Positions 1-57,354 of a stretch of DNA of 57,354 nt are shown here, piece after piece. Within the stretch, counting starts at the first letter, position 1. Every line of letters starts with the position of its first letter. A model generated the notes under the pieces. That model saw nothing but the letters and a program-made list of their open reading frames with translations, was not told where the DNA came from and did no database searches. This DNA comes from Paracoccus sp. UBA889 (GTDB lineage: Bacteria > Pseudomonadota > Alphaproteobacteria > Rhodobacterales > Rhodobacteraceae), in assembly GCA_002294185.1 (NCBI GenBank), contig DBFD01000056.1:1-57354 (forward strand), in the 5' to 3' direction. The position numbers were made by a program, and so were the translations under genes.

Positions 1-245
1 GGAAAACCCGGCGCGGTTCAGTAATTGAGTGCGACAGGCTCTAGTGGGCAGCCACAGGAGTTGGCGGGTACGCCCGGCCGACTTGGCTTAGTCCCCAACG
101 CAATATTCCCGAAAGCTCTTGAAGACCATTGCGCGAGCGAGGATGGTAGGTAGCGTGCTAGAAAAGTCCTGCGCTCATGCTCTTCTGAAATCTGATTTCG
201 ACCTACGGCGCGTCGCTGGCGAACAAGTCCGCGCCGCACAATGAC

Positions 246-1217
246 CTACGTGTCACATCCCGCGTGATTGTAGACGCGTTTTCTGAACGGCTCTGGCGTT
301 TGGCGCTGCCAGTCCTTGAGGGCATCGACAGGTGTTCGGCCCTTGAGGACTGATTGCGGGAGCTGGCTGTTGTAGAGGTGGACGTAGCGCAGGATGGTGT
401 GTTTGAGGTCCTCGCCGCTTCGGAAGCGGTGGCCCTGCAGGACATACTCGATCCGGCCGTTGGAGCGTTCGACCGTGCCGTTCGTCTGCGGCCGCATCGG
501 GGGTGCGAGGTGGTGCTCGATGCCGAGGTCGGCGCAGAGCAGGTCGAACTCGTGCTGTCCTGTGGGGCTGCGCTTGCGCAGGCCGAACAGTCGGTCGGTG
601 AAGGCCTTGCCATTGTCGGTCAGAACCCGGGTGATCTTCATCGGGGCGGCACGTTCGAGATCGCGCAGGAACCGCCGCGCGTTGGCCGCAGTCTGCGCCG
701 GATAGATGCGGACGAAGACCCACCGTGTGGCGCGGTCGATGGCCACGAAGAGGTAGCGCCGCCGCTCCTCGTCCGCCATCTGCGGCAGGTACTTCACGTC
801 GACATGCAGGTAGCCGGGCTCGTAGGCCTTGAAGGTGCCGTGCGTCGGCTTCGGCTCTTTCGGCTTCAGCGCCCGCAGGTTGCCCAGGCCATGGCGCCGC
901 AGGCAACGGTCGAGGCCGGACCGAGAGACCTGCGGGTTGAGGAACTCGCGCACCACGGCCAGCAGGTCGTCGAGCGGCAGCAGAAGCGCCTTGCGCAACG
1001 CCACCGCAACGGCCTCCTGAGGCGGCGTCAGCGTCGTCTGCAACCGGTGCGGCGTGTGGCTCCGGTCGTGAACGTCCTCGCGGTTGCGCCACTTCCACAC
1101 CGTCTGCTCCGAGATGCCGTAGCGCTCGGCCACCATCCATGCCGGTTCGCTGCTCGCCTGGATTGCGGCCCGGATCTTCGGTGTCGTCGTCGCCTGCTTG
1201 TGCAGAGAGATCAGCAT
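246..1217 (-). CDS. IS481-family transposase (DDE integrase-core)
   Basis: This 323-residue protein moves the surrounding insertion sequence. A helix-turn-helix occupies about residues 15-50 (AERYGISEQTVWKWRNR), and an rve integrase core covers about 125-300. The catalytic triad is visible as the Asp in YLHVDVKYLP, the Asp in VLTDNGKAF and the Glu in TNGTVERSNGRIE. The length is normal for single-ORF IS481 transposases, with no frameshift, so it may be active. Its last codons run through the left inverted repeat, and the stop codon falls at the element edge. It sits beside decayed sequence on the right, consistent with a rearrangement hotspot. Confidence 0.92.
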   Translation of the reverse strand: MLISLHKQATTTPKIRAAIQASSEPAWMVAERYGISEQTVWKWRNREDVHDRSHTPHRLQTTLTPPQEAVAVALRKALLLPLDDLLAVVREFLNPQVSRSGLDRCLRRHGLGNLRALKPKEPKPTHGTFKAYEPGYLHVDVKYLPQMADEERRRYLFVAIDRATRWVFVRIYPAQTAANARRFLRDLERAAPMKITRVLTDNGKAFTDRLFGLRKRSPTGQHEFDLLCADLGIEHHLAPPMRPQTNGTVERSNGRIEYVLQGHRFRSGEDLKHTILRYVHLYNSQLPQSVLKGRTPVDALKDWQRQTPEPFRKRVYNHAGCDT

Positions 1218-1309
1218 ACTCTCACCCCGTCCAGAATCTCGCGCAGGACCGACCTTGCCATGAACAGGGCGGATCGGCGAGGGACCATGTGATCATCCGG
1301 GATGGAACA
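251..1309 (-). mobile_element. IS481-family insertion sequence
   Basis: The element contains one transposase gene and imperfect terminal inverted repeats. The left end starts TGTCACATCCCG at 251. The right end, read on the minus strand from 1309, starts TGTTCCATCCCG, and the ends match at about 14 of the first 18 positions. TGT termini are usual for IS481. The transposase stop codon (246-248) lies just outside the repeat as drawn, so the true left boundary may be a few bases further left, where both flanks share CTA. I could not see a convincing target-site duplication. Confidence 0.75.
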
Positions 1310-1714
1310 GCTAGTCTGGCATCTCGGGAAAACCGACGAACTGCTGAACTTTCGGGGGGTAGCTCACTGAAGAGCAAATTACGCGGCCAACACGCGGGAC
1401 GTGAGCCAATCCTCGATCTCCTGATCAAGAAGAATTGGCTCGTGTCGCGGGTTGACAGCCCCGACACATGGACGACCTCAGGGTGGCTGAAAGAGATTAC
1501 CGACTTGCGCAATGAAATCGTCCACCGGCGGCCATATGGGTCAGTTTACTGCCTGCAATCCGTGCCGGGGCGGCACGGGTCTCGCCAGCAACCGGTCAGC
1601 CGAGCATGTCAAAGGACCAAAGGTTGGACAAATAAAAAAATCAGGAGGTCCGCAGGCATCTTTCACCCCAGTTCCGGATCAGTATGGTACATGGCGGCGC
1701 CGCCCTTTTTCTAA
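1310..1714 (+). pseudogene. decayed gene fragment with a HEPN-like RNEIVH motif
   Basis: Directly right of the insertion sequence, one plus-strand frame reads a plausible protein segment, about codons 1400-1542. It includes LLIKKNWLV, then TSGWLKEITDLRNEIVHRR, then PYGS. RNEIVH fits the R-x4-6-H active-site motif of HEPN ribonuclease domains, and 'LRNEIVHRRPYG' has the feel of a real HEPN C-terminus. After about 1542 the frame loses protein-like character. No start codon or upstream half is recognisable, because the insertion sequence abuts it. I read it as a HEPN-type gene remnant; the exact family is unknown. The rest of 1543-1793 shows nothing I can support. Confidence 0.35.
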
Positions 1715-1793
1715 CGGGGATCAAGGCGTTCAGGTCGATTGGTTTCGCCGGCGGTCGAGGACGACGCGAACGGCAGGCAATCTGGCGGCACGT

Positions 1794-3920
1794 CTAACAA
1801 AAGGGATGCGGTGCAGGGTTCAATGTGCCCAGCGGCAGGTGGCGGAGCCGCGCCGAGCCCAGATGCAGCATCCCGAAGCCGCAGGATAGTGGCAGCAGGT
1901 CGGTCACCAGGGCACGCACGACACGAATCGACGCAGCCGCCACATCGCGAGGTGTGAGGTCGGCGAGCAGAACCGTCAGCCCCTGTTCGTCGAGCCGTTC
2001 AACCAGATCATCCAGCCCCGTGATCGGCAGCGAGGGATCGACAACCGACGGGTGGTACGCGGCATGACGCAAGAAGGCGACGTGCTGCGATGGCGGCCCA
2101 AGATAGTAGCAGGCGTGATCGATGAATTGCCCCCGCCGCACCTCCTGGGGCAGGCATGGGCGTGGACCGCTTTCCTCGTGCAGCATTCTCGCAAGTCCAA
2201 GCCCGGATGAGGCCTGTTCCAGCACCGCTTTCGCCGCCGCGCGCCGGATATCGGGATCGGCTGCAGAGGTTGCCGTCAGCCCGGGCCAGCGGATGCCATC
2301 ACCCGTCGCCATGCACATGATCACCGGCACGCCGCCCGCGCCATCCAGCAGATGCAGCGCGACAGAGGCACCGGCCTGTCGCAGCCGCGCGATGATGCCC
2401 CGCGTTTCGGTGTTGCACAGATCCTGCGGCAGCAGGCGCCCGGCGTCGCGTCGCAGCCAGGCGGTCAGGACCGCGTCGCGCTCGATCACTTCGAGGATCG
2501 CGCGCATTGCCGCGCTTTGCTGATCCGCGCCCGCCGCCAGGCCGTTCGAGGTCATCTGCTGAAGATGGTTCGAATATCCGGCCGGAAGCCGGTAATAGAC
2601 CTGCTCGGCCAGCACCCAGGTCCGCGCCCCGCTGCACGGATTGACGGCGGTGGTCCAGAAAGCCTGCGCCTCGGGGTCGAAGGGCCGGAAGGGAAAATCC
2701 GGTTCGGCATATTGACTGCGGCCGTAAAGACCGATCTGGCGGGGGTCCAGAACCGGGCCGTCCAGATCGCGCATCCGTGCCCGGACCAGCGTCCGCGGGT
2801 CGCAGCGGGATGCGGCATAACGCTCGAAGGCTTCCCCGATCGCGCTGATCATCGCCTCGTCTTCCGTCAGGCCCTTGCCGCAGGCGGGTTCGGCCGCGAT
2901 GGGATCGTCGCGGAAGCCGCAAAAAGGCGCCACCTCGGCCACGGCGATGAAAGTTCCCGGCAAAGGGCGCGGTCGATCGCGCAAAACCGGCCCGACGAAC
3001 ACCCCGGTCTCGAGGTCCAGCCAGTCGCGGAACCTTTGCCGCGGACCCGTGCACGGCCCGGCGGATCTGCACTGGGTCGCAACCGGATCCTTCCCGCAGG
3101 TGCTGCAAAACGGCATGGGGATGAAGCCATGCAGGCTTGATGTCTGGGCTGCGAGATCGAGGATCCGGATTTTCCCTTCCAGAGCCCCCGCCGCATCCGC
3201 AGCCAGATGCCGGCAGATCTCGGCAGAAAGCGATCGGGCGAAGGATCGCGACACTTCCGGACCGGGTCGGGAATGATGCACCCGGGCCAGCCCGTCGGCA
3301 CGCGCCCAGGCTGTGGGGTCGGGCGCGTGCGCACGGCGACGCTGCCGGGCACAGAGCCAGCATCCGGCCAGACCGGCCCGCGAGACGGGGCCGGCGAAGC
3401 CCTTCGCGCCAATGATCTCGGCGCCCAGAAACGGGATTCCCGCACGGCGGCATGATTGCTCCAGCTCGACTTGCAGGACCGGCCTTCGCGGAGCAAACGC
3501 GCCGACAACCAGATCCAGATCCGGCGAAAGCGGCGGGTCGCCGCGGTTCGGGGCGTCCCGGCCGGCGTCACGTCCCGCAACGGGAGCCCACACCGACAGG
3601 TGCGCAATGCCGCAGGAGACGAGTTCCTCAGCCAGCGGGGAAACCCAATCGGCGTCGCCCGCCAGCAGGACATGCCCTGATCGCGCCGGTGCCGGGGCCA
3701 GCGTTTCGTCTGCCAGCCCGGTCAGACCCGCAGTCTCGAGAAAGTCGATCAGCTCGCGGAACGAGGCCGTTGAGTCGCCCCTCGCGGCATCGATTCCGTC
3801 CGACAGCAGCGTTTCGACCATTTCCCGGATCGCCCCGCCGTGCAGCATGACGGGGCCGGCGCCGGTCAGGGTCAACACACCGTCCGGCTGAAGGTGAATC
3901 CGGTCCCGCAGCAGGCGCAT
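1794..3920 (-). CDS. fused E1-like/YcaO cyclodehydratase (TOMM/RiPP maturase)
   Basis: This 708-residue enzyme is predicted to install azoline-type (thiazoline/oxazoline) or other backbone amide modifications on a ribosomal peptide using ATP. Residues about 1-75 look like a winged-helix precursor-recognition region. Residues 80-290 resemble the E1-like partner (cyclo_dehyd_2), with zinc-type Cys pairs CWLC (187/190) and CSTC (272/275). Residues 295-708 are a YcaO domain with its two Glu-rich ATP/Mg motifs, SAIGEAFERY (359-368) and ILEVIERDA (475-483). The C-terminus carries PAPHP, the PxPxP motif of azoline-forming YcaOs, followed by Phe-Cys. The fusion order is that of PatD/TruD-like heterocyclases. 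It lies 18 bp after the radical SAM gene, so it is probably co-transcribed. No flavin dehydrogenase that would oxidise azolines is nearby. Confidence 0.85.
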   Translation of the reverse strand: MRLLRDRIHLQPDGVLTLTGAGPVMLHGGAIREMVETLLSDGIDAARGDSTASFRELIDFLETAGLTGLADETLAPAPARSGHVLLAGDADWVSPLAEELVSCGIAHLSVWAPVAGRDAGRDAPNRGDPPLSPDLDLVVGAFAPRRPVLQVELEQSCRRAGIPFLGAEIIGAKGFAGPVSRAGLAGCWLCARQRRRAHAPDPTAWARADGLARVHHSRPGPEVSRSFARSLSAEICRHLAADAAGALEGKIRILDLAAQTSSLHGFIPMPFCSTCGKDPVATQCRSAGPCTGPRQRFRDWLDLETGVFVGPVLRDRPRPLPGTFIAVAEVAPFCGFRDDPIAAEPACGKGLTEDEAMISAIGEAFERYAASRCDPRTLVRARMRDLDGPVLDPRQIGLYGRSQYAEPDFPFRPFDPEAQAFWTTAVNPCSGARTWVLAEQVYYRLPAGYSNHLQQMTSNGLAAGADQQSAAMRAILEVIERDAVLTAWLRRDAGRLLPQDLCNTETRGIIARLRQAGASVALHLLDGAGGVPVIMCMATGDGIRWPGLTATSAADPDIRRAAAKAVLEQASSGLGLARMLHEESGPRPCLPQEVRRGQFIDHACYYLGPPSQHVAFLRHAAYHPSVVDPSLPITGLDDLVERLDEQGLTVLLADLTPRDVAAASIRVVRALVTDLLPLSCGFGMLHLGSARLRHLPLGTLNPAPHPFC

Positions 3921-3938
3921 GATCGCCGCGCCCCGGTC

Positions 3939-5300
3939 TCAGGCCACAGCGGGCAGGGACGGATCACCGGCGGCCCTGTCCATTCGCTCGAAGGCAGCGG
4001 CCAGAAGCAATCTCTGGGCGATGTTCCGTTTCGAGCTGGGGCAGGGCGCCCGGCCCTCGATCCATTCCTTCGGGCAGGCGCCGCCGCAGACGGGCAGCAG
4101 GGGACAGCGGCTGCATCCGAAGGCGCCGGCCTCGACCTGATCGTTGAAACTGCCGAGAATGTCGCGCACCTCGGCCTGCCGCTCGCCCGTGGTCAGATCG
4201 CCGATGGCAAAGCGGTTCGGCGTGCCATAGCTGGGCACGTAAGAGACCTCGGTGCAGTTGAACAGCGTGCCATGCGCATCGACCAGCGCCGCGTCGGGCT
4301 GCACCGCAAGACAGACCACGGGCTGCCGTTTGGGAACCAGTGGCACGGAAAAGCCCATCCGCTTCATCTCGACAAACCAGGATAATTCCCGTTCGGCGTA
4401 GTCTGCGGGCTCCAGGCTGCGGCGCTGTGCGTCATTGCCCCAGGAATGGATGGGGGCGGTGTAGAACTGAACCGCGCGCTCCAGTCCCTCGTCGCGCAGT
4501 CGTCGCAGCAGCGGCACCACGTCCGAGGCGTTTTCCCGATCGACATTGCAGCGCACCTTGATCTCGATCGGCGCATCCTGGGTCGTCGCCACAAGCTGAA
4601 CCAGATTGGCGAGGATCCGATCGAAGGTCGGCTTGCCGGATTTCGTGTGGCGCCGCCGGTCGTGATGCGGGGCTGTCCCGTCCAGCGAGACAGTGACCGA
4701 GACGACCCCGAGCGGCCCGACCAGATCGGCACCGATCTTCCGCGACATGGCCAGCCCGTTCGTGATGATGCTGGCGCGATATTCGACGCCACGTTCCTGA
4801 CACAGGCTGCGCAACTGCGGCGTCAGCGAACGCATCTGCTGAATGCCCGACAAGGGCTCTGCGCCGAACCAGCACAGGTTGAGCTCGGCGAAAGGACCGC
4901 GGTCCAGCCGCGCCTCGACATCGCGCAGGATATCGGCCTCGTTCGCGCGGCTCAGATTTGTGCGCTCGTGGGTCTGACCGCAATAACCGCAGCCCAACTG
5001 ACAATGTGCCGTCGGCTGAATGACATAATTCAGATGCGGATTGACCCGGATCCCGTCCCGGTTCCGGTCCAGAATGGTGGATAATTCTGCCTCGGCCTCG
5101 GGCACCAGGATTTCGGCCTCGGAAAGCTGGGTCAGGACATCGCTGTTCAGCTTGTCGAATCCGCCTTCGCGCAAGACCGTCCATATGGCCTGCGGCACTT
5201 CGAAGATCTGCCCCGTCCGGGTCGAGAAGAGGACATGACGATTTTCCTCTCCTTCCGCGAAAACCGGCGACGCAATGACATATCTGGAGAGTTTCTGCAT
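3939..5300 (-). CDS. radical SAM/SPASM peptide maturase
   Basis: This 453-residue protein probably modifies the peptide encoded just upstream. Residues about 1-75 resemble a PqqD-like recognition domain (VLFSTRTGQIFEVPQAIW). The radical SAM core carries the 4Fe-4S motif CQLGCGYC at C100, C104 and C107. The C-terminal part has a SPASM-type auxiliary-cluster arrangement: CTEVSY, then CSRCPLLPVCGGACPKEW and a final Cys near APC. I chose the ATG at 5300 because AGAGG lies 9 bases upstream. The frame stays open further upstream, but that stretch is not protein-like and overlaps a hairpin. SPASM enzymes in RiPP clusters usually form thioether or C-C crosslinks. The chemistry here cannot be assigned from sequence. 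Confidence 0.88.
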   Translation of the reverse strand: MQKLSRYVIASPVFAEGEENRHVLFSTRTGQIFEVPQAIWTVLREGGFDKLNSDVLTQLSEAEILVPEAEAELSTILDRNRDGIRVNPHLNYVIQPTAHCQLGCGYCGQTHERTNLSRANEADILRDVEARLDRGPFAELNLCWFGAEPLSGIQQMRSLTPQLRSLCQERGVEYRASIITNGLAMSRKIGADLVGPLGVVSVTVSLDGTAPHHDRRRHTKSGKPTFDRILANLVQLVATTQDAPIEIKVRCNVDRENASDVVPLLRRLRDEGLERAVQFYTAPIHSWGNDAQRRSLEPADYAERELSWFVEMKRMGFSVPLVPKRQPVVCLAVQPDAALVDAHGTLFNCTEVSYVPSYGTPNRFAIGDLTTGERQAEVRDILGSFNDQVEAGAFGCSRCPLLPVCGGACPKEWIEGRAPCPSSKRNIAQRLLLAAAFERMDRAAGDPSLPAVA

Positions 5301-5360
5301 GATCCCATGCCTCTGGAAAATGAGTTTCGGGGCAGCCAGCGCGTGATGACATCGGATGGC

Positions 5361-5385
5361 CGGCGGATCGCAAGCGTATCCGCCG
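5361..5385 (-). promoter_or_regulatory. intergenic hairpin between precursor and maturase genes
   Basis: CGGCGGAT (5361-5368) and ATCCGCCG (5378-5385) form a perfect 8-bp stem. The 9-base loop can itself pair CGC with GCG. It sits in the 104-bp gap between the precursor stop (5405) and the maturase start (5300). There is no U-run after it, so partial termination or RNA protection is more likely than full termination. Such hairpins commonly keep RiPP precursor mRNA above enzyme mRNA. Confidence 0.55.
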
Positions 5386-5404
5386 ACGCAAGACCGCAAT
5401 GGTC

Positions 5405-5626
5405 TTATTTCGCGATGCCCGACTTGTCGCGAAGGGCCGCTTCGGCACCGCCGCAGCCGCTGTTCTGGCAGCCGGTGTTCTGGTCGGACAGCGCCTTCAG
5501 CCGGCTGAGCTGCGAATCGGACAGTTTCGAGGCAGCCGCGCCACTGGTCATGCCTTCTACAGCGGTATTCAGATTGAGCCTTGCCTGGGCAAGGGCTTCG
5601 ACGATGGAATCGAGTTCTTGAGCCAT
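5405..5626 (-). CDS. candidate RiPP precursor peptide with NTGCQ-NSGCG core
   Basis: The gene encodes 73 residues. The start at 5626 has AAAGG seven to eight bases upstream; a GTG three codons earlier overlaps that ribosome site and is less likely. Residues about 1-47 look like an amphipathic leader (LDSIVEALAQARLNLNTAVE, then SKLSDSQLSRLKAL). Residues 48-60 hold a tandem pentad NTGCQ/NSGCG with the only two cysteines, C53 and C58, followed by a short tail ending GIAK. Cys, Ser and Thr in the repeat are the residues that YcaO and radical SAM enzymes typically modify. It is the first gene of the operon that continues into the SPASM and YcaO genes. No similarity to a named precursor family was recognised. 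Calling it a precursor is inference from size, composition and neighbours. Confidence 0.75.
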   Translation of the reverse strand: MAQELDSIVEALAQARLNLNTAVEGMTSGAAASKLSDSQLSRLKALSDQNTGCQNSGCGGAEAALRDKSGIAK

Positions 5627-5709
5627 TCTACGCACCTTTGATACGAGTGAAGAACCGCGCCCAGCATCCTTTGAATATCCGTGGCGCGAGACTTTTTCTT
5701 TTGCTTTCC

Positions 5710-5730
5710 AGCCTGATTTTTAAGCAGGCT
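5710..5730 (-). promoter_or_regulatory. inverted repeat at the likely transcription start of the RiPP operon
   Basis: AGCCTG (5710-5715) and CAGGCT (5725-5730) form a 6-bp inverted repeat with a 9-base A/T-rich centre. It begins right at the start point expected from the promoter at 5737-5764, so it could be an operator or a 5' UTR hairpin. Confidence 0.3.
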
Positions 5731-5736
5731 TCAATG

Positions 5737-5764
5737 ATTATCTATATTATTATCTGTTCGTCAA
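5737..5764 (-). promoter_or_regulatory. sigma70-like promoter for the RiPP operon
   Basis: On the minus strand TTGACG (5764-5759) and GATAAT (5742-5737) are separated by 16 bp in an AT-rich stretch. This is close to TTGACA/TATAAT. The predicted start near 5730 gives a 5' UTR of about 105 bases before the precursor ATG. Confidence 0.45.
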
Positions 5765-6179
5765 TACATATTAAATTAGCCAGGAATTTATATATTGACA
5801 GGACGCAAATAATAAATTGCATTGGATAATTGAATAATTTTCGGAATGCCAATGGTGTTCACTATCTGCTTGCCAGGAATCACGCAATCGCCGAAGCCAC
5901 GGGTCACCTTCGGTCGGGTTGATTCCGCAGCGCGACAGGATAAACCGCCCCGATCGCAAGGTTGCTTCCGGTGGTGGCAGCAGCCGCGCCGCCGTGACAG
6001 GGGCCGGAATTTCCAGCTTGCGGCGATCCGGGAATCGGCAGGCAGGGCGGTGGGCGTGGATTTCCCGCAAATCCGGAGGGTGTCGGGGCTCTGGCCAAGA
6101 CCGAGATCGACGCCGCCCTCATACCGGCACATCGGCCGCCGGGCGGGCTGGTGAGCCGCCCCTCAAAAACCAGGGAAAG

Positions 6180-6797
6180 CTATCCTACCCAGGTTCGTGT
6201 AGGAACCTCACGAGACCATCGGAAGCCAAGGAACTTGTAAACATCCCAGGCCTTTTCTATCTGATCGTAACCGAATTTCCGGCAAAGCCGCCATGACGGT
6301 TCGTTCCGGGAAGAAATAGTGGTAATTGCCGCCGACAATCCTTTATTCTCGAAGTAATCGTACATTCCTTGTAATATGAAAAGTGAAACAATAGACCCGC
6401 GGCTGCCGGGCGAAACATATCCCGCGAAGTGAAAAAACTCTCCGGGCTTGACGTGAACCGTATTTTTCCAAAGATGTCGATCGTAGAAATCATCTTCGGT
6501 GGCAAATATGTAACCAAGAACTGAATTATCTTTCGTGGCGAAGAAGGCTATTATATCTTTCTCGATATATTCTCGAAAAAAATCAGCCCTTTTAGGAAAG
6601 GTCTTGATCATCGGAGCTATTTCGGGTTGCGTTTTCGCAATATGAAGTTTGATGCCTTTCGGGTTCATTTTCTTGTACTTGTTATCACGTTCGACCGGCT
6701 TTCTGAACGTCAGGATGTGGTCGATGTCGAAGATCTTGTCCTTGAAGACTTTCTTCATCCGGTACTTTGAAAGGTTTTTAACTGGAGATTTGGGCAT
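6180..6797 (-). CDS. GNAT-like N-acetyltransferase, low GC
   Basis: This 205-residue protein resembles the GCN5-related acetyltransferase fold: ILAYIF-like strand (VLGYIFATEDD), a central segment FHFAGYVSPGSRGSIVSLFI in the acetyl-CoA loop position, and a C-terminal NEPSWRLCRKFGYDQIEKAWD, matching the N-x-x-a-x-x-l-y-x-k-x-G-F helix of GNATs. The N-terminus is rich in Lys. The ATG at 6797 has GGGAG eight bases upstream. G+C content is only about 40-45% by eye, far below the neighbouring genes, which suggests recent acquisition. It reads in the same direction as the RiPP genes but 550 bp upstream with its own regulatory region. It might acetylate a peptide or sugar; the substrate is unknown. 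Confidence 0.6.
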   Translation of the reverse strand: MPKSPVKNLSKYRMKKVFKDKIFDIDHILTFRKPVERDNKYKKMNPKGIKLHIAKTQPEIAPMIKTFPKRADFFREYIEKDIIAFFATKDNSVLGYIFATEDDFYDRHLWKNTVHVKPGEFFHFAGYVSPGSRGSIVSLFILQGMYDYFENKGLSAAITTISSRNEPSWRLCRKFGYDQIEKAWDVYKFLGFRWSREVPTRTWVG

Positions 6798-6859
6798 ATT
6801 ACGCGCTCCCTTGTAGAATCCGCAAAACTTCTACGCTACACTCTGCCTCGGTCGGCAGC

Positions 6860-6871
6860 GTAAAATTTTAC
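6860..6871. promoter_or_regulatory. perfect 12-bp palindrome GTAAAATTTTAC
   Basis: This self-complementary 12-mer lies in the divergent gap between the GNAT-like gene and the FemAB-like gene, 16 bp before the latter's GTG start. Its position suits a repressor site or part of a -10 region (TAAAAT). No binding protein can be named. Confidence 0.3.
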
Positions 6872-6886
6872 ACACGGGGGATCTTC

Positions 6887-7969
6887 GTGAAGGTTCATTT
6901 TTCTCAGGACGTTGCGGCTCCGATCGTTCAGAGTGCCAACACTCTTGTCCAGACATGGCCTTCCGCGTCCATCATGCAGAACGCTGTCTGGCCCAAGATC
7001 GCCGCACCCTCGCAGATTCAATCCTATCGTTATTTCGTTTGCTCCGACAAGGTTGGGGATGTCGTTTCCGCAGGATGGGTTCGCCTGACCAGGCTTTATC
7101 GCGGACGATTCTCCGCATCGCTCAAGAGGGGGCCGTGCACCCGGACGCCGGAGGATCTGGCACGGATCATGCCGGCGCTTGAAGATGCTCTTTATCGCAT
7201 GGGCGCCATTTCGGTGGCGGTGAATCCGCATTGGCAGGATGAGGATGCCGAGACCTGCGAAGACGTCTTGATGCGCGGCGGCTATGCCAGGGTGCCATCG
7301 GACGAGCAGACGTTGCCGAGCGCGACGGCATTGATCGACCTGGATGGATCCGAGGACGCGCTTTTGGGCAGCTTTTCGCAGCGACGGCGGCGGGACCTGC
7401 GCAGTTCCGGAGGCACGGAGGTCGAGGTGCGCCCCGTGGCGTCGTTGGCCGAATCGTCACGGCTGAGCGAGATCATGCGGGAAATGGCCCGGACGACCGG
7501 GTTGGAGATCGATGGGCAGCATGATTTTTCTGCCCATTTCCGCGTGCTTCAAGCCCATCCGGGCTTGGGAACGATGAATGCTGCGCTGGTCGATGGAAAG
7601 ATTATCGGCGGTTCGGTCAGCTATCGCGAGGCGCAGCGCAGCTATGCGCTGCTTGTTGCCACGTCACCGGGTATGCGCGGCGGCCGCAGCACGTCGCTGT
7701 ACTGGCAGAATATCCTGGATGCCAAGCGGCAGGGCAGCAATGTGCTTGATCTGGTGGGCTATCCTGACCCGCGTCTGTCGGGATCCGGCGAGGCTGCGGG
7801 ACGTCAGGAATTCAAAGACAGCTTCCGTCCCCGGATCGTGACGCTGCCGCCGATCATGAAGAAGGTGCTGCGCCCCGTCGAGGCAAGGGCCTATCGCGAG
7901 TTGAGGCGTCTCTATCGCCGCTCTCGCTGGAAGACGCAGATAAAGGCGATCATCCACCGATCAGCATGA
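6887..7969 (+). CDS. FemAB-like peptidyl/aminoacyl transferase (GNAT fold)
   Basis: This 360-residue protein resembles FemAB-related proteins found in polysaccharide loci. The C-terminal half has the recognisable pattern LDLDGSEDALLGSFSQRRRRDLRSS near residue 145 and, further on, ALLVATSPGMRGGRSTSLYWQNILDAKRQGSNVLDLVGYPDP, typical of the acetyltransferase_6 domain. The GTG start at 6887 follows GGGGGA. True FemX/A/B enzymes transfer amino acids to lipid II. Relatives in exopolysaccharide clusters have no settled role, perhaps aminoacylation of the polymer or of its lipid carrier. Its last nine bases overlap the convergent glycosyltransferase gene. Confidence 0.65.
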   Translation: MKVHFSQDVAAPIVQSANTLVQTWPSASIMQNAVWPKIAAPSQIQSYRYFVCSDKVGDVVSAGWVRLTRLYRGRFSASLKRGPCTRTPEDLARIMPALEDALYRMGAISVAVNPHWQDEDAETCEDVLMRGGYARVPSDEQTLPSATALIDLDGSEDALLGSFSQRRRRDLRSSGGTEVEVRPVASLAESSRLSEIMREMARTTGLEIDGQHDFSAHFRVLQAHPGLGTMNAALVDGKIIGGSVSYREAQRSYALLVATSPGMRGGRSTSLYWQNILDAKRQGSNVLDLVGYPDPRLSGSGEAAGRQEFKDSFRPRIVTLPPIMKKVLRPVEARAYRELRRLYRRSRWKTQIKAIIHRSA

Positions 7970-9061
7970 CGGCCCCAGAAGGTCCGAGAATGCGGATTCG
8001 TAGGCTTCCACCGCGGCCGTGACGGTGAAGTCGCCGGCGACTTGCCGGCCGGCCGCCACATAGGACCGACGAAGCTCTGCATCCGCCGTCACCTCGATCA
8101 GTGCTCGGCCGAAATCTGCCGCCGTGTGACGTCGCACCAGCCTTCCGGCCTTGCCGTCACGCAAAAGCACCTTCGGCCCGACCGGGCAATCGACGCTGAT
8201 CACCGGCACCCCCGCCGCCATGGCTTCGACGATCGCGTTTCCGAAGCCTTCCCGGCGCGAGGTGCACAAGAAGAGATGGGCGTTTCCGAGCCGCTGGGGA
8301 ACATCGCTCGCAAAGCCCGGCAGCGAGACGGAATTTCTCAGGTCATGACTGTCGACGACGCTTTCCAGGCGGGCGCGATCGGGCCCTTCACCGATGATCT
8401 CCAGGGTTGCCCCCGGCCTCTGCTTGCGCAGCACGGCAAAGGCCTCGATCATCAGGTCAAAGCGCTTCACTTCGGCCAGTCGCCCGACGCTGACAAGTTT
8501 CGTGGCATTTTCCGGAATATTGCCGGGCGGCTGGATTTCCTCGACAACCGGATTGCGCAGACATCGGAATGGCGGGCATCGATTGCCCAGAATATCTTTC
8601 AGCTCATCCCCGATTTCGGCCAGCGGCGCCACGGCGAGATCGGCCAGCGGATAGGTTCCGCGCAGACCCAGAAGCCGCAACTGCCGCCATTTGGATTCAG
8701 CCAGATTTCCGGAAAGGGGCGTATGTTCGCTGATTACCGATCTGCATCTGGCGAGTTTTGCCGCGGCAGCGGCATAAATGTTGGTGGCGGTCGTGGCGGT
8801 ATAAACTGCGTGCACCCGCTGGCGCCGCAGATGCCATGCAATTTCCGCTATACACGACGGCGCACGCCGATTGCGAAGCACAATGACAGGCGTGTCCTTC
8901 AGCAGATCCAGAAACTCGCCTTCCTGGCGCTGCAGGATGACCAACGGTTCGAAGACGTCGCGGCGCAGGCTGCGAATCAGGGTGACGCAAAGCCGTTCGA
9001 CGCCACCGTGCCGGAGGTGCGGCAGGAAGAACGCCACCCGTTTGGGATCAACGCCCTTCAT
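7961..9061 (-). CDS. GT4-family glycosyltransferase
   Basis: This 366-residue enzyme should add a sugar during exopolysaccharide assembly in the cytoplasm. The N-terminal Rossmann fold begins RVAFFLPHLRHGGVERL, as in GT4 enzymes. The C-terminal nucleotide-sugar domain has LVSVGRLAEVKRFDLMIEAF, LEIIGEGPDR and the E-x7-E motif in SRREGFGNAIVEAMAAGVP. I prefer the ATG at 9061 because it places the first strand at the usual distance from the start. No clear ribosome site is visible, and the frame extends to a GTG at 9130. It is the only gene of this block on the minus strand between plus-strand genes. Confidence 0.85.
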   Translation of the reverse strand: MKGVDPKRVAFFLPHLRHGGVERLCVTLIRSLRRDVFEPLVILQRQEGEFLDLLKDTPVIVLRNRRAPSCIAEIAWHLRRQRVHAVYTATTATNIYAAAAAKLARCRSVISEHTPLSGNLAESKWRQLRLLGLRGTYPLADLAVAPLAEIGDELKDILGNRCPPFRCLRNPVVEEIQPPGNIPENATKLVSVGRLAEVKRFDLMIEAFAVLRKQRPGATLEIIGEGPDRARLESVVDSHDLRNSVSLPGFASDVPQRLGNAHLFLCTSRREGFGNAIVEAMAAGVPVISVDCPVGPKVLLRDGKAGRLVRRHTAADFGRALIEVTADAELRRSYVAAGRQVAGDFTVTAAVEAYESAFSDLLGPSC

Positions 9062-9541
9062 GAGCACAAATACGCGATCTGGACCAGGAAATTCGTCGCC
9101 GCGGGTCCGATGTGCATGTTCCTCAACCACAATTCATCCACACAAGGTCCACTTTCCGCTTCGTTCAGGCAAGCGAAATCGTGCCGCCATCTTGCTGCAT
9201 CTGGCAAGAATCGGCCTTTTCAGCCAGCATCCGCCGGCGCCCGGTTGCACCGCGACCGCAGTTTTGTCAGGCGCTAACTCGGTTTCCGAGTGCTGTGGTT
9301 GATCGAAAGCCAGACTGTGCTGCCGACGACCGTGTCACCGGCGCCGCAGGCGAGAAAGGATCGCTCGTCGTTTCCGACCTCGTGCAGTCGACTATGGCGA
9401 GAGCGTGCCTGGGCGCATCTCGTCCGTAAAGCTGTCTTGCGCCTGCGCAGCCAGAATTTTGTTTCCCACAGTTTCAGGTTTGTTTTTGGACGACACCAAG
9501 AGAATGGCAGATGCCATATCACGAAATGACAAGGAACTACA
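9062..9541. other. 480-bp divergent intergenic region
   Basis: This region separates the minus-strand glycosyltransferase from the plus-strand beta-helix gene. It should hold both promoters. Several short open frames cross it but none has protein-like composition or a ribosome site. AAGGA lies just before the ATG at 9542. I see no repeat or hairpin worth naming. Confidence 0.4.
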
Positions 9542-10690
9542 ATGCCGCAATACGACAATATTATCGAGAACGTCACCTACAACAGCACCCTGCGCCTGAC
9601 CGGCAGTGAATGGGATAACACGCTGGTGCGCAACGTCGTGATCGAGAATGTCAATGGAAACGGTGCGCTGCTTCGGGACGTCGATAATGTCACCTTCGAA
9701 AACGTCACCATCAGAAATGTCAGCGGAGATGGAATCAAACTGAGCACCCAGGGTTCGACATCGAACGTCGTCATCTCGAACAGTGACATATCCCGGGTTG
9801 GAGAAGACGGGATCAACGCCGGACAGCGATACGAGCAGGGGGTATCGCATCCGGGACTTCAGATCATCGGCAACACCATCGACCAGACCGGCCTGAACGG
9901 TGGCAATGACGGCCTGCGGCACGGTATCTATGTCCAGAGTCGCGATGTCCTGATCCAAGACAATCGCGTGACCAATTCAGAGGATGGAAACGGCATCTCT
10001 GTGCGCAGTTCCGGCATCGTCAAGGACAATTATGTCGAAGGCTCGAATGACAGCGGGATTGCGTATTTCGCGGATCACATGGGCAGCGACGGCACCCTTC
10101 GGATCGAAGGCAACACGGTGGTCGACAGCGGCTATGGCAACGGCCGTTCGGATATCGACCTTCTGTCGGTTCCGAACCAGAACTATCGCGTCGATTCCTT
10201 CATCATCAACTCCAACAATCTGGAGAGGGGCGCCGCGGGCGTGCGCATCGGAAATGGCTATAACGACGCCGTTGTCGACATCAACGGAAACGTTACCGGA
10301 ACCGGAACCATCAGCAGTGACAGCGGCAGCGAAAGGCCCGTTTCGGCGCCGGCCGTCGATGACGGCCTGTCGTCCTCGACGATCCAGGGAGATAACGGCA
10401 GCAATATCCTTCGCGGAACCTCGAACGACGACAGCTTCTACGGACTGGCCGGTGCCGATGTCTTTGTCATGGCAAAAGGCGGCGGGACCGATACGATCGA
10501 GGATTTCCAGCCGGGCGTTGACCGGGTTTTCGTCTACGGGTTCAACAACGCAAACTCGGTCGGCGATCTGCTTTCGCTCGTAAGCGAACGGGACGGCGAC
10601 ACGGTGCTCTCCTTCGGAAATGGCGACAATCTCGTCTTCGCCGACACCAACCTGAACGAATTTTCGTCGGGCGATTTCCTTTTTGGCTAA
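9542..10690 (+). CDS. secreted beta-helix protein with RTX/hemolysin-type C-terminus
   Basis: This 382-residue protein has two parts. Residues 1 to about 260 are a right-handed parallel beta-helix with repeated N-x-h-h-x-N-x-h turns (NVTFENVTIRNVSGDGIKL, VLIQDNRVTNSEDGNGISV), as in polysaccharide lyases, epimerases and glycosidases. Residues about 280-382 resemble the C-terminal RTX serralysin-type domain (GDNGSNILRGTSNDDSFYGL, ADVFVMAKGGGTDTIEDFQPG). There is no N-terminal signal peptide, which with the RTX tail suggests type I secretion. The transporter is not in this window. In this locus it probably cleaves or remodels the exopolysaccharide outside the cell; no catalytic residues could be assigned. 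Confidence 0.8.
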   Translation: MPQYDNIIENVTYNSTLRLTGSEWDNTLVRNVVIENVNGNGALLRDVDNVTFENVTIRNVSGDGIKLSTQGSTSNVVISNSDISRVGEDGINAGQRYEQGVSHPGLQIIGNTIDQTGLNGGNDGLRHGIYVQSRDVLIQDNRVTNSEDGNGISVRSSGIVKDNYVEGSNDSGIAYFADHMGSDGTLRIEGNTVVDSGYGNGRSDIDLLSVPNQNYRVDSFIINSNNLERGAAGVRIGNGYNDAVVDINGNVTGTGTISSDSGSERPVSAPAVDDGLSSSTIQGDNGSNILRGTSNDDSFYGLAGADVFVMAKGGGTDTIEDFQPGVDRVFVYGFNNANSVGDLLSLVSERDGDTVLSFGNGDNLVFADTNLNEFSSGDFLFG

Positions 10691-10697
10691 GTCCTGA

Positions 10698-10726
10698 CCC
10701 CGCGTCCCGTCGGTTTCCCGGCGGGG
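10698..10726 (+). terminator. possible stem-loop after the beta-helix gene
   Basis: CCCCGC (10698-10703) pairs with GCGGGG (10721-10726) eight bases after the stop codon of the preceding gene. No T-run follows, so this is a weak or Rho-assisted terminator at best. Confidence 0.35.
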
Positions 10727-10804
10727 CGCATCCCCCCTGCGACGCTGATCGCCATATGGTCATCCCGCCCTGTTCTGCGCGTGCGGACGAGTGAAGGCTT
10801 GACT

Positions 10805-10819
10805 TGCAGCATGGCTGCA
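10805..10819 (+). promoter_or_regulatory. inverted repeat upstream of the export operon
   Basis: TGCAGC-ATG-GCTGCA is a perfect 6+3+6 inverted repeat placed 50 bp before the Wza-like start codon. It abuts a TTGACT hexamer (10799-10804) that could be a -35 box, although no good -10 follows at 17 bp. It is a candidate operator for the exopolysaccharide operon. Confidence 0.35.
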
Positions 10820-10869
10820 CGTCACGCTCTGTTACGGTTTGTGCGGTAGCTTGGTGGGTGGAAAACCTG

Positions 10870-12078
10870 ATGTTCAGAGTCTCGCGTTGGGCCATTCTGC
10901 CTGTCGTCGCACTGGGTCCGATCCTTCTGACGCCGCCCGCCCTGGCCGACGAATATCTCATCAGTCCCGGCGATGAGCTTGATCTGTCGGTCTTTGCCCG
11001 CCCCGATCTGTCGCGCATCTATCGGGTTCGATCGGACGGGACGATCTCGATGCATATTGTCGGCACGATTCCCGCCGCCGGACGCACGCCGGCGAAGCTC
11101 GAGCAGGAAGTCGAGGCACTTCTGGCGACCGCGTTCTCGGATTCGGAATCGGTGACGCTGGAAGTGGCGTCCTACGTGCCGATCATCGTATCGGGCGACG
11201 TTGAAAACCCGGGCAATGTCCCGTTTCAAGCCGGGATCGACGTGCGCTCTGCCGTGGCGATCAGTGGCGGAATGGCCGATCCGGCAAATCTTGACAATAC
11301 CAGCAGCCGGATGCGCGTATCTGACGAGTTGGCCAATGCCGAGGTTCTGTCCAAGCGGCTGGCCGCGCTGCAGGTGACGCGTGCGCGCCTGATCGCCGCG
11401 CGCGACGGCGATACGACGATGGAAATCAGCGACGAGGTCCAGAAGCAGCTGGATGAAAACCAGGCCGAGCCACTGGTGACTGCGGCAGCCACGCTGCTTG
11501 CCGCGCTTGGCGAGGTTCAGGACGCGCGCCGCCAGGCACAGGGCGACCAGCTCCGGCTGGCGCGGGAAGAGGCCGAGGCCTTCGCCGAGCGTCGCACATT
11601 GTTGAACAACCAGCTCGACACGCTTCTCAAGGCTCTGGCCGATCAGCAAAATCTGCGCGACCGCGGCCTTGCGCGGTCGGATCGCGTGGTCCAGTTGACC
11701 CTGGACACGTCCCGCCTGCGCGTTGACATCCTCGAATCGATCGGCCTGGAAGCGGCCGCGCGACAGAAACTTGAACGCGCGGCTTCGGCGCCGGCCACGG
11801 ATGAGACACAGTTGCGGGCAGACCTCTCGGGGCTTCTTGCCGAGACCGAGGCCGCGATCCTGGAAACGTCCACCCGGCTTGAGCGATCCCGTGCCTTCGT
11901 GCGCGAATTCGCAAGCAGCGCCGACATCGCCGAAGAGTTCGATGTAAGCGTGACCTATCGCATCTATCGCCGGAACGGCGAGGCCACCGAGGTGGTCGAG
12001 GCAGGGCCCGATACCCGGCTTCACCCCGGCGACGGTCTGGAGGTGGTGCGCATGGTCGATATCCCTGGGGCGCCGTGA
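10870..12078 (+). CDS. Wza/GumB-like outer-membrane polysaccharide export protein
   Basis: This 402-residue secreted protein would form or gate the outer-membrane exit for the polymer. The ATG at 10870 begins a signal peptide (WAILPVVALGPILL, cleavage near ALADEY). The poly_export domain follows at once: YLISPGDELDLSVF and RVRSDGTISMHIVGTIPAAG, then a SLBB-like VSGDVENPGNVPFQAG. Residues about 165-360 are a long Glu/Ala/Leu-rich coiled coil, more like the extended periplasmic region of GumB/ExoF-type proteins than compact Wza. There is no lipobox cysteine, so it is not an obvious lipoprotein. It is the first gene of an operon of eight, with starts and stops mostly overlapping. Confidence 0.85.
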   Translation: MFRVSRWAILPVVALGPILLTPPALADEYLISPGDELDLSVFARPDLSRIYRVRSDGTISMHIVGTIPAAGRTPAKLEQEVEALLATAFSDSESVTLEVASYVPIIVSGDVENPGNVPFQAGIDVRSAVAISGGMADPANLDNTSSRMRVSDELANAEVLSKRLAALQVTRARLIAARDGDTTMEISDEVQKQLDENQAEPLVTAAATLLAALGEVQDARRQAQGDQLRLAREEAEAFAERRTLLNNQLDTLLKALADQQNLRDRGLARSDRVVQLTLDTSRLRVDILESIGLEAAARQKLERAASAPATDETQLRADLSGLLAETEAAILETSTRLERSRAFVREFASSADIAEEFDVSVTYRIYRRNGEATEVVEAGPDTRLHPGDGLEVVRMVDIPGAP

Positions 12079-13436
12079 TGTGGGGCGGGGTTTTCGCGGG
12101 TTGCGCCGCTTTCTTGGCGATCGTGGCTTCACCGGTCATGGCCGATGTTGATCTGGCGAAACTGAGTGTCACACCAAACCCACGGCTGGGTCTGGCCTTT
12201 CCCGGTTCGCAAACCCGCTATTACAGAGCCATCGCCGAGGCCGGGATCGGCGTGACCCGTCTGTCGGCTTCCTGGAGCCGGATCGAGCCGCGCCAGGGTC
12301 GTTTCGACTTCGTCGGCCTGGACCAACGTGTAAAGGCGCTTCAGGATCTTGGCATTCAGCCGTTCCTCACCTTTGAATCCGACGCCGATTGGGCAACCGA
12401 CAAGGCCACGCAAAAGGTCAAGAACGCAATGCCCACCGACCTGGGATTGTGGCAAAGGTTTATCCGGACCGTCGTGGACCGCTATGATGGTGACGGGACG
12501 GGCGACATGCCGGGTCTGCGGTTTCCGGTCCGCTATTATCAGGCCGCGAACGAATGGATCAGCGACAGCAACCGCTCGGGTGGCTGGGCCGCCTCGCCGG
12601 ACGATCTGATCTCTTACGTCAATGTCGCGCAGGCGGCGGTCAAAGCCGAAGACCCGGACGCGATCTTCGTGATGGGCGGCATCGCCTCGTTCAATTCCGA
12701 TGTGCTGGTGGTGCAGCAGGAGCGCAAGAATATCGAGGTTCGCCAAAGCTGGAGCAAGACGTCCGAGACCGTTCTTTCGCAAGCGCAGATGCTTGGCCCC
12801 GAGATCCGCGCCATCATCGTCGACAAGGTTCTGCCCGTTCTGAAACGCAGCAGGTACGATATCGCGTCGGTGCATCTCTACGGTCCCGAATCGCGTGACA
12901 TCGACCGGCTGACGCTGGTGCGAAGGCTTTCGGGACGTCCTGTCCTTTCGACCGAATGCGGCGGCCCGACGCTTGATTACGGCGGGACCTATACACCCGA
13001 AGCGCATTTTAGGGCGGTCATCCAGCGCAACCTGAATGTCTTGTCGACCGGCGCGCCATTCTGTTTGTGGTTCCGTCTGGGAGAAGGTCCCGGCGCGACA
13101 TACGGCAATACCCGCACCGCGCTGTATGAAGGGCCCGGGCGACCGAAGCCCGGCGTTTTCGCCTATCGCCTGCTGTCGCGCCTGATCGATCCCCAGGCTC
13201 AGGTCCGCCGCGAGGCTGACGGGCTTTTTGTCATACGGCGTGGCGACGCGACGCAGATTTCGGTCGCCTGGGGTCCGGCTGCGCGCACCTTGCGCGATCA
13301 GGCACGCGGTCAGGGGGCCGATATCCTGTGCCTCGCCGAACCCGGTCGTGGCCTTCTGGCCGCTGACCCCGGACGCTGCAAGGCCGATGCGATGACCCTC
13401 TCCGGTTCCGGACTGAACGCGATCCTCTCTCCTTAG
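12078..13436 (+). CDS. secreted glycoside hydrolase (TIM-barrel, GH5/GH39-like)
   Basis: This 452-residue protein has an N-terminal signal peptide (MWGGVFAGCAAFLAIVASP, cleavage near VMADVD) and a TIM-barrel glycosidase fold. RLSASWSRIEPRQGRFDF is typical of clan GH-A entry strands. The acid/base Glu is probably in YYQAANEWIS (near residue 155), and the nucleophile Glu in VLSTECGGP (near residue 295). The family number cannot be fixed by eye. Its ATG overlaps the stop codon of the export gene, so they are translationally coupled. A periplasmic glycosidase in an exopolysaccharide operon usually trims or releases polymer, comparable in role to ExoK or PslG. Confidence 0.75.
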   Translation: MWGGVFAGCAAFLAIVASPVMADVDLAKLSVTPNPRLGLAFPGSQTRYYRAIAEAGIGVTRLSASWSRIEPRQGRFDFVGLDQRVKALQDLGIQPFLTFESDADWATDKATQKVKNAMPTDLGLWQRFIRTVVDRYDGDGTGDMPGLRFPVRYYQAANEWISDSNRSGGWAASPDDLISYVNVAQAAVKAEDPDAIFVMGGIASFNSDVLVVQQERKNIEVRQSWSKTSETVLSQAQMLGPEIRAIIVDKVLPVLKRSRYDIASVHLYGPESRDIDRLTLVRRLSGRPVLSTECGGPTLDYGGTYTPEAHFRAVIQRNLNVLSTGAPFCLWFRLGEGPGATYGNTRTALYEGPGRPKPGVFAYRLLSRLIDPQAQVRREADGLFVIRRGDATQISVAWGPAARTLRDQARGQGADILCLAEPGRGLLAADPGRCKADAMTLSGSGLNAILSP

Positions 13437-13450
13437 GCGGTTTTCATTTC

Positions 13451-15130
13451 ATGCTCGATCACTACAGAGAATTGCTGCGCCATTTCTGGAAGACCATCGT
13501 GATCGGCGCGCTGGTCGCGGGTGGCCTGACCCTGGCCCTGTCGATGCTGCTTCTGCGAGCGGCGCCGATCTACGAGGCTTCGGTGACGCTGAACATGCAG
13601 CCTTCCACGGAAGAGCTTCGCTTCAACAGCAGCTTTCTCGGCGTCAGCCAGTTCAACCCGGCCACGATCATCGCGCAGACCCATATCGAACGGCTGCTGT
13701 CGCGCAAGGTCGCCGGCCGCGCCATCGACATTCTGACAGAGGAAGCCGGCGGCACGCTGCAAATCGAGCCTCCTACCGCCTTCAGGCGATTCAAGGCTGC
13801 GGTCTGGCGCTGGTACAACATTCTCAACTTCGGCTACTTCCAGCCTCAACCCGTCAGAGAAACCTATATCAGCGACCTCCTCGGCGCCACCAAGGTCGAG
13901 ACCGTCGAGGGTTCGTATATTCTTCTGGTGTCGGTATCTCACAGCGATCCCGCCCTGGCCGCCCGCGCAGCCAACGCGCTGGCGCAGGCCTATGTGGACC
14001 AAACCCGCGATGAGTTTCGCACCGATGCGGCCCAGGTCGACGAAACCCTTCAGAACGTGATCGCCGCGCGCGAGAAGGATCTGGCCAGATACGCGGCAGA
14101 ATACCAGAACACGGCCAGCAATTTCGGCATCACCAACCTTGATCAGGAACGATCCATCATGCTTGACACGCGCGCGGCCGCCCGCGCCGCGTTGCAGAAT
14201 GCCGAGGTCGAACTGGCCCTTCTGGATACGACGATCGCCTCGCTCGAGGCTTCGATCACGCGCGCCTCGGATGCCGAAACGGTGCGCCAGTTGCGACAGA
14301 CCCTGGCGGAAACACAGGCTTCCCGCGCCGGGAACGAGGCCCGGCTGCAATTCCGCAGCCAGCGGGTCTCGGATGCTGATCAGGCTCTGCGAGAACTGAA
14401 AACGGCCGGCGAGGCGCTGGCACAGATCGAACAGCGCATCACCGAGACCGAGGCCGATCTCACCGAACTGCAAAATCGTCAGGTGGCCGCAGGGGTCGCG
14501 CGCGAGGCGCAGTTGTCGCAGATCCGGACCATCGATTCTGCAAGCGTTCCCGTCTATCCGAAATTTCCCAAGGTTCTGATAAACACGATCGTGGCCACCA
14601 TCCTCGGCAGCATCCTGGTGCTGGTTCCGATTGTCGCGATGGACGTGCTGGGCGATCGTGCCCGAACATCAGAGGATCTGCGCAGGACCCTTGGCACCCG
14701 CGTCCTGCCGCCGGTCACGCGAAGGCTTCTGCGCCAGGCCCGGCGCTATCTCGATGGCGGCAAGCCGGGCACGGCACTGCAGCGCTATGCCCATGCAGTC
14801 GGGCGGCGCTTCGTTTCGGACAGCCCCCACCGCTGGCCGTCCAAGGCGCTTCTTGTCACCGCATTCGGCACGCAGGCCGATGTCACGGCCCTGCATGACC
14901 TTTTCAAGGCGGTGCTGAAGATCGCCGCACCGACTGCTGCCGATGGCGGTGTTCCCGAGGCGGTCGAATTGCCGCCGATCGCGCGGATCGCGGATTGGAG
15001 CGTCTACAAGGATCGCCAGGTGGTGGTCGGCCTGCGCTCTGGCGTCGTGGATCGCGACGAACTGAACGCCCTTGGCCGCAGCGATGCGGTCGCGTCAGGG
15101 CCGGTATCCTATGCGACCTTGCTGCCATGA
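13451..15130 (+). CDS. Wzz/GumC-like polysaccharide copolymerase with kinase-like remnant
   Basis: This 559-residue inner-membrane protein should control chain length and link polymerisation to export. Two membrane segments flank a periplasmic coiled-coil region: about residues 16-36 (IVIGALVAGGLTLALSMLLL) and about 375-400 (VLINTIVATILGSILVLVP), with the usual Pro-rich PVYPKFPK just before the second. The cytoplasmic tail of about 160 residues begins a Rossmann-like strand, KALLVTAFGTQADVTALHDL, at the position of the Walker A loop in BY-kinases. The GKT loop is absent, so it should not bind ATP. It is the third gene of the export operon and overlaps the deacetylase by ATGA. Confidence 0.82.
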   Translation: MLDHYRELLRHFWKTIVIGALVAGGLTLALSMLLLRAAPIYEASVTLNMQPSTEELRFNSSFLGVSQFNPATIIAQTHIERLLSRKVAGRAIDILTEEAGGTLQIEPPTAFRRFKAAVWRWYNILNFGYFQPQPVRETYISDLLGATKVETVEGSYILLVSVSHSDPALAARAANALAQAYVDQTRDEFRTDAAQVDETLQNVIAAREKDLARYAAEYQNTASNFGITNLDQERSIMLDTRAAARAALQNAEVELALLDTTIASLEASITRASDAETVRQLRQTLAETQASRAGNEARLQFRSQRVSDADQALRELKTAGEALAQIEQRITETEADLTELQNRQVAAGVAREAQLSQIRTIDSASVPVYPKFPKVLINTIVATILGSILVLVPIVAMDVLGDRARTSEDLRRTLGTRVLPPVTRRLLRQARRYLDGGKPGTALQRYAHAVGRRFVSDSPHRWPSKALLVTAFGTQADVTALHDLFKAVLKIAAPTAADGGVPEAVELPPIARIADWSVYKDRQVVVGLRSGVVDRDELNALGRSDAVASGPVSYATLLP

Positions 15131-16368
15131 ACCCGGTCCCGCATTCGCCGGCCGACCGCCGGACCTGCCGCAAGAAAGCCTTTCGTCGCGCGGCACTGAT
15201 CGCCCTCTGCGGCCTTGTCGCGGGCGCCGTGGGAGTTACGCTTGGTCTGCCTGCCCTGGGTCTGGTTCTTGCCCTTGCGGGTTTTCTTCTGGCGTGGCGC
15301 GCGCTGCGCAAGCCCGGTGGCGTGCCGATTCTCGTCTATCACAGCGTTTCACCCGATGCGGGCTGGCTGCCCTGGGCCAGAAACATATCGGTCCGTCCGG
15401 AAGTGCTGGATATCCACCTTCGCACCCTGCGACGCGACGGCTGGAACATCGTCTCGACCGAGGATCTGGTCGCGGCGCGCGCGAACGGTGCTTCTCTGCC
15501 CCCGCAGGCGGTGGTGCTGCAATTCGACGACGCCTATCTTGACAACTATCTTTTCGCCGCGCCGATCCTGCGCCGCCACAACGCCCCGGCGACGATCTTT
15601 GCCTCGGTGGATTTCGTCGAACCGGGCGAGGTCCCGCGGGGGGCCGACCGCTCCTGCGGACCGGAGGCCTGGCAAGGCTATATGAATGTCGCCGAGTTGC
15701 GGCATCTTGATGCCGATCCGCTTTTCGCGGTCGAGGCGCATGGCACCAACCATGCCCGCATCCCGGTTTCGGATCGGACGTCCGGGCTGGTCGGTCCTGA
15801 CTGGAAACGCCATGCCCCGCTGACCTGGGCGACCGATCCGGAAAACAAGTCGCGCTGGTTCGAGGCCGTGACACCGCCGCCTTCGCTCCGGCCCGACGCA
15901 TCTCTGCCCGAAACCGACTCGGCGCTGGCAGGCCGATGGTGGCGTGACGGCTCGGCCGAGGACGAGGCCGCGTTCCGGGCCCGCGTGTCGCAGATGCTGA
16001 GCCAGGCATACCGGGAACTGGCGGCACTTCTGGATCGTGCGCCGCGCGTCATGGCCTGGCCCTTCGATCGCTTCGATCCCGTTTCGGTCGATGCCGCGCA
16101 AGAGGCGGGTTTCGTGGCGGTCACTGGCGGTCGCCAAGACAACCGGCGCGAAGACCACGTCCCCGGCAATGGTCCCGTGATCCTCAGCCGCGTTCATCTT
16201 CAGGACCGGGCCTTCGGCGGCGGGCCGCTGTGGCTCGAGGCGCTGGCGCTGCGGGCCCGGGTCAACACCGCCGCAGGCTGGCTTGTCTGGCATCCGGTGA
16301 CGGCACTTGCCAACCGGCTGCGCCGCCGCCGGCTGGGGCCATCGGGCTATGACAGGGTGGCGTCGTGA
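15127..16368 (+). CDS. membrane-anchored polysaccharide deacetylase (NodB fold)
   Basis: This 413-residue protein probably removes acetyl groups from the polymer on the periplasmic side. Residues about 20-58 contain one or two hydrophobic helices. The NodB-like part starts with VPILVYHSV, has the metal/catalytic Asp pair in VVLQFDDAYLDN and the H-x3-H pair in EAHGTNHARI. The insert between residues 210 and 300 is longer than in typical NodB proteins. The ATG at 15127 overlaps the preceding stop (ATGA). A much longer upstream frame exists but lies inside the copolymerase gene. Confidence 0.82.
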   Translation: MNPVPHSPADRRTCRKKAFRRAALIALCGLVAGAVGVTLGLPALGLVLALAGFLLAWRALRKPGGVPILVYHSVSPDAGWLPWARNISVRPEVLDIHLRTLRRDGWNIVSTEDLVAARANGASLPPQAVVLQFDDAYLDNYLFAAPILRRHNAPATIFASVDFVEPGEVPRGADRSCGPEAWQGYMNVAELRHLDADPLFAVEAHGTNHARIPVSDRTSGLVGPDWKRHAPLTWATDPENKSRWFEAVTPPPSLRPDASLPETDSALAGRWWRDGSAEDEAAFRARVSQMLSQAYRELAALLDRAPRVMAWPFDRFDPVSVDAAQEAGFVAVTGGRQDNRREDHVPGNGPVILSRVHLQDRAFGGGPLWLEALALRARVNTAAGWLVWHPVTALANRLRRRRLGPSGYDRVAS

Positions 16369-17762
16369 CAGGGTTCCTGCGCTTCATGCCATTGACGCTG
16401 GGCCTTGCGGTTCTTGCGGCGCTGATCGTGATCGTTGCCGGGACCATAACCAACCCGGTGGCCGCGCTTGCCCTTCCGGTCGGGCTGTTCTCGGGCCTCT
16501 TGCTGTTTGCGCAGCCGTTTCTGGGAGTGCTGGCGCTGACGGTGTTCTCACATCTCGACGCCATCCAGAAACTGTTCTTCGGCTTTCTGCCGGTCTCGGC
16601 CTTCAAGCTGATCGCCGCAGGCACCTCGCTGGTGGTGCTGGCCCGAGCGATCGACATGCGAAACAGCATTCGGACAGCCGCCCGCGATCCGGTGGCCATG
16701 TTTGCCTTTCTGACGACGGGCATGGCCGTCGTCAGCATCGTGGTCGCCGAAGATCGAGGCCTCGCCATCGATACCGTCAGCACCATGGTCAGCCTTTTCC
16801 TGTTGTTCACGCTGGTGGTCACGCTGGCTGACACCCGAAAGAAGGTCGAGATCCTGATCTGGATGCTGGCGATTACTTCGCTTGTATCGTCGCTGATCCT
16901 TCTGGCCGAAATCGCAACGGGCACCACCCTCGTGGCCCAGTCCGATGCGGCCACCACCGCGCGCACGGCCGAGGGGTTCCAGCGATCCTCGGGGGGGTCG
17001 GATTACAATCCGACCACCGCCGCCTCGATGCTTCTGGCCGGGGTGGTTTTCGCGCTTGCACACATGCTGGCGACGCCGCGGCTGCGCGGCTACATGCTGA
17101 TGATCGTCGGCCTCGGGACGGCGGCGATTGTTCTGTCCTTTGCCCGGTCGGCCTTTCTTGCCTATGGCATCGTCGTGATCTTGCTGGCCTGGCGCTATCG
17201 GCGGGCGCGGTTCATGCCGCTTTCCATGATGATCGCCCTGTTCTGCCTGATCGCGGCCATTCCATTCATTCCGGTAGAATATTTCGAACGTCTGGGTTCG
17301 ATTTTCGGCGGCGGGTCCGGGCGCGACTGGACGCTGGGGCGGCGCATGACCTATAATCTGATCGGGTTGGATCTGCTTGTCCAGCGCCCGTTCCTGGGCG
17401 TCGGACCCGGCAATTTCTACTACCATTTCACTGATAATGCTTATCGCTACCTGCCCGGCCGGACTTTGCTGGGGCGCGAATTGCACAACATGTATCTTTC
17501 CGTCCTGGTTCAATACGGCATTCTGGGCGCCCTGCCGTTTTTCGGTATGATCGGCTATGCCTTCAGCCGCATCAGGGCCGTATGCCGAAACCCGGCGGAT
17601 GAACGGCTAGGGGTCATGGCGCAGGCGCTTGCCTACGGGTTCGGCGCCTATCTGATCGCCAGCCTGTTCCTGCCGAATGAATACACCAAATATACCTGGC
17701 TGCTGCCGGCTTTGTGCACTGCGCTTTATCGTGTGAATGTTCAGGAGCTTGCGCGGAAATGA
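16365..17762 (+). CDS. Wzy/WaaL-family O-antigen polymerase-like membrane protein
   Basis: This 465-residue protein has about a dozen hydrophobic helices and the Wzy_C pattern. The large periplasmic loop near residues 300-385 contains GGGSGRDWTLGRRMTYNLIG and PFLGVGPGNFYYHF, ending GRELHNMYLSVLVQYGILG. The H-N-x-Y-L element is typical of O-antigen polymerases and ligases. It most probably polymerises lipid-linked repeat units. Start is GTG at 16365 inside a GTGA overlap with the deacetylase stop. Ligase function cannot be ruled out, but the Wzz and Wza neighbours favour polymerase. Confidence 0.8.
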   Translation: MTGFLRFMPLTLGLAVLAALIVIVAGTITNPVAALALPVGLFSGLLLFAQPFLGVLALTVFSHLDAIQKLFFGFLPVSAFKLIAAGTSLVVLARAIDMRNSIRTAARDPVAMFAFLTTGMAVVSIVVAEDRGLAIDTVSTMVSLFLLFTLVVTLADTRKKVEILIWMLAITSLVSSLILLAEIATGTTLVAQSDAATTARTAEGFQRSSGGSDYNPTTAASMLLAGVVFALAHMLATPRLRGYMLMIVGLGTAAIVLSFARSAFLAYGIVVILLAWRYRRARFMPLSMMIALFCLIAAIPFIPVEYFERLGSIFGGGSGRDWTLGRRMTYNLIGLDLLVQRPFLGVGPGNFYYHFTDNAYRYLPGRTLLGRELHNMYLSVLVQYGILGALPFFGMIGYAFSRIRAVCRNPADERLGVMAQALAYGFGAYLIASLFLPNEYTKYTWLLPALCTALYRVNVQELARK

Positions 17763-18973
17763 GAATCCTTGTCGTTGTCAGCGAATTTCCGAAACTCACC
17801 GAGACCTTCGCCTATCGCAATGTGGTCGAATATGGCCGGCTTGGCCATGATGCCCGGATCTTTCACATAAAACCCTTCCGAAAGGCAGAGATCGTGCACG
17901 GCTTCATCAACGAACTGCTGCCGCGGGCCTTCACTTTTCCCTTTCTCGGCGGCCGGACCCTCGCGGCGCTTCTGGCCGAAACCTTGCGCAGGCCCGGCCT
18001 CATGACGCGGCTTGTCGCACAGATAGCCGTGGCACACAGGCGCGAGCCCCGGCGCGGGCTTGCGGTGGCGGCTCTGTTTCCCAAGGCGGTCGCGCTTGGC
18101 CGATGGTGCCGAACGAACGGAGTCCAGCATATTCACGCGGAATTTGCCGGCCACCCCGCGAATGCCGCACTGATCGCATCCCGGCTTGCGGGAACAGAAT
18201 TCAGCTTTTCGGCCCATGCCAACGACATTTTCGTATCGCAGGCGCTTTTGCCCGAAAAGGCGCGAAAAGCCGCGTTCGTCCGGTCCATAAGCGCCTATAA
18301 CATTCGCTGGCTGACCAGACTGGCCGGGTTTCCGGCCGACAAGTTGCGTCTGATCCGCTGCGGCGTCGTTCGCGAGACGCTGGATGCGCCAGCGCCGAAC
18401 CCGCCTGCAACCGACGGGTTGCGAATTCTTTATGTAGGATCGCTGATCAGGAAAAAGGGCGTCGCGCATCTTCTGGACGCCCTCGCGCTGCTTCCGGCAG
18501 ATATGCGCTGGCAGGCCCGCATCGTCGGTGGCGGCGATCTGGCCAAGGCACTGCAAACCCAGGCCGCGGATCTTGGGCTGTCCGAAAAGGTTCGGTTCGA
18601 CGGCCCGCAACCCGCCGAGATCGTGGCAGAGGCCTATCGCGATTCCCATGTGCTCGTGGTGCCGTCGATCCCCGGAGAGAATGGCAGGGTAGAGGGGATT
18701 CCGGTTGTCCTGATGGAGGCGATGGCGCATGGCCGGGCGGTCGTTGCCAGCAACCTTTCGGGCATTCCCGAACTTGTCGAACCCGGCCGGACCGGTTGGC
18801 TTACCCCACCGGGCGATGCGCCGGCGATCGCCGCGGCGCTGGGCGAGATTGCCCGGAACTGGGATGATGCCGCCGCCATCGCCCATGCCGGGCGTGGCCG
18901 AATCGCGGACGAATATCTGATCGAGGAAAACGCCGCGGCCCTTGCGCGGGAAATGGAGCGTTCTTGCCGATGA
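17759..18973 (+). CDS. GT4-family glycosyltransferase
   Basis: This 404-residue cytoplasmic enzyme is predicted to transfer one sugar to the growing lipid-linked repeat unit. It starts RILVVVSEFPKLTETFAYR, a pattern common to GT4 colanic-acid-type transferases. The C-terminal domain shows LRILYVGSLIRKKGVAHLLD, ARIVGGGDLAK and the E-x7-E motif in GRVEGIPVVLMEAMAHGRAVVASNL. The ATG at 17759 overlaps the preceding stop (ATGA), and the same arrangement links it to the next gene. Confidence 0.87.
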   Translation: MRILVVVSEFPKLTETFAYRNVVEYGRLGHDARIFHIKPFRKAEIVHGFINELLPRAFTFPFLGGRTLAALLAETLRRPGLMTRLVAQIAVAHRREPRRGLAVAALFPKAVALGRWCRTNGVQHIHAEFAGHPANAALIASRLAGTEFSFSAHANDIFVSQALLPEKARKAAFVRSISAYNIRWLTRLAGFPADKLRLIRCGVVRETLDAPAPNPPATDGLRILYVGSLIRKKGVAHLLDALALLPADMRWQARIVGGGDLAKALQTQAADLGLSEKVRFDGPQPAEIVAEAYRDSHVLVVPSIPGENGRVEGIPVVLMEAMAHGRAVVASNLSGIPELVEPGRTGWLTPPGDAPAIAAALGEIARNWDDAAAIAHAGRGRIADEYLIEENAAALAREMERSCR

Positions 18974-20112
18974 CAGTCTTGTTCTGGGCTTCTGCGATTG
19001 CGTTGTTTTACAGTCTCTTCGGCTATGGGATGCTTCTTCTGGCCCTGTCGCGGCTTCGCCCAAGACGAACCCCGCCCGCCGGTCCTGGGGACCCGCCGAA
19101 TGTCAGCTTCCTGGTGGCCGCCTATAACGAGGCGCCGGTGATTGCCGACAAGGTCGAGAATACTCTTGCGCTGAACACAGGCGGGGCGGACATCGAGTTG
19201 ATCGTCGTCTCTGATGGTTCGGCGGACGAAACCGCCGAGATCGTGCGCAAGGTGGACGACCCCCGAATCACGGTGCTTGAACCCGGTCGTGTGGGCAAGG
19301 CGCAGGCGCTTGCCCAAGGACTGAAATGCTGCACCGGCGACATCGTCGTCTTTTCGGATGCCAACGCAATTCTTGAAAAGAATTCCCTGACCGCGATGCT
19401 GCGCCACTACGCAGACCCCGAGGTCGGCGGCGTGTGCGGACAGATCACGGTCGAGGGCAAATCGGGCGGTATCGGTTTTGCCGAAAGCCTTTTCTGGCGC
19501 TATGATCAACAGCTCAAACACGCTGAGTCGCGCCTGGGCGGGGCCATCTCGGCGCAGGGCTCGGTCTATTCGCTGCGTCGCGCACTTGTCCGTCCGCCGG
19601 CGCCGGGATGCACCGACGATTTCGTCATATCGGTCGGCGCCGTCGCGCAGGGCTATCGCCTGGTTTTCGAACCCGATGCCAGCACCGTCGAGAACGTCAC
19701 CGAGAATGTCGGCAACGAGATGCGTCGGCGCATCCGTTCCAGCGAACGGGGCTGGCGCAGCCTGCTGCAAAACGCCGGCCTGATGAATCCACTGCGCCAC
19801 GGCTGGTATGCATGGCAGCTTTTCTCGCACAAGCTGATGCGAAGGCTGAACCCTTTTTTCCTGATCCTGCTGTTCGTTTCGAACCTGGCTCTGATGGGTC
19901 AAAACCTCTTTTATCTTGCGACCGGACTTTTTCAGATCGCCTTTTACGGGGTCGCGGCAGCCGGACTTGTCTGGCCGCATCTTCGCCGCAACAAGCTGGT
20001 GGCTTTGCCTGCCTTCTTCACCTTCGCTCACATCGCGTTGCTGATAGGAATCCTGCGCTGTCTTTTCGGCAGGCAAAGCGTCTTGTGGACGCCATCGCGC
20101 GATGCCGGCTGA
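18970..20112 (+). CDS. GT2-family membrane glycosyltransferase
   Basis: This 380-residue enzyme has an N-terminal helix (LFWASAIALFYSLFGYGML), a GT-A domain and C-terminal membrane helices (about residues 290-365). Seen motifs are VSFLVAAYNEAPVI, IELIVVSDGSADET, the DxD-like VFSDANAIL and the acceptor motif CTDDFVISVG. The Q/R-x-x-R-W element typical of processive synthases appears only as RRRIRSSERGWRSL. It is probably a repeat-unit glycosyltransferase rather than a full synthase. I prefer the ATG at 18970 over the TTG two codons upstream because it makes the operon's usual ATGA overlap. Confidence 0.85.
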   Translation: MTVLFWASAIALFYSLFGYGMLLLALSRLRPRRTPPAGPGDPPNVSFLVAAYNEAPVIADKVENTLALNTGGADIELIVVSDGSADETAEIVRKVDDPRITVLEPGRVGKAQALAQGLKCCTGDIVVFSDANAILEKNSLTAMLRHYADPEVGGVCGQITVEGKSGGIGFAESLFWRYDQQLKHAESRLGGAISAQGSVYSLRRALVRPPAPGCTDDFVISVGAVAQGYRLVFEPDASTVENVTENVGNEMRRRIRSSERGWRSLLQNAGLMNPLRHGWYAWQLFSHKLMRRLNPFFLILLFVSNLALMGQNLFYLATGLFQIAFYGVAAAGLVWPHLRRNKLVALPAFFTFAHIALLIGILRCLFGRQSVLWTPSRDAG

Positions 20113-21007
20113 CCCCGCCTCGGGAAAGCGCGCCGTTTTCGTGCTGGGGCTTCAGCGCTCGGGCACGACCTGGGTGGCCAACATGCTGCACGGTTCGGGA
20201 TCTGTCGCGGCCGTTGCGGCCGAGGATCATCGCGGCGTTCATGAAAGCCTTTTCTTTTCCCATTTTGCCCGCGTCTTCACGCCGCTTTCGGATCGCGATA
20301 CATGCGCGGCCTTCCGCGCGGCCTTTGTGTCATCCGATTACTGGCTGCTGGGCGGGCTGCCCGATGAAACCCTTGATGACATCATGTCATCGGCCAAGGA
20401 CCACGCTGCGGTATTCGAGGCGATGATGGATGCCGTTGCCGATCGTCAGCAGGCGCCGCTGTGGCTGGAAAAGTCGCCCCATCACACCCTGCTCGCGCGG
20501 GCCCTTGCGCAACGTTTTCCCGCCGCGCGGTTTGTCTGCGTCATCCGGGACAGCCGCACCCTGATCGCGTCACGGCTTTCGGCTTATGGGCGCAGTCCAC
20601 GGAGGGGACCAGGGCGGTTGGTCGATATCGTGCGAGGCGCACTCGCCAATGCACTTCATACCCGCTATCTGCGCCGCTTTGCGGCTGATGACCCGCGCGC
20701 GCATCTGGTCCAATACGATGCGCTCGCCGCCGATCCCGACGGGGGGCGGGCGGCGCTGGTCCGGGCGCTCGATCTTCCGGTGTCACCTGACGCGCTTGTC
20801 AGCCGTTTTGCGGCCAATACCAGCCATGATCGCGACCCTTCGACCCGACGTCTGTCCCGCACCGACCGCGCCGCCGTGGCGCTTGGGGACGCATTGGGCC
20901 GAATTCTGCCCATTGCCCTTCTTGGCGGGATCGAACGCAAGCGGCGGCAGGCCCGCGGCGCCGACTGGCCGGATTGGGTCTGGAAGCGCAGTGGGTTCAG
21001 ACCCTGA
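20102..21007 (+). CDS. PAPS-dependent sulfotransferase
   Basis: This 301-residue protein probably sulfates a sugar of the exopolysaccharide or its lipid-linked unit. The 5'-phosphosulfate-binding loop is FVLGLQRSGTTWVANML at residues about 13-29. The 3'-phosphate loop is visible as FVCVIRDSRTLIASRLSAYG near residue 145. WLEKSPHHT is the usual mid-domain motif. It overlaps the GT2 gene by 11 bp and closes the plus-strand operon, five bases before the convergent flippase gene. PAPS synthesis genes are not in the window. Confidence 0.82.
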   Translation: MPADPASGKRAVFVLGLQRSGTTWVANMLHGSGSVAAVAAEDHRGVHESLFFSHFARVFTPLSDRDTCAAFRAAFVSSDYWLLGGLPDETLDDIMSSAKDHAAVFEAMMDAVADRQQAPLWLEKSPHHTLLARALAQRFPAARFVCVIRDSRTLIASRLSAYGRSPRRGPGRLVDIVRGALANALHTRYLRRFAADDPRAHLVQYDALAADPDGGRAALVRALDLPVSPDALVSRFAANTSHDRDPSTRRLSRTDRAAVALGDALGRILPIALLGGIERKRRQARGADWPDWVWKRSGFRP

Positions 21008-21012
21008 TGGCG

Positions 21013-22545
21013 TCAACGCAGCCGGACGCGAAACGCCGTGACCGCGACGCCAAGCACCGCCGATCCCGCCAGACCCGAAACCAGCAAGCCGGACAGGGCC
21101 GCGCTTTTGCCGTCCAGGGCAGTCCATTGCGACAATAGGGGGCCAAGCCATGCGCCGGCCGCGATCGCCAGGCTTGCCGTCAGCGAGGTGGCCATCAACG
21201 GGCGACTGATGCTGGCCGGACGCAGGTCAAGGAACACGTTTTGCCGCCTCAGCCACAGCGCGATTATCAGGACGGGCCCGATCGGGGTGATCACCAGCGA
21301 CAGCGGAATTCCGGTCAGTCCCAGCCAAGGCACCAGGATCCGGAAAAGCACGGCGCGGATCACCATATCCGCGATCGTGGCGACCAGCGCGATGCGCACG
21401 ACGGGAAGCGTGTCGTCTGCCAGCACCCGGACATACAACATCCGCACGACCAGCGCGCCGAGGGGCGCAACCGCCATCCAGCGTGTCAGTGTCACGACTT
21501 CGGCCCGGATTTCGGCGGCTTCGAACGCGCCGTAGCCCAGCACCAGTTCAATGATACCGGGGGCGTTCACCACCACACCCACCGTCACCGGCAACATCAG
21601 CGAGATGCCTGCCCAGACCGCAATGTTGAACCGCGCATCCAGTTCCCGGGTCTCTCCTGCGGCGCTGCGCCGCGACAGATCGGCGAAGACGACCAAGGTC
21701 AGCGCCATGGCCAGTGTATTGCCCAACAGCGCGCCCAGACGTTGCGAATATTCCAGCATGGCAACCCCGCCGGGGCCGGTCCACGCGGCGAACGCCGTTT
21801 CCAGCCACAGCACCACCATTGCGCCGCCCGCAAGCACGACGGCGGCGGCGGCACGCCGTGAGACCGAACCGGAACGGCGGATGCCGGTCTGTATGGGCGC
21901 TGTGCGGCTTAGCCGCAGAGCCATCAGAAGAAGCATTCCGGTAACCAGGACCGCCCCGAACGTATAGGCGCCTGCCGCCAGCTCCGCGAGACCGCCTGTG
22001 CCCAGAAGAAGGGCCGCCGCCACGGCGGCACGGGGCAATTGCCGCGACGCCGCAGCGCCTCCGAACTGCTCGCGGACATTGCAATAGGCGGCCAGCGCGA
22101 CAGTAGCGACGGTCGCCGGCAATGCCAGTGACAGAATTCGCATGACGCGCGTCGCCAGTGCCGCGGTTTGGGCATCGAATTGTGGCGCGACCGATGCGAC
22201 GATCCATGGCGCCCCGGCAATGAAGATCGCAGCCAGTGCCGTGCCCGCCAGCAAGGCACCGCCCCCCGATCGCATGATGATATGCCAGATCCCGGCGCCG
22301 GCGGCGGCCTGCGCCGCGATCAGCGGAATGAAAACGGCCACGACGATCTGGTTGAGCGCCTCGGTCACGGCGGTGATCAGGCGCCGCCCCAGAAGGAAGG
22401 CGTCGGCCTGCGGACCGACGCCCATGCGGCGCGCAATCAGGTGAGACACCAGAATCGCCAGCAACAATCCCAGAAACTGGCCGGCAAACTGCGCGCTGCC
22501 CGAACCCAAGAGAGACTTGCGCCGGGCCTGCGTCATCGCTGTCAT
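21013..22545 (-). CDS. MurJ/Wzx-like lipid-linked oligosaccharide flippase
   Basis: This 510-residue protein has about 14 membrane helices and resembles the MVF/MurJ branch of the MOP superfamily: SAQFAGQFLGLLLAILVSHL, ARRMGVGPQADAFLLGRRL and VLGYGAFEAAEIRAEVVTL. In this context it most likely flips the exopolysaccharide repeat unit across the inner membrane. The first ATG (22545) lies five bases after the sugar transferase stop. A second ATG three codons later is also possible. It forms a two-gene minus-strand operon that converges on the main operon. Confidence 0.82.
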   Translation of the reverse strand: MTAMTQARRKSLLGSGSAQFAGQFLGLLLAILVSHLIARRMGVGPQADAFLLGRRLITAVTEALNQIVVAVFIPLIAAQAAAGAGIWHIIMRSGGGALLAGTALAAIFIAGAPWIVASVAPQFDAQTAALATRVMRILSLALPATVATVALAAYCNVREQFGGAAASRQLPRAAVAAALLLGTGGLAELAAGAYTFGAVLVTGMLLLMALRLSRTAPIQTGIRRSGSVSRRAAAAVVLAGGAMVVLWLETAFAAWTGPGGVAMLEYSQRLGALLGNTLAMALTLVVFADLSRRSAAGETRELDARFNIAVWAGISLMLPVTVGVVVNAPGIIELVLGYGAFEAAEIRAEVVTLTRWMAVAPLGALVVRMLYVRVLADDTLPVVRIALVATIADMVIRAVLFRILVPWLGLTGIPLSLVITPIGPVLIIALWLRRQNVFLDLRPASISRPLMATSLTASLAIAAGAWLGPLLSQWTALDGKSAALSGLLVSGLAGSAVLGVAVTAFRVRLR

Positions 22546-22550
22546 CGGAT

Positions 22551-23531
22551 TTATATGCCTGCTTCCTGTCCGGCCAGTTCGGGCTGCCTCGACTCGATTG
22601 ACCAGGCCACGCGAGGCGGAATGATCACCCTGCCCAGAGCATACCGTTCAATGACAAATGCGTCGACTTCGTTGACGGGCTTGTAGTTGAAAATTCCCGG
22701 CGCTCCGGACTGTGTCAACTTTACGCGCGCCCGGCGCAAGGCGCCGGAATGCAGGCGGATCGCCAAATGCCCATCCGATGGCAGGTCAACCCCCCTCACC
22801 GACAATGACGACATATCGATGCGATGAACGAGCGACGGCTTGTTCTGCACGATATCAGAAAGATAGATGTCCTTGAACGCCGAGGTCTTCCCGGTGGAAA
22901 ATCTTTTCGCGAATTTCACCGATTTCTTCCCGATCCGATGCAGGATGGAGCTTCCGATCCGGACCAGCAGCGAAAGCTCGGCTGCAATATTCACCGGACG
23001 ATTGACAGCCAGATTGTTCATTCGCGCGCGTATCCGCTTGCTGGCGCCGTGACCGAAGCACGCCTGGGTCGGACCGATCAGCCCGGGCCGAACGTCGAAC
23101 CGCTTCTCGTATCCCTTGATGCGCCGACTCTCGATCGCCGCGATCTCGGGGCGCACGGGGCGCGGTCCGCAGATATTCATGTCGCCACGAATGATATTCA
23201 CAAGCTGCGGAAGCTCGTCCAGCCGGACCTCGCGCAGAATCTTTCCAAGTCGAGTTTCGATATTCGCATCGGCGGGCAGGGTGCGATCTGCGGTGATCGC
23301 CCGCGCGCGCTTCGGGCACAGGGTCCGGAACTTGATGATCTGGAACGGGCGTTGATTCTTTCCCATCCGCGGCCCGAAATAAAGGATATTCGGACCCTGG
23401 GTTATCAAGAGCAGGAAGGCCAGAAGTAGAATTGTCGGGCTGAGTGCAACCAGAAGGAGGGTCGCAACGGCAACATTATAGAGGCGATAACCAAACGGCC
23501 ACGTATCGCGAAAGCCAATGACGGAACTCAT
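22551..23531 (-). CDS. priming sugar-phosphate transferase with C-terminal extension
   Basis: This 326-residue protein resembles the polyprenyl-phosphate sugar transferases (PF02397) that start repeat-unit synthesis. It has one strong N-terminal helix (NVAVATLLLVALSPTILLLA), then FGPRMGKNQRPFQIIKFRT, the LREVRLDELPQLVNIIRGDM motif and GPRPVRPEI, ending with RPGLIGPTQA. After residue about 195 comes an unusual extra region of some 130 residues with basic segments and beta-like strands (VHRIDMSSLSVRGVDLP, APGIFNYKPVNEVDAFVIER). I could not match this tail to a family. GAGG precedes the ATG at 23531. Confidence 0.83.
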   Translation of the reverse strand: MSSVIGFRDTWPFGYRLYNVAVATLLLVALSPTILLLAFLLLITQGPNILYFGPRMGKNQRPFQIIKFRTLCPKRARAITADRTLPADANIETRLGKILREVRLDELPQLVNIIRGDMNICGPRPVRPEIAAIESRRIKGYEKRFDVRPGLIGPTQACFGHGASKRIRARMNNLAVNRPVNIAAELSLLVRIGSSILHRIGKKSVKFAKRFSTGKTSAFKDIYLSDIVQNKPSLVHRIDMSSLSVRGVDLPSDGHLAIRLHSGALRRARVKLTQSGAPGIFNYKPVNEVDAFVIERYALGRVIIPPRVAWSIESRQPELAGQEAGI

Positions 23532-24123
23532 AATAACCTCGATACCGCTAAATTTTTATCTTTCTGATCTTGCAGGCTGGGAGGGCGCTAAGTCAACTCC
23601 ACGTGAACGGCTGAAACCCGCTTTCTTGCTACCCGAGGACCGCGAAAAAGCGCCGATCAGCGCAGGCCTCTCCTCTTCCAGAAAGAGATGGACAAGGATT
23701 TCGGAAATTAAAATATTCATTCAGTTAGGGATAGGTGAAATTCAGGCAACGGTCTTGGGTGGACGGCGCCAGTAGCGTCGTCCATTTCGTGGCAGAAAAG
23801 TTTCTGGCAAGGCAAGTGCCGGAGGCTCTTCTTTAAGATTAATTTAAAAACATATTTCCTCCGTGGGTTGAGGTAATCCCAAGCAAATGCAGTTGCTGAT
23901 TCGCTCGACCCTGGGCCACGACCGGCATCACCCCCGGGATTGTCGATTCTGCCAACCGCAAGTTGAAGCCGTGACCCGGGCGTTTCGAAAAAGTTGGTCA
24001 CGCCGTTCATCGGTTCCCAAGACGTCGCTGCGCCCTGTGCGCCAATCTGCGAGTTGGTGACGTTGACCGAGCCTGTCGCATCTTCTGGATTTCGCTATGA
24101 AAGGGCAAACAGGAGGGCGCAGC
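23532..24123. other. 592-bp divergent region with a possible protein remnant
   Basis: This gap separates the exopolysaccharide block from the LacI-led block. On the minus strand, about 24085 down to 23860, one frame reads protein-like sequence (NPEDATGSVNVTNSQIG, SWEPMNGVTNFFETPGSRLQ) that starts right after a stop and has no start codon at a sensible place. It may be the tail of a lost secreted protein. The segment 23830-23870 is AT-rich. AGGAGGG lies just before the LacI start at 24124. Nothing else was recognised. Confidence 0.3.
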
Positions 24124-25131
24124 ATGAACCGCAAGAAGGTCACATTGGCCGAGGTCGCGCGGGTGGCGGGCGTTTCACGGGCGACGGTCTCGCTGGTGGT
24201 GCGGAAATCGCCGCTGGTCGCCGATCATACGCGCGAAAAGGTCGAGAAGGTCATGGCCGATCTCGACTATGTCCGCGATATCGGGGCCGCAAGGCTGCGC
24301 AACAACAGCAGCCGCACCGTGGGTGTCATCGTGCCGAACCTCGTCAATTCCTTCTTCACCGAATTCCTGTCGGGGGTCGAACAGGTCATGGGCGAGGATG
24401 ACAGGGTCGTTCTTCTGGCCAACAGCCAGGACGATCCGGTGCGTCAGAACGACATCCTGCAGAGGTTTCGGGGTCATGGCGTCGATGGCGTGATCCTGTG
24501 TCCGGCCGAAGGCACCGATCCGGATCTGCCTTTGCGCCTGCGGCATCGCGGCGTGCCCGTGGTGCAGGCCTTGCGGGAGGTCGGCGAAGGGATCACGGAT
24601 TATGCCGGCGCGGACTACCTCGAGGGCGTGCGCCTGGCGATCCGGCACCTGGTCGGCGGGGGACATCACCGGATAGCCTTTCTGTCGGTGGCCGCGCAGA
24701 CATCGGCGCGAGAAGAGCGTCTGCGCGGTTTTACGGCCGCGCTTGGCGAAACCGGGGCCTCGTCGGCGGGGATCGTCGAAGCCGAACTGACCTGGGAAGG
24801 GGCCGCGCAATCGGCGGCGGCGATGCTGGCGCTGAAGACCAGGCCGACGGCAGTGCTGTGTTTCAACGACGTGCTGGCGGCGGGTCTGATGCTGGGCCTG
24901 CGCCGCGCGGGGTGCGAACCGGGCCGCGATCTCGCGGTGGTGGGGCTGGACGATCTGCCTCTGGCCCGGTTGACCTATCCACCCTTGACCAGCGTTGCCA
25001 TGCAGCCGGACTGCATTGGTGTCAGGGCCGGCCACTTGCTGGCCCGCCGCCTGGCCCAGGCGGATGCGCCGGTTCAGCGGTCCGTGATTCTGCCGAGGCT
25101 GATGATAAGAGGAAGCAGCCATCGTGATTGA
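24124..25131 (+). CDS. LacI-family transcriptional repressor
   Basis: This 335-residue regulator probably controls the transporter operon that follows. The N-terminal helix-turn-helix and hinge are clear: VTLAEVARVAGVSRATVSLV at residues 5-24, then the hinge helix region REKVEKVMADLDYV. The effector domain carries VGVIVPNLVNSFFTEFLSGV, VDGVILCPAEG and AVLCFNDVLAAGLMLGLRRA, and ends LTSVAMQPDCIGVRAGHLLA, all standard for the family. The ATG at 24124 has AGGAGGG nine bases before it. A palindrome with a central CG lies 18 bp after its stop. Confidence 0.9.
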   Translation: MNRKKVTLAEVARVAGVSRATVSLVVRKSPLVADHTREKVEKVMADLDYVRDIGAARLRNNSSRTVGVIVPNLVNSFFTEFLSGVEQVMGEDDRVVLLANSQDDPVRQNDILQRFRGHGVDGVILCPAEGTDPDLPLRLRHRGVPVVQALREVGEGITDYAGADYLEGVRLAIRHLVGGGHHRIAFLSVAAQTSAREERLRGFTAALGETGASSAGIVEAELTWEGAAQSAAAMLALKTRPTAVLCFNDVLAAGLMLGLRRAGCEPGRDLAVVGLDDLPLARLTYPPLTSVAMQPDCIGVRAGHLLARRLAQADAPVQRSVILPRLMIRGSSHRD

Positions 25132-25148
25132 CTTTCCTCCGCACGGAT

Positions 25149-25164
25149 TTTAGATCGTTCTAAA
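25149..25164 (+). promoter_or_regulatory. LacI-type operator upstream of the ABC operon
   Basis: TTTAGATCGTTCTAAA is symmetric about its central CG with only one mismatched pair. This is the form of LacI/GalR-family operators. It sits between the LacI gene and the first permease gene, 35 bp before its ATG, so repression of the transporter operon is likely. Confidence 0.6.
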
Positions 25165-25198
25165 CAATGGGAAGCGGCACATCGGCAGGGGAGAGCAG

Positions 25199-25867
25199 AT
25201 GTATCAGTTCAACTTCCAGCCCGTCTTCGAGAACCTCGACCTGCTGCTTTACGGGGCGCTGCTGACGGTGCGTTTGTCGCTGGCGGCGATGGTGCTGGGG
25301 CTGGCCGTGTCGGTGATGGGTGCGGTTGGCAAGACATCCGGCATCCGGCCGCTGCGCTGGCTCATCGACGTCTATGTCGAGGTCATTCGCAACACGCCCT
25401 TCCTTGTCCAGATCTTCTTCATCTTCTTCGGCCTGCCGGCCATCGGCATCAGCATGTCGCCCAACACCGCGGCGCTGGTCGCCCTGGTCATCAATGTCGG
25501 TGCCTACGGGACCGAGATCATTCGCGCCGGCATCGAATCGATCCCGCGCGGCCAGATCGAGGCGGGCCGGGCCCTGGGCCTGACCCCGGTGCAGATCTTC
25601 AGGTATGTGGTGGTAAAGCCGGCGCTGCGGAACATTTATCCCTCTCTGACCAGCCAATTCATCTACCTGATGCTGACCTCCAGCGTGGTCTCGGTCATCT
25701 CGGCCAATGATCTGGCCTCGGCGGGGGCCGATCTGAACGCGCGGACCTTCGCAAGTTTCGAGATCTATCTGGTTCTGACGGTCATGTATTTTCTGCTGGC
25801 CCTTGGCTTTTCGACGCTGTTTGCCACGATCCGCCGCGTGTTCTTCACCTATCCTGCGAGCCGCTGA
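25199..25867 (+). CDS. polar-amino-acid-type ABC permease 1
   Basis: This 222-residue inner-membrane protein is one half of the transport channel. It has about five membrane helices and the His/Glu/Gln permease (HisMQ) pattern: LVRLS-like entry LYGALLTVRLSLAAMVLGLA, YVEVIRNTPFLVQIFFIFFG, and the EAA loop EAGRALGLTPVQIFRYVVVK. GGGGAGAG precedes the ATG. It is followed by the second permease with a one-base overlap. The substrate is uncertain; members of this family also move sugar acids and opines. Confidence 0.9.
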   Translation: MYQFNFQPVFENLDLLLYGALLTVRLSLAAMVLGLAVSVMGAVGKTSGIRPLRWLIDVYVEVIRNTPFLVQIFFIFFGLPAIGISMSPNTAALVALVINVGAYGTEIIRAGIESIPRGQIEAGRALGLTPVQIFRYVVVKPALRNIYPSLTSQFIYLMLTSSVVSVISANDLASAGADLNARTFASFEIYLVLTVMYFLLALGFSTLFATIRRVFFTYPASR

Positions 25868-26523
25868 TGATCCGCGAATTCTCGGCCTCTGACATCCTGT
25901 TCATCGCCTCGGCGGCACGCTGGACCCTGATCCTTTCGGCCATTGCGTTTCTTGGCGGCGCCATCGGCGGGCTGGGCATCGCGCTGGCCCGGACATCGGG
26001 CGGCACGCTGCTTCGGCGCGTCGCTGCCGGATTCATCCAGATCTTCCAGGGCACACCGTTGCTGATGCAGTTGTTTCTGGTCTATTTCGGGCTGGCCGTC
26101 GTGGGGCTGCCGATCAATCCGCTGCTGGCAGCCGCTGTCGCGCTGACCTTTCACGCCAGTGCCTATCTGGGCGAGATCTGGCGCGGCGCCATCGAGGCCG
26201 TGCCCTCGGGTCAGACCGAGGCATCGATGGCGCTGTCGCTGTCCTACACCGACAGGATGCGCCATGTCGTGCTGCCGCAGGCGATGCGGCTGGCGGTGGC
26301 GCCGACGGTCGGCTTTCTGGTGCAGCTGATCAAGGGAACCTCGCTGGCCTCGATCATCGGCTTTACCGAACTGACCCGCGCCGGTCAGATCATCAACAAC
26401 GCCACCTTCAAGCCATTTCTGGTGTTTGGCACGGTGGCCGCGCTTTATTTCATCCTGTGCTGGCCGCTGTCGCTGCTGGCGCGCAGGCTCGAGGCGCGGA
26501 TGCGCCGTGCCGTCACCCGCTAA
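25867..26523 (+). CDS. polar-amino-acid-type ABC permease 2
   Basis: This 218-residue permease partners the preceding one. It shows FIQIFQGTPLLMQLFLVYFG, the EAA loop EASMALSLSYTDRMRHVVLP and the usual C-terminal GFTELTRAGQIINNATF. Its ATG shares one base with the previous stop. The length and number of helices (about five) are normal for the family. Confidence 0.9.
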   Translation: MIREFSASDILFIASAARWTLILSAIAFLGGAIGGLGIALARTSGGTLLRRVAAGFIQIFQGTPLLMQLFLVYFGLAVVGLPINPLLAAAVALTFHASAYLGEIWRGAIEAVPSGQTEASMALSLSYTDRMRHVVLPQAMRLAVAPTVGFLVQLIKGTSLASIIGFTELTRAGQIINNATFKPFLVFGTVAALYFILCWPLSLLARRLEARMRRAVTR

Positions 26524-26550
26524 ACCCATCTCGTCACGGAGGAGAAACTT

Positions 26551-27348
26551 ATGAAACTGACCCGTCGTCTGTTCACGACCCTTGCCGCCTCGGCGCTGGC
26601 TGCCGGGCTGGCGCTGCCCGCAACTGCCGCCGATCTGGCCGCCATCGAGAAGGCCGGCACCATCAAGATCGGCATGCTGGTCGATTTTCCGCCCTTCGGC
26701 ATCCAGGACGCCTCGGGCAATCCCGATGGCTATGATGCCGATGTCGCCAAGGCGCTGGCAAGATATCTGGGCGTCGCGCCACAGATCGTGCCGGTGACGG
26801 GGCCGAACCGCATCCCCTACCTGCTGTCGGGGCAGGTCGATGTGCTGGTCGCCTCGCTCGGCATTACCGAAGAACGCGCGCGGAAAGTCGATTTCTCCAA
26901 GCCCTATGCCGGGATCAGCATCGCGGTCTATGGTGATAGCGGGCTTGAGGTCAGCGACGCGTCCGGTCTGGCAGGCCAGTCGATCGCCGTCGCCCGCGCC
27001 TCGACCCAGGACAGCGGCGTGACCGCCATCGCGCCCGATGGCACGGATATCCGCCGCTTCGACGACGACGCGACAGCGGTCCAGGCGCTGATGTCGGGTC
27101 AGGTCAAGTTGATCGGCGTGTCGAACGTGGTCATGTCGCAGATCGGCAAGGCCACCGGCGATCGGTTCAACAAGAAGTTCGACCTGTCCAGTCAGGTGCA
27201 GGGGATCGCCGTGGCGCCCGGATCGGACGCGCTGTTGGAAAAGGTGAATGCCTTCGTCGATCAGGCGACGACCGACGGCACGCTGGACAAGATCCACGAG
27301 AAATGGCTGGGCGAGCCGCTGCCCGACTTCGTGAAGCAAGCCCAGTAA
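26551..27348 (+). CDS. ABC substrate-binding protein, family 3
   Basis: This 265-residue periplasmic protein should capture the substrate for the two permeases. A signal peptide covers residues 1-25 (TRRLFTTLAASALAAGLALP, cleavage after ATA-A). The SBP_bac_3 fold is shown by GTIKIGMLVDFPPFGIQDA, GYDADVAKALARYLGV and SLGITEERARKVDFSKPYA, and ends with GTLDKIHEKWLGEPLP. GGAGGAG precedes the ATG. A strong stem-loop just after the stop may stabilise its mRNA so that it exceeds the rest of the operon. Confidence 0.9.
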   Translation: MKLTRRLFTTLAASALAAGLALPATAADLAAIEKAGTIKIGMLVDFPPFGIQDASGNPDGYDADVAKALARYLGVAPQIVPVTGPNRIPYLLSGQVDVLVASLGITEERARKVDFSKPYAGISIAVYGDSGLEVSDASGLAGQSIAVARASTQDSGVTAIAPDGTDIRRFDDDATAVQALMSGQVKLIGVSNVVMSQIGKATGDRFNKKFDLSSQVQGIAVAPGSDALLEKVNAFVDQATTDGTLDKIHEKWLGEPLPDFVKQAQ

Positions 27349-27357
27349 GTCAGGCGC

Positions 27358-27381
27358 CGCCCGGCCGGATGCGGCCGGGCG
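27358..27381 (+). promoter_or_regulatory. intercistronic stem-loop after the binding-protein gene
   Basis: CGCCCGGCC (27358-27366) and GGCCGGGCG (27373-27381) form a perfect 9-bp GC stem with a 6-base loop. It lies between the binding-protein stop and the ATPase start with no T-run. This fits an mRNA-protecting or partially terminating hairpin. Confidence 0.6.
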
Positions 27382-27402
27382 TTCCGCGAAGGGAAAAGGA
27401 TC

Positions 27403-28137
27403 ATGACCGAAAACGCCATCACCATGCGGGGCGTCAACAAGTATTACGGCGGATTTCACGCCCTTGTCGATGTAGACCTGACGGTCAGGCGGGGCGAGCG
27501 GATTGTCATATGCGGCCCGTCCGGGTCGGGCAAATCCACGCTGATCCGAACGATCAATCAATTGGAGCCGATCGAATCCGGTTCGATCGTCGTGGACGGG
27601 GTGGAACTGAAAGCGGGCGGCGACAACGTCGCGAAGATCCGGCGCGATGTCGGCATGGTCTTCCAGTCCTTCAACCTGTTCCCGCACATGACGGTCCTGG
27701 AAAACTGCATGCTGGCGCCGATGAAGACGCGCAAGGTGACCCGCGCCGAAGCCGAGGCGACGGCGCGGCAATATCTGGATCGGGTGAAAATCCCCGAACA
27801 GGCCGAGAAATATCCCGCCCAGTTGTCCGGCGGGCAGCAGCAGCGCGTGGCGATCGCGCGGGCATTGTGCATGAAACCGCGGATCATGCTGTTTGACGAA
27901 CCGACCAGCGCGCTGGATCCGGAAATGGTCAATGAGGTGCTGGAGACGATGATCGACCTGGCGCGGGACGGGATGACCATGCTGTGTGTCACGCATGAGA
28001 TGGAATTCGCTCGCGCCGTCGCCGACCGGGTGATCTTCATGGACAAGGGCGTCATCGTCGAGGAAAACGCGCCCAATGAATTCTTCGGCAATCCACAGAA
28101 CGAACGCTTGCAGACCTTCCTGGGCCAGATCGCATGA
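27403..28137 (+). CDS. amino-acid-type ABC transporter ATPase
   Basis: This 244-residue ATPase powers the transporter. It has Walker [12 protein letters not shown] at about residue 37, the Q-loop in [16 protein letters not shown], signature [15 protein letters not shown], Walker [16 protein letters not shown] and the switch His in CVTHEME. This is a GlnQ/HisP-like protein of normal length. Its stop overlaps the start of the dehydrogenase gene by ATGA, so the operon continues. Confidence 0.93.
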
Positions 28138-29053
28138 GCCGCCCCCCCGTTCTGGCGCTGGCCGATCTGAAGCCGCAGGACATGGCCGAAAGGCTGCGCG
28201 CGGATTACGATGTCGTGCACGACATCGACGTGGCGGGCGATGCCGAAATCGTCCTGACGGCAGGCAATATCGGGCTGTCGGCCACGCAGATGGCGAAATT
28301 GCCCCGTCTGCGCCTGATCGCGGTGAACGGGGTCGGAGTCGATGCTGTCGATCTGACCGAGGCGCAGCGCCGCGGCATTGCCGTGACGACCACGCCCGAC
28401 GTGCTGTCGCTGGCCGTGGCCGAGATGGCGCTGGCGCTGGCGTTGGCCTGCGGTCGGCGCATCGCCGAGGGCGATCGCTTCCTGCGCGCCGGAACCTGGG
28501 CTGCGGGTGCCAAGCTTGCGCTTGGCAGCTCCGTGCTGGAACGCCGGGCCGGGATCCTGGGCTATGGGCGGATCGGGCGCAGGCTGGCCGATCTGCTGCG
28601 CGGAATGGGGATGCAGGTTTTCTATACCGCACGCGCGGAAAAGCCCGGCGCGCCCGATACCTTTCGCCCTGACGCGCGGCAGTTGGCGCGCGATTGCGAT
28701 GTCCTGTTCGTGACGGCGGCGGGGGGCGCCGGGACGCGCGGTCTGGTCGATGCCGACGTGCTGGCGGCGCTTGGATCCGAAGGGATCGTCGTCAATGTCG
28801 CGCGCGGCCCGGTCGTGGATGCCGAGACGCTGGCGCGGGCATTGTCCGAAAGGGTCATTGCCGGGGCGGGACTGGATGTCTTCGACGACGAGCCATGCGT
28901 GCCGCGGGCGCTGCTGGACGCGCCGAATTGTGTGCTGACGCCGCATGTCGGCTCGGCCACCGCCGAGGCGCGGCGCGCGATGGCGCAACTGGTGCTGGAC
29001 AACATCCCGCCCATGTCGCCGGCCGGCCGCTGCCGACGCCATACGCGACATGA
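28134..29053 (+). CDS. D-2-hydroxyacid dehydrogenase, frameshifted near its C-terminus
   Basis: The protein resembles NAD(P)H-dependent hydroxypyruvate/glyoxylate reductases. The Rossmann motif is [17 protein letters not shown] near residue 140. The catalytic Arg is in [10 protein letters not shown], the Glu in DVFDDEP and the His in LTPHVGSAT. The frame is normal through LVLDNI (residue 291, base 29006). A one-base loss near 29007 then throws it out. In the shifted frame it would finish [14 protein letters not shown] and stop at 29051-29053, a typical ending that overlaps the next start. As sequenced, the frame instead stays open to 29963 and fuses with the hydratase. Whether this is real or a sequencing error cannot be told here. 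Confidence 0.8.
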
Positions 29054-29250
29054 CCATGCGCTCTCTCTGCATCGGAGGGCCGCTGGTCGAATACTCGGCG
29101 TGTCCGGATGCGCCCTCGACCTTCGACCCGCGCGCGGGCGGAGACACGTTGAACACCGCGATCCATCTTGCGCGGCCAAGCGCGCGGGATCAGGTCCGCT
29201 ATCCGTCCTGCCTGGGCGCCCTTTTCCCGGAACAGAGGGCAACAGCATGA
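29050..29250 (+). pseudogene. kdgK-like PfkB sugar kinase with internal deletion
   Basis: This 66-codon frame begins like a PfkB-family 2-keto-3-deoxygluconate kinase: MRSLCIGGPLVEYS, then PRAGGDTLNTAIHLAR with the substrate-binding G-D-x-x-N-x-A element. After about residue 54 it jumps to GALFPEQRATA, which resembles the usual C-terminal end (GAL-I-P) of these kinases. Intact kinases have about 300 residues, so roughly 700 bp appear to be missing from the middle. The ATP-binding region and catalytic Asp are gone. Its start overlaps the dehydrogenase stop (ATGA), and its stop overlaps the hydratase start (ATGA), so the original operon borders survive. Non-functional as kinase. Confidence 0.65.
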
Positions 29251-29963
29251 CGGTATCCGCTTTCGACGTGGCCTCGGCCGCCGAACTTCTTCTGAAGGCA
29301 CGCGGGCAGGGGTCACCCGTTGCCGTCACGGCGCCCGAACCGGCCGATCGCACGGCGGCCCGCCAGGTGCAAGAGGCGGTGATGGCAGGGCTTTGCGATC
29401 CCGGCGGCGTCTGGAAGATGGCGCTGCTTGGCGGCGTCACCCGCGAGGCCGCGATTCTGCCGCGCGCCTTGTTGCACGAAACCGGGACCAGGCCGATCCT
29501 GCCCGGCCATGCCGCGATCGAGGTCGAAACGGCGCTGATCCTCGACCGTGATCCCGGCCCAAGGCCGACGCTCGACGCCATTGCCGAAATTCGTCTGGCG
29601 TTCGAGTTCGTCGCCTCGCGTCTCCGGGGGAACTGCGCACCTCTCTGGAAGATGGCCGACAGTTTCAGCTCGGCCGGCATCGTGATGGGTGAACCGATCG
29701 GCGGCTGGCGCGACGGGCTGCCCGATCGGCTTGGCATTGCGCTGACGATTGACGGCCTTCCGGCTGCCGCAACCGAGACGCCGGCCCCGATTTCGGATGC
29801 GCTGGATTTTCTGGGCTGGCTATCAAGACACGCCGCAGCGCAGGGACGAAGGTTGAAACAGGGCGACGTGATCATCACGGGCGCCCGCATCGGGCCCGTT
29901 CCATTGGCCGGAGCATCGCGGGCACGCGCCGTTGCGCTGGGCGCTTCGGTAAGTCTTGGTTGA
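29247..29963 (+). CDS. 2-keto-4-pentenoate hydratase-like protein (FAH superfamily)
   Basis: This 238-residue protein matches the MhpD/hydratase branch of the fumarylacetoacetate hydrolase superfamily in length and pattern: VWKMALLGGVTREAAILPR, a metal-ligand-type AAIEVETALILDRD, and the C-terminal LKQGDVIITGARIGPVPLA. It would add water to, or cleave, a 2-keto acid in the cytoplasm. The ATG at 29247 overlaps the kinase remnant's stop. It is in frame with the upstream dehydrogenase because of the frameshift there, so a 609-residue fusion could be read. With a hydroxyacid dehydrogenase and a keto-sugar-acid kinase remnant it suggests sugar-acid catabolism. Confidence 0.7.
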   Translation: MTVSAFDVASAAELLLKARGQGSPVAVTAPEPADRTAARQVQEAVMAGLCDPGGVWKMALLGGVTREAAILPRALLHETGTRPILPGHAAIEVETALILDRDPGPRPTLDAIAEIRLAFEFVASRLRGNCAPLWKMADSFSSAGIVMGEPIGGWRDGLPDRLGIALTIDGLPAAATETPAPISDALDFLGWLSRHAAAQGRRLKQGDVIITGARIGPVPLAGASRARAVALGASVSLG

Positions 29964-30197
29964 CGAGGTCAGCAGGGACAAGGCCAGCGGAAAGTCCGGC
30001 TGCGCCATCCGGTCACTTCTCGCGATGCAAATGACGATTCGGCGCCTGCGATAGGGGGATTCCACGTAAAAAATATTCATAAATCAATTATTTTAATGGT
30101 TTGGGAGAAGGAAGGCCGCTTCATCCCACGCCCTGTCCGCCGCGCGCCCTCGGTCTGTTCCGATGAAACGGGCCGGGAACGGTCGCGCCGCCGACCG

Positions 30198-32465
30198 CTA
30201 TTGGTCCTGCGGCATGAGGCCGATGCATTCCTGCGTCGCGGCGTCCACCGCGTCGCGGGAATACGGCATGGGGACATAGTTCCCGGCGGCCCAGAGCGGG
30301 GCCAGGTCGTCGTAGTGGCTCTGGCCCGGCACGCCGGATTGCCCCGGTGCGTTGATCCAGACGCTGTTGTCCCATTGTCCCACATCCAGAACCATACGCA
30401 CCGACGCACCATTGCTGACCCGGAAATCGGATGCCTCGTAGTGACCCATCATGACGGTTGTGCTGCTGCCGCCGGTGGCGAGTGGGCCGACATCATGTGT
30501 GGCGCCCAGGGGTGTCAGCGCGTGGTCGAAATAGCCGTTGTGCAAGTCGCCCCAACGCCATTGTGTCACATCCCTGCCAAAGATTGACCGCGTGTCGTCC
30601 CATGCCGCAGCAAGAGTATCCGAAAGGATCTGGCCATGCCCGGGATCGTCTTGCAGCATCCGCGCAAGCGTGGGGATATTGCCGGGCGCCAGATATTTGC
30701 GCAGTTCCGGATCGGGGGCGAACTTTTCCAGCATCGCGGGACGAAGATGGCGGGAAAGCCAGATCTCGTAGAGCAGGGCAGCGGCACTGTCCGCCGTCGC
30801 GTGGCCGTCCCAGCCACGCAGAAGATCGGCAGCCGGGCCGTCGGGCAGCAGCGCGATCAGCGCCATCGCGATGGCCGAGAAAGTGTCGGTCTGCAATGCG
30901 CAATTGCCCGCGATGTCCCGTGCGCGGTCCGCAGAGATCACCTCGGCGATACGATCCGCGCGGCCGTCCTCGAACCACTCGAAGCCGATCGGATGCGCGT
31001 CATGGTCCCAACTCGCCGGCAGGTTCATCTCATTGGCGGAATGGACGAAGCCGCTGACAGGATTCTCGACTGCGGGAAGATCGGCGGCGGTCATGTAGCC
31101 CTGCCATTCATGCGCGCCATCGCCGGAAACGGGCATCAAGCCACGCCAGCCGGTGCGCCTTGGCACATAGGCGGCGGGCTGCCAGCAGATGTCGCCCGCA
31201 CAATCGGCATAGATCATGTTGACCGACGGCGCACCCCAGGTGGTCAGCGCCTCGCGGAAGGCCGGCATCGTCGTCGCACGCATGGATTTGAGGCTTGCCA
31301 TGTAGGGCGCGGTGCCGGGATCGGTGAACACCGTCCGGATGGCGACGGCGGTGCCGCCCTCGTTGAAGACGACCGGCCCGTGCCGGGTGAAAAGAAGTGG
31401 CAGCGTCTGGTCCGCACAGCCCTTGACCGCGAAGATTTCGTCGACGCGTGACATCTTCTCGGTCCCCTCGCCGTATCGGTAGGCGGTTCCCGCATCGTCG
31501 GTCCGGTATATCATCACATCCTCCTGGTCGGCGCAGAAGATCGTGAGGCTGAAGGCGGCGCTGCCGTTGTGGCCGGCCATGATGCCCGGGGATGAGGGTT
31601 CGCCCGCCCCGATGAGGTCGAGGTCCGGCGCGCTCAGATGCACCATGTAGCGCAGCGACGGCGCGGCATGAAGTCTGTGCGGATCGCTTGCCATGATGGC
31701 GCGGCCCGTATCGGTCCGTGCTGGGGCGATGGCCCAGTTGTTCGATCCCTCCATTGACGGTGCGCGCCTGACGGCCCTGCGAGCATCGACGGAGGACCAC
31801 AGGGGCGCGTCCTGCAGCGGGGCGTTCAAGCGGTCTTCGCTGAACGTGACGGGGGCGGTGGCCAGTTCATAGACGGCAAGCGCATCGGCGGGCAGGGCCG
31901 CGTCATCGGCCTTGTCCCATTCCTCCCGGGGCACGGACGGGGACAGTGGCACACGCAGAAGGTCGGTCGCGGGGTCGGCCAGTCCGTGCACCTGCATCCG
32001 CGCCAGTTCCGACGCGGCGTTGCGCATGAGGCAATGGGTGCGGATGCGCACCACATCCTCGGGCGCCCAATAGGCGGGCCTGGTGCCGAGGCGTTCGAAC
32101 TCGGGCGGAAGGGGCAGGGTGCCGTCGTCCACCAGATCGACGGCAGCATTGATGCCTTGCGCGAAGGCGGTGCAAATCCGTTCCGCGTCATCGCCATATG
32201 CGGCCCATTCCGGCGCCATGTCGCCGCGATACAGGAACAGGCGCGCCGCCCGGTCCTGCATCAGATAGCCGGGGCCAAAGTCGGCGGCCAGCAGACCCAG
32301 CCCGCGCTTGCGCCACAGGTCGATCTGCCACAAGCGGTCCCGCGCGGCATTGAAGCCCTGCACGAAGAAGGCGTCGCGCGTGCTTCGCGCGCGAATATGC
32401 GCCAGGCCCCAGCGGTCGATGGAGATGCTGGCAGGGGCCGAAAGGCCGGGGAGGGTGAGGTCCAA
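30198..32465 (-). CDS. penicillin-acylase-family (Ntn) amide hydrolase
   Basis: This 755-residue enzyme should hydrolyse an N-acyl bond. It has the N-terminal-nucleophile layout: an alpha chain (ISIDRWGLAHIRARSTRDAF, then FNAARDRLWQIDLWRKRGLG), a linker, and a beta chain starting at the Ser of MEGSNNWAIAP near residue 240. HNGSAAFS and MIYADCAGDICWQPAAY follow the family pattern. No signal peptide is visible, unlike periplasmic homologues, so it may act in the cytoplasm on imported substrates. The start is TTG at 32465, with GGAG seven bases upstream. It lies 12 bp after the IclR gene and is probably co-transcribed with it. Possible substrates include N-acyl amino acids, lactams and acyl-homoserine lactones. 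Confidence 0.87.
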   Translation of the reverse strand: MDLTLPGLSAPASISIDRWGLAHIRARSTRDAFFVQGFNAARDRLWQIDLWRKRGLGLLAADFGPGYLMQDRAARLFLYRGDMAPEWAAYGDDAERICTAFAQGINAAVDLVDDGTLPLPPEFERLGTRPAYWAPEDVVRIRTHCLMRNAASELARMQVHGLADPATDLLRVPLSPSVPREEWDKADDAALPADALAVYELATAPVTFSEDRLNAPLQDAPLWSSVDARRAVRRAPSMEGSNNWAIAPARTDTGRAIMASDPHRLHAAPSLRYMVHLSAPDLDLIGAGEPSSPGIMAGHNGSAAFSLTIFCADQEDVMIYRTDDAGTAYRYGEGTEKMSRVDEIFAVKGCADQTLPLLFTRHGPVVFNEGGTAVAIRTVFTDPGTAPYMASLKSMRATTMPAFREALTTWGAPSVNMIYADCAGDICWQPAAYVPRRTGWRGLMPVSGDGAHEWQGYMTAADLPAVENPVSGFVHSANEMNLPASWDHDAHPIGFEWFEDGRADRIAEVISADRARDIAGNCALQTDTFSAIAMALIALLPDGPAADLLRGWDGHATADSAAALLYEIWLSRHLRPAMLEKFAPDPELRKYLAPGNIPTLARMLQDDPGHGQILSDTLAAAWDDTRSIFGRDVTQWRWGDLHNGYFDHALTPLGATHDVGPLATGGSSTTVMMGHYEASDFRVSNGASVRMVLDVGQWDNSVWINAPGQSGVPGQSHYDDLAPLWAAGNYVPMPYSRDAVDAATQECIGLMPQDQ

Positions 32466-32477
32466 TCGTCTTCTCCT

Positions 32478-33290
32478 TCAGAAGCGGCTGATGGCGCGGG
32501 CGGCCTGCTGGCCGGGGGGGACGACACGCTGCACGAAATCGGCGGGCGTCCATTCCGCCAGCGAGCCCGCGATGTGTATCGCCGCGACCGGATCGCCATT
32601 TGCGTCCATGATGGGAAAGCCGGCGGCGATTTCGCCCGACAGGATCTGGCTGATGGCCAGCGCATATCCGTCCGCGCGGGTCTGGGCGATCCGGGCCATG
32701 ATCTCGTCCACGTCCGTGATCGTATGGGGCGTGAAGGGACGCCGGTCCGACGCCTCGACGATGGCCCGCGCACGATCCGGCGACAGGCGCGACAGCATGG
32801 CCCACCCGCCCGAGGTGCAGAAACTCGGCACGCTGTGGCCCACCAGCGTGGCGTTCAGGGTCTGGCGTTTGGTTTGCAGACGGATGGCGTAGATCACGCG
32901 GGCATTGTCGAACAGCGACAGGTCCACCCGTTCGCGCACCGCTGTGCGCAGTTCCTGCAAGACCGGCGTCGCCAGCCGCACCAGCGGGTCGAGCCGCAGA
33001 TAGTCCAGCGTATGATCCAGCAGGCGTATTCCCGGCAGGAATCCGTTTCCGTCCGAATCGCGGCGAATGTAGCCCAGCACGCGAAGGGTATGGATCATGC
33101 GCTGCGCCGCCGAGCGGTCGATCCCGGCGCGCTCGGCGACCTGGGTCAGCGTCAGCGGGCCATCCGCGTGGTGAAAGGCCGACAGCACCGTCATCGCCTT
33201 TTCCACCGACTGCACGAACAGCGCGCTGGCCCGCGCCGCGTCGGTCAGGTCGCGCCGTCCGGGTTCTGCCCGCGTCGTATTTCTGGGCAT
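32478..33290 (-). CDS. IclR-family transcriptional regulator
   Basis: This 270-residue regulator probably controls the acylase and the divergent peptidase-transporter operon. The N-terminal winged helix reads SVEKAMTVLSAFHHADGPL, LTQVAERAGIDRSAAQRMIH, and the effector domain runs from about residue 105 (VRERVDLSLFDNARVIYAIR) to the end, with GWAMLSRLSPDRARAI and VAAIHIAGS. The AAGGAT just upstream supports the ATG at 33290. A promoter and perfect inverted repeat lie in the gap to the divergent gene. Confidence 0.9.
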   Translation of the reverse strand: MPRNTTRAEPGRRDLTDAARASALFVQSVEKAMTVLSAFHHADGPLTLTQVAERAGIDRSAAQRMIHTLRVLGYIRRDSDGNGFLPGIRLLDHTLDYLRLDPLVRLATPVLQELRTAVRERVDLSLFDNARVIYAIRLQTKRQTLNATLVGHSVPSFCTSGGWAMLSRLSPDRARAIVEASDRRPFTPHTITDVDEIMARIAQTRADGYALAISQILSGEIAAGFPIMDANGDPVAAIHIAGSLAEWTPADFVQRVVPPGQQAARAISRF

Positions 33291-33314
33291 GTGCTATCCT
33301 TCGTGACGGCGCTG

Positions 33315-33344
33315 TTGACTTGACGTAAGGCCAGCTTCTACAAT
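33315..33344 (+). promoter_or_regulatory. sigma70-like promoter for the M81 peptidase operon
   Basis: TTGACT (33315-33320) and TACAAT (33339-33344) are 18 bp apart, close to consensus. The start point would fall near 33351, about 70 bases before the peptidase ATG. Confidence 0.6.
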
Positions 33345-33361
33345 TTCTATACGATGCAGTT

Positions 33362-33378
33362 GTATTGCTTGGCAATAC
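33362..33378 (+). promoter_or_regulatory. perfect inverted repeat, candidate IclR operator
   Basis: GTATTGC-TTG-GCAATAC is a perfect 7+3+7 repeat placed about 10 bp after the predicted start point of the promoter at 33315-33344. Binding here would block transcription of the peptidase-transporter operon. The adjacent IclR protein is the obvious candidate binder, by inference. Confidence 0.5.
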
Positions 33379-33422
33379 TTAGGTCCTTGCGGACCGATCG
33401 CGGGGAATCGAAGGGATTGGGC

Positions 33423-34931
33423 ATGTCGAGGCGCGTGGCGCTGGCCGGTTTTCTTCATGAAACCAACACGTTCGCACCGACGAAGGCGCGGATGTCGGAT
33501 TTCGTGCAGGGCGGTGGATACATGCCGATGGCGCGCGGGCAGGCGGTGATCGACCAGTCGCGCGGTATCAATCTGGGGATTGGTGGCGCGGTCGAATTCG
33601 GCGAATCGGCGGGCTGGGACATGGTGCCCGTGCTGTGGGCCGGAGCGATCCCGTCGGCGCATGTTTCGCGCGACGCCTATGAAAGCATCACCGAAGAGAT
33701 CATTTCGGGCATCCATGCCGCCGGGCCGCTGGACGGCATCTTTCTTGACCTGCACGGCGCGATGGTGGCCGAGCACGAGGACGATGGCGAGGGACGGCTG
33801 CTGGCCCGGCTGCGTGCGGCGGTGGGTGACGTGCCCATCGCCGCCGCGCTGGATCTGCATGGCAACATCACCGCTCGGATGGTCGAGGCGGCGGATATGC
33901 TGGTGGGCTTTCGCACCTATCCGCATGTGGACATGGCCCGGACCGGGCATCGGGCGGCGGCGCAACTGGATCGCCTGATGGCCGGCACGAGACCTGCGAA
34001 GGCATTCCGCCGCCTGCCTTTCCTGGTGCCTATCGCCTGGCAAAGCACGCGCGGCCAGCCCGGAAGGGATATCTACGATCTGGTCGCAAAGACCGAATGC
34101 AGCGACGTCACCAGCACCTCCTTCTTCTTCGGTTTTCCCGCCGCGGATTTCCCGGGCTGCGGCCCGACGGTGATCTGCTATGGCGAAACACAGGCCCCGG
34201 CCGATGCTGCGGCCGACCGGATCGAACGGGCGGTGCGCGACGCCGAGCCGGCGCTGGCCGGGCAGACATTCGACCCCGACGAAGGTGTGATCGAGGCCAT
34301 GCGGATCGCGGCGGACGCGCGCCGCCCCGTGATCATTGCCGACACGCAGGACAATCCCGGCGCCGGGGGCGACAGCAACACGACGGGAATGCTGCGCGCG
34401 CTTGTCCGGCAGGGGGCAAAGCGCGCCGCCCTTGGCCTTCTGGTAGATCCAGGGGCGGCCGCCGCCGCCCATGCGGCTGGCGAAGGGACAGAAATCGACC
34501 TCGCGCTTGGCGGCTTTTCCGGGATCCAGGGCGATGCGCCCTATGAAGCGCGTTTCGCCGTGGAAAAGCTGTCGGAGGGCAAGCTGATCGCATCCGGCCC
34601 CTTCTATGGCGGCGCACCGCTGGATCTCGGCCCCTCTGCCTGCCTGCGCGTTGACGATGTTCGCGTGGTCGTCACCAGCCACAAGGCCCAGATGGCGGAT
34701 CGCGAGATGTACCGCTTCGTCGGGATCGAACCCGAGACACAGGCGATCCTGGTGAACAAGAGCTCGGTCCATTTTCGCGCCGATTTCGACCATATCGCCG
34801 AGACGATCCTGACCTGCACCGCCCCCGGACCGATGCCGCTGAGCCCGGCAAGCCTGCCCTTCCGGCGACTGGCGCCCGGAATGCGGCTGGAACCGCTGGG
34901 CGAGGCGTTCAGGCCGCAGGATTCACCATGA
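33423..34931 (+). CDS. M81-family metallopeptidase (MlrC-like)
   Basis: This 502-residue protein belongs with microcystinase C-like M81 enzymes, which are zinc-dependent hydrolases of peptides or amides. Family marks are VALAGFLHETNTFAPT at the N-terminus, IFLDLHGAMVAEHED and ALDLHGNITARM in the middle, TYPHVDMARTG, and the C-terminal-domain motif DTQDNPGAGGDSNTTGML. The ATG at 33423 follows GAAGGG and puts the HET motif at the usual place. It heads an operon with a dipeptide-type ABC transporter and two M20 hydrolases, so a role in cleaving an imported peptide-like compound is likely. Confidence 0.88.
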   Translation: MSRRVALAGFLHETNTFAPTKARMSDFVQGGGYMPMARGQAVIDQSRGINLGIGGAVEFGESAGWDMVPVLWAGAIPSAHVSRDAYESITEEIISGIHAAGPLDGIFLDLHGAMVAEHEDDGEGRLLARLRAAVGDVPIAAALDLHGNITARMVEAADMLVGFRTYPHVDMARTGHRAAAQLDRLMAGTRPAKAFRRLPFLVPIAWQSTRGQPGRDIYDLVAKTECSDVTSTSFFFGFPAADFPGCGPTVICYGETQAPADAAADRIERAVRDAEPALAGQTFDPDEGVIEAMRIAADARRPVIIADTQDNPGAGGDSNTTGMLRALVRQGAKRAALGLLVDPGAAAAAHAAGEGTEIDLALGGFSGIQGDAPYEARFAVEKLSEGKLIASGPFYGGAPLDLGPSACLRVDDVRVVVTSHKAQMADREMYRFVGIEPETQAILVNKSSVHFRADFDHIAETILTCTAPGPMPLSPASLPFRRLAPGMRLEPLGEAFRPQDSP

Positions 34932-34997
34932 ACCGACAACCGCGTCACACAAGGCAATAAAGCCGGGCGCATTTTCATCAACCACGGGAGGTTACGG

Positions 34998-36593
34998 ATG
35001 AAGCACTTCAATCTGAAAGGGACGCGGGCGCTGCTGCTCAGTGTCACGCTGGCGGGATCGGCCCTGTTGGCGGGCGGCGTGGACGCGCAGACGCTGCGGG
35101 CGGTCATGCATTCGGACCTGCGGGTGCTGGACCCGATCCTGACCACGGCCTACATGAGCCGCAACCACGGTTACATGATCTTCGACACGCTTTTCGCGCT
35201 TGACGCCAATCTGGAACCGCAGCCTCAGATGGTGAAGGATTACGAGGTCTCCGAGGACGAGCTGACCTATACCTTCACCCTGCGCGACGGGCTGAAATTT
35301 CATGATGGCGCGGATGTGACGGGCGCGGACGTCGCAGCCTCGATCAAGCGTTGGGGCGAGCGCGACGGAATGGGCCAGGTGCTGATGTCCTTCGTGGACA
35401 GCATGGAACAGGGCGCAGAGCCAAACCAGTTCGTCCTCACGCTGAAAGAGCCTTACGGGCTGGTGATCGAAAGCCTTGCCAAGCCTTCGTCGAACGTGCC
35501 CTTCATCATGCCCGCGCGGCTGGCCGAGACGCCGTCGACCGAACCGATCCCGGAACAGATCGGATCCGGCCCCTTCAAATGGGTGGCGGACGAATACCAG
35601 CCCGGCGTGCGCGCGGTCTATGAGAAGAACGAGGATTATGTCCCGCGCGACGAGCCGCCAAGCGCCGCCGCGGGGGGCAAGGTGGTCAAGGTGGACCGCG
35701 TCGAATGGGTGGTGATGGCCGACGACCAGACGGCGCTCAACGCGCTGCAGGCGGGCGAGATCGACTTCTGGGAACAGCCCCCCTCCGACCTGTTGCCGAT
35801 CCTTGAGGCCAATCCGGATCTGACGGTCAAGAACCTCAATGCGCTGGGATTCCAGACGATCATGCGGCCCAACACGCTGAATCCGCCGATGGACGATCCT
35901 CGGATCCGCCGGGCCGCCATTGCGGCGGTGAACCAGAAAGACGTCCTGGATGCGCTGGTCGGGACGCCTGACCTCTACAAGATCTGCGGTGCCATGTTCG
36001 TCTGCGACACGCCGCTGGCCACCGACGTGGGGTCCGAAACGCTTGTGCAGGGCAATGGCATGGACAAGGCCAAGGCGCTGCTGAAAGAGGCCGGATATGA
36101 CGGCACGCCAATTGTCATCATGCAGCCGACGGACGTCGCATCGCTACGCTCGCAGCCCATCGTCGTCGCACAGGCGATGCGGGATGCGGGATTCACCGTC
36201 GATCTGCAGGCGATGGACTGGCAGACCCTGGTGGGCAAGCGCGCAAGCCAGGCGCCCATCTCTGAAGGCGGGTGGCACATGTTCATGACCAACTGGGTGG
36301 GCGCCGACGTGTTCAATCCGCTGGTCAACAACATGGTCAATGGCAAGGGCAAGGACGGCGGCTGGTTCGGCTGGCCGGACGTGCCCAAGCTTGAAGAGTT
36401 GCGTACAGCCTATGCGACCGCACCCACGCTGGAGGAACAGCAGAAGCTGGCCGCGGAGATCCAGAAAATCGCCTATGACGAAGGCATCTACGCCCCGATC
36501 GGCCAGTATTTCGTGCCTACGGCCTGGTCCAACAGCCTCGACGGCGTCCTGGACGCGCCCGCGCCGCTGTTCTGGAATATTACCAAGAACTGA
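34998..36593 (+). CDS. dipeptide/oligopeptide-type ABC substrate-binding protein
   Basis: This 531-residue periplasmic protein has a signal peptide (RALLLSVTLAGSALLAGG, cleavage near VDAQT) and the SBP_bac_5 fold: LRVLDPILTTAYMSRNHG, YTFTLRDGLKFHDGADVTGADV, SGPFKWVADEYQPG and DDPRIRRAAIAAVN. GGGAGG precedes the ATG. Its ligand is probably a peptide or an N-acylated compound, judging from the amide hydrolases around it. Confidence 0.92.
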   Translation: MKHFNLKGTRALLLSVTLAGSALLAGGVDAQTLRAVMHSDLRVLDPILTTAYMSRNHGYMIFDTLFALDANLEPQPQMVKDYEVSEDELTYTFTLRDGLKFHDGADVTGADVAASIKRWGERDGMGQVLMSFVDSMEQGAEPNQFVLTLKEPYGLVIESLAKPSSNVPFIMPARLAETPSTEPIPEQIGSGPFKWVADEYQPGVRAVYEKNEDYVPRDEPPSAAAGGKVVKVDRVEWVVMADDQTALNALQAGEIDFWEQPPSDLLPILEANPDLTVKNLNALGFQTIMRPNTLNPPMDDPRIRRAAIAAVNQKDVLDALVGTPDLYKICGAMFVCDTPLATDVGSETLVQGNGMDKAKALLKEAGYDGTPIVIMQPTDVASLRSQPIVVAQAMRDAGFTVDLQAMDWQTLVGKRASQAPISEGGWHMFMTNWVGADVFNPLVNNMVNGKGKDGGWFGWPDVPKLEELRTAYATAPTLEEQQKLAAEIQKIAYDEGIYAPIGQYFVPTAWSNSLDGVLDAPAPLFWNITKN

Positions 36594-36599
36594 CGCCGC

Positions 36600-36626
36600 G
36601 CGCGGCCCCCGCTGGCGGGGCCGCGC
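36600..36626 (+). promoter_or_regulatory. intercistronic stem-loop after the binding-protein gene
   Basis: GCGCGGCCCC (36600-36609) and GGGGCCGCGC (36617-36626) form a perfect 10-bp stem with a 7-base loop, seven bases after the stop codon and without a T-run. It probably raises binding-protein mRNA relative to the permease genes. Confidence 0.6.
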
Positions 36627-36650
36627 TTCCGTTCGAAAGGCACCGCCGCC

Positions 36651-37595
36651 ATGATCTTCTACATTCTCCGGCGTATTCTGGCTGCAATCCCGGTGATGGG
36701 ATTCGTCGCGCTGTTCGTGTTTTTGCTGCTGCGCCTGACGCCGGGCGATCCCGCGGCGATCATCGCCGGAGACACCGCCACCCCCGCGCAGCTGGAGGCG
36801 ATCCGCGAATCGCTGGGATTGAACGAGCCTGTTCTGGTGCAGTTCTTCGCCTGGATCGGGCAGCTTCTGCGGGGCGATTTCGGCACCTCGATCCTGTCGG
36901 GCAAGCCGGTGATCCAGCTGATTGCGGACCGGATGGAACCGACCATCAGCCTGGCGCTGACCACGATCATCCTGTCTGTGATCATTGCCGTCCCGCTGGG
37001 CGTCATTGCCGCATGGAAACAGGGCACGCTGATCGACCGCTTCGTGATGCTGCTGTCGGTGCTGGGTTTCTCGGTTCCGGTCTTCGTGATCGGCTATCTG
37101 ATGATCTCGCTTTTCTCTATTCAGCTGGGCTGGTTCCCGGTGCAGGGATTCAAGCCGATCGGGGACGGTGTCGGGGCCTTCTTTCATCGCATTGCCCTGC
37201 CGACCTTCACCCTGACGCTGCTCTATATCGCGCTGATCGCGCGGATCACGCGGACCTCGATGCTGGAAATCCTCGGCGACGATTATGTCCGCACCGCCCG
37301 CGCCAAGGGCCTGCCGGAGCGCAAGGTGCTGATGCGCCATGCGCTGCGCAACTGCTCGGTTCCGATCATCACCGTCATCGGGATCGGTTTCGCTCTGATC
37401 ATCTCGGGCGTGGTGGTGACGGAATCGGTGTTCAACCTGCCCGGGCTGGGCCGGCTCACCGTGGATGCGGTCCTGAGCCGAGATTATCCGGTGATCCAGG
37501 CGGTGATCCTGCTCGCCTCGCTGGTCTATGTCGTCATCAACCTGCTGATCGACATCGCCTATGTGCTGCTTGACCCAAGGATCCGCTACGCATGA
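36651..37595 (+). CDS. dipeptide-type ABC permease (DppB-like)
   Basis: This 314-residue inner-membrane permease has six likely helices. MIFYILRRILAAIPVMGFVA, LLRLTPGDPAAIIAGD and SLGLNEPVLVQF at the N-terminus are typical of DppB/OppB proteins. The EAA loop is YVRTARAKGLPERKVLMRHA, and GVVVTESVFNLPGLGRL follows the family pattern. Its stop overlaps the next permease start by ATGA. Confidence 0.93.
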   Translation: MIFYILRRILAAIPVMGFVALFVFLLLRLTPGDPAAIIAGDTATPAQLEAIRESLGLNEPVLVQFFAWIGQLLRGDFGTSILSGKPVIQLIADRMEPTISLALTTIILSVIIAVPLGVIAAWKQGTLIDRFVMLLSVLGFSVPVFVIGYLMISLFSIQLGWFPVQGFKPIGDGVGAFFHRIALPTFTLTLLYIALIARITRTSMLEILGDDYVRTARAKGLPERKVLMRHALRNCSVPIITVIGIGFALIISGVVVTESVFNLPGLGRLTVDAVLSRDYPVIQAVILLASLVYVVINLLIDIAYVLLDPRIRYA

Positions 37596-38482
37596 CCGAT
37601 CACTCCGCCGCCGCCCTCGTTCCGGTCCGCGTCTCTCCGCTGGGCCGCGCGCGAGAGATCGTGTTCTCCAGTCCGATGGTGATGCTTGCCACGGTGATCC
37701 TGGTGCTGATCGTTCTGTCCGCGATCCTCGCGCCCTGGATCGTGCCGCATGATCCGGTGCGCCTTGCGCCCGCCGCCCGGCTGAAGCCGCCGGGCGGAGA
37801 ATTCTGGCTGGGCACCGACGCCTTCGGGCGCGATCTGTTCTCGCGCATCATCTATGGGGGGCGGATTTCGCTGGTGGTGGGCGTCGCGGCGGCGATCATC
37901 GCGGTGGCGCTGGGGCTGTTGCTGGGTCTGCTCGCGGGCTATCTGCGCTGGATCGACGCGGTGCTGATGCGGATGGTGGACGGACTGATGGCGATCCCAT
38001 CCATTCTTCTGGCCATCGCCATCGTCTCGCTGTGGGGGGCGGGTATCTGGACGGTTCTGGTGGCGATCACCATCCCCGAAGTGCCGCGCGTGGTGCGGCT
38101 GGTGCGCTCCATCGTGCTGTCTGCGCGCGAGGAACCCTATGTCGAGGCCGCCATCGCCGCTGGATCTTCGACCGGGCTGATCATGCGCCGGCATCTGGTG
38201 CCGAACACCATCGCGCCGCTGATCATCCAGGGCACCTATATCTGCGCCAGTGCGATCCTGACCGAAGCGATCCTCAGCTTCCTGGGGGCGGGGATCAACC
38301 CCGAGACGCCAAGCTGGGGAAACATCATGGCGGAAGGGCGGATCTATTTCCAGATCAACCCCGGTATCGTCCTGTGGCCCGGACTGGCGGTTTCGGTGGC
38401 GATCCTGTCGATCAATCTTCTGGGCGATGCGGTGCGCGACGCGCTTGACCCGCGAATGGCCAAGCGGGGGATCGAACGATGA
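37592..38482 (+). CDS. dipeptide-type ABC permease (DppC-like)
   Basis: This 296-residue protein pairs with the preceding permease. Family marks are FWLGTDAFGRDLFSRIIYGG, LGLLLGLLAGYLRWIDAVLM, the EAA loop YVEAAIAAGSSTGLIMRRHL and FLGAGINPETPSWGNIMAEG. It is linked by ATGA overlaps to the genes on both sides. Confidence 0.93.
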   Translation: MTDHSAAALVPVRVSPLGRAREIVFSSPMVMLATVILVLIVLSAILAPWIVPHDPVRLAPAARLKPPGGEFWLGTDAFGRDLFSRIIYGGRISLVVGVAAAIIAVALGLLLGLLAGYLRWIDAVLMRMVDGLMAIPSILLAIAIVSLWGAGIWTVLVAITIPEVPRVVRLVRSIVLSAREEPYVEAAIAAGSSTGLIMRRHLVPNTIAPLIIQGTYICASAILTEAILSFLGAGINPETPSWGNIMAEGRIYFQINPGIVLWPGLAVSVAILSINLLGDAVRDALDPRMAKRGIER

Positions 38483-40107
38483 GCCTTCTGGAAATCTCGG
38501 GCCTCAGGATCGCGCTGAACGGCGATGCGGATCAACAGGTGGTCAAGGGCCTCGATCTCAGCATCGAGCCGGGACAGACGATGTGCCTCGTCGGCGAATC
38601 CGGGTCGGGCAAGTCGCTGACGGCGCTGGCCACGATGGGCCTGCTGCCGTCCGCGCTGAAGATCATCGACGGGTCGATCAGGCTGCAAGGCGAGGAATTG
38701 ACCACCGCCCGGCCGTCGCGGATGCGCAATCTGCGCGCCACGGTGATGTCGATGATCTTTCAGGAACCGATGACCGCGCTTAACCCGGTGGCCCGCGTCG
38801 GCCAGCAGATCGAGGAGGTGCTGGAATTCCATTCGGACCTGTCGCAATCGCGCCGCAAGTCCCGCGTCAAGGAGATGATGGAGGCGGTGCACCTGCCCGA
38901 TGTCGACAAGATGTATCGCAGCTTTCCCCATCAGCTTTCCGGCGGGCAGCGTCAGCGGATCATGATCGCGATGGCGCTGGTGATGCGGCCGCAACTGCTG
39001 ATCGCGGATGAGCCGACGACGGCGCTGGACGTGACGACGCAGGCGCAGATCCTCAGCCTGATCGGCGAATTGCGCGAAAAGCAGGGATCATCGGTCCTGT
39101 TCATCACCCATGACATGGGCGTCGTATCGGAAATCGCCGATGACGTGACGGTCCTGAAACTTGGCGAGGTGATGGAGACCCAAAGCGTCGAGAACCTGCT
39201 GCGCCATCCGCAGACGGATTACAGCCGCGATCTGTTGCGCTCGGTCCCCAGCCAGGTGCCGCGCCCGGCGCGTGATGCGGTGTCGGACCGGGTGGTGCTG
39301 GAGACGCGCGACCTGAGCAAGACCTATGGCGGCGCTGGCTGGTTCGGCCGTGGCCGCGAGGTGAAGGCGGTGCAGGACGTGTCCATCAGCGTCACGAAGG
39401 GCCGGACCCTGGGGATCGTGGGCGAGAGCGGGTCGGGAAAATCGACCGTGGCACGCTGCATCATGCGGCTGATCGACCCGAGTTCGGGCGCGATCATGGT
39501 GGGCGGGCGCGACATTGCCACGCTGTCGCAGAAAGAGCTGAAACCGCAGCGCAAGAAAATCCAGATCGTGTTCCAGGATCCCATGCGGTCGCTGAATCCG
39601 CGGATCGAGATCGGACACTCGATCATCGAGGGCCCGCTGAATTTCGGCATGCCGCGCGACAAGGCGATCCAGCGCGCGCGCGAATTGCTGACGCTCGTGG
39701 GTCTGCCCGCCAGCGCCGTGGACCGCTTTCCGCATCAGTTCTCGGGCGGCCAGCGTCAGCGGATCGCCATCGCCCGCGCGCTTGCGATGGATCCGGATGT
39801 GCTGGTGGCTGACGAGGCGGTGTCGGCGCTGGACGTGTCCGTGCAGGCGCAGGTGCTGGACCTGCTGGCCGAACTGCAGCAGCGGCTGGGTCTGGGTATC
39901 CTTTTCATCACCCATGACCTCGGTGTGGCGGCCCAGATCTGCGATGACGTGCTGGTCATGCAACATGGCCGCGCGGTCGAATACGGTCCCGCAGCCGAGG
40001 TGCTGGGCAATCCGAAACAGGACTACACCAAGGCGCTGATCCAGGCCGCGCCGGGCCGCCATTGGGATTTCGCCAATTTCCGCCCCTTCGCCGAGGCGGC
40101 CGAATAA
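38479..40107 (+). CDS. dipeptide-type ABC ATPase with two fused ATP-binding domains
   Basis: This 542-residue protein combines DppD- and DppF-like ATPases. Domain 1 has Walker [13 protein letters not shown] (about residue 37), signature [15 protein letters not shown] and Walker [13 protein letters not shown]. Domain 2 (from about residue 275) has [28 protein letters not shown] and [12 protein letters not shown]; the Pro-to-Ala change in that Walker B is tolerated in this family. The fusion is like GsiA/YejF. It completes the transporter with the two permeases and the binding protein. Confidence 0.93.
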
Positions 40108-40119
40108 GGAGACGATATC

Positions 40120-41283
40120 ATGACCATCCTGCCCATCATCGAGGACAGCGCGAGCGAGCTGACCGCGATCTTCAAGGACCTGCACGCCCACCCCGAGATC
40201 GGGTTCACAGAACATCGCACGGCCGGTGTCGTGGCGGACAAGCTGCGCGAATACGGCGTGGACGAAATCCATACCGGCATCGCCGGCACCGGCGTCGTGG
40301 GTATCGTCAAGGGCAGCCGCGAGGGCCAGCGCCGCATCGGCCTGCGCGCCGACATGGACGCGCTGCCGATTCACGAATTGACGAACCTGCCCTATGCGTC
40401 CCGGACTGCCGGCGTCATGCATGCCTGCGGCCATGACAGCCACACCACGATGCTGCTGGGCGCGGCCAAGCACCTTGCGGCCACGCGCGATTTCGCGGGC
40501 ACCGCGGTGCTGATCTTCCAGCCCGCCGAAGAGGGTCTCGGCGGTGCGCGGGGGATGCTGGCGGATGGCCTTTTCGAGCGTTTTCCCTGCGACGAAATCT
40601 ACGGAATGCACAACATGCCCAATGGCCAACCCGGCAAGGTCGGCATCTGCAAGGGCGCGGCGATGGCGGGGGCGTCCTTCTTCGACATCACCGTGCAGGG
40701 CCAGGGAAGCCATGCCGCCATGCCGCAGCAATCGCGCGACCCGCTGGTGATCGCAAGCGCGCTTGTGAACAGTCTGCAAACCATCGTCGCGCGAAACGTG
40801 GCCCCGCTGGATACCTGCGTGCTGTCGGTGACGCAGATGCATTCCGGATCGGCCTATAACATCGTGCCGGACACCGCCACGCTGGCGGGCACGATCCGCT
40901 ATTTCAAGGATGAGGTCCGCGAATTGACCGAAACCCGGATGAAGGAGCTTTGCGCGGGCTTCGCGAGGGGCTACGGGGTCGAGATCGACATCGACCTGCG
41001 CAACATCTTCGACGTGCTGATGAACGACGGCGATCTGTCGGATGCCTATCTGGAAGCCGCCGCCGATATCGTCGGGGCTGAAAACATCTGTGGCGACGAA
41101 GAGCCCGCCACGGGATCCGAGGATTTCGCGGACATGCTGAAGGTGGTTCCCGGAGCCTATTGCCGGATCAGCCATTCCGGCACGGTCGGGTTGCACAATC
41201 CCGGCTTCTTCCTTGACCCGCAGGTGCTGCCTGTCGGCGCCTCGATCATGGCGCGCATCGTCGAACGCCGCCTTGCCGCCTGA
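40120..41283 (+). CDS. M20 amidohydrolase (hippurate hydrolase-like)
   Basis: This 387-residue cytoplasmic enzyme probably removes an acyl group from an amino acid. M20D marks are DLHAHPEIGFTEHRTAGVV, GLRADMDALPIHE, the metal motif GVMHACGHDSHTTMLLGAAK, the Glu pair in FQPAEEGLGGARGML and the dimerisation-domain QGQGSHAAMPQQSRDP. The length is normal for the family. AAGGAG lies before its ATG. The ABC transporter just upstream likely supplies its substrate. Confidence 0.9.
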   Translation: MTILPIIEDSASELTAIFKDLHAHPEIGFTEHRTAGVVADKLREYGVDEIHTGIAGTGVVGIVKGSREGQRRIGLRADMDALPIHELTNLPYASRTAGVMHACGHDSHTTMLLGAAKHLAATRDFAGTAVLIFQPAEEGLGGARGMLADGLFERFPCDEIYGMHNMPNGQPGKVGICKGAAMAGASFFDITVQGQGSHAAMPQQSRDPLVIASALVNSLQTIVARNVAPLDTCVLSVTQMHSGSAYNIVPDTATLAGTIRYFKDEVRELTETRMKELCAGFARGYGVEIDIDLRNIFDVLMNDGDLSDAYLEAAADIVGAENICGDEEPATGSEDFADMLKVVPGAYCRISHSGTVGLHNPGFFLDPQVLPVGASIMARIVERRLAA

Positions 41284-41294
41284 AAGGACATCGC

Positions 41295-42434
41295 ATGAAC
41301 CCGCTGGAACTGCCCTTCGACACCGACGACATGCTGAAGGGCCTGGCCCCCTGGATCGAGTGTGAAAGCCCCACCTGGGACGCCGTCGCCGTCAACCGGA
41401 TGATGGATCTTGCGGCCTATGACATGGCCACGATGGGCGCCGAGGTCGAGCGTATTCCCGGCCGCATGGGCTTTGGCGGATCGGTGCGCGCGCGTTTTCC
41501 GCATCCCGACAGGGGAAAGCCCGGGATCATGATTTCGGGGCATATGGACACCGTTCATCCGATCGGCACGCTGGATGTGCTGCCCTTCCGGCGCGAGGGC
41601 GATATTTGCTATGGGCCGGGGCTCATGGACATGAAGGGCGGCAACTACATCGCGCTGGAGGCGATCCGCCAGCTTGCCAGGGCGGGGATGCAGACGCCGC
41701 TGCCGGTGACGGTGCTGTTCACGCCCGACGAGGAGGTCGGCACACCCTCGACCCGCGATCTCATCGAGGCGGAGGCGGCGCGCAATGCCTATGTTCTGGT
41801 CCCCGAGCCGGGCCATGACGATGGCGGGGTGACGATCGGACGCTATGCCATCGCGCGGTTCAATCTGAAGACGAAGGGCCGGCCCAGCCATGCCGGTGCG
41901 CGGCTCTCGGACGGCAAATCCGCCATCGCCGCGATGGCGCGTCGCATCATCGAGATCGAGGACATGACCGGACCGGATTGCACGTTTTCCGTCGGGGTGA
42001 TCCGAGCGGGGCAATGGGTCAATTGCGTGTCGTCAAGCTGCGAGGCCGAGGCGCTGAGCATGGCGAAGCGCCAGAATGATCTGGACAGCGGCGTCCAGCG
42101 GATGCTGGCCCTGCAAGGAAGCGAAAACGGCGTGGAGTTCATCGTCGAACGTGGCGTCACCCGGCCCGTCTGGGAACCCGACACGCCTGGAACGGCAAGG
42201 ATCTTTGACATTGCCAGGGACATCGCGAAGGAACTTGGCTTCGAGATGAAGGGCCGCAGTCAGGGTGGCGGATCCGACGGCAATTTTACCGGCGCGATGG
42301 GGATCCCCACTCTGGATTCGCTTGGCGTGCTGGGCGACGGGCTGCATACGCTCGGTGAACACATTCGCGTGGACAGCCTGACCACGCGGGCGAAACTGAT
42401 GGCGGCCTTGCTGATGCGGCTGGAACGAGCCTGA
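41295..42434 (+). CDS. M20 metallopeptidase (carboxypeptidase G2/ArgE-like)
   Basis: This 379-residue zinc hydrolase belongs to the M20A/M20 group near glutamate carboxypeptidase. Metal-binding motifs are ISGHMDTVHPIG, GPGLMDMKGGNYIALE, the catalytic Glu pair TPDEEVGTPSTRD and EPGHDDGG, and the C-terminal GLHTLGEHIRVDSLTTRA. It is 11 bp after the hippurate-hydrolase-like gene and ends the operon. It would liberate an amino acid from a peptide or N-acyl conjugate. Confidence 0.9.
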   Translation: MNPLELPFDTDDMLKGLAPWIECESPTWDAVAVNRMMDLAAYDMATMGAEVERIPGRMGFGGSVRARFPHPDRGKPGIMISGHMDTVHPIGTLDVLPFRREGDICYGPGLMDMKGGNYIALEAIRQLARAGMQTPLPVTVLFTPDEEVGTPSTRDLIEAEAARNAYVLVPEPGHDDGGVTIGRYAIARFNLKTKGRPSHAGARLSDGKSAIAAMARRIIEIEDMTGPDCTFSVGVIRAGQWVNCVSSSCEAEALSMAKRQNDLDSGVQRMLALQGSENGVEFIVERGVTRPVWEPDTPGTARIFDIARDIAKELGFEMKGRSQGGGSDGNFTGAMGIPTLDSLGVLGDGLHTLGEHIRVDSLTTRAKLMAALLMRLERA

Positions 42435-42624
42435 CATTCCGTTGCGCCCAGTGGCGTGACCCCATGCGACAGGTCCCGTGGATGGTCCTGTCCCGCCGGT
42501 GCGGATCGCCCGTGGGGTTGGCGATGGCGCCGTGGCAACGACCTTGCCCGCGGTCATTTTCCCCCGGGCCTTTGCCCTCTGGCGCAGTTTCTCCGATCCA
42601 TCGCTGTCGCCGCCGCAACCCGGA

Positions 42625-43596
42625 TCAGCGCGGGGCCACCGCGGCCGGACGCGCAGGCTGGACAAGGCGCAGCCCCTCGCTGCTCCAGGCCGCGCTGACA
42701 TGTTGCGCCTCTGTTCGCAGGAGGTCAGCGAAACGGGCGGCAAGGTTGCTCATCGGGCGACGGATGGGTTCGATCAGCATCAGGTCGATATGCATCTCTG
42801 GCCCGATGATCGGGTTCACGCTCAGGGCGCGATGCCCGCCGTCTTCTGCCATCATGACGGCGGGCAGGATGGTCACCCAATCGCTGTTGGCCACGAAATC
42901 CAGCGTGCCGAGCATCGTGTCCAGCTCAAGCAACTGGCCGATCCGGATGGCATTGGTCGTGCAATAGCTTTCTATCGTGTGCCGGCGGATGTTGTTGCCC
43001 CCCGGAACGACCAGCTTGAGCGGAGCCAGATCGCGCAGGCAGACGGGTGTCAGCGGCCCGACATCGCCGCCTGCGCGCGACACCAGAACCTCGGGCGTGC
43101 GCACGAAGAAGCTGCCGCGCAATCCGGTGGCGGAACTGTCCGAGGGCACGATGGCGAAATCCAGTTCGCCGGCCTGCACCGTTTGCGTCAGGCTGGCGCT
43201 GTAGCTTTCGGTGATGCGGACGTTCACGTTCGGTGATTCCCTCAGGAACCTGTCGAGAACGGGCGAGAGAACGCGGCTGGTGATGGTCGGCATCAGGCCG
43301 ACATGGATCTCGCCCGTCTCGCTCTTGGCGAAACGCGTCACATCGCGGCGCGCCGAGGCATGAACACGCAGCACCTCGAGGCAGTTGCGGTAGAAACTGT
43401 CGGCTGCCGGAGTGGGCGTCACACCGCCGCGTTCGCGCAGGAAAAGTTGCACGCCAAGCATGTATTCCAGATTCCGCATATGCTGCGACACGCCCGATTG
43501 CGTGGCGTTCTCGCGCTCGGCCGCGGCGGTGAAGGATCGTTCCTCATAGGCCGCGACGAAGATCGATATGTCCCTCAGGCTGCATCGCGTATCCAT
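42625..43596 (-). CDS. LysR-family transcriptional regulator
   Basis: This 323-residue regulator has the winged helix at residues 8-65 (LRDISIFVAAYEERSFTAAA, QSGVSQHMRNLEYMLGVQLF) and a substrate-binding domain starting GEIHVGLMPTITSRVLSPVL. AGGAGGAGA precedes the ATG. It is divergent from a 3-hydroxyisobutyrate-dehydrogenase-like gene with a 354-bp gap that contains an inverted repeat. Control of the carrier and TctABC-type genes on the right is the likely job. Confidence 0.9.
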   Translation of the reverse strand: MDTRCSLRDISIFVAAYEERSFTAAAERENATQSGVSQHMRNLEYMLGVQLFLRERGGVTPTPAADSFYRNCLEVLRVHASARRDVTRFAKSETGEIHVGLMPTITSRVLSPVLDRFLRESPNVNVRITESYSASLTQTVQAGELDFAIVPSDSSATGLRGSFFVRTPEVLVSRAGGDVGPLTPVCLRDLAPLKLVVPGGNNIRRHTIESYCTTNAIRIGQLLELDTMLGTLDFVANSDWVTILPAVMMAEDGGHRALSVNPIIGPEMHIDLMLIEPIRRPMSNLAARFADLLRTEAQHVSAAWSSEGLRLVQPARPAAVAPR

Positions 43597-43950
43597 TCTT
43601 CATCTCCTCCTCTTGTGGTGCTTGCGGACCGGAACGGCCCCCTCTCACTTGCCATCAGGTTTTCAGATTGTCTCCAGTGAGCATTGTGATGTCTCACGCA
43701 AGTGAAGCACGTTAGAAATATCTAAAGGTCCGGGATTCGTTCGGCAAGTCTGATGGTGTTTCATGCTGCTCCACTTGATGAAATCAGAGGTGAAAGCCCG
43801 TTCTAGCCGCCAGCTTGACAGGATGAGGACGCCATTTGATATTTCAGGTGCGCGACGAAAATGCGTTTCCGCGCAAGATCGGGCCCCGCGGAATGTCGGA
43901 ATGCGGGCGATCCAGGGCCGCAGGGAACCGAAGGGTGAGGGGAGGCAACC
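43597..43950. other. 354-bp divergent regulatory region
   Basis: The region lies between the LysR gene and the first dehydrogenase gene. It holds the inverted repeat at 43712-43725 and a second small one, TCAC-GCAA-GTGA, at 43693-43704. From about 43740 to 43950 no coding frame is convincing. GGGGAGG precedes the GTG start at 43951. Confidence 0.45.
43712..43725 (+). promoter_or_regulatory. inverted repeat, candidate LysR binding site
   Basis: TTAGA-AATA-TCTAA is a perfect 5+4+5 repeat that also satisfies the T-N11-A rule of LysR sites. It lies 115 bp before the LysR start codon in the divergent gap. Confidence 0.4.
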
Positions 43951-44838
43951 GTGCCGCACAGGATCGGTTTCATAGGGCTTGGCGTGCTGGGCAACGCCAT
44001 CGCACGCAACATCGTCGCGAGCGGATCAGATGTGCTGGCTCATGACATGTCGATGGCGGCCCGGAAAACGGCGCTGGCCGACGGCCTGGCGCTGGCCACG
44101 GATCTCGCCGAGGTCGGCGGGCGGTGCGATCTCGTCTTCACCTGTCTGCCGAATGGCGCCGCGATGCATGCGGTTTGCACCGAACTTGCCGAAACCGGCG
44201 GGGTCGGCGGCCAACTGGTTGTCGATCTGAGCACGCTTTCCATCGCCGACAAGGAGACGGCGCGCGACATTCTGATGCGCGCGGGACGGCGCCTTCTGGA
44301 TTGTCCGATCAGCGGCAACCGGATCATGGCGCTGGACAGGAAGCTGACGGCATTTTGCAGTGGTGAGCGCGACGATTATGACACGGTGCGCGGGACGCTG
44401 CTGACCTTCTGCCGAAAAGAACATTATGTCGGCGCCTTCGGCAACGGCTCGAAGATGAAGTTCTGCGGCAATATCCTCAACCTGGTTCACAATACCGTCG
44501 CAGCCGAGGCGATGGTGCTGGCGATCAAGTCCGGCCTGGACCCGCAATTGTTCCACGAGGTCATCAGCGGCAGCGGATCCAGCTCGGCCATGTTCGAGGT
44601 GCGTGGCAAGCTGATGGCCGAGAACGACTATGCCCGGGAAGGCATGAATTTCTCGGTGCCGCTGAAGGATTCGCGCATCATTTCCGATCACGCGGTCAGC
44701 GTCGGAATGCCGATTCCGCTGTATCAGGCCGCCTTGCAGTTCTACCACGCCGCCGCCGCGCAGGGATTGGCGCATCTGGACGCCGCGGCGGTCTGCCGCG
44801 TGATGGAACGCAACGCCAATTGCGAGCGCCCGGCATGA
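43951..44838 (+). CDS. NAD(P)-dependent beta-hydroxyacid dehydrogenase (3-HIBADH family)
   Basis: This 295-residue protein oxidises or reduces a small beta-hydroxyacid. The Rossmann motif IGFIGLGVLGNAIARNI is at residues 5-21, and the catalytic Lys sits in NGSKMKFCGNILNLVHN near residue 170. The active-site motif CPISGNRIM replaces the more usual D-A-P-V-S-G-G, so the substrate may differ from 3-hydroxyisobutyrate or tartronate semialdehyde. The GTG start has GGGGAGG upstream. It begins a plus-strand series with a carrier and a TctABC-type transporter. Confidence 0.87.
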   Translation: MPHRIGFIGLGVLGNAIARNIVASGSDVLAHDMSMAARKTALADGLALATDLAEVGGRCDLVFTCLPNGAAMHAVCTELAETGGVGGQLVVDLSTLSIADKETARDILMRAGRRLLDCPISGNRIMALDRKLTAFCSGERDDYDTVRGTLLTFCRKEHYVGAFGNGSKMKFCGNILNLVHNTVAAEAMVLAIKSGLDPQLFHEVISGSGSSSAMFEVRGKLMAENDYAREGMNFSVPLKDSRIISDHAVSVGMPIPLYQAALQFYHAAAAQGLAHLDAAAVCRVMERNANCERPA

Positions 44839-44880
44839 ATGCGGCGCAACCTGCCTATCGAGTGATGGAGATGCCACGCC

Positions 44881-45768
44881 TTGCTTCCTGCGATCCTGGC
44901 GGTCACCGCGCCGCTCTTCGTCATCATCGGCCTTGGCTATCTCTGGGCGCGCTTCAAGATGCCCTTCGACGCGCGGACGATCGGCGCACTGGTGCTGCAG
45001 GTCGGCACGCCCTGCCTGATCTTCTCTACCCTGACCGGGACCGGGGCGGCCTTGTCGGAGATGGGCAAGATGGTGCTGGCGGCGATTCTGGTCATCGCGG
45101 CATCGAGTGCGTTGGGGGCCCTGGCGCTTCGCATCGCTGGGCAACCGCTCAACACCTATCTGCTGGTGGCGATGCATGGCAATTCGGGCAACATGGGCCT
45201 GCCGCTTGCTTCCATGGCCTTCGGCGCCGAAGGGCTGACGCTGGGCATCGTGTATTTCACCGTCGTGGCAATCTCTCAGAACACGCTTGGACATGTCGTC
45301 AGCGCCGGCCGCTTCGACCCGAGGGCGTTTCTGCGCCAGCCGGTGGTCCATGCCAGCGCGATCACCGTCTTCGTTCTGCTCAGCGGTGTCACGGTGCCGG
45401 GCTGGATTGCCAGGACCACGGAACTGCTGGCCGGAATCGTCATTCCGACCATGCTGATCCTGCTCGGTGTCTCGCTGTCGCGGCTGACGGTCGCGGATCT
45501 GAAGCTGGCCGCGGCAATGGCAGTGATGCGTTTCGGCGTGGGGGCGGTTGCCGGCGTCGGGCTGATCCTTGCGCTGGATCTCGGCGGAGCCGAGGCCGGG
45601 GTGGTCTGGATCATGGCCACCATGCCGGCGGCGGTGGTCAGCGTGATCTTTGCCGAACGCTACGGCCATTCCCCCGAAAAGGTGGCCGGCACGATCGTCG
45701 TCTCGACGGTGGGAACGCTGGCGGGCCTGCCGCTGATCGTCTGGATCGCGATGGTGCTGGCAGCATGA
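44881..45768 (+). CDS. AEC-family membrane carrier
   Basis: This 295-residue protein has about ten hydrophobic helices and resembles auxin-efflux-carrier-type transporters (PF03547), which in bacteria often move malonate or other carboxylates. Visible marks are APLFVIIGLGYLWARFKMPF, the NxxN-like HGNSGNMGLPLASMAFG and AEAGVVWIMATMPAAVVSV. The frame opens with TTG at 44881 preceded by GGAG; an in-frame stop lies at 44863, so no ATG start is possible upstream. It lies 42 bp after the dehydrogenase gene. Confidence 0.83.
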   Translation: MLPAILAVTAPLFVIIGLGYLWARFKMPFDARTIGALVLQVGTPCLIFSTLTGTGAALSEMGKMVLAAILVIAASSALGALALRIAGQPLNTYLLVAMHGNSGNMGLPLASMAFGAEGLTLGIVYFTVVAISQNTLGHVVSAGRFDPRAFLRQPVVHASAITVFVLLSGVTVPGWIARTTELLAGIVIPTMLILLGVSLSRLTVADLKLAAAMAVMRFGVGAVAGVGLILALDLGGAEAGVVWIMATMPAAVVSVIFAERYGHSPEKVAGTIVVSTVGTLAGLPLIVWIAMVLAA

Positions 45769-45790
45769 CGCAAGGAGGAAGGACAACCGG

Positions 45791-46300
45791 ATGGAACGCG
45801 AACTAGCGCGGACGGGCGGCGTTATGGCGCGGCTCAATTTCAACTCCGCGGTGGCGCTTGCGGTCGTGGCGCTTGGAATCCTGATATGGGTTCTGGTGCC
45901 GTATCAGGTCGCCGAACCGCCAAGCTTCTTCGGACGCAGCAGCGTCGGGATCAGTCCCAAGCTGTTTCCGCAACTGATCGCCATCGGCATGATCTTCATC
46001 GGCGCATGCTATTTCTATGCCAGCCTGTCGATGCAGCAGATCAACGGGTTCAGCGGCCTTCCCGTCTCGGCCTATGTCAACCTCGCGGTGGTGCTGGCGG
46101 CTATGCTGGCCTATGTCGCGCTTCTGCGTCCGCTGGGCTACGTCGCCACCAGCATGGGCGTGGCAACGGCCATCTCGTTCTATTACGGCTCGCGCAATCT
46201 GGTCGGCATCGGATTGACCGGGATCGCCGCACCTCTGGCCATCTATTATCTCTTTACCCGGTTTCTCAGCGTCTCGCTGCCACCATTTCCCTGGGGATGA
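45791..46300 (+). CDS. tripartite tricarboxylate transporter small subunit (TctB-like)
   Basis: This 169-residue membrane protein has four helices, as expected for TctB. NSAVALAVVALGILIWVLVP is followed by GRSSVGISPKLFPQLIAIGM, typical of the family. GGAGGAAGGA precedes the ATG. A second start 14 codons later, just before the first helix, is possible. Its stop overlaps the TctA start by ATGA. Confidence 0.87.
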   Translation: MERELARTGGVMARLNFNSAVALAVVALGILIWVLVPYQVAEPPSFFGRSSVGISPKLFPQLIAIGMIFIGACYFYASLSMQQINGFSGLPVSAYVNLAVVLAAMLAYVALLRPLGYVATSMGVATAISFYYGSRNLVGIGLTGIAAPLAIYYLFTRFLSVSLPPFPWG

Positions 46301-47799
46301 CGATGTTCGACATGCTGACCGAAGCGACGCTGATGCTGATGCGTCTCGATGTGCTTTTCATGATCTCCGGCGGCCTCGTCCTGGGAATGCTGGTCGGCGC
46401 GCTGCCCGGGTTCACCACGGTCATGGCGATGGCGATCGTTCTGCCGATCTCGTTCTTTCTGGAGCCGATCCTGGGCATTCCGTTTCTCATCGGCGTCTAC
46501 AAGGGCGGCATCTTCGGCGGCAGCATTCCTGCGATCCTGGTGAACATTCCGGGCACCGGTGCCTCGATGGCGACCACGCTGGACGGGCCGGCCATGACCC
46601 GCAAGGGACAGTCCCGCAAGGCGCTGGAAATCGCGCTGGTCGCCTCTGCCGTGGGTGATTTCCTGTCGTCTTTCGGCACCATCCTGGTGATCGGCCTGAT
46701 CGCGATGATCGCCCTGATGATCGGCCCGCCCGAAATCTCGGCGATTCTTCTGCTGAGTCTGCTGATCATCGTGGTTTCCAGCACGGGCAGTTTTCTCAAG
46801 GGCATGGTCATGCTGCTGATCGGCATGTTCCTGGCCACGATCGGCCAGGACCCGGTGGGCGCGATGGCGCGCTTCGATTTCGGCTTCTATCCGCTGCAGG
46901 CCGGCATCGACCTGCTACCCCTGATCATCGGCCTGTTCGCCATCCCCGAGATCCTTTTCGCCATCGAACATCGCCGCGCCAGCGTCGTCGATCCAAGCCA
47001 TACCAAGGCCCAGGGAGAGCCTTTGCGCTGGCACGAACTGATGACATGCCGACGCACGATCCTGCGCTCTACCGCGATTGGCGGTTTCATCGGCATGGTT
47101 CCGGGCGTCGGCCAGGTGGTGGCGGCCTTCATGGGCTATTCGGCCGCCCAGAGCGCGTCGTCGCATCCCGAAACCTTCGGCAAGGGCGATATCGAGGGTG
47201 TGGCCGCCCCGGAAGCCGCGAACAACGCGGTGAACGGCCCGACCATGGTGCCGCTGCTGACGCTGGGCATCCCGGGCGACAACATTACCGCCATCCTGCT
47301 GGGTGCCTTCGTGGCACAGGGGCTGCGGCCCGGTCCGCAATTGTTTCAGGAACAGGGCGTGCTGGTCTATGCGATCCTGTTCTCGATGCTGCTGGCCTGC
47401 GTGCTGCTGCTTGTCATCGGCTATCTGCTGACGCCGATCTTTGCCCGCGTGGTCAGTATCAACAAGGCCTATCTGGTGCCGCTGATGCTGATCTTCGCGG
47501 TGGGCGGAACCTATGTCTATCGGTCGAATCCGATGGACCTTTATTTCATGATCGGCTTTGGCCTGTTCGGATATGTGGCGCGCAAACTGCGTTTCGACGT
47601 CACGCCCCTGGTCATGGGCTTCATCCTGACGCCGCCGCTGGAATACGCGCTGGCACAATCCATGATGCTGTCTCGGGGCGATCTGCCGGGCTACCTGATC
47701 GGCACGCGACCGATCGCGCTTGCGATCCTGTTGCTGACCCCCGTGCTGATCATCTGGCTTGGCTACCGGCAGAGCAAGCAGAGGCGCGCGCTTCGATAG
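46297..47799 (+). CDS. tripartite tricarboxylate transporter large subunit (TctA-like)
   Basis: This 500-residue protein with about a dozen helices is the main channel subunit. Conserved TctA blocks are seen: GLVLGMLVGALPGFTTVMAM, GIPFLIGVYKGGIFGGSIPA, NIPGTGASMATTLDGPAMTRK and, later, GVAAPEAANNAVNGPTMVPL and LGIPGDNITAILLGAF. The start at 46297 overlaps the TctB stop. An open frame reaches further upstream but runs through the TctB gene. Confidence 0.93.
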   Translation: MTMFDMLTEATLMLMRLDVLFMISGGLVLGMLVGALPGFTTVMAMAIVLPISFFLEPILGIPFLIGVYKGGIFGGSIPAILVNIPGTGASMATTLDGPAMTRKGQSRKALEIALVASAVGDFLSSFGTILVIGLIAMIALMIGPPEISAILLLSLLIIVVSSTGSFLKGMVMLLIGMFLATIGQDPVGAMARFDFGFYPLQAGIDLLPLIIGLFAIPEILFAIEHRRASVVDPSHTKAQGEPLRWHELMTCRRTILRSTAIGGFIGMVPGVGQVVAAFMGYSAAQSASSHPETFGKGDIEGVAAPEAANNAVNGPTMVPLLTLGIPGDNITAILLGAFVAQGLRPGPQLFQEQGVLVYAILFSMLLACVLLLVIGYLLTPIFARVVSINKAYLVPLMLIFAVGGTYVYRSNPMDLYFMIGFGLFGYVARKLRFDVTPLVMGFILTPPLEYALAQSMMLSRGDLPGYLIGTRPIALAILLLTPVLIIWLGYRQSKQRRALR

Positions 47800-47846
47800 G
47801 GTCGCGCGATGCAAGTGACGAACCATTCACAGGAGGAGGACCCACG

Positions 47847-48797
47847 ATGGGAATGATAAGAAATGCGATCCTTGCGATCGCCGTGACAATGGGACTGGCA
47901 GGAACGGCGGCAACCGCCCAGACCTATCCCGACCGACCGATCACCATGATCATCCCGCTTGGTGCGGGCGGTTCGCATGATCTGAACGCGCGGGTAATCA
48001 CCTCGGTACTGCCGCAGATCCTGGGCCAGCCGGTGGTGGTGCAACTCATGCCGGGGGCGGGCGGACAGACCGGCACCGCCGCGGCGGCTTCGGCGCCCGC
48101 CGATGGCTATACGTTGCTGTTCACACATAACTTCATCGACGAATTGCAGCAATTCGTCACCAAGCTGCCCTATACCCCGAACGAGGATTTCGTGGCGGTT
48201 TCCCGCACCAACACCGCACAGCCCGTGCTGGTGGTGCGCAACGACAGCCCCTTCCAGACATTCGAGGAGTTGATCGAATATGCCCGGGCCAATCCCGGCG
48301 AATTGCGGTTCGGTCACAGCGGGAACTGGGGGGCCTTCATGGTGCCGGGGCTTGCGCTCATGCAAGAGGCGGGCGCCGATGTCACGCTGATCCCGTATCA
48401 GGGCGGCGGCCCGGTGATCCAGGCGCTGCTGGCGGGCGACATCGACTTCACCTTTGCATTCTCCTCGGTTCTGGCGGGGCAGGACCTGCGCCCGCTGCTG
48501 GTCGTCGGCGAAGAGCCACTTCTCGACGGCGTGCCGACAACTTCCGATCTGGGCTACGACATGGTGTCAGACATCGGCGTCATGCAGCGCGTCGTTCTGG
48601 CACCGGCGGGCGTTCCCGAAGACCGTCTCAAGATCCTGCGTGACGCTTTTGCCAAGTTGAACGAGGATCCGACCTATCGGCAGCTTCTTGGCCGGCTGGG
48701 CGAGAACGCCTCGATGATGGACGGGGCCGAGTACGACCAGGTTCGTCAGCAGCAGGCCGAACGCTACAAGGCGCTGGTGGATTCGTTCGGCGGATAG
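47847..48797 (+). CDS. tripartite tricarboxylate transporter binding protein (TctC/Bug family)
   Basis: This 316-residue periplasmic protein captures a carboxylate for TctAB. The signal peptide is MIRNAILAIAVTMGLAG with cleavage near ATAQT. The mature start AQTYPDRPITMIIPLGAGGS and the later VVVQLMPGAGGQTGTAAAAS are typical Bug-family signatures. AGGAGGAGGA precedes the ATG. It ends the plus-strand series, and a strong stem-loop follows. Confidence 0.93.
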   Translation: MGMIRNAILAIAVTMGLAGTAATAQTYPDRPITMIIPLGAGGSHDLNARVITSVLPQILGQPVVVQLMPGAGGQTGTAAAASAPADGYTLLFTHNFIDELQQFVTKLPYTPNEDFVAVSRTNTAQPVLVVRNDSPFQTFEELIEYARANPGELRFGHSGNWGAFMVPGLALMQEAGADVTLIPYQGGGPVIQALLAGDIDFTFAFSSVLAGQDLRPLLVVGEEPLLDGVPTTSDLGYDMVSDIGVMQRVVLAPAGVPEDRLKILRDAFAKLNEDPTYRQLLGRLGENASMMDGAEYDQVRQQQAERYKALVDSFGG

Positions 48798-48820
48798 TAG
48801 CAGGACGCCTTTTGACGCAT

Positions 48821-48849
48821 GACCGGCGGTCCTGGCGGGGCCGCCGGTC
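48821..48849. terminator. bidirectional stem-loop between convergent genes
   Basis: GACCGGCGG (48821-48829) and CCGCCGGTC (48841-48849) form a perfect 9-bp stem with an 11-base loop. It sits in the 63-bp gap between the TctC-like stop and the convergent dehydrogenase stop, followed on the plus strand by TTCCCTT. Confidence 0.65.
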
Positions 48850-48860
48850 TTCCCTTGCGA

Positions 48861-49733
48861 TCAGCCGTTTCTCCAGCATTGGACCAGCGCGTCATAGGCT
48901 GGATAAAGCCGGGTGAAATCCTGACCGAGCAGACCTTCCTGCCCGGCTTGTGCCAGCAGGTCCGCGGTCAGGCCGACATAGGCCGACGGTTGTTCCAGAT
49001 CGTCGAAAAGCGTCCTGGCCATGGCAAGATCCTTGGCCAGGTTGCCCGCCTCCGAGCGTCCGTCGAAGCCGCCGCTGACGATATGGTCGGGAAAGCGCCG
49101 TTCGCTGACGAAGCTGCGGGCATTGCCGGCATTCAGCACCTCGACCGCGCGATTCAGCGGAATGCCCGCACGTTCGGCGGCGCGGCAGCCCTCGGACGTG
49201 GCCAGAAAGATGGTGTGGCAGATCATGTTGTGGATGAGCTTCATCGTATGCCCGGCGCCCGAGGGGCCGAGGTGAAAGATCTGCGTGGCGATCAGGTCGA
49301 GGACCGGGCGGACGCGCGCCAGTGCCGTGGGCGCGCCGCCGATCATCAGCGTCAGTCGCCCCGTCGCGGCACCAGCGGCGCCGCCGCTCATGCCCGCGTC
49401 CAGATACTCGACCCCGGCGACCGCGGCACGGTCCGCCAGAAGCTTCGTGGCCCCGGGATCCGAGGTGGTCAGGTCGATCATCACGCGCCCGTCCGGACCG
49501 TCCAGCAGACCCGCCTCGAACAAGGCCGCGATCTGGGCGCTGCCGGGCACTGCCAGCAGAACGATTTCGCAGCCGGCCGCCGCCGCGATTCCGGATTGCG
49601 CACCGGGAAAGCGCGCATGGGCAGAGGCGTTCGTATCCCAGACGGCGTGCAACAGCCTTGCCGCGTCGAGATTGGCTGCGATCCCGCAGCCCATGTTGCC
49701 CAGACCGATGACGCCGCATCGCGGCGGGGTCAT
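48861..49733 (-). CDS. NAD(P)-dependent beta-hydroxyacid dehydrogenase (3-HIBADH family)
   Basis: This 290-residue protein is a second member of the family in this window. Rossmann motif CGVIGLGNMGCGIAANL is at the N-terminus, the substrate loop is YLDAGMSGGAAGAATG, and the catalytic Lys is in GAGHTMKLIHNMI near residue 170. The start at 49733 overlaps the stop of the Gfo/Idh/MocA gene (ATGA). It is the last gene of a minus-strand pair. Confidence 0.87.
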   Translation of the reverse strand: MTPPRCGVIGLGNMGCGIAANLDAARLLHAVWDTNASAHARFPGAQSGIAAAAGCEIVLLAVPGSAQIAALFEAGLLDGPDGRVMIDLTTSDPGATKLLADRAAVAGVEYLDAGMSGGAAGAATGRLTLMIGGAPTALARVRPVLDLIATQIFHLGPSGAGHTMKLIHNMICHTIFLATSEGCRAAERAGIPLNRAVEVLNAGNARSFVSERRFPDHIVSGGFDGRSEAGNLAKDLAMARTLFDDLEQPSAYVGLTADLLAQAGQEGLLGQDFTRLYPAYDALVQCWRNG

Positions 49734-50818
49734 TCCGCCGCCCGTTTGTCGGCTTCGGCCATGTCGGCAAGTTGCGCGATCGAGCTGTTCGACAGCGGCA
49801 GATCGACGGGCGCGCCAATCTCGGCCGACAGGTCTGCCGCGCGATAGGTCTCCATGACCATGCGGGCATGGTCCGGCTGAACCATCACCGGGCGGTCCAG
49901 CAGCACGCTTTCCAGGAAATGCAGCGTCTCGGGACCCATCTGGCCGGCAAAGACATGGTCCACCTGTTCGCCCGGCATCGTCGACATGGGATAGCGGGTG
50001 CCGTCGGACACGGTGTTCAGCCATTTGTCGCGGTGGGTATCGTCAAGGAACAACGCGCCTTCGGTTCCCGTGATCTCGATCCAGGTCGCGCAGAAATTGG
50101 GATAGCTGGGTGGCAGGTTCCAGCCGCCGCCGATCACGACCAGCATCCCGTTATCCATGGTGACGGTCGTCCACATCGTGTCGTAGGAACCGTTGAGTTC
50201 CTTCATGTAGCCGTAAGCCCCCTGCGAATAGACCCGCACGGGTTTCGCCGGTTCCAGCATCCAGAACACGAAATCCAGATCATGCGTGGATTCCATGGCT
50301 GCGGGCGACAACCGCACGCGCGAAGCGATCTTCTTGCCCAGCGACCGCGAAAGGTGTCGGCTGACCATCACGTTGACCACCTTGCCAAGCGTGCCATCGG
50401 CGATCTTCTTCTTCGCGTAGGCAACCTTGGTGTTGAATCGCTGCGAATAGCCGATCGTGAATTTCAGATTGTTGTCCCGCGACAGCTGGATCAGTTCGTC
50501 CGCCTCCCAGAATTCCATCGAAATGGGCTTTTCCAGCAGCACATGCTTGCCGGCCTTCAGGCAGTCGCGCGCGATGGGATAATGGGTCTGCTCGGGGGTG
50601 GTCGAGATATAGACCACCGAGATGTCCGGATTGGCGATGATTGCCTTGTAGTCCGTGGTTGCCGTGGCCGGATGGGTCAGGGTGCGCACTTCTTCCAGGC
50701 GATCGGGGCGGATCTCGCAGATATGCAGCTTGTCCACCAGGGCCGAGTTGGCAAGCGTTTCCGCGCGAATGCCGCCGCACCAACCGGCGCCGATGACGGC
50801 GACCTCAACCTGTTTCAT
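49730..50818 (-). CDS. Gfo/Idh/MocA-family oxidoreductase
   Basis: This 362-residue NAD(P)-dependent oxidoreductase would act on a sugar, polyol or similar alcohol. The Rossmann motif VAVIGAGWCGGIRAETLAN leads the protein, and the family motif HVLLEKPISMEFWEADELIQ is near residue 95. The active-site His is likely in ESTHDLDFVFWMLE. The ATG at 50818 has GGGAGG eight bases upstream. It is translationally coupled to the beta-hydroxyacid dehydrogenase gene, so the two may act in sequence. Confidence 0.9.
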   Translation of the reverse strand: MKQVEVAVIGAGWCGGIRAETLANSALVDKLHICEIRPDRLEEVRTLTHPATATTDYKAIIANPDISVVYISTTPEQTHYPIARDCLKAGKHVLLEKPISMEFWEADELIQLSRDNNLKFTIGYSQRFNTKVAYAKKKIADGTLGKVVNVMVSRHLSRSLGKKIASRVRLSPAAMESTHDLDFVFWMLEPAKPVRVYSQGAYGYMKELNGSYDTMWTTVTMDNGMLVVIGGGWNLPPSYPNFCATWIEITGTEGALFLDDTHRDKWLNTVSDGTRYPMSTMPGEQVDHVFAGQMGPETLHFLESVLLDRPVMVQPDHARMVMETYRAADLSAEIGAPVDLPLSNSSIAQLADMAEADKRAAE

Positions 50819-50934
50819 GTCGTTCCTCCCGTTTGCGCTTTTCCGGTGCAAGCCCGGCTGTGTGGTTCTAGCAATCGCTGACAGCGAAGGTCATGATTTG
50901 TCTGGAGAGCGATGATCAGCTTTTCTGATGCGGC

Positions 50935-51498
50935 TTAGACCAGCGGGGGCGCGGTCGTGTCGGGCGCCGCGGTCTGCGCGCCGTTCATGACCACCGATAG
51001 CAGCGTGTAATAGCCGATGACCCCGAACAGATCGATCACGCCCTGCTCGCCGAACAGCCGCAGGGCCTGTGCATGACTTGCGTCCGACAGCCGTCTGGTG
51101 CGCAGAAGTTCATCGACCGTTGCGTGGACGACGCGCTCGTCCTCGCGCCGGAAATCGGGCGTCCGGGCCGCCGCCAGCGCCGCGATGATTGCCGGGTCTA
51201 TGCCCTCTTGCCGGGCGATGGGCGCGTGGATCGCCCATTCGACCGGCTGATCCCAGAAACGCGCCGTGCACAGGATCGCCAATTCCGTCAATCGACGCCC
51301 GATCACGCTGTCATAGCGCAGATATTCGCCCACGCGCTGCACGCGGTCCATCAGTTGGGGGCTACGCATGAGCGGCACGAAGGGGCTGACGATGGCCTTG
51401 CGCGGCCCCTCCAGCATGGGCTCTACATGTCTGCGCTGCGCGTCGGTCCAGTCGACTTCGGGGATCGGGGGGTAGCGGTCGGGGCCAGGCGGTTTCAA
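50935..51498 (-). CDS. carboxymuconolactone decarboxylase (CMD)-family protein
   Basis: This 187-residue protein matches the CMD fold, with RLTELAILCTARFWDQPVEW and AIHAPIARQEGIDPAIIAAL. There is no CxxC redox pair, so it is closer to decarboxylase/lactonase-type members than to AhpD peroxidases. The best start is TTG at 51498, because GGGAGG lies seven bases upstream and the codon overlaps the preceding stop as TTGA. Its partner upstream is a flavin reductase. The exact reaction is unknown. Confidence 0.78.
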   Translation of the reverse strand: MKPPGPDRYPPIPEVDWTDAQRRHVEPMLEGPRKAIVSPFVPLMRSPQLMDRVQRVGEYLRYDSVIGRRLTELAILCTARFWDQPVEWAIHAPIARQEGIDPAIIAALAAARTPDFRREDERVVHATVDELLRTRRLSDASHAQALRLFGEQGVIDLFGVIGYYTLLSVVMNGAQTAAPDTTAPPLV

Positions 51499-52061
51499 CC
51501 AAGACCCTCCCACATGGCGGCAAGGTCGCTGCTGGCGTCGATATTGGGCAGGCGTGCCGCCACCGCATAACGCCCGCTGCTGAACAGTAGCGGGCTGGCG
51601 GCATCGTCGAAAGAGGCGCGCACCACGCGGCCCAGCAGGATCACGTGATCGCCGGCCGGGATGCTGCGATCGAGATCGCATTCGAACAAGGCCAGCGCGC
51701 CCTTCAGCACAGGGCACCCGCCATGCCCGTCGGCACAGGCGATGCCGGCGAACTTGTCTGCCCGGGGGGTGGCGAAATGGTGCGACAGATCCGCCTGCTC
51801 CTGGGTCAGGATGTTCACGGCGAACACCCCGGCGTCAAGGAATGCGCGCAGGGACGGCGCCTCGTTGCGCACGCTCCACAGGATCAGCGGCGGATCCAGC
51901 GACACGGCCGAGAAGGAATTGGCCGTCACCCCGATGCGGCTACCGCCTGGCGCGCGGGTGGTGATGACGGTGACGCCGGTCGAGAACCGGCCCAGAGCCT
52001 GCCGGAACAGGCGGGAATCCGGCGGCGCCGCTTTGTCGAAAGACAGGACGTGTCGGGTCAT
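51495..52061 (-). CDS. flavin reductase (FMN-binding split-barrel)
   Basis: This 188-residue protein resembles the reductase component of two-component flavin monooxygenases (PF01613). LFRQALGRFSTGVTVITTRA, GVTANSFSAVSLDPPLILWS and FAVNILTQEQADLSHHFA are the standard blocks. It would supply reduced FMN/FAD by using NAD(P)H. The LLM monooxygenase at 55.3-56.4 kb is the obvious possible partner. It is divergent from the Ldh-type gene. Confidence 0.88.
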   Translation of the reverse strand: MTRHVLSFDKAAPPDSRLFRQALGRFSTGVTVITTRAPGGSRIGVTANSFSAVSLDPPLILWSVRNEAPSLRAFLDAGVFAVNILTQEQADLSHHFATPRADKFAGIACADGHGGCPVLKGALALFECDLDRSIPAGDHVILLGRVVRASFDDAASPLLFSSGRYAVAARLPNIDASSDLAAMWEGLG

Positions 52062-52233
52062 GATGTCCTCGCAGACAGGAAGTCGCCGCCATCCTTTCAG
52101 GTTCGGCTTCGGGGGGGAAACAAGAAAATCTGCTGGCCCGCATCAACCGTGCTTCAACCTGATGAGAGCCAGAAGAAAACATGATTTCAACTGCGTCGGC
52201 ATTCTTCATAATCTTTCCCGAACGGAGGTCGTG

Positions 52234-52290
52234 ATGCAGGCAGCACAGGCAGCGGGCCGCGCTAGGTCAGCACCGGGGGATCCGGCGTGA
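52234..52290 (+). CDS. possible 18-residue leader ORF before the Ldh-type gene
   Basis: ATG at 52234 has GGAGG upstream with good spacing, and the frame encodes MQAAQAAGRARSAPGDPA. Its stop TGA overlaps the GTG start of the next gene (GTGA). It may only serve translational coupling. Such a short Ala-rich frame could also arise by chance in this high-GC sequence. Confidence 0.3.
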   Translation: MQAAQAAGRARSAPGDPA

Positions 52291-53348
52291 CGCGGCATGT
52301 TACGGCGGAACGATTGCAGACCCTTGCCGCCGGGGTGCTTGGGGCCGAGGGCTTGCCGCCTCAGGAGGCGGCGATCGTTGCCGAGATGATGATCGAGGCC
52401 GATCTTCTGGGGGCCGATGGTCACGGCATCTTTCGCCTGCCGCGTTATCTGGAGCGCCTGCGCGCCGGCGGCTTCAACGCCCGGCCCAATATCCGGATCG
52501 CGCGCGAGCGGGGCGCGATGGCGCTGGTGGATGGCGACAACGGGTTCGGTCATCTGGTGATGAAGTTTTGCGCCGATGAAGCCGTCAGGCGCGCGCGCAG
52601 CCACGGCATCGGCTGGGTCGGGGCGCATCACTCGAATCACGCGGGCGCGGCGGGTGTCTATGCCCTGATCCCGCTGGCCCACGACATGATCGGATTCTAT
52701 GTCGCCGTGGGCAGCGCCAATCACATGGCGCCCTGGGGCGGTCTGGAAATGCTGCTCAGTACGAATCCGATCGCGGTGGCCATCCCTGCGGCGGGGCGCA
52801 GGCCGGTGTTGCTGGACATGGCGACGACGGTTGCGGCCTATGGCAAGGTCAAGCTTGCCGCGCAGCGAGGCGAGACCATGCCGCCCGACTGGATGATCGA
52901 TGCCCAGGGCAACCCGCTGACGGATCCCGCGCGTGCGGGCGAGGGAACGCTCATGCCCATCGGCGGGCCCAAGGGATACGGCCTGGCGCTGATCTTCGGG
53001 CTGCTGGCCGGCACGTTGAACGGGGCCGCCTTCGGGCGCGATGTGATCGACTACAACCACGACGATTCGAGCGTCGCCAATACCGGGCATTTCGTCGTGG
53101 CCATCGATATCGCCAGCTTTGGCGATCTTGAACATTTCAAGGCCGAGGTGGCGCGCATCGGCGACGAAATTGCGGGCTCGGTGCGCCGGCCCGGTTTTGA
53201 TGCGATCCGCCTGCCGGGCGAACGCGCCCTGTCCGTGCGCGAGAAACGCCTGGCCCATGGGATCCCGGTTCCTCCGGCCCTGCTGGAGAAGCTTGACGCT
53301 ATCGCCGCGGCTTGCGGCCTGCCAAGCTTGCAGGATCAGCCGGAATGA
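52287..53348 (+). CDS. Ldh2-family malate/L-lactate-type dehydrogenase
   Basis: This 353-residue NAD(P)-dependent oxidoreductase has the family's own fold rather than a classical Rossmann fold. Blocks seen are EADLLGADGHGIFRLPRYLE, the catalytic His region GWVGAHHSNHAGAAGVYALI, LLSTNPIAVAIPA and GGPKGYGLALIFGLLAG. Members oxidise malate, lactate, ureidoglycolate or 2,3-diketogulonate. The start is GTG at 52287 with GGGGGA upstream. It overlaps the cupin gene by ATGA. Confidence 0.9.
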   Translation: MTRHVTAERLQTLAAGVLGAEGLPPQEAAIVAEMMIEADLLGADGHGIFRLPRYLERLRAGGFNARPNIRIARERGAMALVDGDNGFGHLVMKFCADEAVRRARSHGIGWVGAHHSNHAGAAGVYALIPLAHDMIGFYVAVGSANHMAPWGGLEMLLSTNPIAVAIPAAGRRPVLLDMATTVAAYGKVKLAAQRGETMPPDWMIDAQGNPLTDPARAGEGTLMPIGGPKGYGLALIFGLLAGTLNGAAFGRDVIDYNHDDSSVANTGHFVVAIDIASFGDLEHFKAEVARIGDEIAGSVRRPGFDAIRLPGERALSVREKRLAHGIPVPPALLEKLDAIAAACGLPSLQDQPE

Positions 53349-53764
53349 CGCGCCGGACCGCCATGATCCGGCACCTTGAGGCGATCGACGAATTTGACCG
53401 GGGCAACGGTGTCGTCACGCGCCTGTTTTGCAACGCGGACATTTGCGGTGCTCAGGTGACGACCGGGACCACGGTGCTGCCCGTCGGCAAGAGCGTGGCC
53501 ATGCATTATCACAACTGCGATGAACAGATCGTCATTCTCGCGGGCCGCGCCGAAGCCGAGTTCCAGGGGCATCGGCGTCCCATCGGCCCGATGGAAGTCG
53601 CCTATATTCCCAGGGGCGAGGTGCATTGCTTTCACAATGTCGGCGACCAGCCGGTGCTGATGCTGTTCATCTATGACGCCGGCGAGGTGACGCGGACCTT
53701 CGAGGCCACCGGAGAAACGGTCGTTCATCTGGGTGCGGGCGATCGCGCGCAGCCGAAGGGATAA
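53345..53764 (+). CDS. cupin-domain protein
   Basis: This 139-residue protein has a single cupin barrel. The metal-binding pattern is VAMHYHNCDEQIVILAG for motif 1 (His, His, Glu) and PRGEVHCFHNVGDQPVLML for motif 2. It could isomerise or bind the product of the preceding dehydrogenase. The ATG overlaps that gene's stop (ATGA). Confidence 0.85.
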   Translation: MTRRTAMIRHLEAIDEFDRGNGVVTRLFCNADICGAQVTTGTTVLPVGKSVAMHYHNCDEQIVILAGRAEAEFQGHRRPIGPMEVAYIPRGEVHCFHNVGDQPVLMLFIYDAGEVTRTFEATGETVVHLGAGDRAQPKG

Positions 53765-53951
53765 GGCGACGGACCCGACCGCTGCAAGCCGCGCAGGCCG
53801 GCGCGACTGGTCATGTCCATCTGTTCCGGCGCGGCTTGAAGGCGCGCTTGTCCTGCCCGGATCGCGCTTTTTGCAATTCGGGCGGCCGGGCGGGGCCGGT
53901 GTGACCATCGCGGCGGTGTTTCTCTTCGGTGATAGGTCCGGCCATACCCTG

Positions 53952-53969
53952 CGCTGATAGACATCAGCG
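53952..53969 (+). terminator. inverted repeat after the cupin gene
   Basis: CGCTGAT-AGAC-ATCAGCG is a perfect 7+4+7 repeat followed by ATTCTTTTAATTT. The T-rich tail favours a factor-independent terminator of the Ldh-cupin pair, but it could also be an operator for the next gene, which starts 68 bp on. Confidence 0.5.
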
Positions 53970-54037
53970 ATTCTTTTAATTTCTGCAGGTTCATACGCCT
54001 CCTTATCCTTTCGCCAAATGCGAGGGGAGGAAACCGC

Positions 54038-55159
54038 ATGGCGGTAAGGAATGAAGTCGGTCTCGCCATCATAGGCTGTGGCACCATCGGGCGGATCCGC
54101 GCGATCATCGCGCGGGATTATCCGGGTATCGGCTGGCTGGGCCTTTGCGACACCAACCGCGGGCTTGGTAAAAAGCTTTCGGCCGACAGCGAGGCGGATT
54201 TCTTCACGACAGATTTCCACGAATTGCTTGACCGCCCCGAGGTCTCGGCAGTCATCATCGCCACTGACGAGAACAACCACGCAGCGCCGACGCTGGCTGC
54301 GGCCGAACGCAAGCAATCGCTGTTCATCGAAAAGCCGATCGCCACCGACGCGCGAGAATCGCTGGCCATCCTGCGCGCGATCGAAGAGGCCGGGGTGGAT
54401 GCGGTCATGGGCTATACACAGCGTTTCCGCCGCCGGTTCCTGACCGTCAAGGAACGTCTGGTCACCGGTCAGATCGGTGAGGTGCATTCCGTGGTGACGC
54501 GCGCGTTCATGAACAGGATGGTCCCCATCGCCACCGTCTCGCGCACGCAGAACCGGCGGCACCTGACGCCGATGGTGGTTTCGGGCACGCATTCGCTGGA
54601 CATGTCGATGTGGCTGATGGAGGCCAAGACGCCGGTGTCGGTCTATGCGAAATCGACCGACAAGGTCATGTCGCGGTGGGGAACAAAGGATTCCACCTTC
54701 GGCATCTTCGAGATGGACGATGGTGCGATCTTTTCCATGAACATCTGCTGGGGCCTGCCCGAGGTCTGGCCGGGATCCGTCTACGGGCTGGAGATCGGCA
54801 TCGTCGGGGCCGAGGGCGTGATCGATATCGAGGATACGCATCGCGACCTGGTTCTGGCGACGAATGTCGCGCAAGGCGGCGGCTATGTTCCCGACGGCTA
54901 CGAACCGCCCGCAAGGCATGTCGATTTCCTGACCAGCTATCCGCCGGGCGACCTGCACATGAACCAGCTTTGGGGCCCCATGCGGGAAGAAACGGTCAAT
55001 TGGTATCAGCGTCTGTGCATGGGCGTGCCCACGCCCCATGCCACCGCGCAGGACGGCCACCGCAACCTGATTTTGACCATGGCGATGGATCTCTCGGCGC
55101 GGCGTGGTCGTGAGGTGCGCCTGCCGGTCGATCCGGACGAATTGATGGCCGAGGACTGA
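54038..55159 (+). CDS. Gfo/Idh/MocA-family oxidoreductase
   Basis: This 373-residue dehydrogenase begins with LAIIGCGTIGRIRAIIARDY and carries the family motif SLFIEKPIATDARESLAILR near residue 95. The likely active-site His is in VVSGTHSLDMSMWLMEAKTP. GGGGAGG precedes the ATG. Sequence similarity to the oxidoreductase at 49.7-50.8 kb seems modest by eye, so they probably act on different intermediates. Confidence 0.9.
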   Translation: MAVRNEVGLAIIGCGTIGRIRAIIARDYPGIGWLGLCDTNRGLGKKLSADSEADFFTTDFHELLDRPEVSAVIIATDENNHAAPTLAAAERKQSLFIEKPIATDARESLAILRAIEEAGVDAVMGYTQRFRRRFLTVKERLVTGQIGEVHSVVTRAFMNRMVPIATVSRTQNRRHLTPMVVSGTHSLDMSMWLMEAKTPVSVYAKSTDKVMSRWGTKDSTFGIFEMDDGAIFSMNICWGLPEVWPGSVYGLEIGIVGAEGVIDIEDTHRDLVLATNVAQGGGYVPDGYEPPARHVDFLTSYPPGDLHMNQLWGPMREETVNWYQRLCMGVPTPHATAQDGHRNLILTMAMDLSARRGREVRLPVDPDELMAED

Positions 55160-55269
55160 CCCCAGCACGCACCCCGCCATGCCGAAACCGGATGGCGTTC
55201 ATCAAACCTTCTCGTTTCTCTTGCTGCGCGGCGCGTCGGTAAGATCGGGCAAACACAGTGGAGACAATC

Positions 55270-56376
55270 ATGCAGCTTGGGTTTTTCACCATGCCTATCC
55301 ACCCCCTCGAAAAGGATTGGCGCCAGAGCCTGCGCGAGGATCAGGAGGCATTCGTCCTGGCCGACGAACTGGGCTTTGCAGAGGGATATGTCGGCGAGCA
55401 TGTCACCGACGTGGCAGAAAACATCACTTCGTGCATGGTTTTCATTGCCTCGCTGGCCGGCCGCGTGCGGCAGATGCGGCTCGGGACCGGCACGGTCAAC
55501 CTGCCCAACAACCACCCGGCACAGGTCGCCGCGCAGATCGCCATGCTGGATCATCTGCTCGATGGCCGTCTGAACTTCGGCATCAGTCCGGGCGGATTGC
55601 TGTCGGATTCCGAGATCTTCGGCAACCTCGACCACGACCGCAATGCGATGTTTCTCGAAGCGATCGACATGATCCTGGCACTTTGGTCCAAGGACGCGCC
55701 CTATGATCTGCGCGGCAATTTCTGGAACATCTCGACCGAACGCACGCTGATGGCCGAGATCGGCCAGGGAATCGTCGGCAAGCCTTTGCAACGCCCGCAT
55801 CCGCCCATCATCGTGACGGCCGTCGCGCCTTTTTCCAAGGGCGTCACCGCCGCCGCTGCACGTGGCTGGGATCCGATCTCGGCGAATTTCCTGATGCCGA
55901 AATGGGTCGCTTCGCACCGCGGCTGCTATCTGGACGGATGCAAGCAGGGCGGAAGGCCGGGCGATCTGGCCAACTGGCGGGTCGCCAAAAGCATCTTCGT
56001 GGCCGACGACATGGCCACCGCGCGCGATTATGTCACGCGACCGGACAGCCCCTATCAGTATTACTACCGGTCGCTTCTGACCAAGCTCAAGAAGAATGGC
56101 CGGGCGAACCTGTTCAAGGAAGACCAGAGCATGTCAGACGACGAAGTGACGCTGGATTACGTCATGGAACGCCTGGTGACCTACGGCACCCCCGACAAGG
56201 TCGCCGAAGAATTGCTGGCGTTCCGCGAACTGACCGGGCAATTCGGCACCCTTCTTTATGCGGGCCATGACTGGGCCGACCCGGAACTGGCGCGACGTTC
56301 GAAGATCCTGATGGCGGAGAAGGTCCTTCCGCTCGTCAACAAGGCCGAGAAAGATCAGCTGAAGGCCGCGATATGA
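55270..56376 (+). CDS. LLM-class flavin-dependent monooxygenase (LimB-like)
   Basis: This 368-residue protein belongs to the luciferase-like monooxygenases. MQLGFFTMPIHPLEKDWRQ, GYVGEHVTDVAENITSCMVF, GTGTVNLPNNHPAQVAAQIA and GRLNFGISPGG follow the pattern of limonene-monooxygenase-like enzymes and type II Baeyer-Villiger enzymes. It would need reduced FMN, which the flavin reductase at 51.5-52.1 kb could provide. I chose ATG 55270 because GTGGAG lies six bases upstream. A GTG four codons earlier is part of that site. Its stop overlaps the hydrolase start (ATGA). Confidence 0.88.
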   Translation: MQLGFFTMPIHPLEKDWRQSLREDQEAFVLADELGFAEGYVGEHVTDVAENITSCMVFIASLAGRVRQMRLGTGTVNLPNNHPAQVAAQIAMLDHLLDGRLNFGISPGGLLSDSEIFGNLDHDRNAMFLEAIDMILALWSKDAPYDLRGNFWNISTERTLMAEIGQGIVGKPLQRPHPPIIVTAVAPFSKGVTAAAARGWDPISANFLMPKWVASHRGCYLDGCKQGGRPGDLANWRVAKSIFVADDMATARDYVTRPDSPYQYYYRSLLTKLKKNGRANLFKEDQSMSDDEVTLDYVMERLVTYGTPDKVAEELLAFRELTGQFGTLLYAGHDWADPELARRSKILMAEKVLPLVNKAEKDQLKAAI

Positions 56377-57158
56377 CCCGTGCCATCGTGAAATCGGGTG
56401 AGGCGAGGCTTTCGGTCAAGGTCGAGGGCCCGGTCGGCAAGCCCTGGATCCTGCTGTCGAATTCTCTGGCGACCGACCTGCACATGTGGGACGGCCAGAT
56501 CGGCTTTCTGGCCGAAACGCATCGCGTGGTTCGCTATGACACGCGCGGACATGGGCAAAGCACGGCGCCGCAGGGGCCCTATGATCTCGACATGCTGGTG
56601 GAAGACATGCTGGCGGTTCTTGACCATGTCGGCGCCGACCGCGCCGACGTGATGGGATTGTCGCTGGGCGGGATGACGGCCCTGGGACTGGGCCTGGCGC
56701 ATCCGGATCGGGTGCGGCGCATGGTGGTTTGCGACGCACGCGCCGACAATCCGCCGCCTTTCGTGGCCAGTTGGGACGATCGGATCGCCGCAATCGAAAG
56801 GGGCGGCATGGCTGCCATCGTGTCGGGCACGCTGGAACGCTGGTTCACCGGCAGGGCCTCTGCCGATCTGCGGGTGCGGGCCGAGGCCATGATCCTCGCC
56901 ACCGCGGTGCCGGGTTTTGCCGGTTGCGCCCGCGCATTGCAGGGGCTGAACTATCTGCATCGGCTTGGTGAGCTGACCGTGCCGGTGCGATATGTGGTTG
57001 GCAGCGAGGACATGGCCGCGCCGGTGGCCGCGATGCAGGCCATGGCGGATGCCACCCCGGGCGCGCGCCTGACGGTTCTGCCCGGCCTGGCCCATATCCC
57101 CGCCATGGAGGATCCGGCTGCCTTTCAGGATGCCGTGATGAACTGGCTTCGCGCATGA
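56373..57158 (+). CDS. alpha/beta hydrolase, 3-oxoadipate enol-lactonase-like
   Basis: This 261-residue hydrolase has the nucleophile elbow VMGLSLGGMTALGLGLAHPD (Ser near residue 93), RYDTRGHGQSTAPQGPYDL and the C-terminal catalytic His in GLAHIPAMEDPAAF. The overall pattern is close to PcaD-type enol-lactonases. Directly after a Baeyer-Villiger-type monooxygenase, it could open an ester or lactone made by that enzyme. Start and stop overlaps indicate one operon. Confidence 0.85.
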   Translation: MTRAIVKSGEARLSVKVEGPVGKPWILLSNSLATDLHMWDGQIGFLAETHRVVRYDTRGHGQSTAPQGPYDLDMLVEDMLAVLDHVGADRADVMGLSLGGMTALGLGLAHPDRVRRMVVCDARADNPPPFVASWDDRIAAIERGGMAAIVSGTLERWFTGRASADLRVRAEAMILATAVPGFAGCARALQGLNYLHRLGELTVPVRYVVGSEDMAAPVAAMQAMADATPGARLTVLPGLAHIPAMEDPAAFQDAVMNWLRA

Positions 57159-57171
57159 GGAGAAGAAGGGG

Positions 57172-57354
57172 ATGCTGAACATCGCGATTGCGGGCTTTGG
57201 CTGGTGGGGACGTCACATCCTGACCCGCCTGCAAGGCCATGACAGACTGAGCGTCCTGGCCGTCGCCGAGCCCGATCAGTCGCTTCATGCCGATATCCGC
57301 GCCATGGGGGCCGAGGCCGTGAGCGGCTTTGACGGAGTGCTGTCCGATCCGCGC
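57172..57354 (+). CDS. Gfo/Idh/MocA-family oxidoreductase, 5' part only
   Basis: The window ends inside this gene after 61 codons. LNIAIAGFGWWGRHILTRL is a typical N-terminal Rossmann motif of the family. GAAGGGG precedes the ATG, which is 13 bp after the hydrolase stop, so it belongs to the same operon. Confidence 0.75.
   Translation, partial: MLNIAIAGFGWWGRHILTRLQGHDRLSVLAVAEPDQSLHADIRAMGAEAVSGFDGVLSDPR

Follow-up and report, generated by a model that had tools for sequence, protein, structure and literature searches.

Near one end of the window (the whole stretch of DNA analysed, 57,354 nucleotides from Paracoccus sp. UBA889) lies a compact cassette of three genes, coding for a small peptide, a radical SAM (rSAM)/SPASM enzyme and a fused E1-YcaO protein (Table 1). 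An earlier note had read them as three genes in one direction between 1794 and 5626, and all three frames are indeed open on the minus strand at the positions claimed. The same gene order is kept in six genomes: that of the window, Paracoccus lichenicola, three Nitrobacter and one MAG. Neither shared flanks nor any other conserved neighbour gene were seen across these six loci, and the cassette holds no transporter, protease, immunity gene or dehydrogenase. The earlier note had proposed a neighbourhood search across Rhodobacterales. Of 125 genomes from the genus to which the window belongs, 2 carry the cassette; it is rare, not spread throughout the order, and otherwise found in Nitrobacter and the MAG. 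No Rfam family matches the window at gathering score, and a search of viral contigs gave a single weak match.

Table 1. Features of the cassette and its surroundings, in window coordinates.
Feature	Position	Strand	Evidence and remarks
IS481-family transposase	246..1217	-	NF033577 250.7 bits (cut-off 224); adjoins the cassette; context, outside the pathway
Fused E1-like/YcaO cyclodehydratase, 708 aa, ends LNPAPHPFC	1794..3920	-	PF02624, TIGR03882, PDB relatives
Radical SAM/SPASM peptide maturase, 453 aa	3939..5300	-	PF04055, TIGR04085, AlphaFold2 fold match
RNA hairpin	5359..5387	-	In the gap from the precursor stop to the rSAM start codon; no T run behind
Precursor peptide, 73 aa	5405..5626	-	Residues 39-65 invariant in six genomes; QLSRLKALSDQNTGCQNSGCGGAEAAL
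Double N-x-x-C core motif, N50-T-G-C53-Q-N55-S-G-C58	5453..5479	-	Sole match of the degenerate pattern in the genome searched; N-x-x-C in relatives

The peptide begins at an ATG (5626) with AAAGGTG on its 5′ side, and in all six genomes it is 73 residues long, without indels and with a final Lys. The earlier note would have been refuted by a frame not kept next to the two enzymes, or by one free of purifying selection. Neither is the case: the frame accompanies the enzymes in the six genomes, and it is under purifying selection, with dN far below dS (0.046 and 0.43 between the window and P. lichenicola; 0.14 and 1.7 between the window and L019). A chance ORF is ruled out on these two grounds. 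Within the invariant block, N-x-x-C occurs twice, as NTGC and NSGC, and both copies are unchanged in the six genomes, with Cys53 and Cys58 each preceded by Gly. A degenerate 27-nt pattern for the core has a single match in the genome searched; together with the three-gene unit in six genomes and the selection on the peptide, this amounts to more than chance.

The rSAM frame, if drawn mechanically, opens at TTG 5399; homologues favour ATG 5300 (453 aa, MQKLSRYV). It had been described as a CX3CX2C radical SAM protein with SPASM cysteines, and this is borne out by a site (CQLGCGYC) and SPASM residues (C330, G344, C349, CX2CX5CX3C at 396-409, C420) that are invariant in ten aligned sequences. The protein passes the cut-offs of Pfam PF04055 (37.1 bits against 29.5) and the NCBIfam SPASM model TIGR04085 (34.7 against 27), while the best NCBIfam equivalog, TIGR04463, scores 189 bits, far below its cut-off of 525. 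The N-terminal part is probably a leader-binding domain. The AlphaFold2 model (pLDDT 86.6) has as its top solved match 5why/5wgg, a structure titled for thioether bond formation.

What might such an enzyme act on? Its relatives give a lead that is new here: those without a YcaO neighbour mostly adjoin N-x-x-C peptides. The motif is present in 4 of 5 upstream peptides, taken as the nearest Cys-containing short ORFs in five lineages without a YcaO neighbour (L020, L021, L022, L023 and L028), the exception being that of Spirosoma (L021). Asn stands at −3 for 8 of the 11 Cys in these lineages. In a background set of 14 loci it does so for 93 of 2213 Cys (4.2%), and 85 of 1201 short ORFs carry the motif (P = 1.2e-4); the five lineages were chosen after the motif had been noticed. 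L024, a near copy of L023, was omitted from the P value, as were the peptides of L029, L060 and L061, which also carry N-x-x-C, because they had partly been chosen by motif. No YcaO gene lies within the nine loci of lineages without a neighbouring YcaO, a description of the neighbourhood only, the L020, L023 and L024 genomes carrying YcaO genes elsewhere. In both Winogradskya genomes such genes lie some 9 kb away from that of the rSAM enzyme; they were set aside because of the opposite-strand ORFs that intervene in the one stretch inspected (L062).

This precursor motif and the SPASM radical SAM type of the enzyme make the cassette resemble the NxxcA/NxxcB beta-thioether ranthipeptides of Streptococcus, in which NxxcB bonds the Cys23 sulfur to the Asn20 C-beta (PMC8326336, PMC13361665). 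Unlike them, the cassette is proteobacterial, has two motifs and brings in an E1-YcaO as second enzyme. The maturases of the TIGR04463 and Cef (Cys-every-fifth) type provide the best NCBIfam models for the rSAM enzyme, but the two precursors examined, more distant ones, show the reverse order, Cys-x-x-Asn/Asp: Asn is at −3 for 0 of 28 and 0 of 16 Cys, and Asn/Asp at +3 for 16 of 28 and 7 of 16. SPASM enzymes are diverse in chemistry, and with TIGR04463 reaching only 189 of 525 bits the rSAM enzyme might instead make some other change at N-x-x-C (an alpha-carbon sactionine, a C-C bond or an epimerisation) beside azolines made by the YcaO; this seems unlikely given the fit of the motif to NxxcA and a best fold match concerned with thioether formation.

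The second enzyme carries a YcaO domain (PF02624, 189.8 bits, cut-off 25.7) and an E1-like leader-binding domain (TIGR03882, 59.1, cut-off 36.9); the SagD-family model TIGR03604 is matched over positions 1-376 of 377, at a score (209.9) just under its cut-off of 219.25. Its structure model (pLDDT 37) is too poor for use. The E1-like Cys pairs attributed to this 708-residue protein are real, C187-X2-C190 and C272-X2-C275 being invariant in six sequences and aligning with TruD, and the terminal PAPHP is present in 6/6 proteins, although not at the very end, as FC follows it (NPAPHPFC). A C-terminal PxPxP is a motif of TOMM/LAP fused cyclodehydratases. PDB relatives are the cyanobactin-type MusD, TruD and LynD, which share the fused E1-like and YcaO domains and the CxxC pairs, and the NPxPxPF end is common to TruD. 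In contrast to these enzymes (775-784 residues) and their systems, the cassette protein is shorter, has an extra final Cys, and is encoded beside a SPASM partner with neither protease nor dehydrogenase. Might it give an amidine or thioamide, like ItfB or a TfuA-linked YcaO, rather than an azoline? This is very improbable: the Itf cluster does have a YcaO that makes an amidine beside a SPASM enzyme, but there the target is a C-terminal Thr-Phe and these six peptides end in Lys; no TfuA was found among the seven window proteins scanned, and both the E1-like domain, over its cut-off, and the TruD-like end also speak against it.

From the genes, their conservation, the motif and the enzyme families we infer the residues, order, product and use. 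The best reading, held tentatively and short of probable, is that of two Asn-Cys beta-thioethers combined with YcaO-made (methyl)oxazolines on Thr51 and Ser56. Each enzyme would probably recognise the precursor leader with a leader-binding domain of its own. The rSAM enzyme would take a hydrogen from the C-beta of Asn50 and of Asn55 and link these residues to the thiols of Cys53 and Cys58 respectively, closing two beta-thioether rings of four residues each, like those of NxxcA. With ATP, the fused E1-YcaO would cyclodehydrate the residue after each Asn, turning Thr51 into a methyloxazoline and Ser56 into an oxazoline, each inside a thioether ring. As the cassette has no dehydrogenase, these rings would remain azolines, for an expected total mass shift of about −40 Da (2 × −2, 2 × −18). 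The doubly modified peptide suggested earlier keeps azoline plus thioether as its best form, and its thioether half gains a specific footing in N-x-x-C.

The main rival places thiazolines on the cysteines: the YcaO would convert Cys53 and Cys58, leaving the rSAM enzyme to chemistry that needs no free thiols, or each motif would go to one enzyme, so that one Cys would become a thiazoline and the second would be part of a thioether. TruD and LynD, relatives of the YcaO, act on Cys, and Gly-Cys, present twice in the core, is a common azoline site; such thiazolines would compete for the thioether cysteines. The rival is nonetheless rather unlikely, because the Asn-x-x-Cys spacing is mostly kept in rSAM relatives without a neighbouring YcaO, which points to Cys as rSAM substrate. 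The residue after Asn favours the best reading: it is Thr or Ser at both sites of the YcaO group (identical cores, counted as one lineage), whereas only 1 of the 11 motif sites from lineages with no YcaO nearby has either, if the three paralogues of L060 are taken as one. An exclusive tie of Thr/Ser to YcaO was rejected as proof: Rhizobium L028 has NSGC without a YcaO on its plasmid, so Ser after Asn needs no YcaO.

The earlier note could not name a class in which such a pair acts on one small peptide without a flavin dehydrogenase; there is precedent. About half of TOMM clusters contain a fused E1-YcaO protein, and the flavin dehydrogenase is optional (PMC4603692). YcaO and radical SAM/SPASM enzymes sharing one precursor are described in PMC10352776 for the Itf cluster (ItfB YcaO, ItfD radical SAM) and for Bacteroidales BGC6-8, among which, unlike here, PCAT exporters are reported, and PMC8120280 describes a ranthipeptide-type enzyme in clusters of the TfuA-YcaO kind; with such precedent the cassette is not a new category. 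Nostatin A, an azole-containing proteusin, is likewise a single RiPP with both azoles and a thioether bridge, and its cluster also encodes radical SAM enzymes, but its bridge is at an alpha carbon and thought spontaneous, and those enzymes are assigned epimerisation and C-methylation (PMC11583998). Sulfur-bridge and small-ring chemistry in the present pairing was not met in the literature searched. That the whole forms an undescribed RiPP type, with (methyl)oxazolines inside four-residue Asn-Cys beta-thioether rings, a horizontally mobile three-gene unit as its maker and an invariant core in a fixed cellular role, is doubtful, if conceivable.

A core invariant over Paracoccus, Nitrobacter and the MAG, and a cassette that lacks transporter, protease and immunity genes, suggest that the product has such a fixed role, as a signal, metal ligand or cofactor, and is not an arms-race antibiotic. 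Which cellular job requires exactly that peptide, unchanged in unrelated genera? If the preferred reading is true, azoline and beta-thioether chemistry would be joined on the same four residues, and N-x-x-C enzymes would be suggested in Pseudomonadota, Bacteroidota and Actinomycetota besides streptococci; three genes without a transporter also make an easily expressed system.

The gap between precursor and rSAM gene can fold into a hairpin of 10-11 bp, 13-17 nt past the precursor stop, in 5/5 single-sequence folds, although its letters differ. Whole-gap folding gives z = −0.65 for the window and −1.9 to −3.2 for the other four sequences; the hairpin perhaps serves RNA processing or partial attenuation.

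The three genes (see the table) almost certainly constitute a RiPP unit, and the motifs that had earlier been read in their frames are present there, including PAPHP in the YcaO protein, which does not stand at the very end as first described but is followed by FC. Homologue alignment led us to prefer the ATG at 5300 as start of the radical SAM gene over the mechanically listed TTG at 5399.

Genes of the cassette in the window, in order of transcription
Gene	Coordinates	Strand	Place
73-aa peptide	5626-5405	-	first
Radical SAM/SPASM	5300-3939	-	second
Fused E1-YcaO	3920-1794	-	third

Contrary to the two sequence-level refutations that the earlier note had set out, the peptide is conserved beside both enzymes and under purifying selection. 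It is exactly 73 aa long in all six cassettes, with a dN/dS of about 0.1 between the window and Paracoccus lichenicola and of at most about 0.22 in 14 of the 15 peptide pairs, those with a defined dS. Residues 39-65 form an invariant block (five distinct sequences), and a degenerate version of the double motif discussed below has a single match in the window's 3.24 Mb genome, namely this peptide. An invariant core, together with a cassette devoid of export, protease or immunity genes, suggests a fixed cellular function for the product. Beyond the peptide's stop codon, by 13-17 nt, a 10-11 bp hairpin begins in all five sequences folded, its letters and register varying among them; folding stability of the whole gap is not unusual in the window (z -0.65) and reaches z -1.9 to -3.2 in the other four.

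A contig scan with the window's radical SAM protein as query gave 10 loci, five of which have the complete trio arranged as in the window: P. lichenicola, Nitrobacter sp. Nb-311A, N. vulgaris, N. winogradskyi and the MAG bin.62. Across cassette loci the intergenic gaps are 104-128 nt and 11-31 nt. By alignment, radical SAM identity to the window is 70-92% inside this group and 34-42% for four relatives outside it, while YcaO identity within the group is 52-75%. No YcaO relative occurs in the 12-17 kb examined of the remaining five loci, from a Cytophagaceae MAG, Spirosoma, a Kangiella MAG and two Winogradskya; whole-genome searches found none in Spirosoma or Kangiella, one in the Cytophagaceae MAG on a different contig from the radical SAM gene, and three in each Winogradskya genome, including one at a distance of about 9 kb from that gene. 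The cassette looks like a mobile three-gene unit. A comparison of selected non-overlapping ORFs of at least 80 aa, drawn from 14 kb of the window and from the ten loci, gave no match between the flanking genes of any two cassette loci, the Paracoccus pair and the Nitrobacter included, with the sole exception of an ORF antisense to the peptide. In profile searches, an IS481-type transposase adjoins the window's copy.

The cassette enzymes are rare. Full-length YcaO relatives (E 1e-30) were found in 2/125 genomes of the window's genus, taken as Paracoccus, and in 1/60 of the MAG's family, the MAG itself. With the radical SAM query, 13 of 61 relatives matched at 0.001, strongly only for the window's genome and P. 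lichenicola; matches numbered 2/385 genomes at class level (1e-25) and 4/398 at phylum level (1e-30), all but the window's own being weak (27-31%), and 9/198 in the Nitrobacter family (1e-30), with at least 75% only in the three Nitrobacter already known. The Spirosoma protein found 3/345 genomes of its class (1e-40), and the Winogradskya protein itself alone among 296.

By profile search the radical SAM enzyme lies near ranthipeptide-type maturases, far under the cut-off: the top model is TIGR04463, at 189 against 525, among the best 25 of 55 matching families. Its AlphaFold2 model (pLDDT 86.6) is closest to the solved structure 5why/5wgg, whose title names thioether bond formation and which we take to be CteB (14-15% identity, TM 0.63). 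CGYCGQTH does not vary in ten aligned sequences. Plasmid-borne relatives exist in Rhizobium etli (41%) and Streptomyces (33%), and more were found in Bacteroidota.

What might this enzyme do? For five divergent lineages the nearest upstream Cys-containing short ORF was taken as precursor candidate. N-x-x-C occurs in four of the five peptides, Spirosoma's being without it, and Asn stands at -3 for 8/11 Cys (Cytophagaceae MAG 2/2, Spirosoma 0/2, Kangiella MAG 4/5, Winogradskya L023 1/1, Rhizobium plasmid 1/1). The background over 14 loci in six frames, precursors included, is 85/1201 short ORFs and 93/2213 Cys; the resulting P of 1.2e-4 is a guide only, since the lineages were picked once the motif had been noticed. 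Loci partly chosen by eye also fit: the Streptomyces plasmid (NGNC), the Bacteroidota locus L060 (three tandem peptides, NGCC) and a further relative, L061 (NKIC). Two Cef/TIGR04463-type precursors show the reverse motif order, with Asn at -3 in 0/28 and 0/16 Cys and Asn/Asp at +3 in 16/28 and 7/16. According to reviews, the Streptococcus enzyme NxxcB bonds the Cys23 thiol to the Asn20 C-beta in its precursor NxxcA (PMC8326336), the upstream Asn C-beta being given as linkage site elsewhere too (PMC13361665). N-x-x-C beside this family, taken with NxxcB chemistry, makes the same reaction likely in the window peptide, twice, by analogy; Asn-Cys beta-thioethers would be its probable products.

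Several of these loci have features of their own. The L060 peptides (9224-9822; 57-61 aa), downstream of the radical SAM relative, resemble an expandable precursor array. The Streptomyces plasmid (7672-12457), where no YcaO was found, encodes in order a 33-aa ORF ending in NGNC, a radical SAM protein, a class I methyltransferase, a SagB-type dehydrogenase and an MFS transporter. The 109-aa Kangiella precursor (7607-7936) has four N-x-x-C in two blocks, perhaps through internal duplication. In Spirosoma the radical SAM gene is followed by one (9397-10461) whose product combines C39-peptidase and 2OG-Fe(II) oxygenase domains.

In the window YcaO protein, two CxxC pairs accompany the YcaO domain and an E1-like leader-binding domain that scores over its cut-off; the protein aligns with MusD, TruD and LynD, shares the NPxPxPF end of TruD, and scores slightly below the cut-off of TIGR03604. 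The domains, Cys pairs and TruD-like end favour azoline formation, which is predicted with good confidence. On which residues? The main rival reading places thiazolines on Cys. If the radical SAM enzyme consumes the cysteines, Thr51 and Ser56 are the invariant core Thr/Ser left over (Ser41 and Ser47 lie just before the core). In lineages without a neighbouring YcaO, Ser/Thr follows Asn at 1/11 sites, in Rhizobium (L060 paralogues counted once); no YcaO was found in nine loci of non-cassette lineages, and genome-wide searches of L060 and L061 gave none either. This contrast is suggestive only, because the cores that come with a YcaO do not differ from one another and amount to a single case. 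Azolines on Thr/Ser rather than Cys are somewhat the likelier.

The earlier note knew no named class for this pairing. A YcaO and a SPASM enzyme on one peptide are already in print as ItfB/ItfD, in a paper that also gives 15 radical SAM + YcaO areas in 1,136 Bacteroidales genomes (PMC10352776); TfuA-YcaO clusters with a ranthipeptide-type enzyme have been published (PMC8120280), and in nostatin A azoles occur together with a thioether bridge at an alpha carbon, thought to arise spontaneously (PMC11583998). The present pairing was not found described in the literature searched (YcaO with Nitrobacter included), a scope that leaves out most subscription journals. 'Radical SAM', 'SPASM' and 'Nitrobacter' are absent from the main text of a TOMM survey (PMC4603692), and full-text searches found neither a mention of TIGR04463 nor NxxcA/NxxcB together with YcaO in one publication. 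The cassette is a new variant assembled from known kinds.

Alongside the cassette, window positions 6180-12078 carry GNAT/FemAB-like and glycosyltransferase genes by profile searches and, at 10804-12078, a gene that by eye is polysaccharide-export-like; this may be the margin of an exopolysaccharide region.
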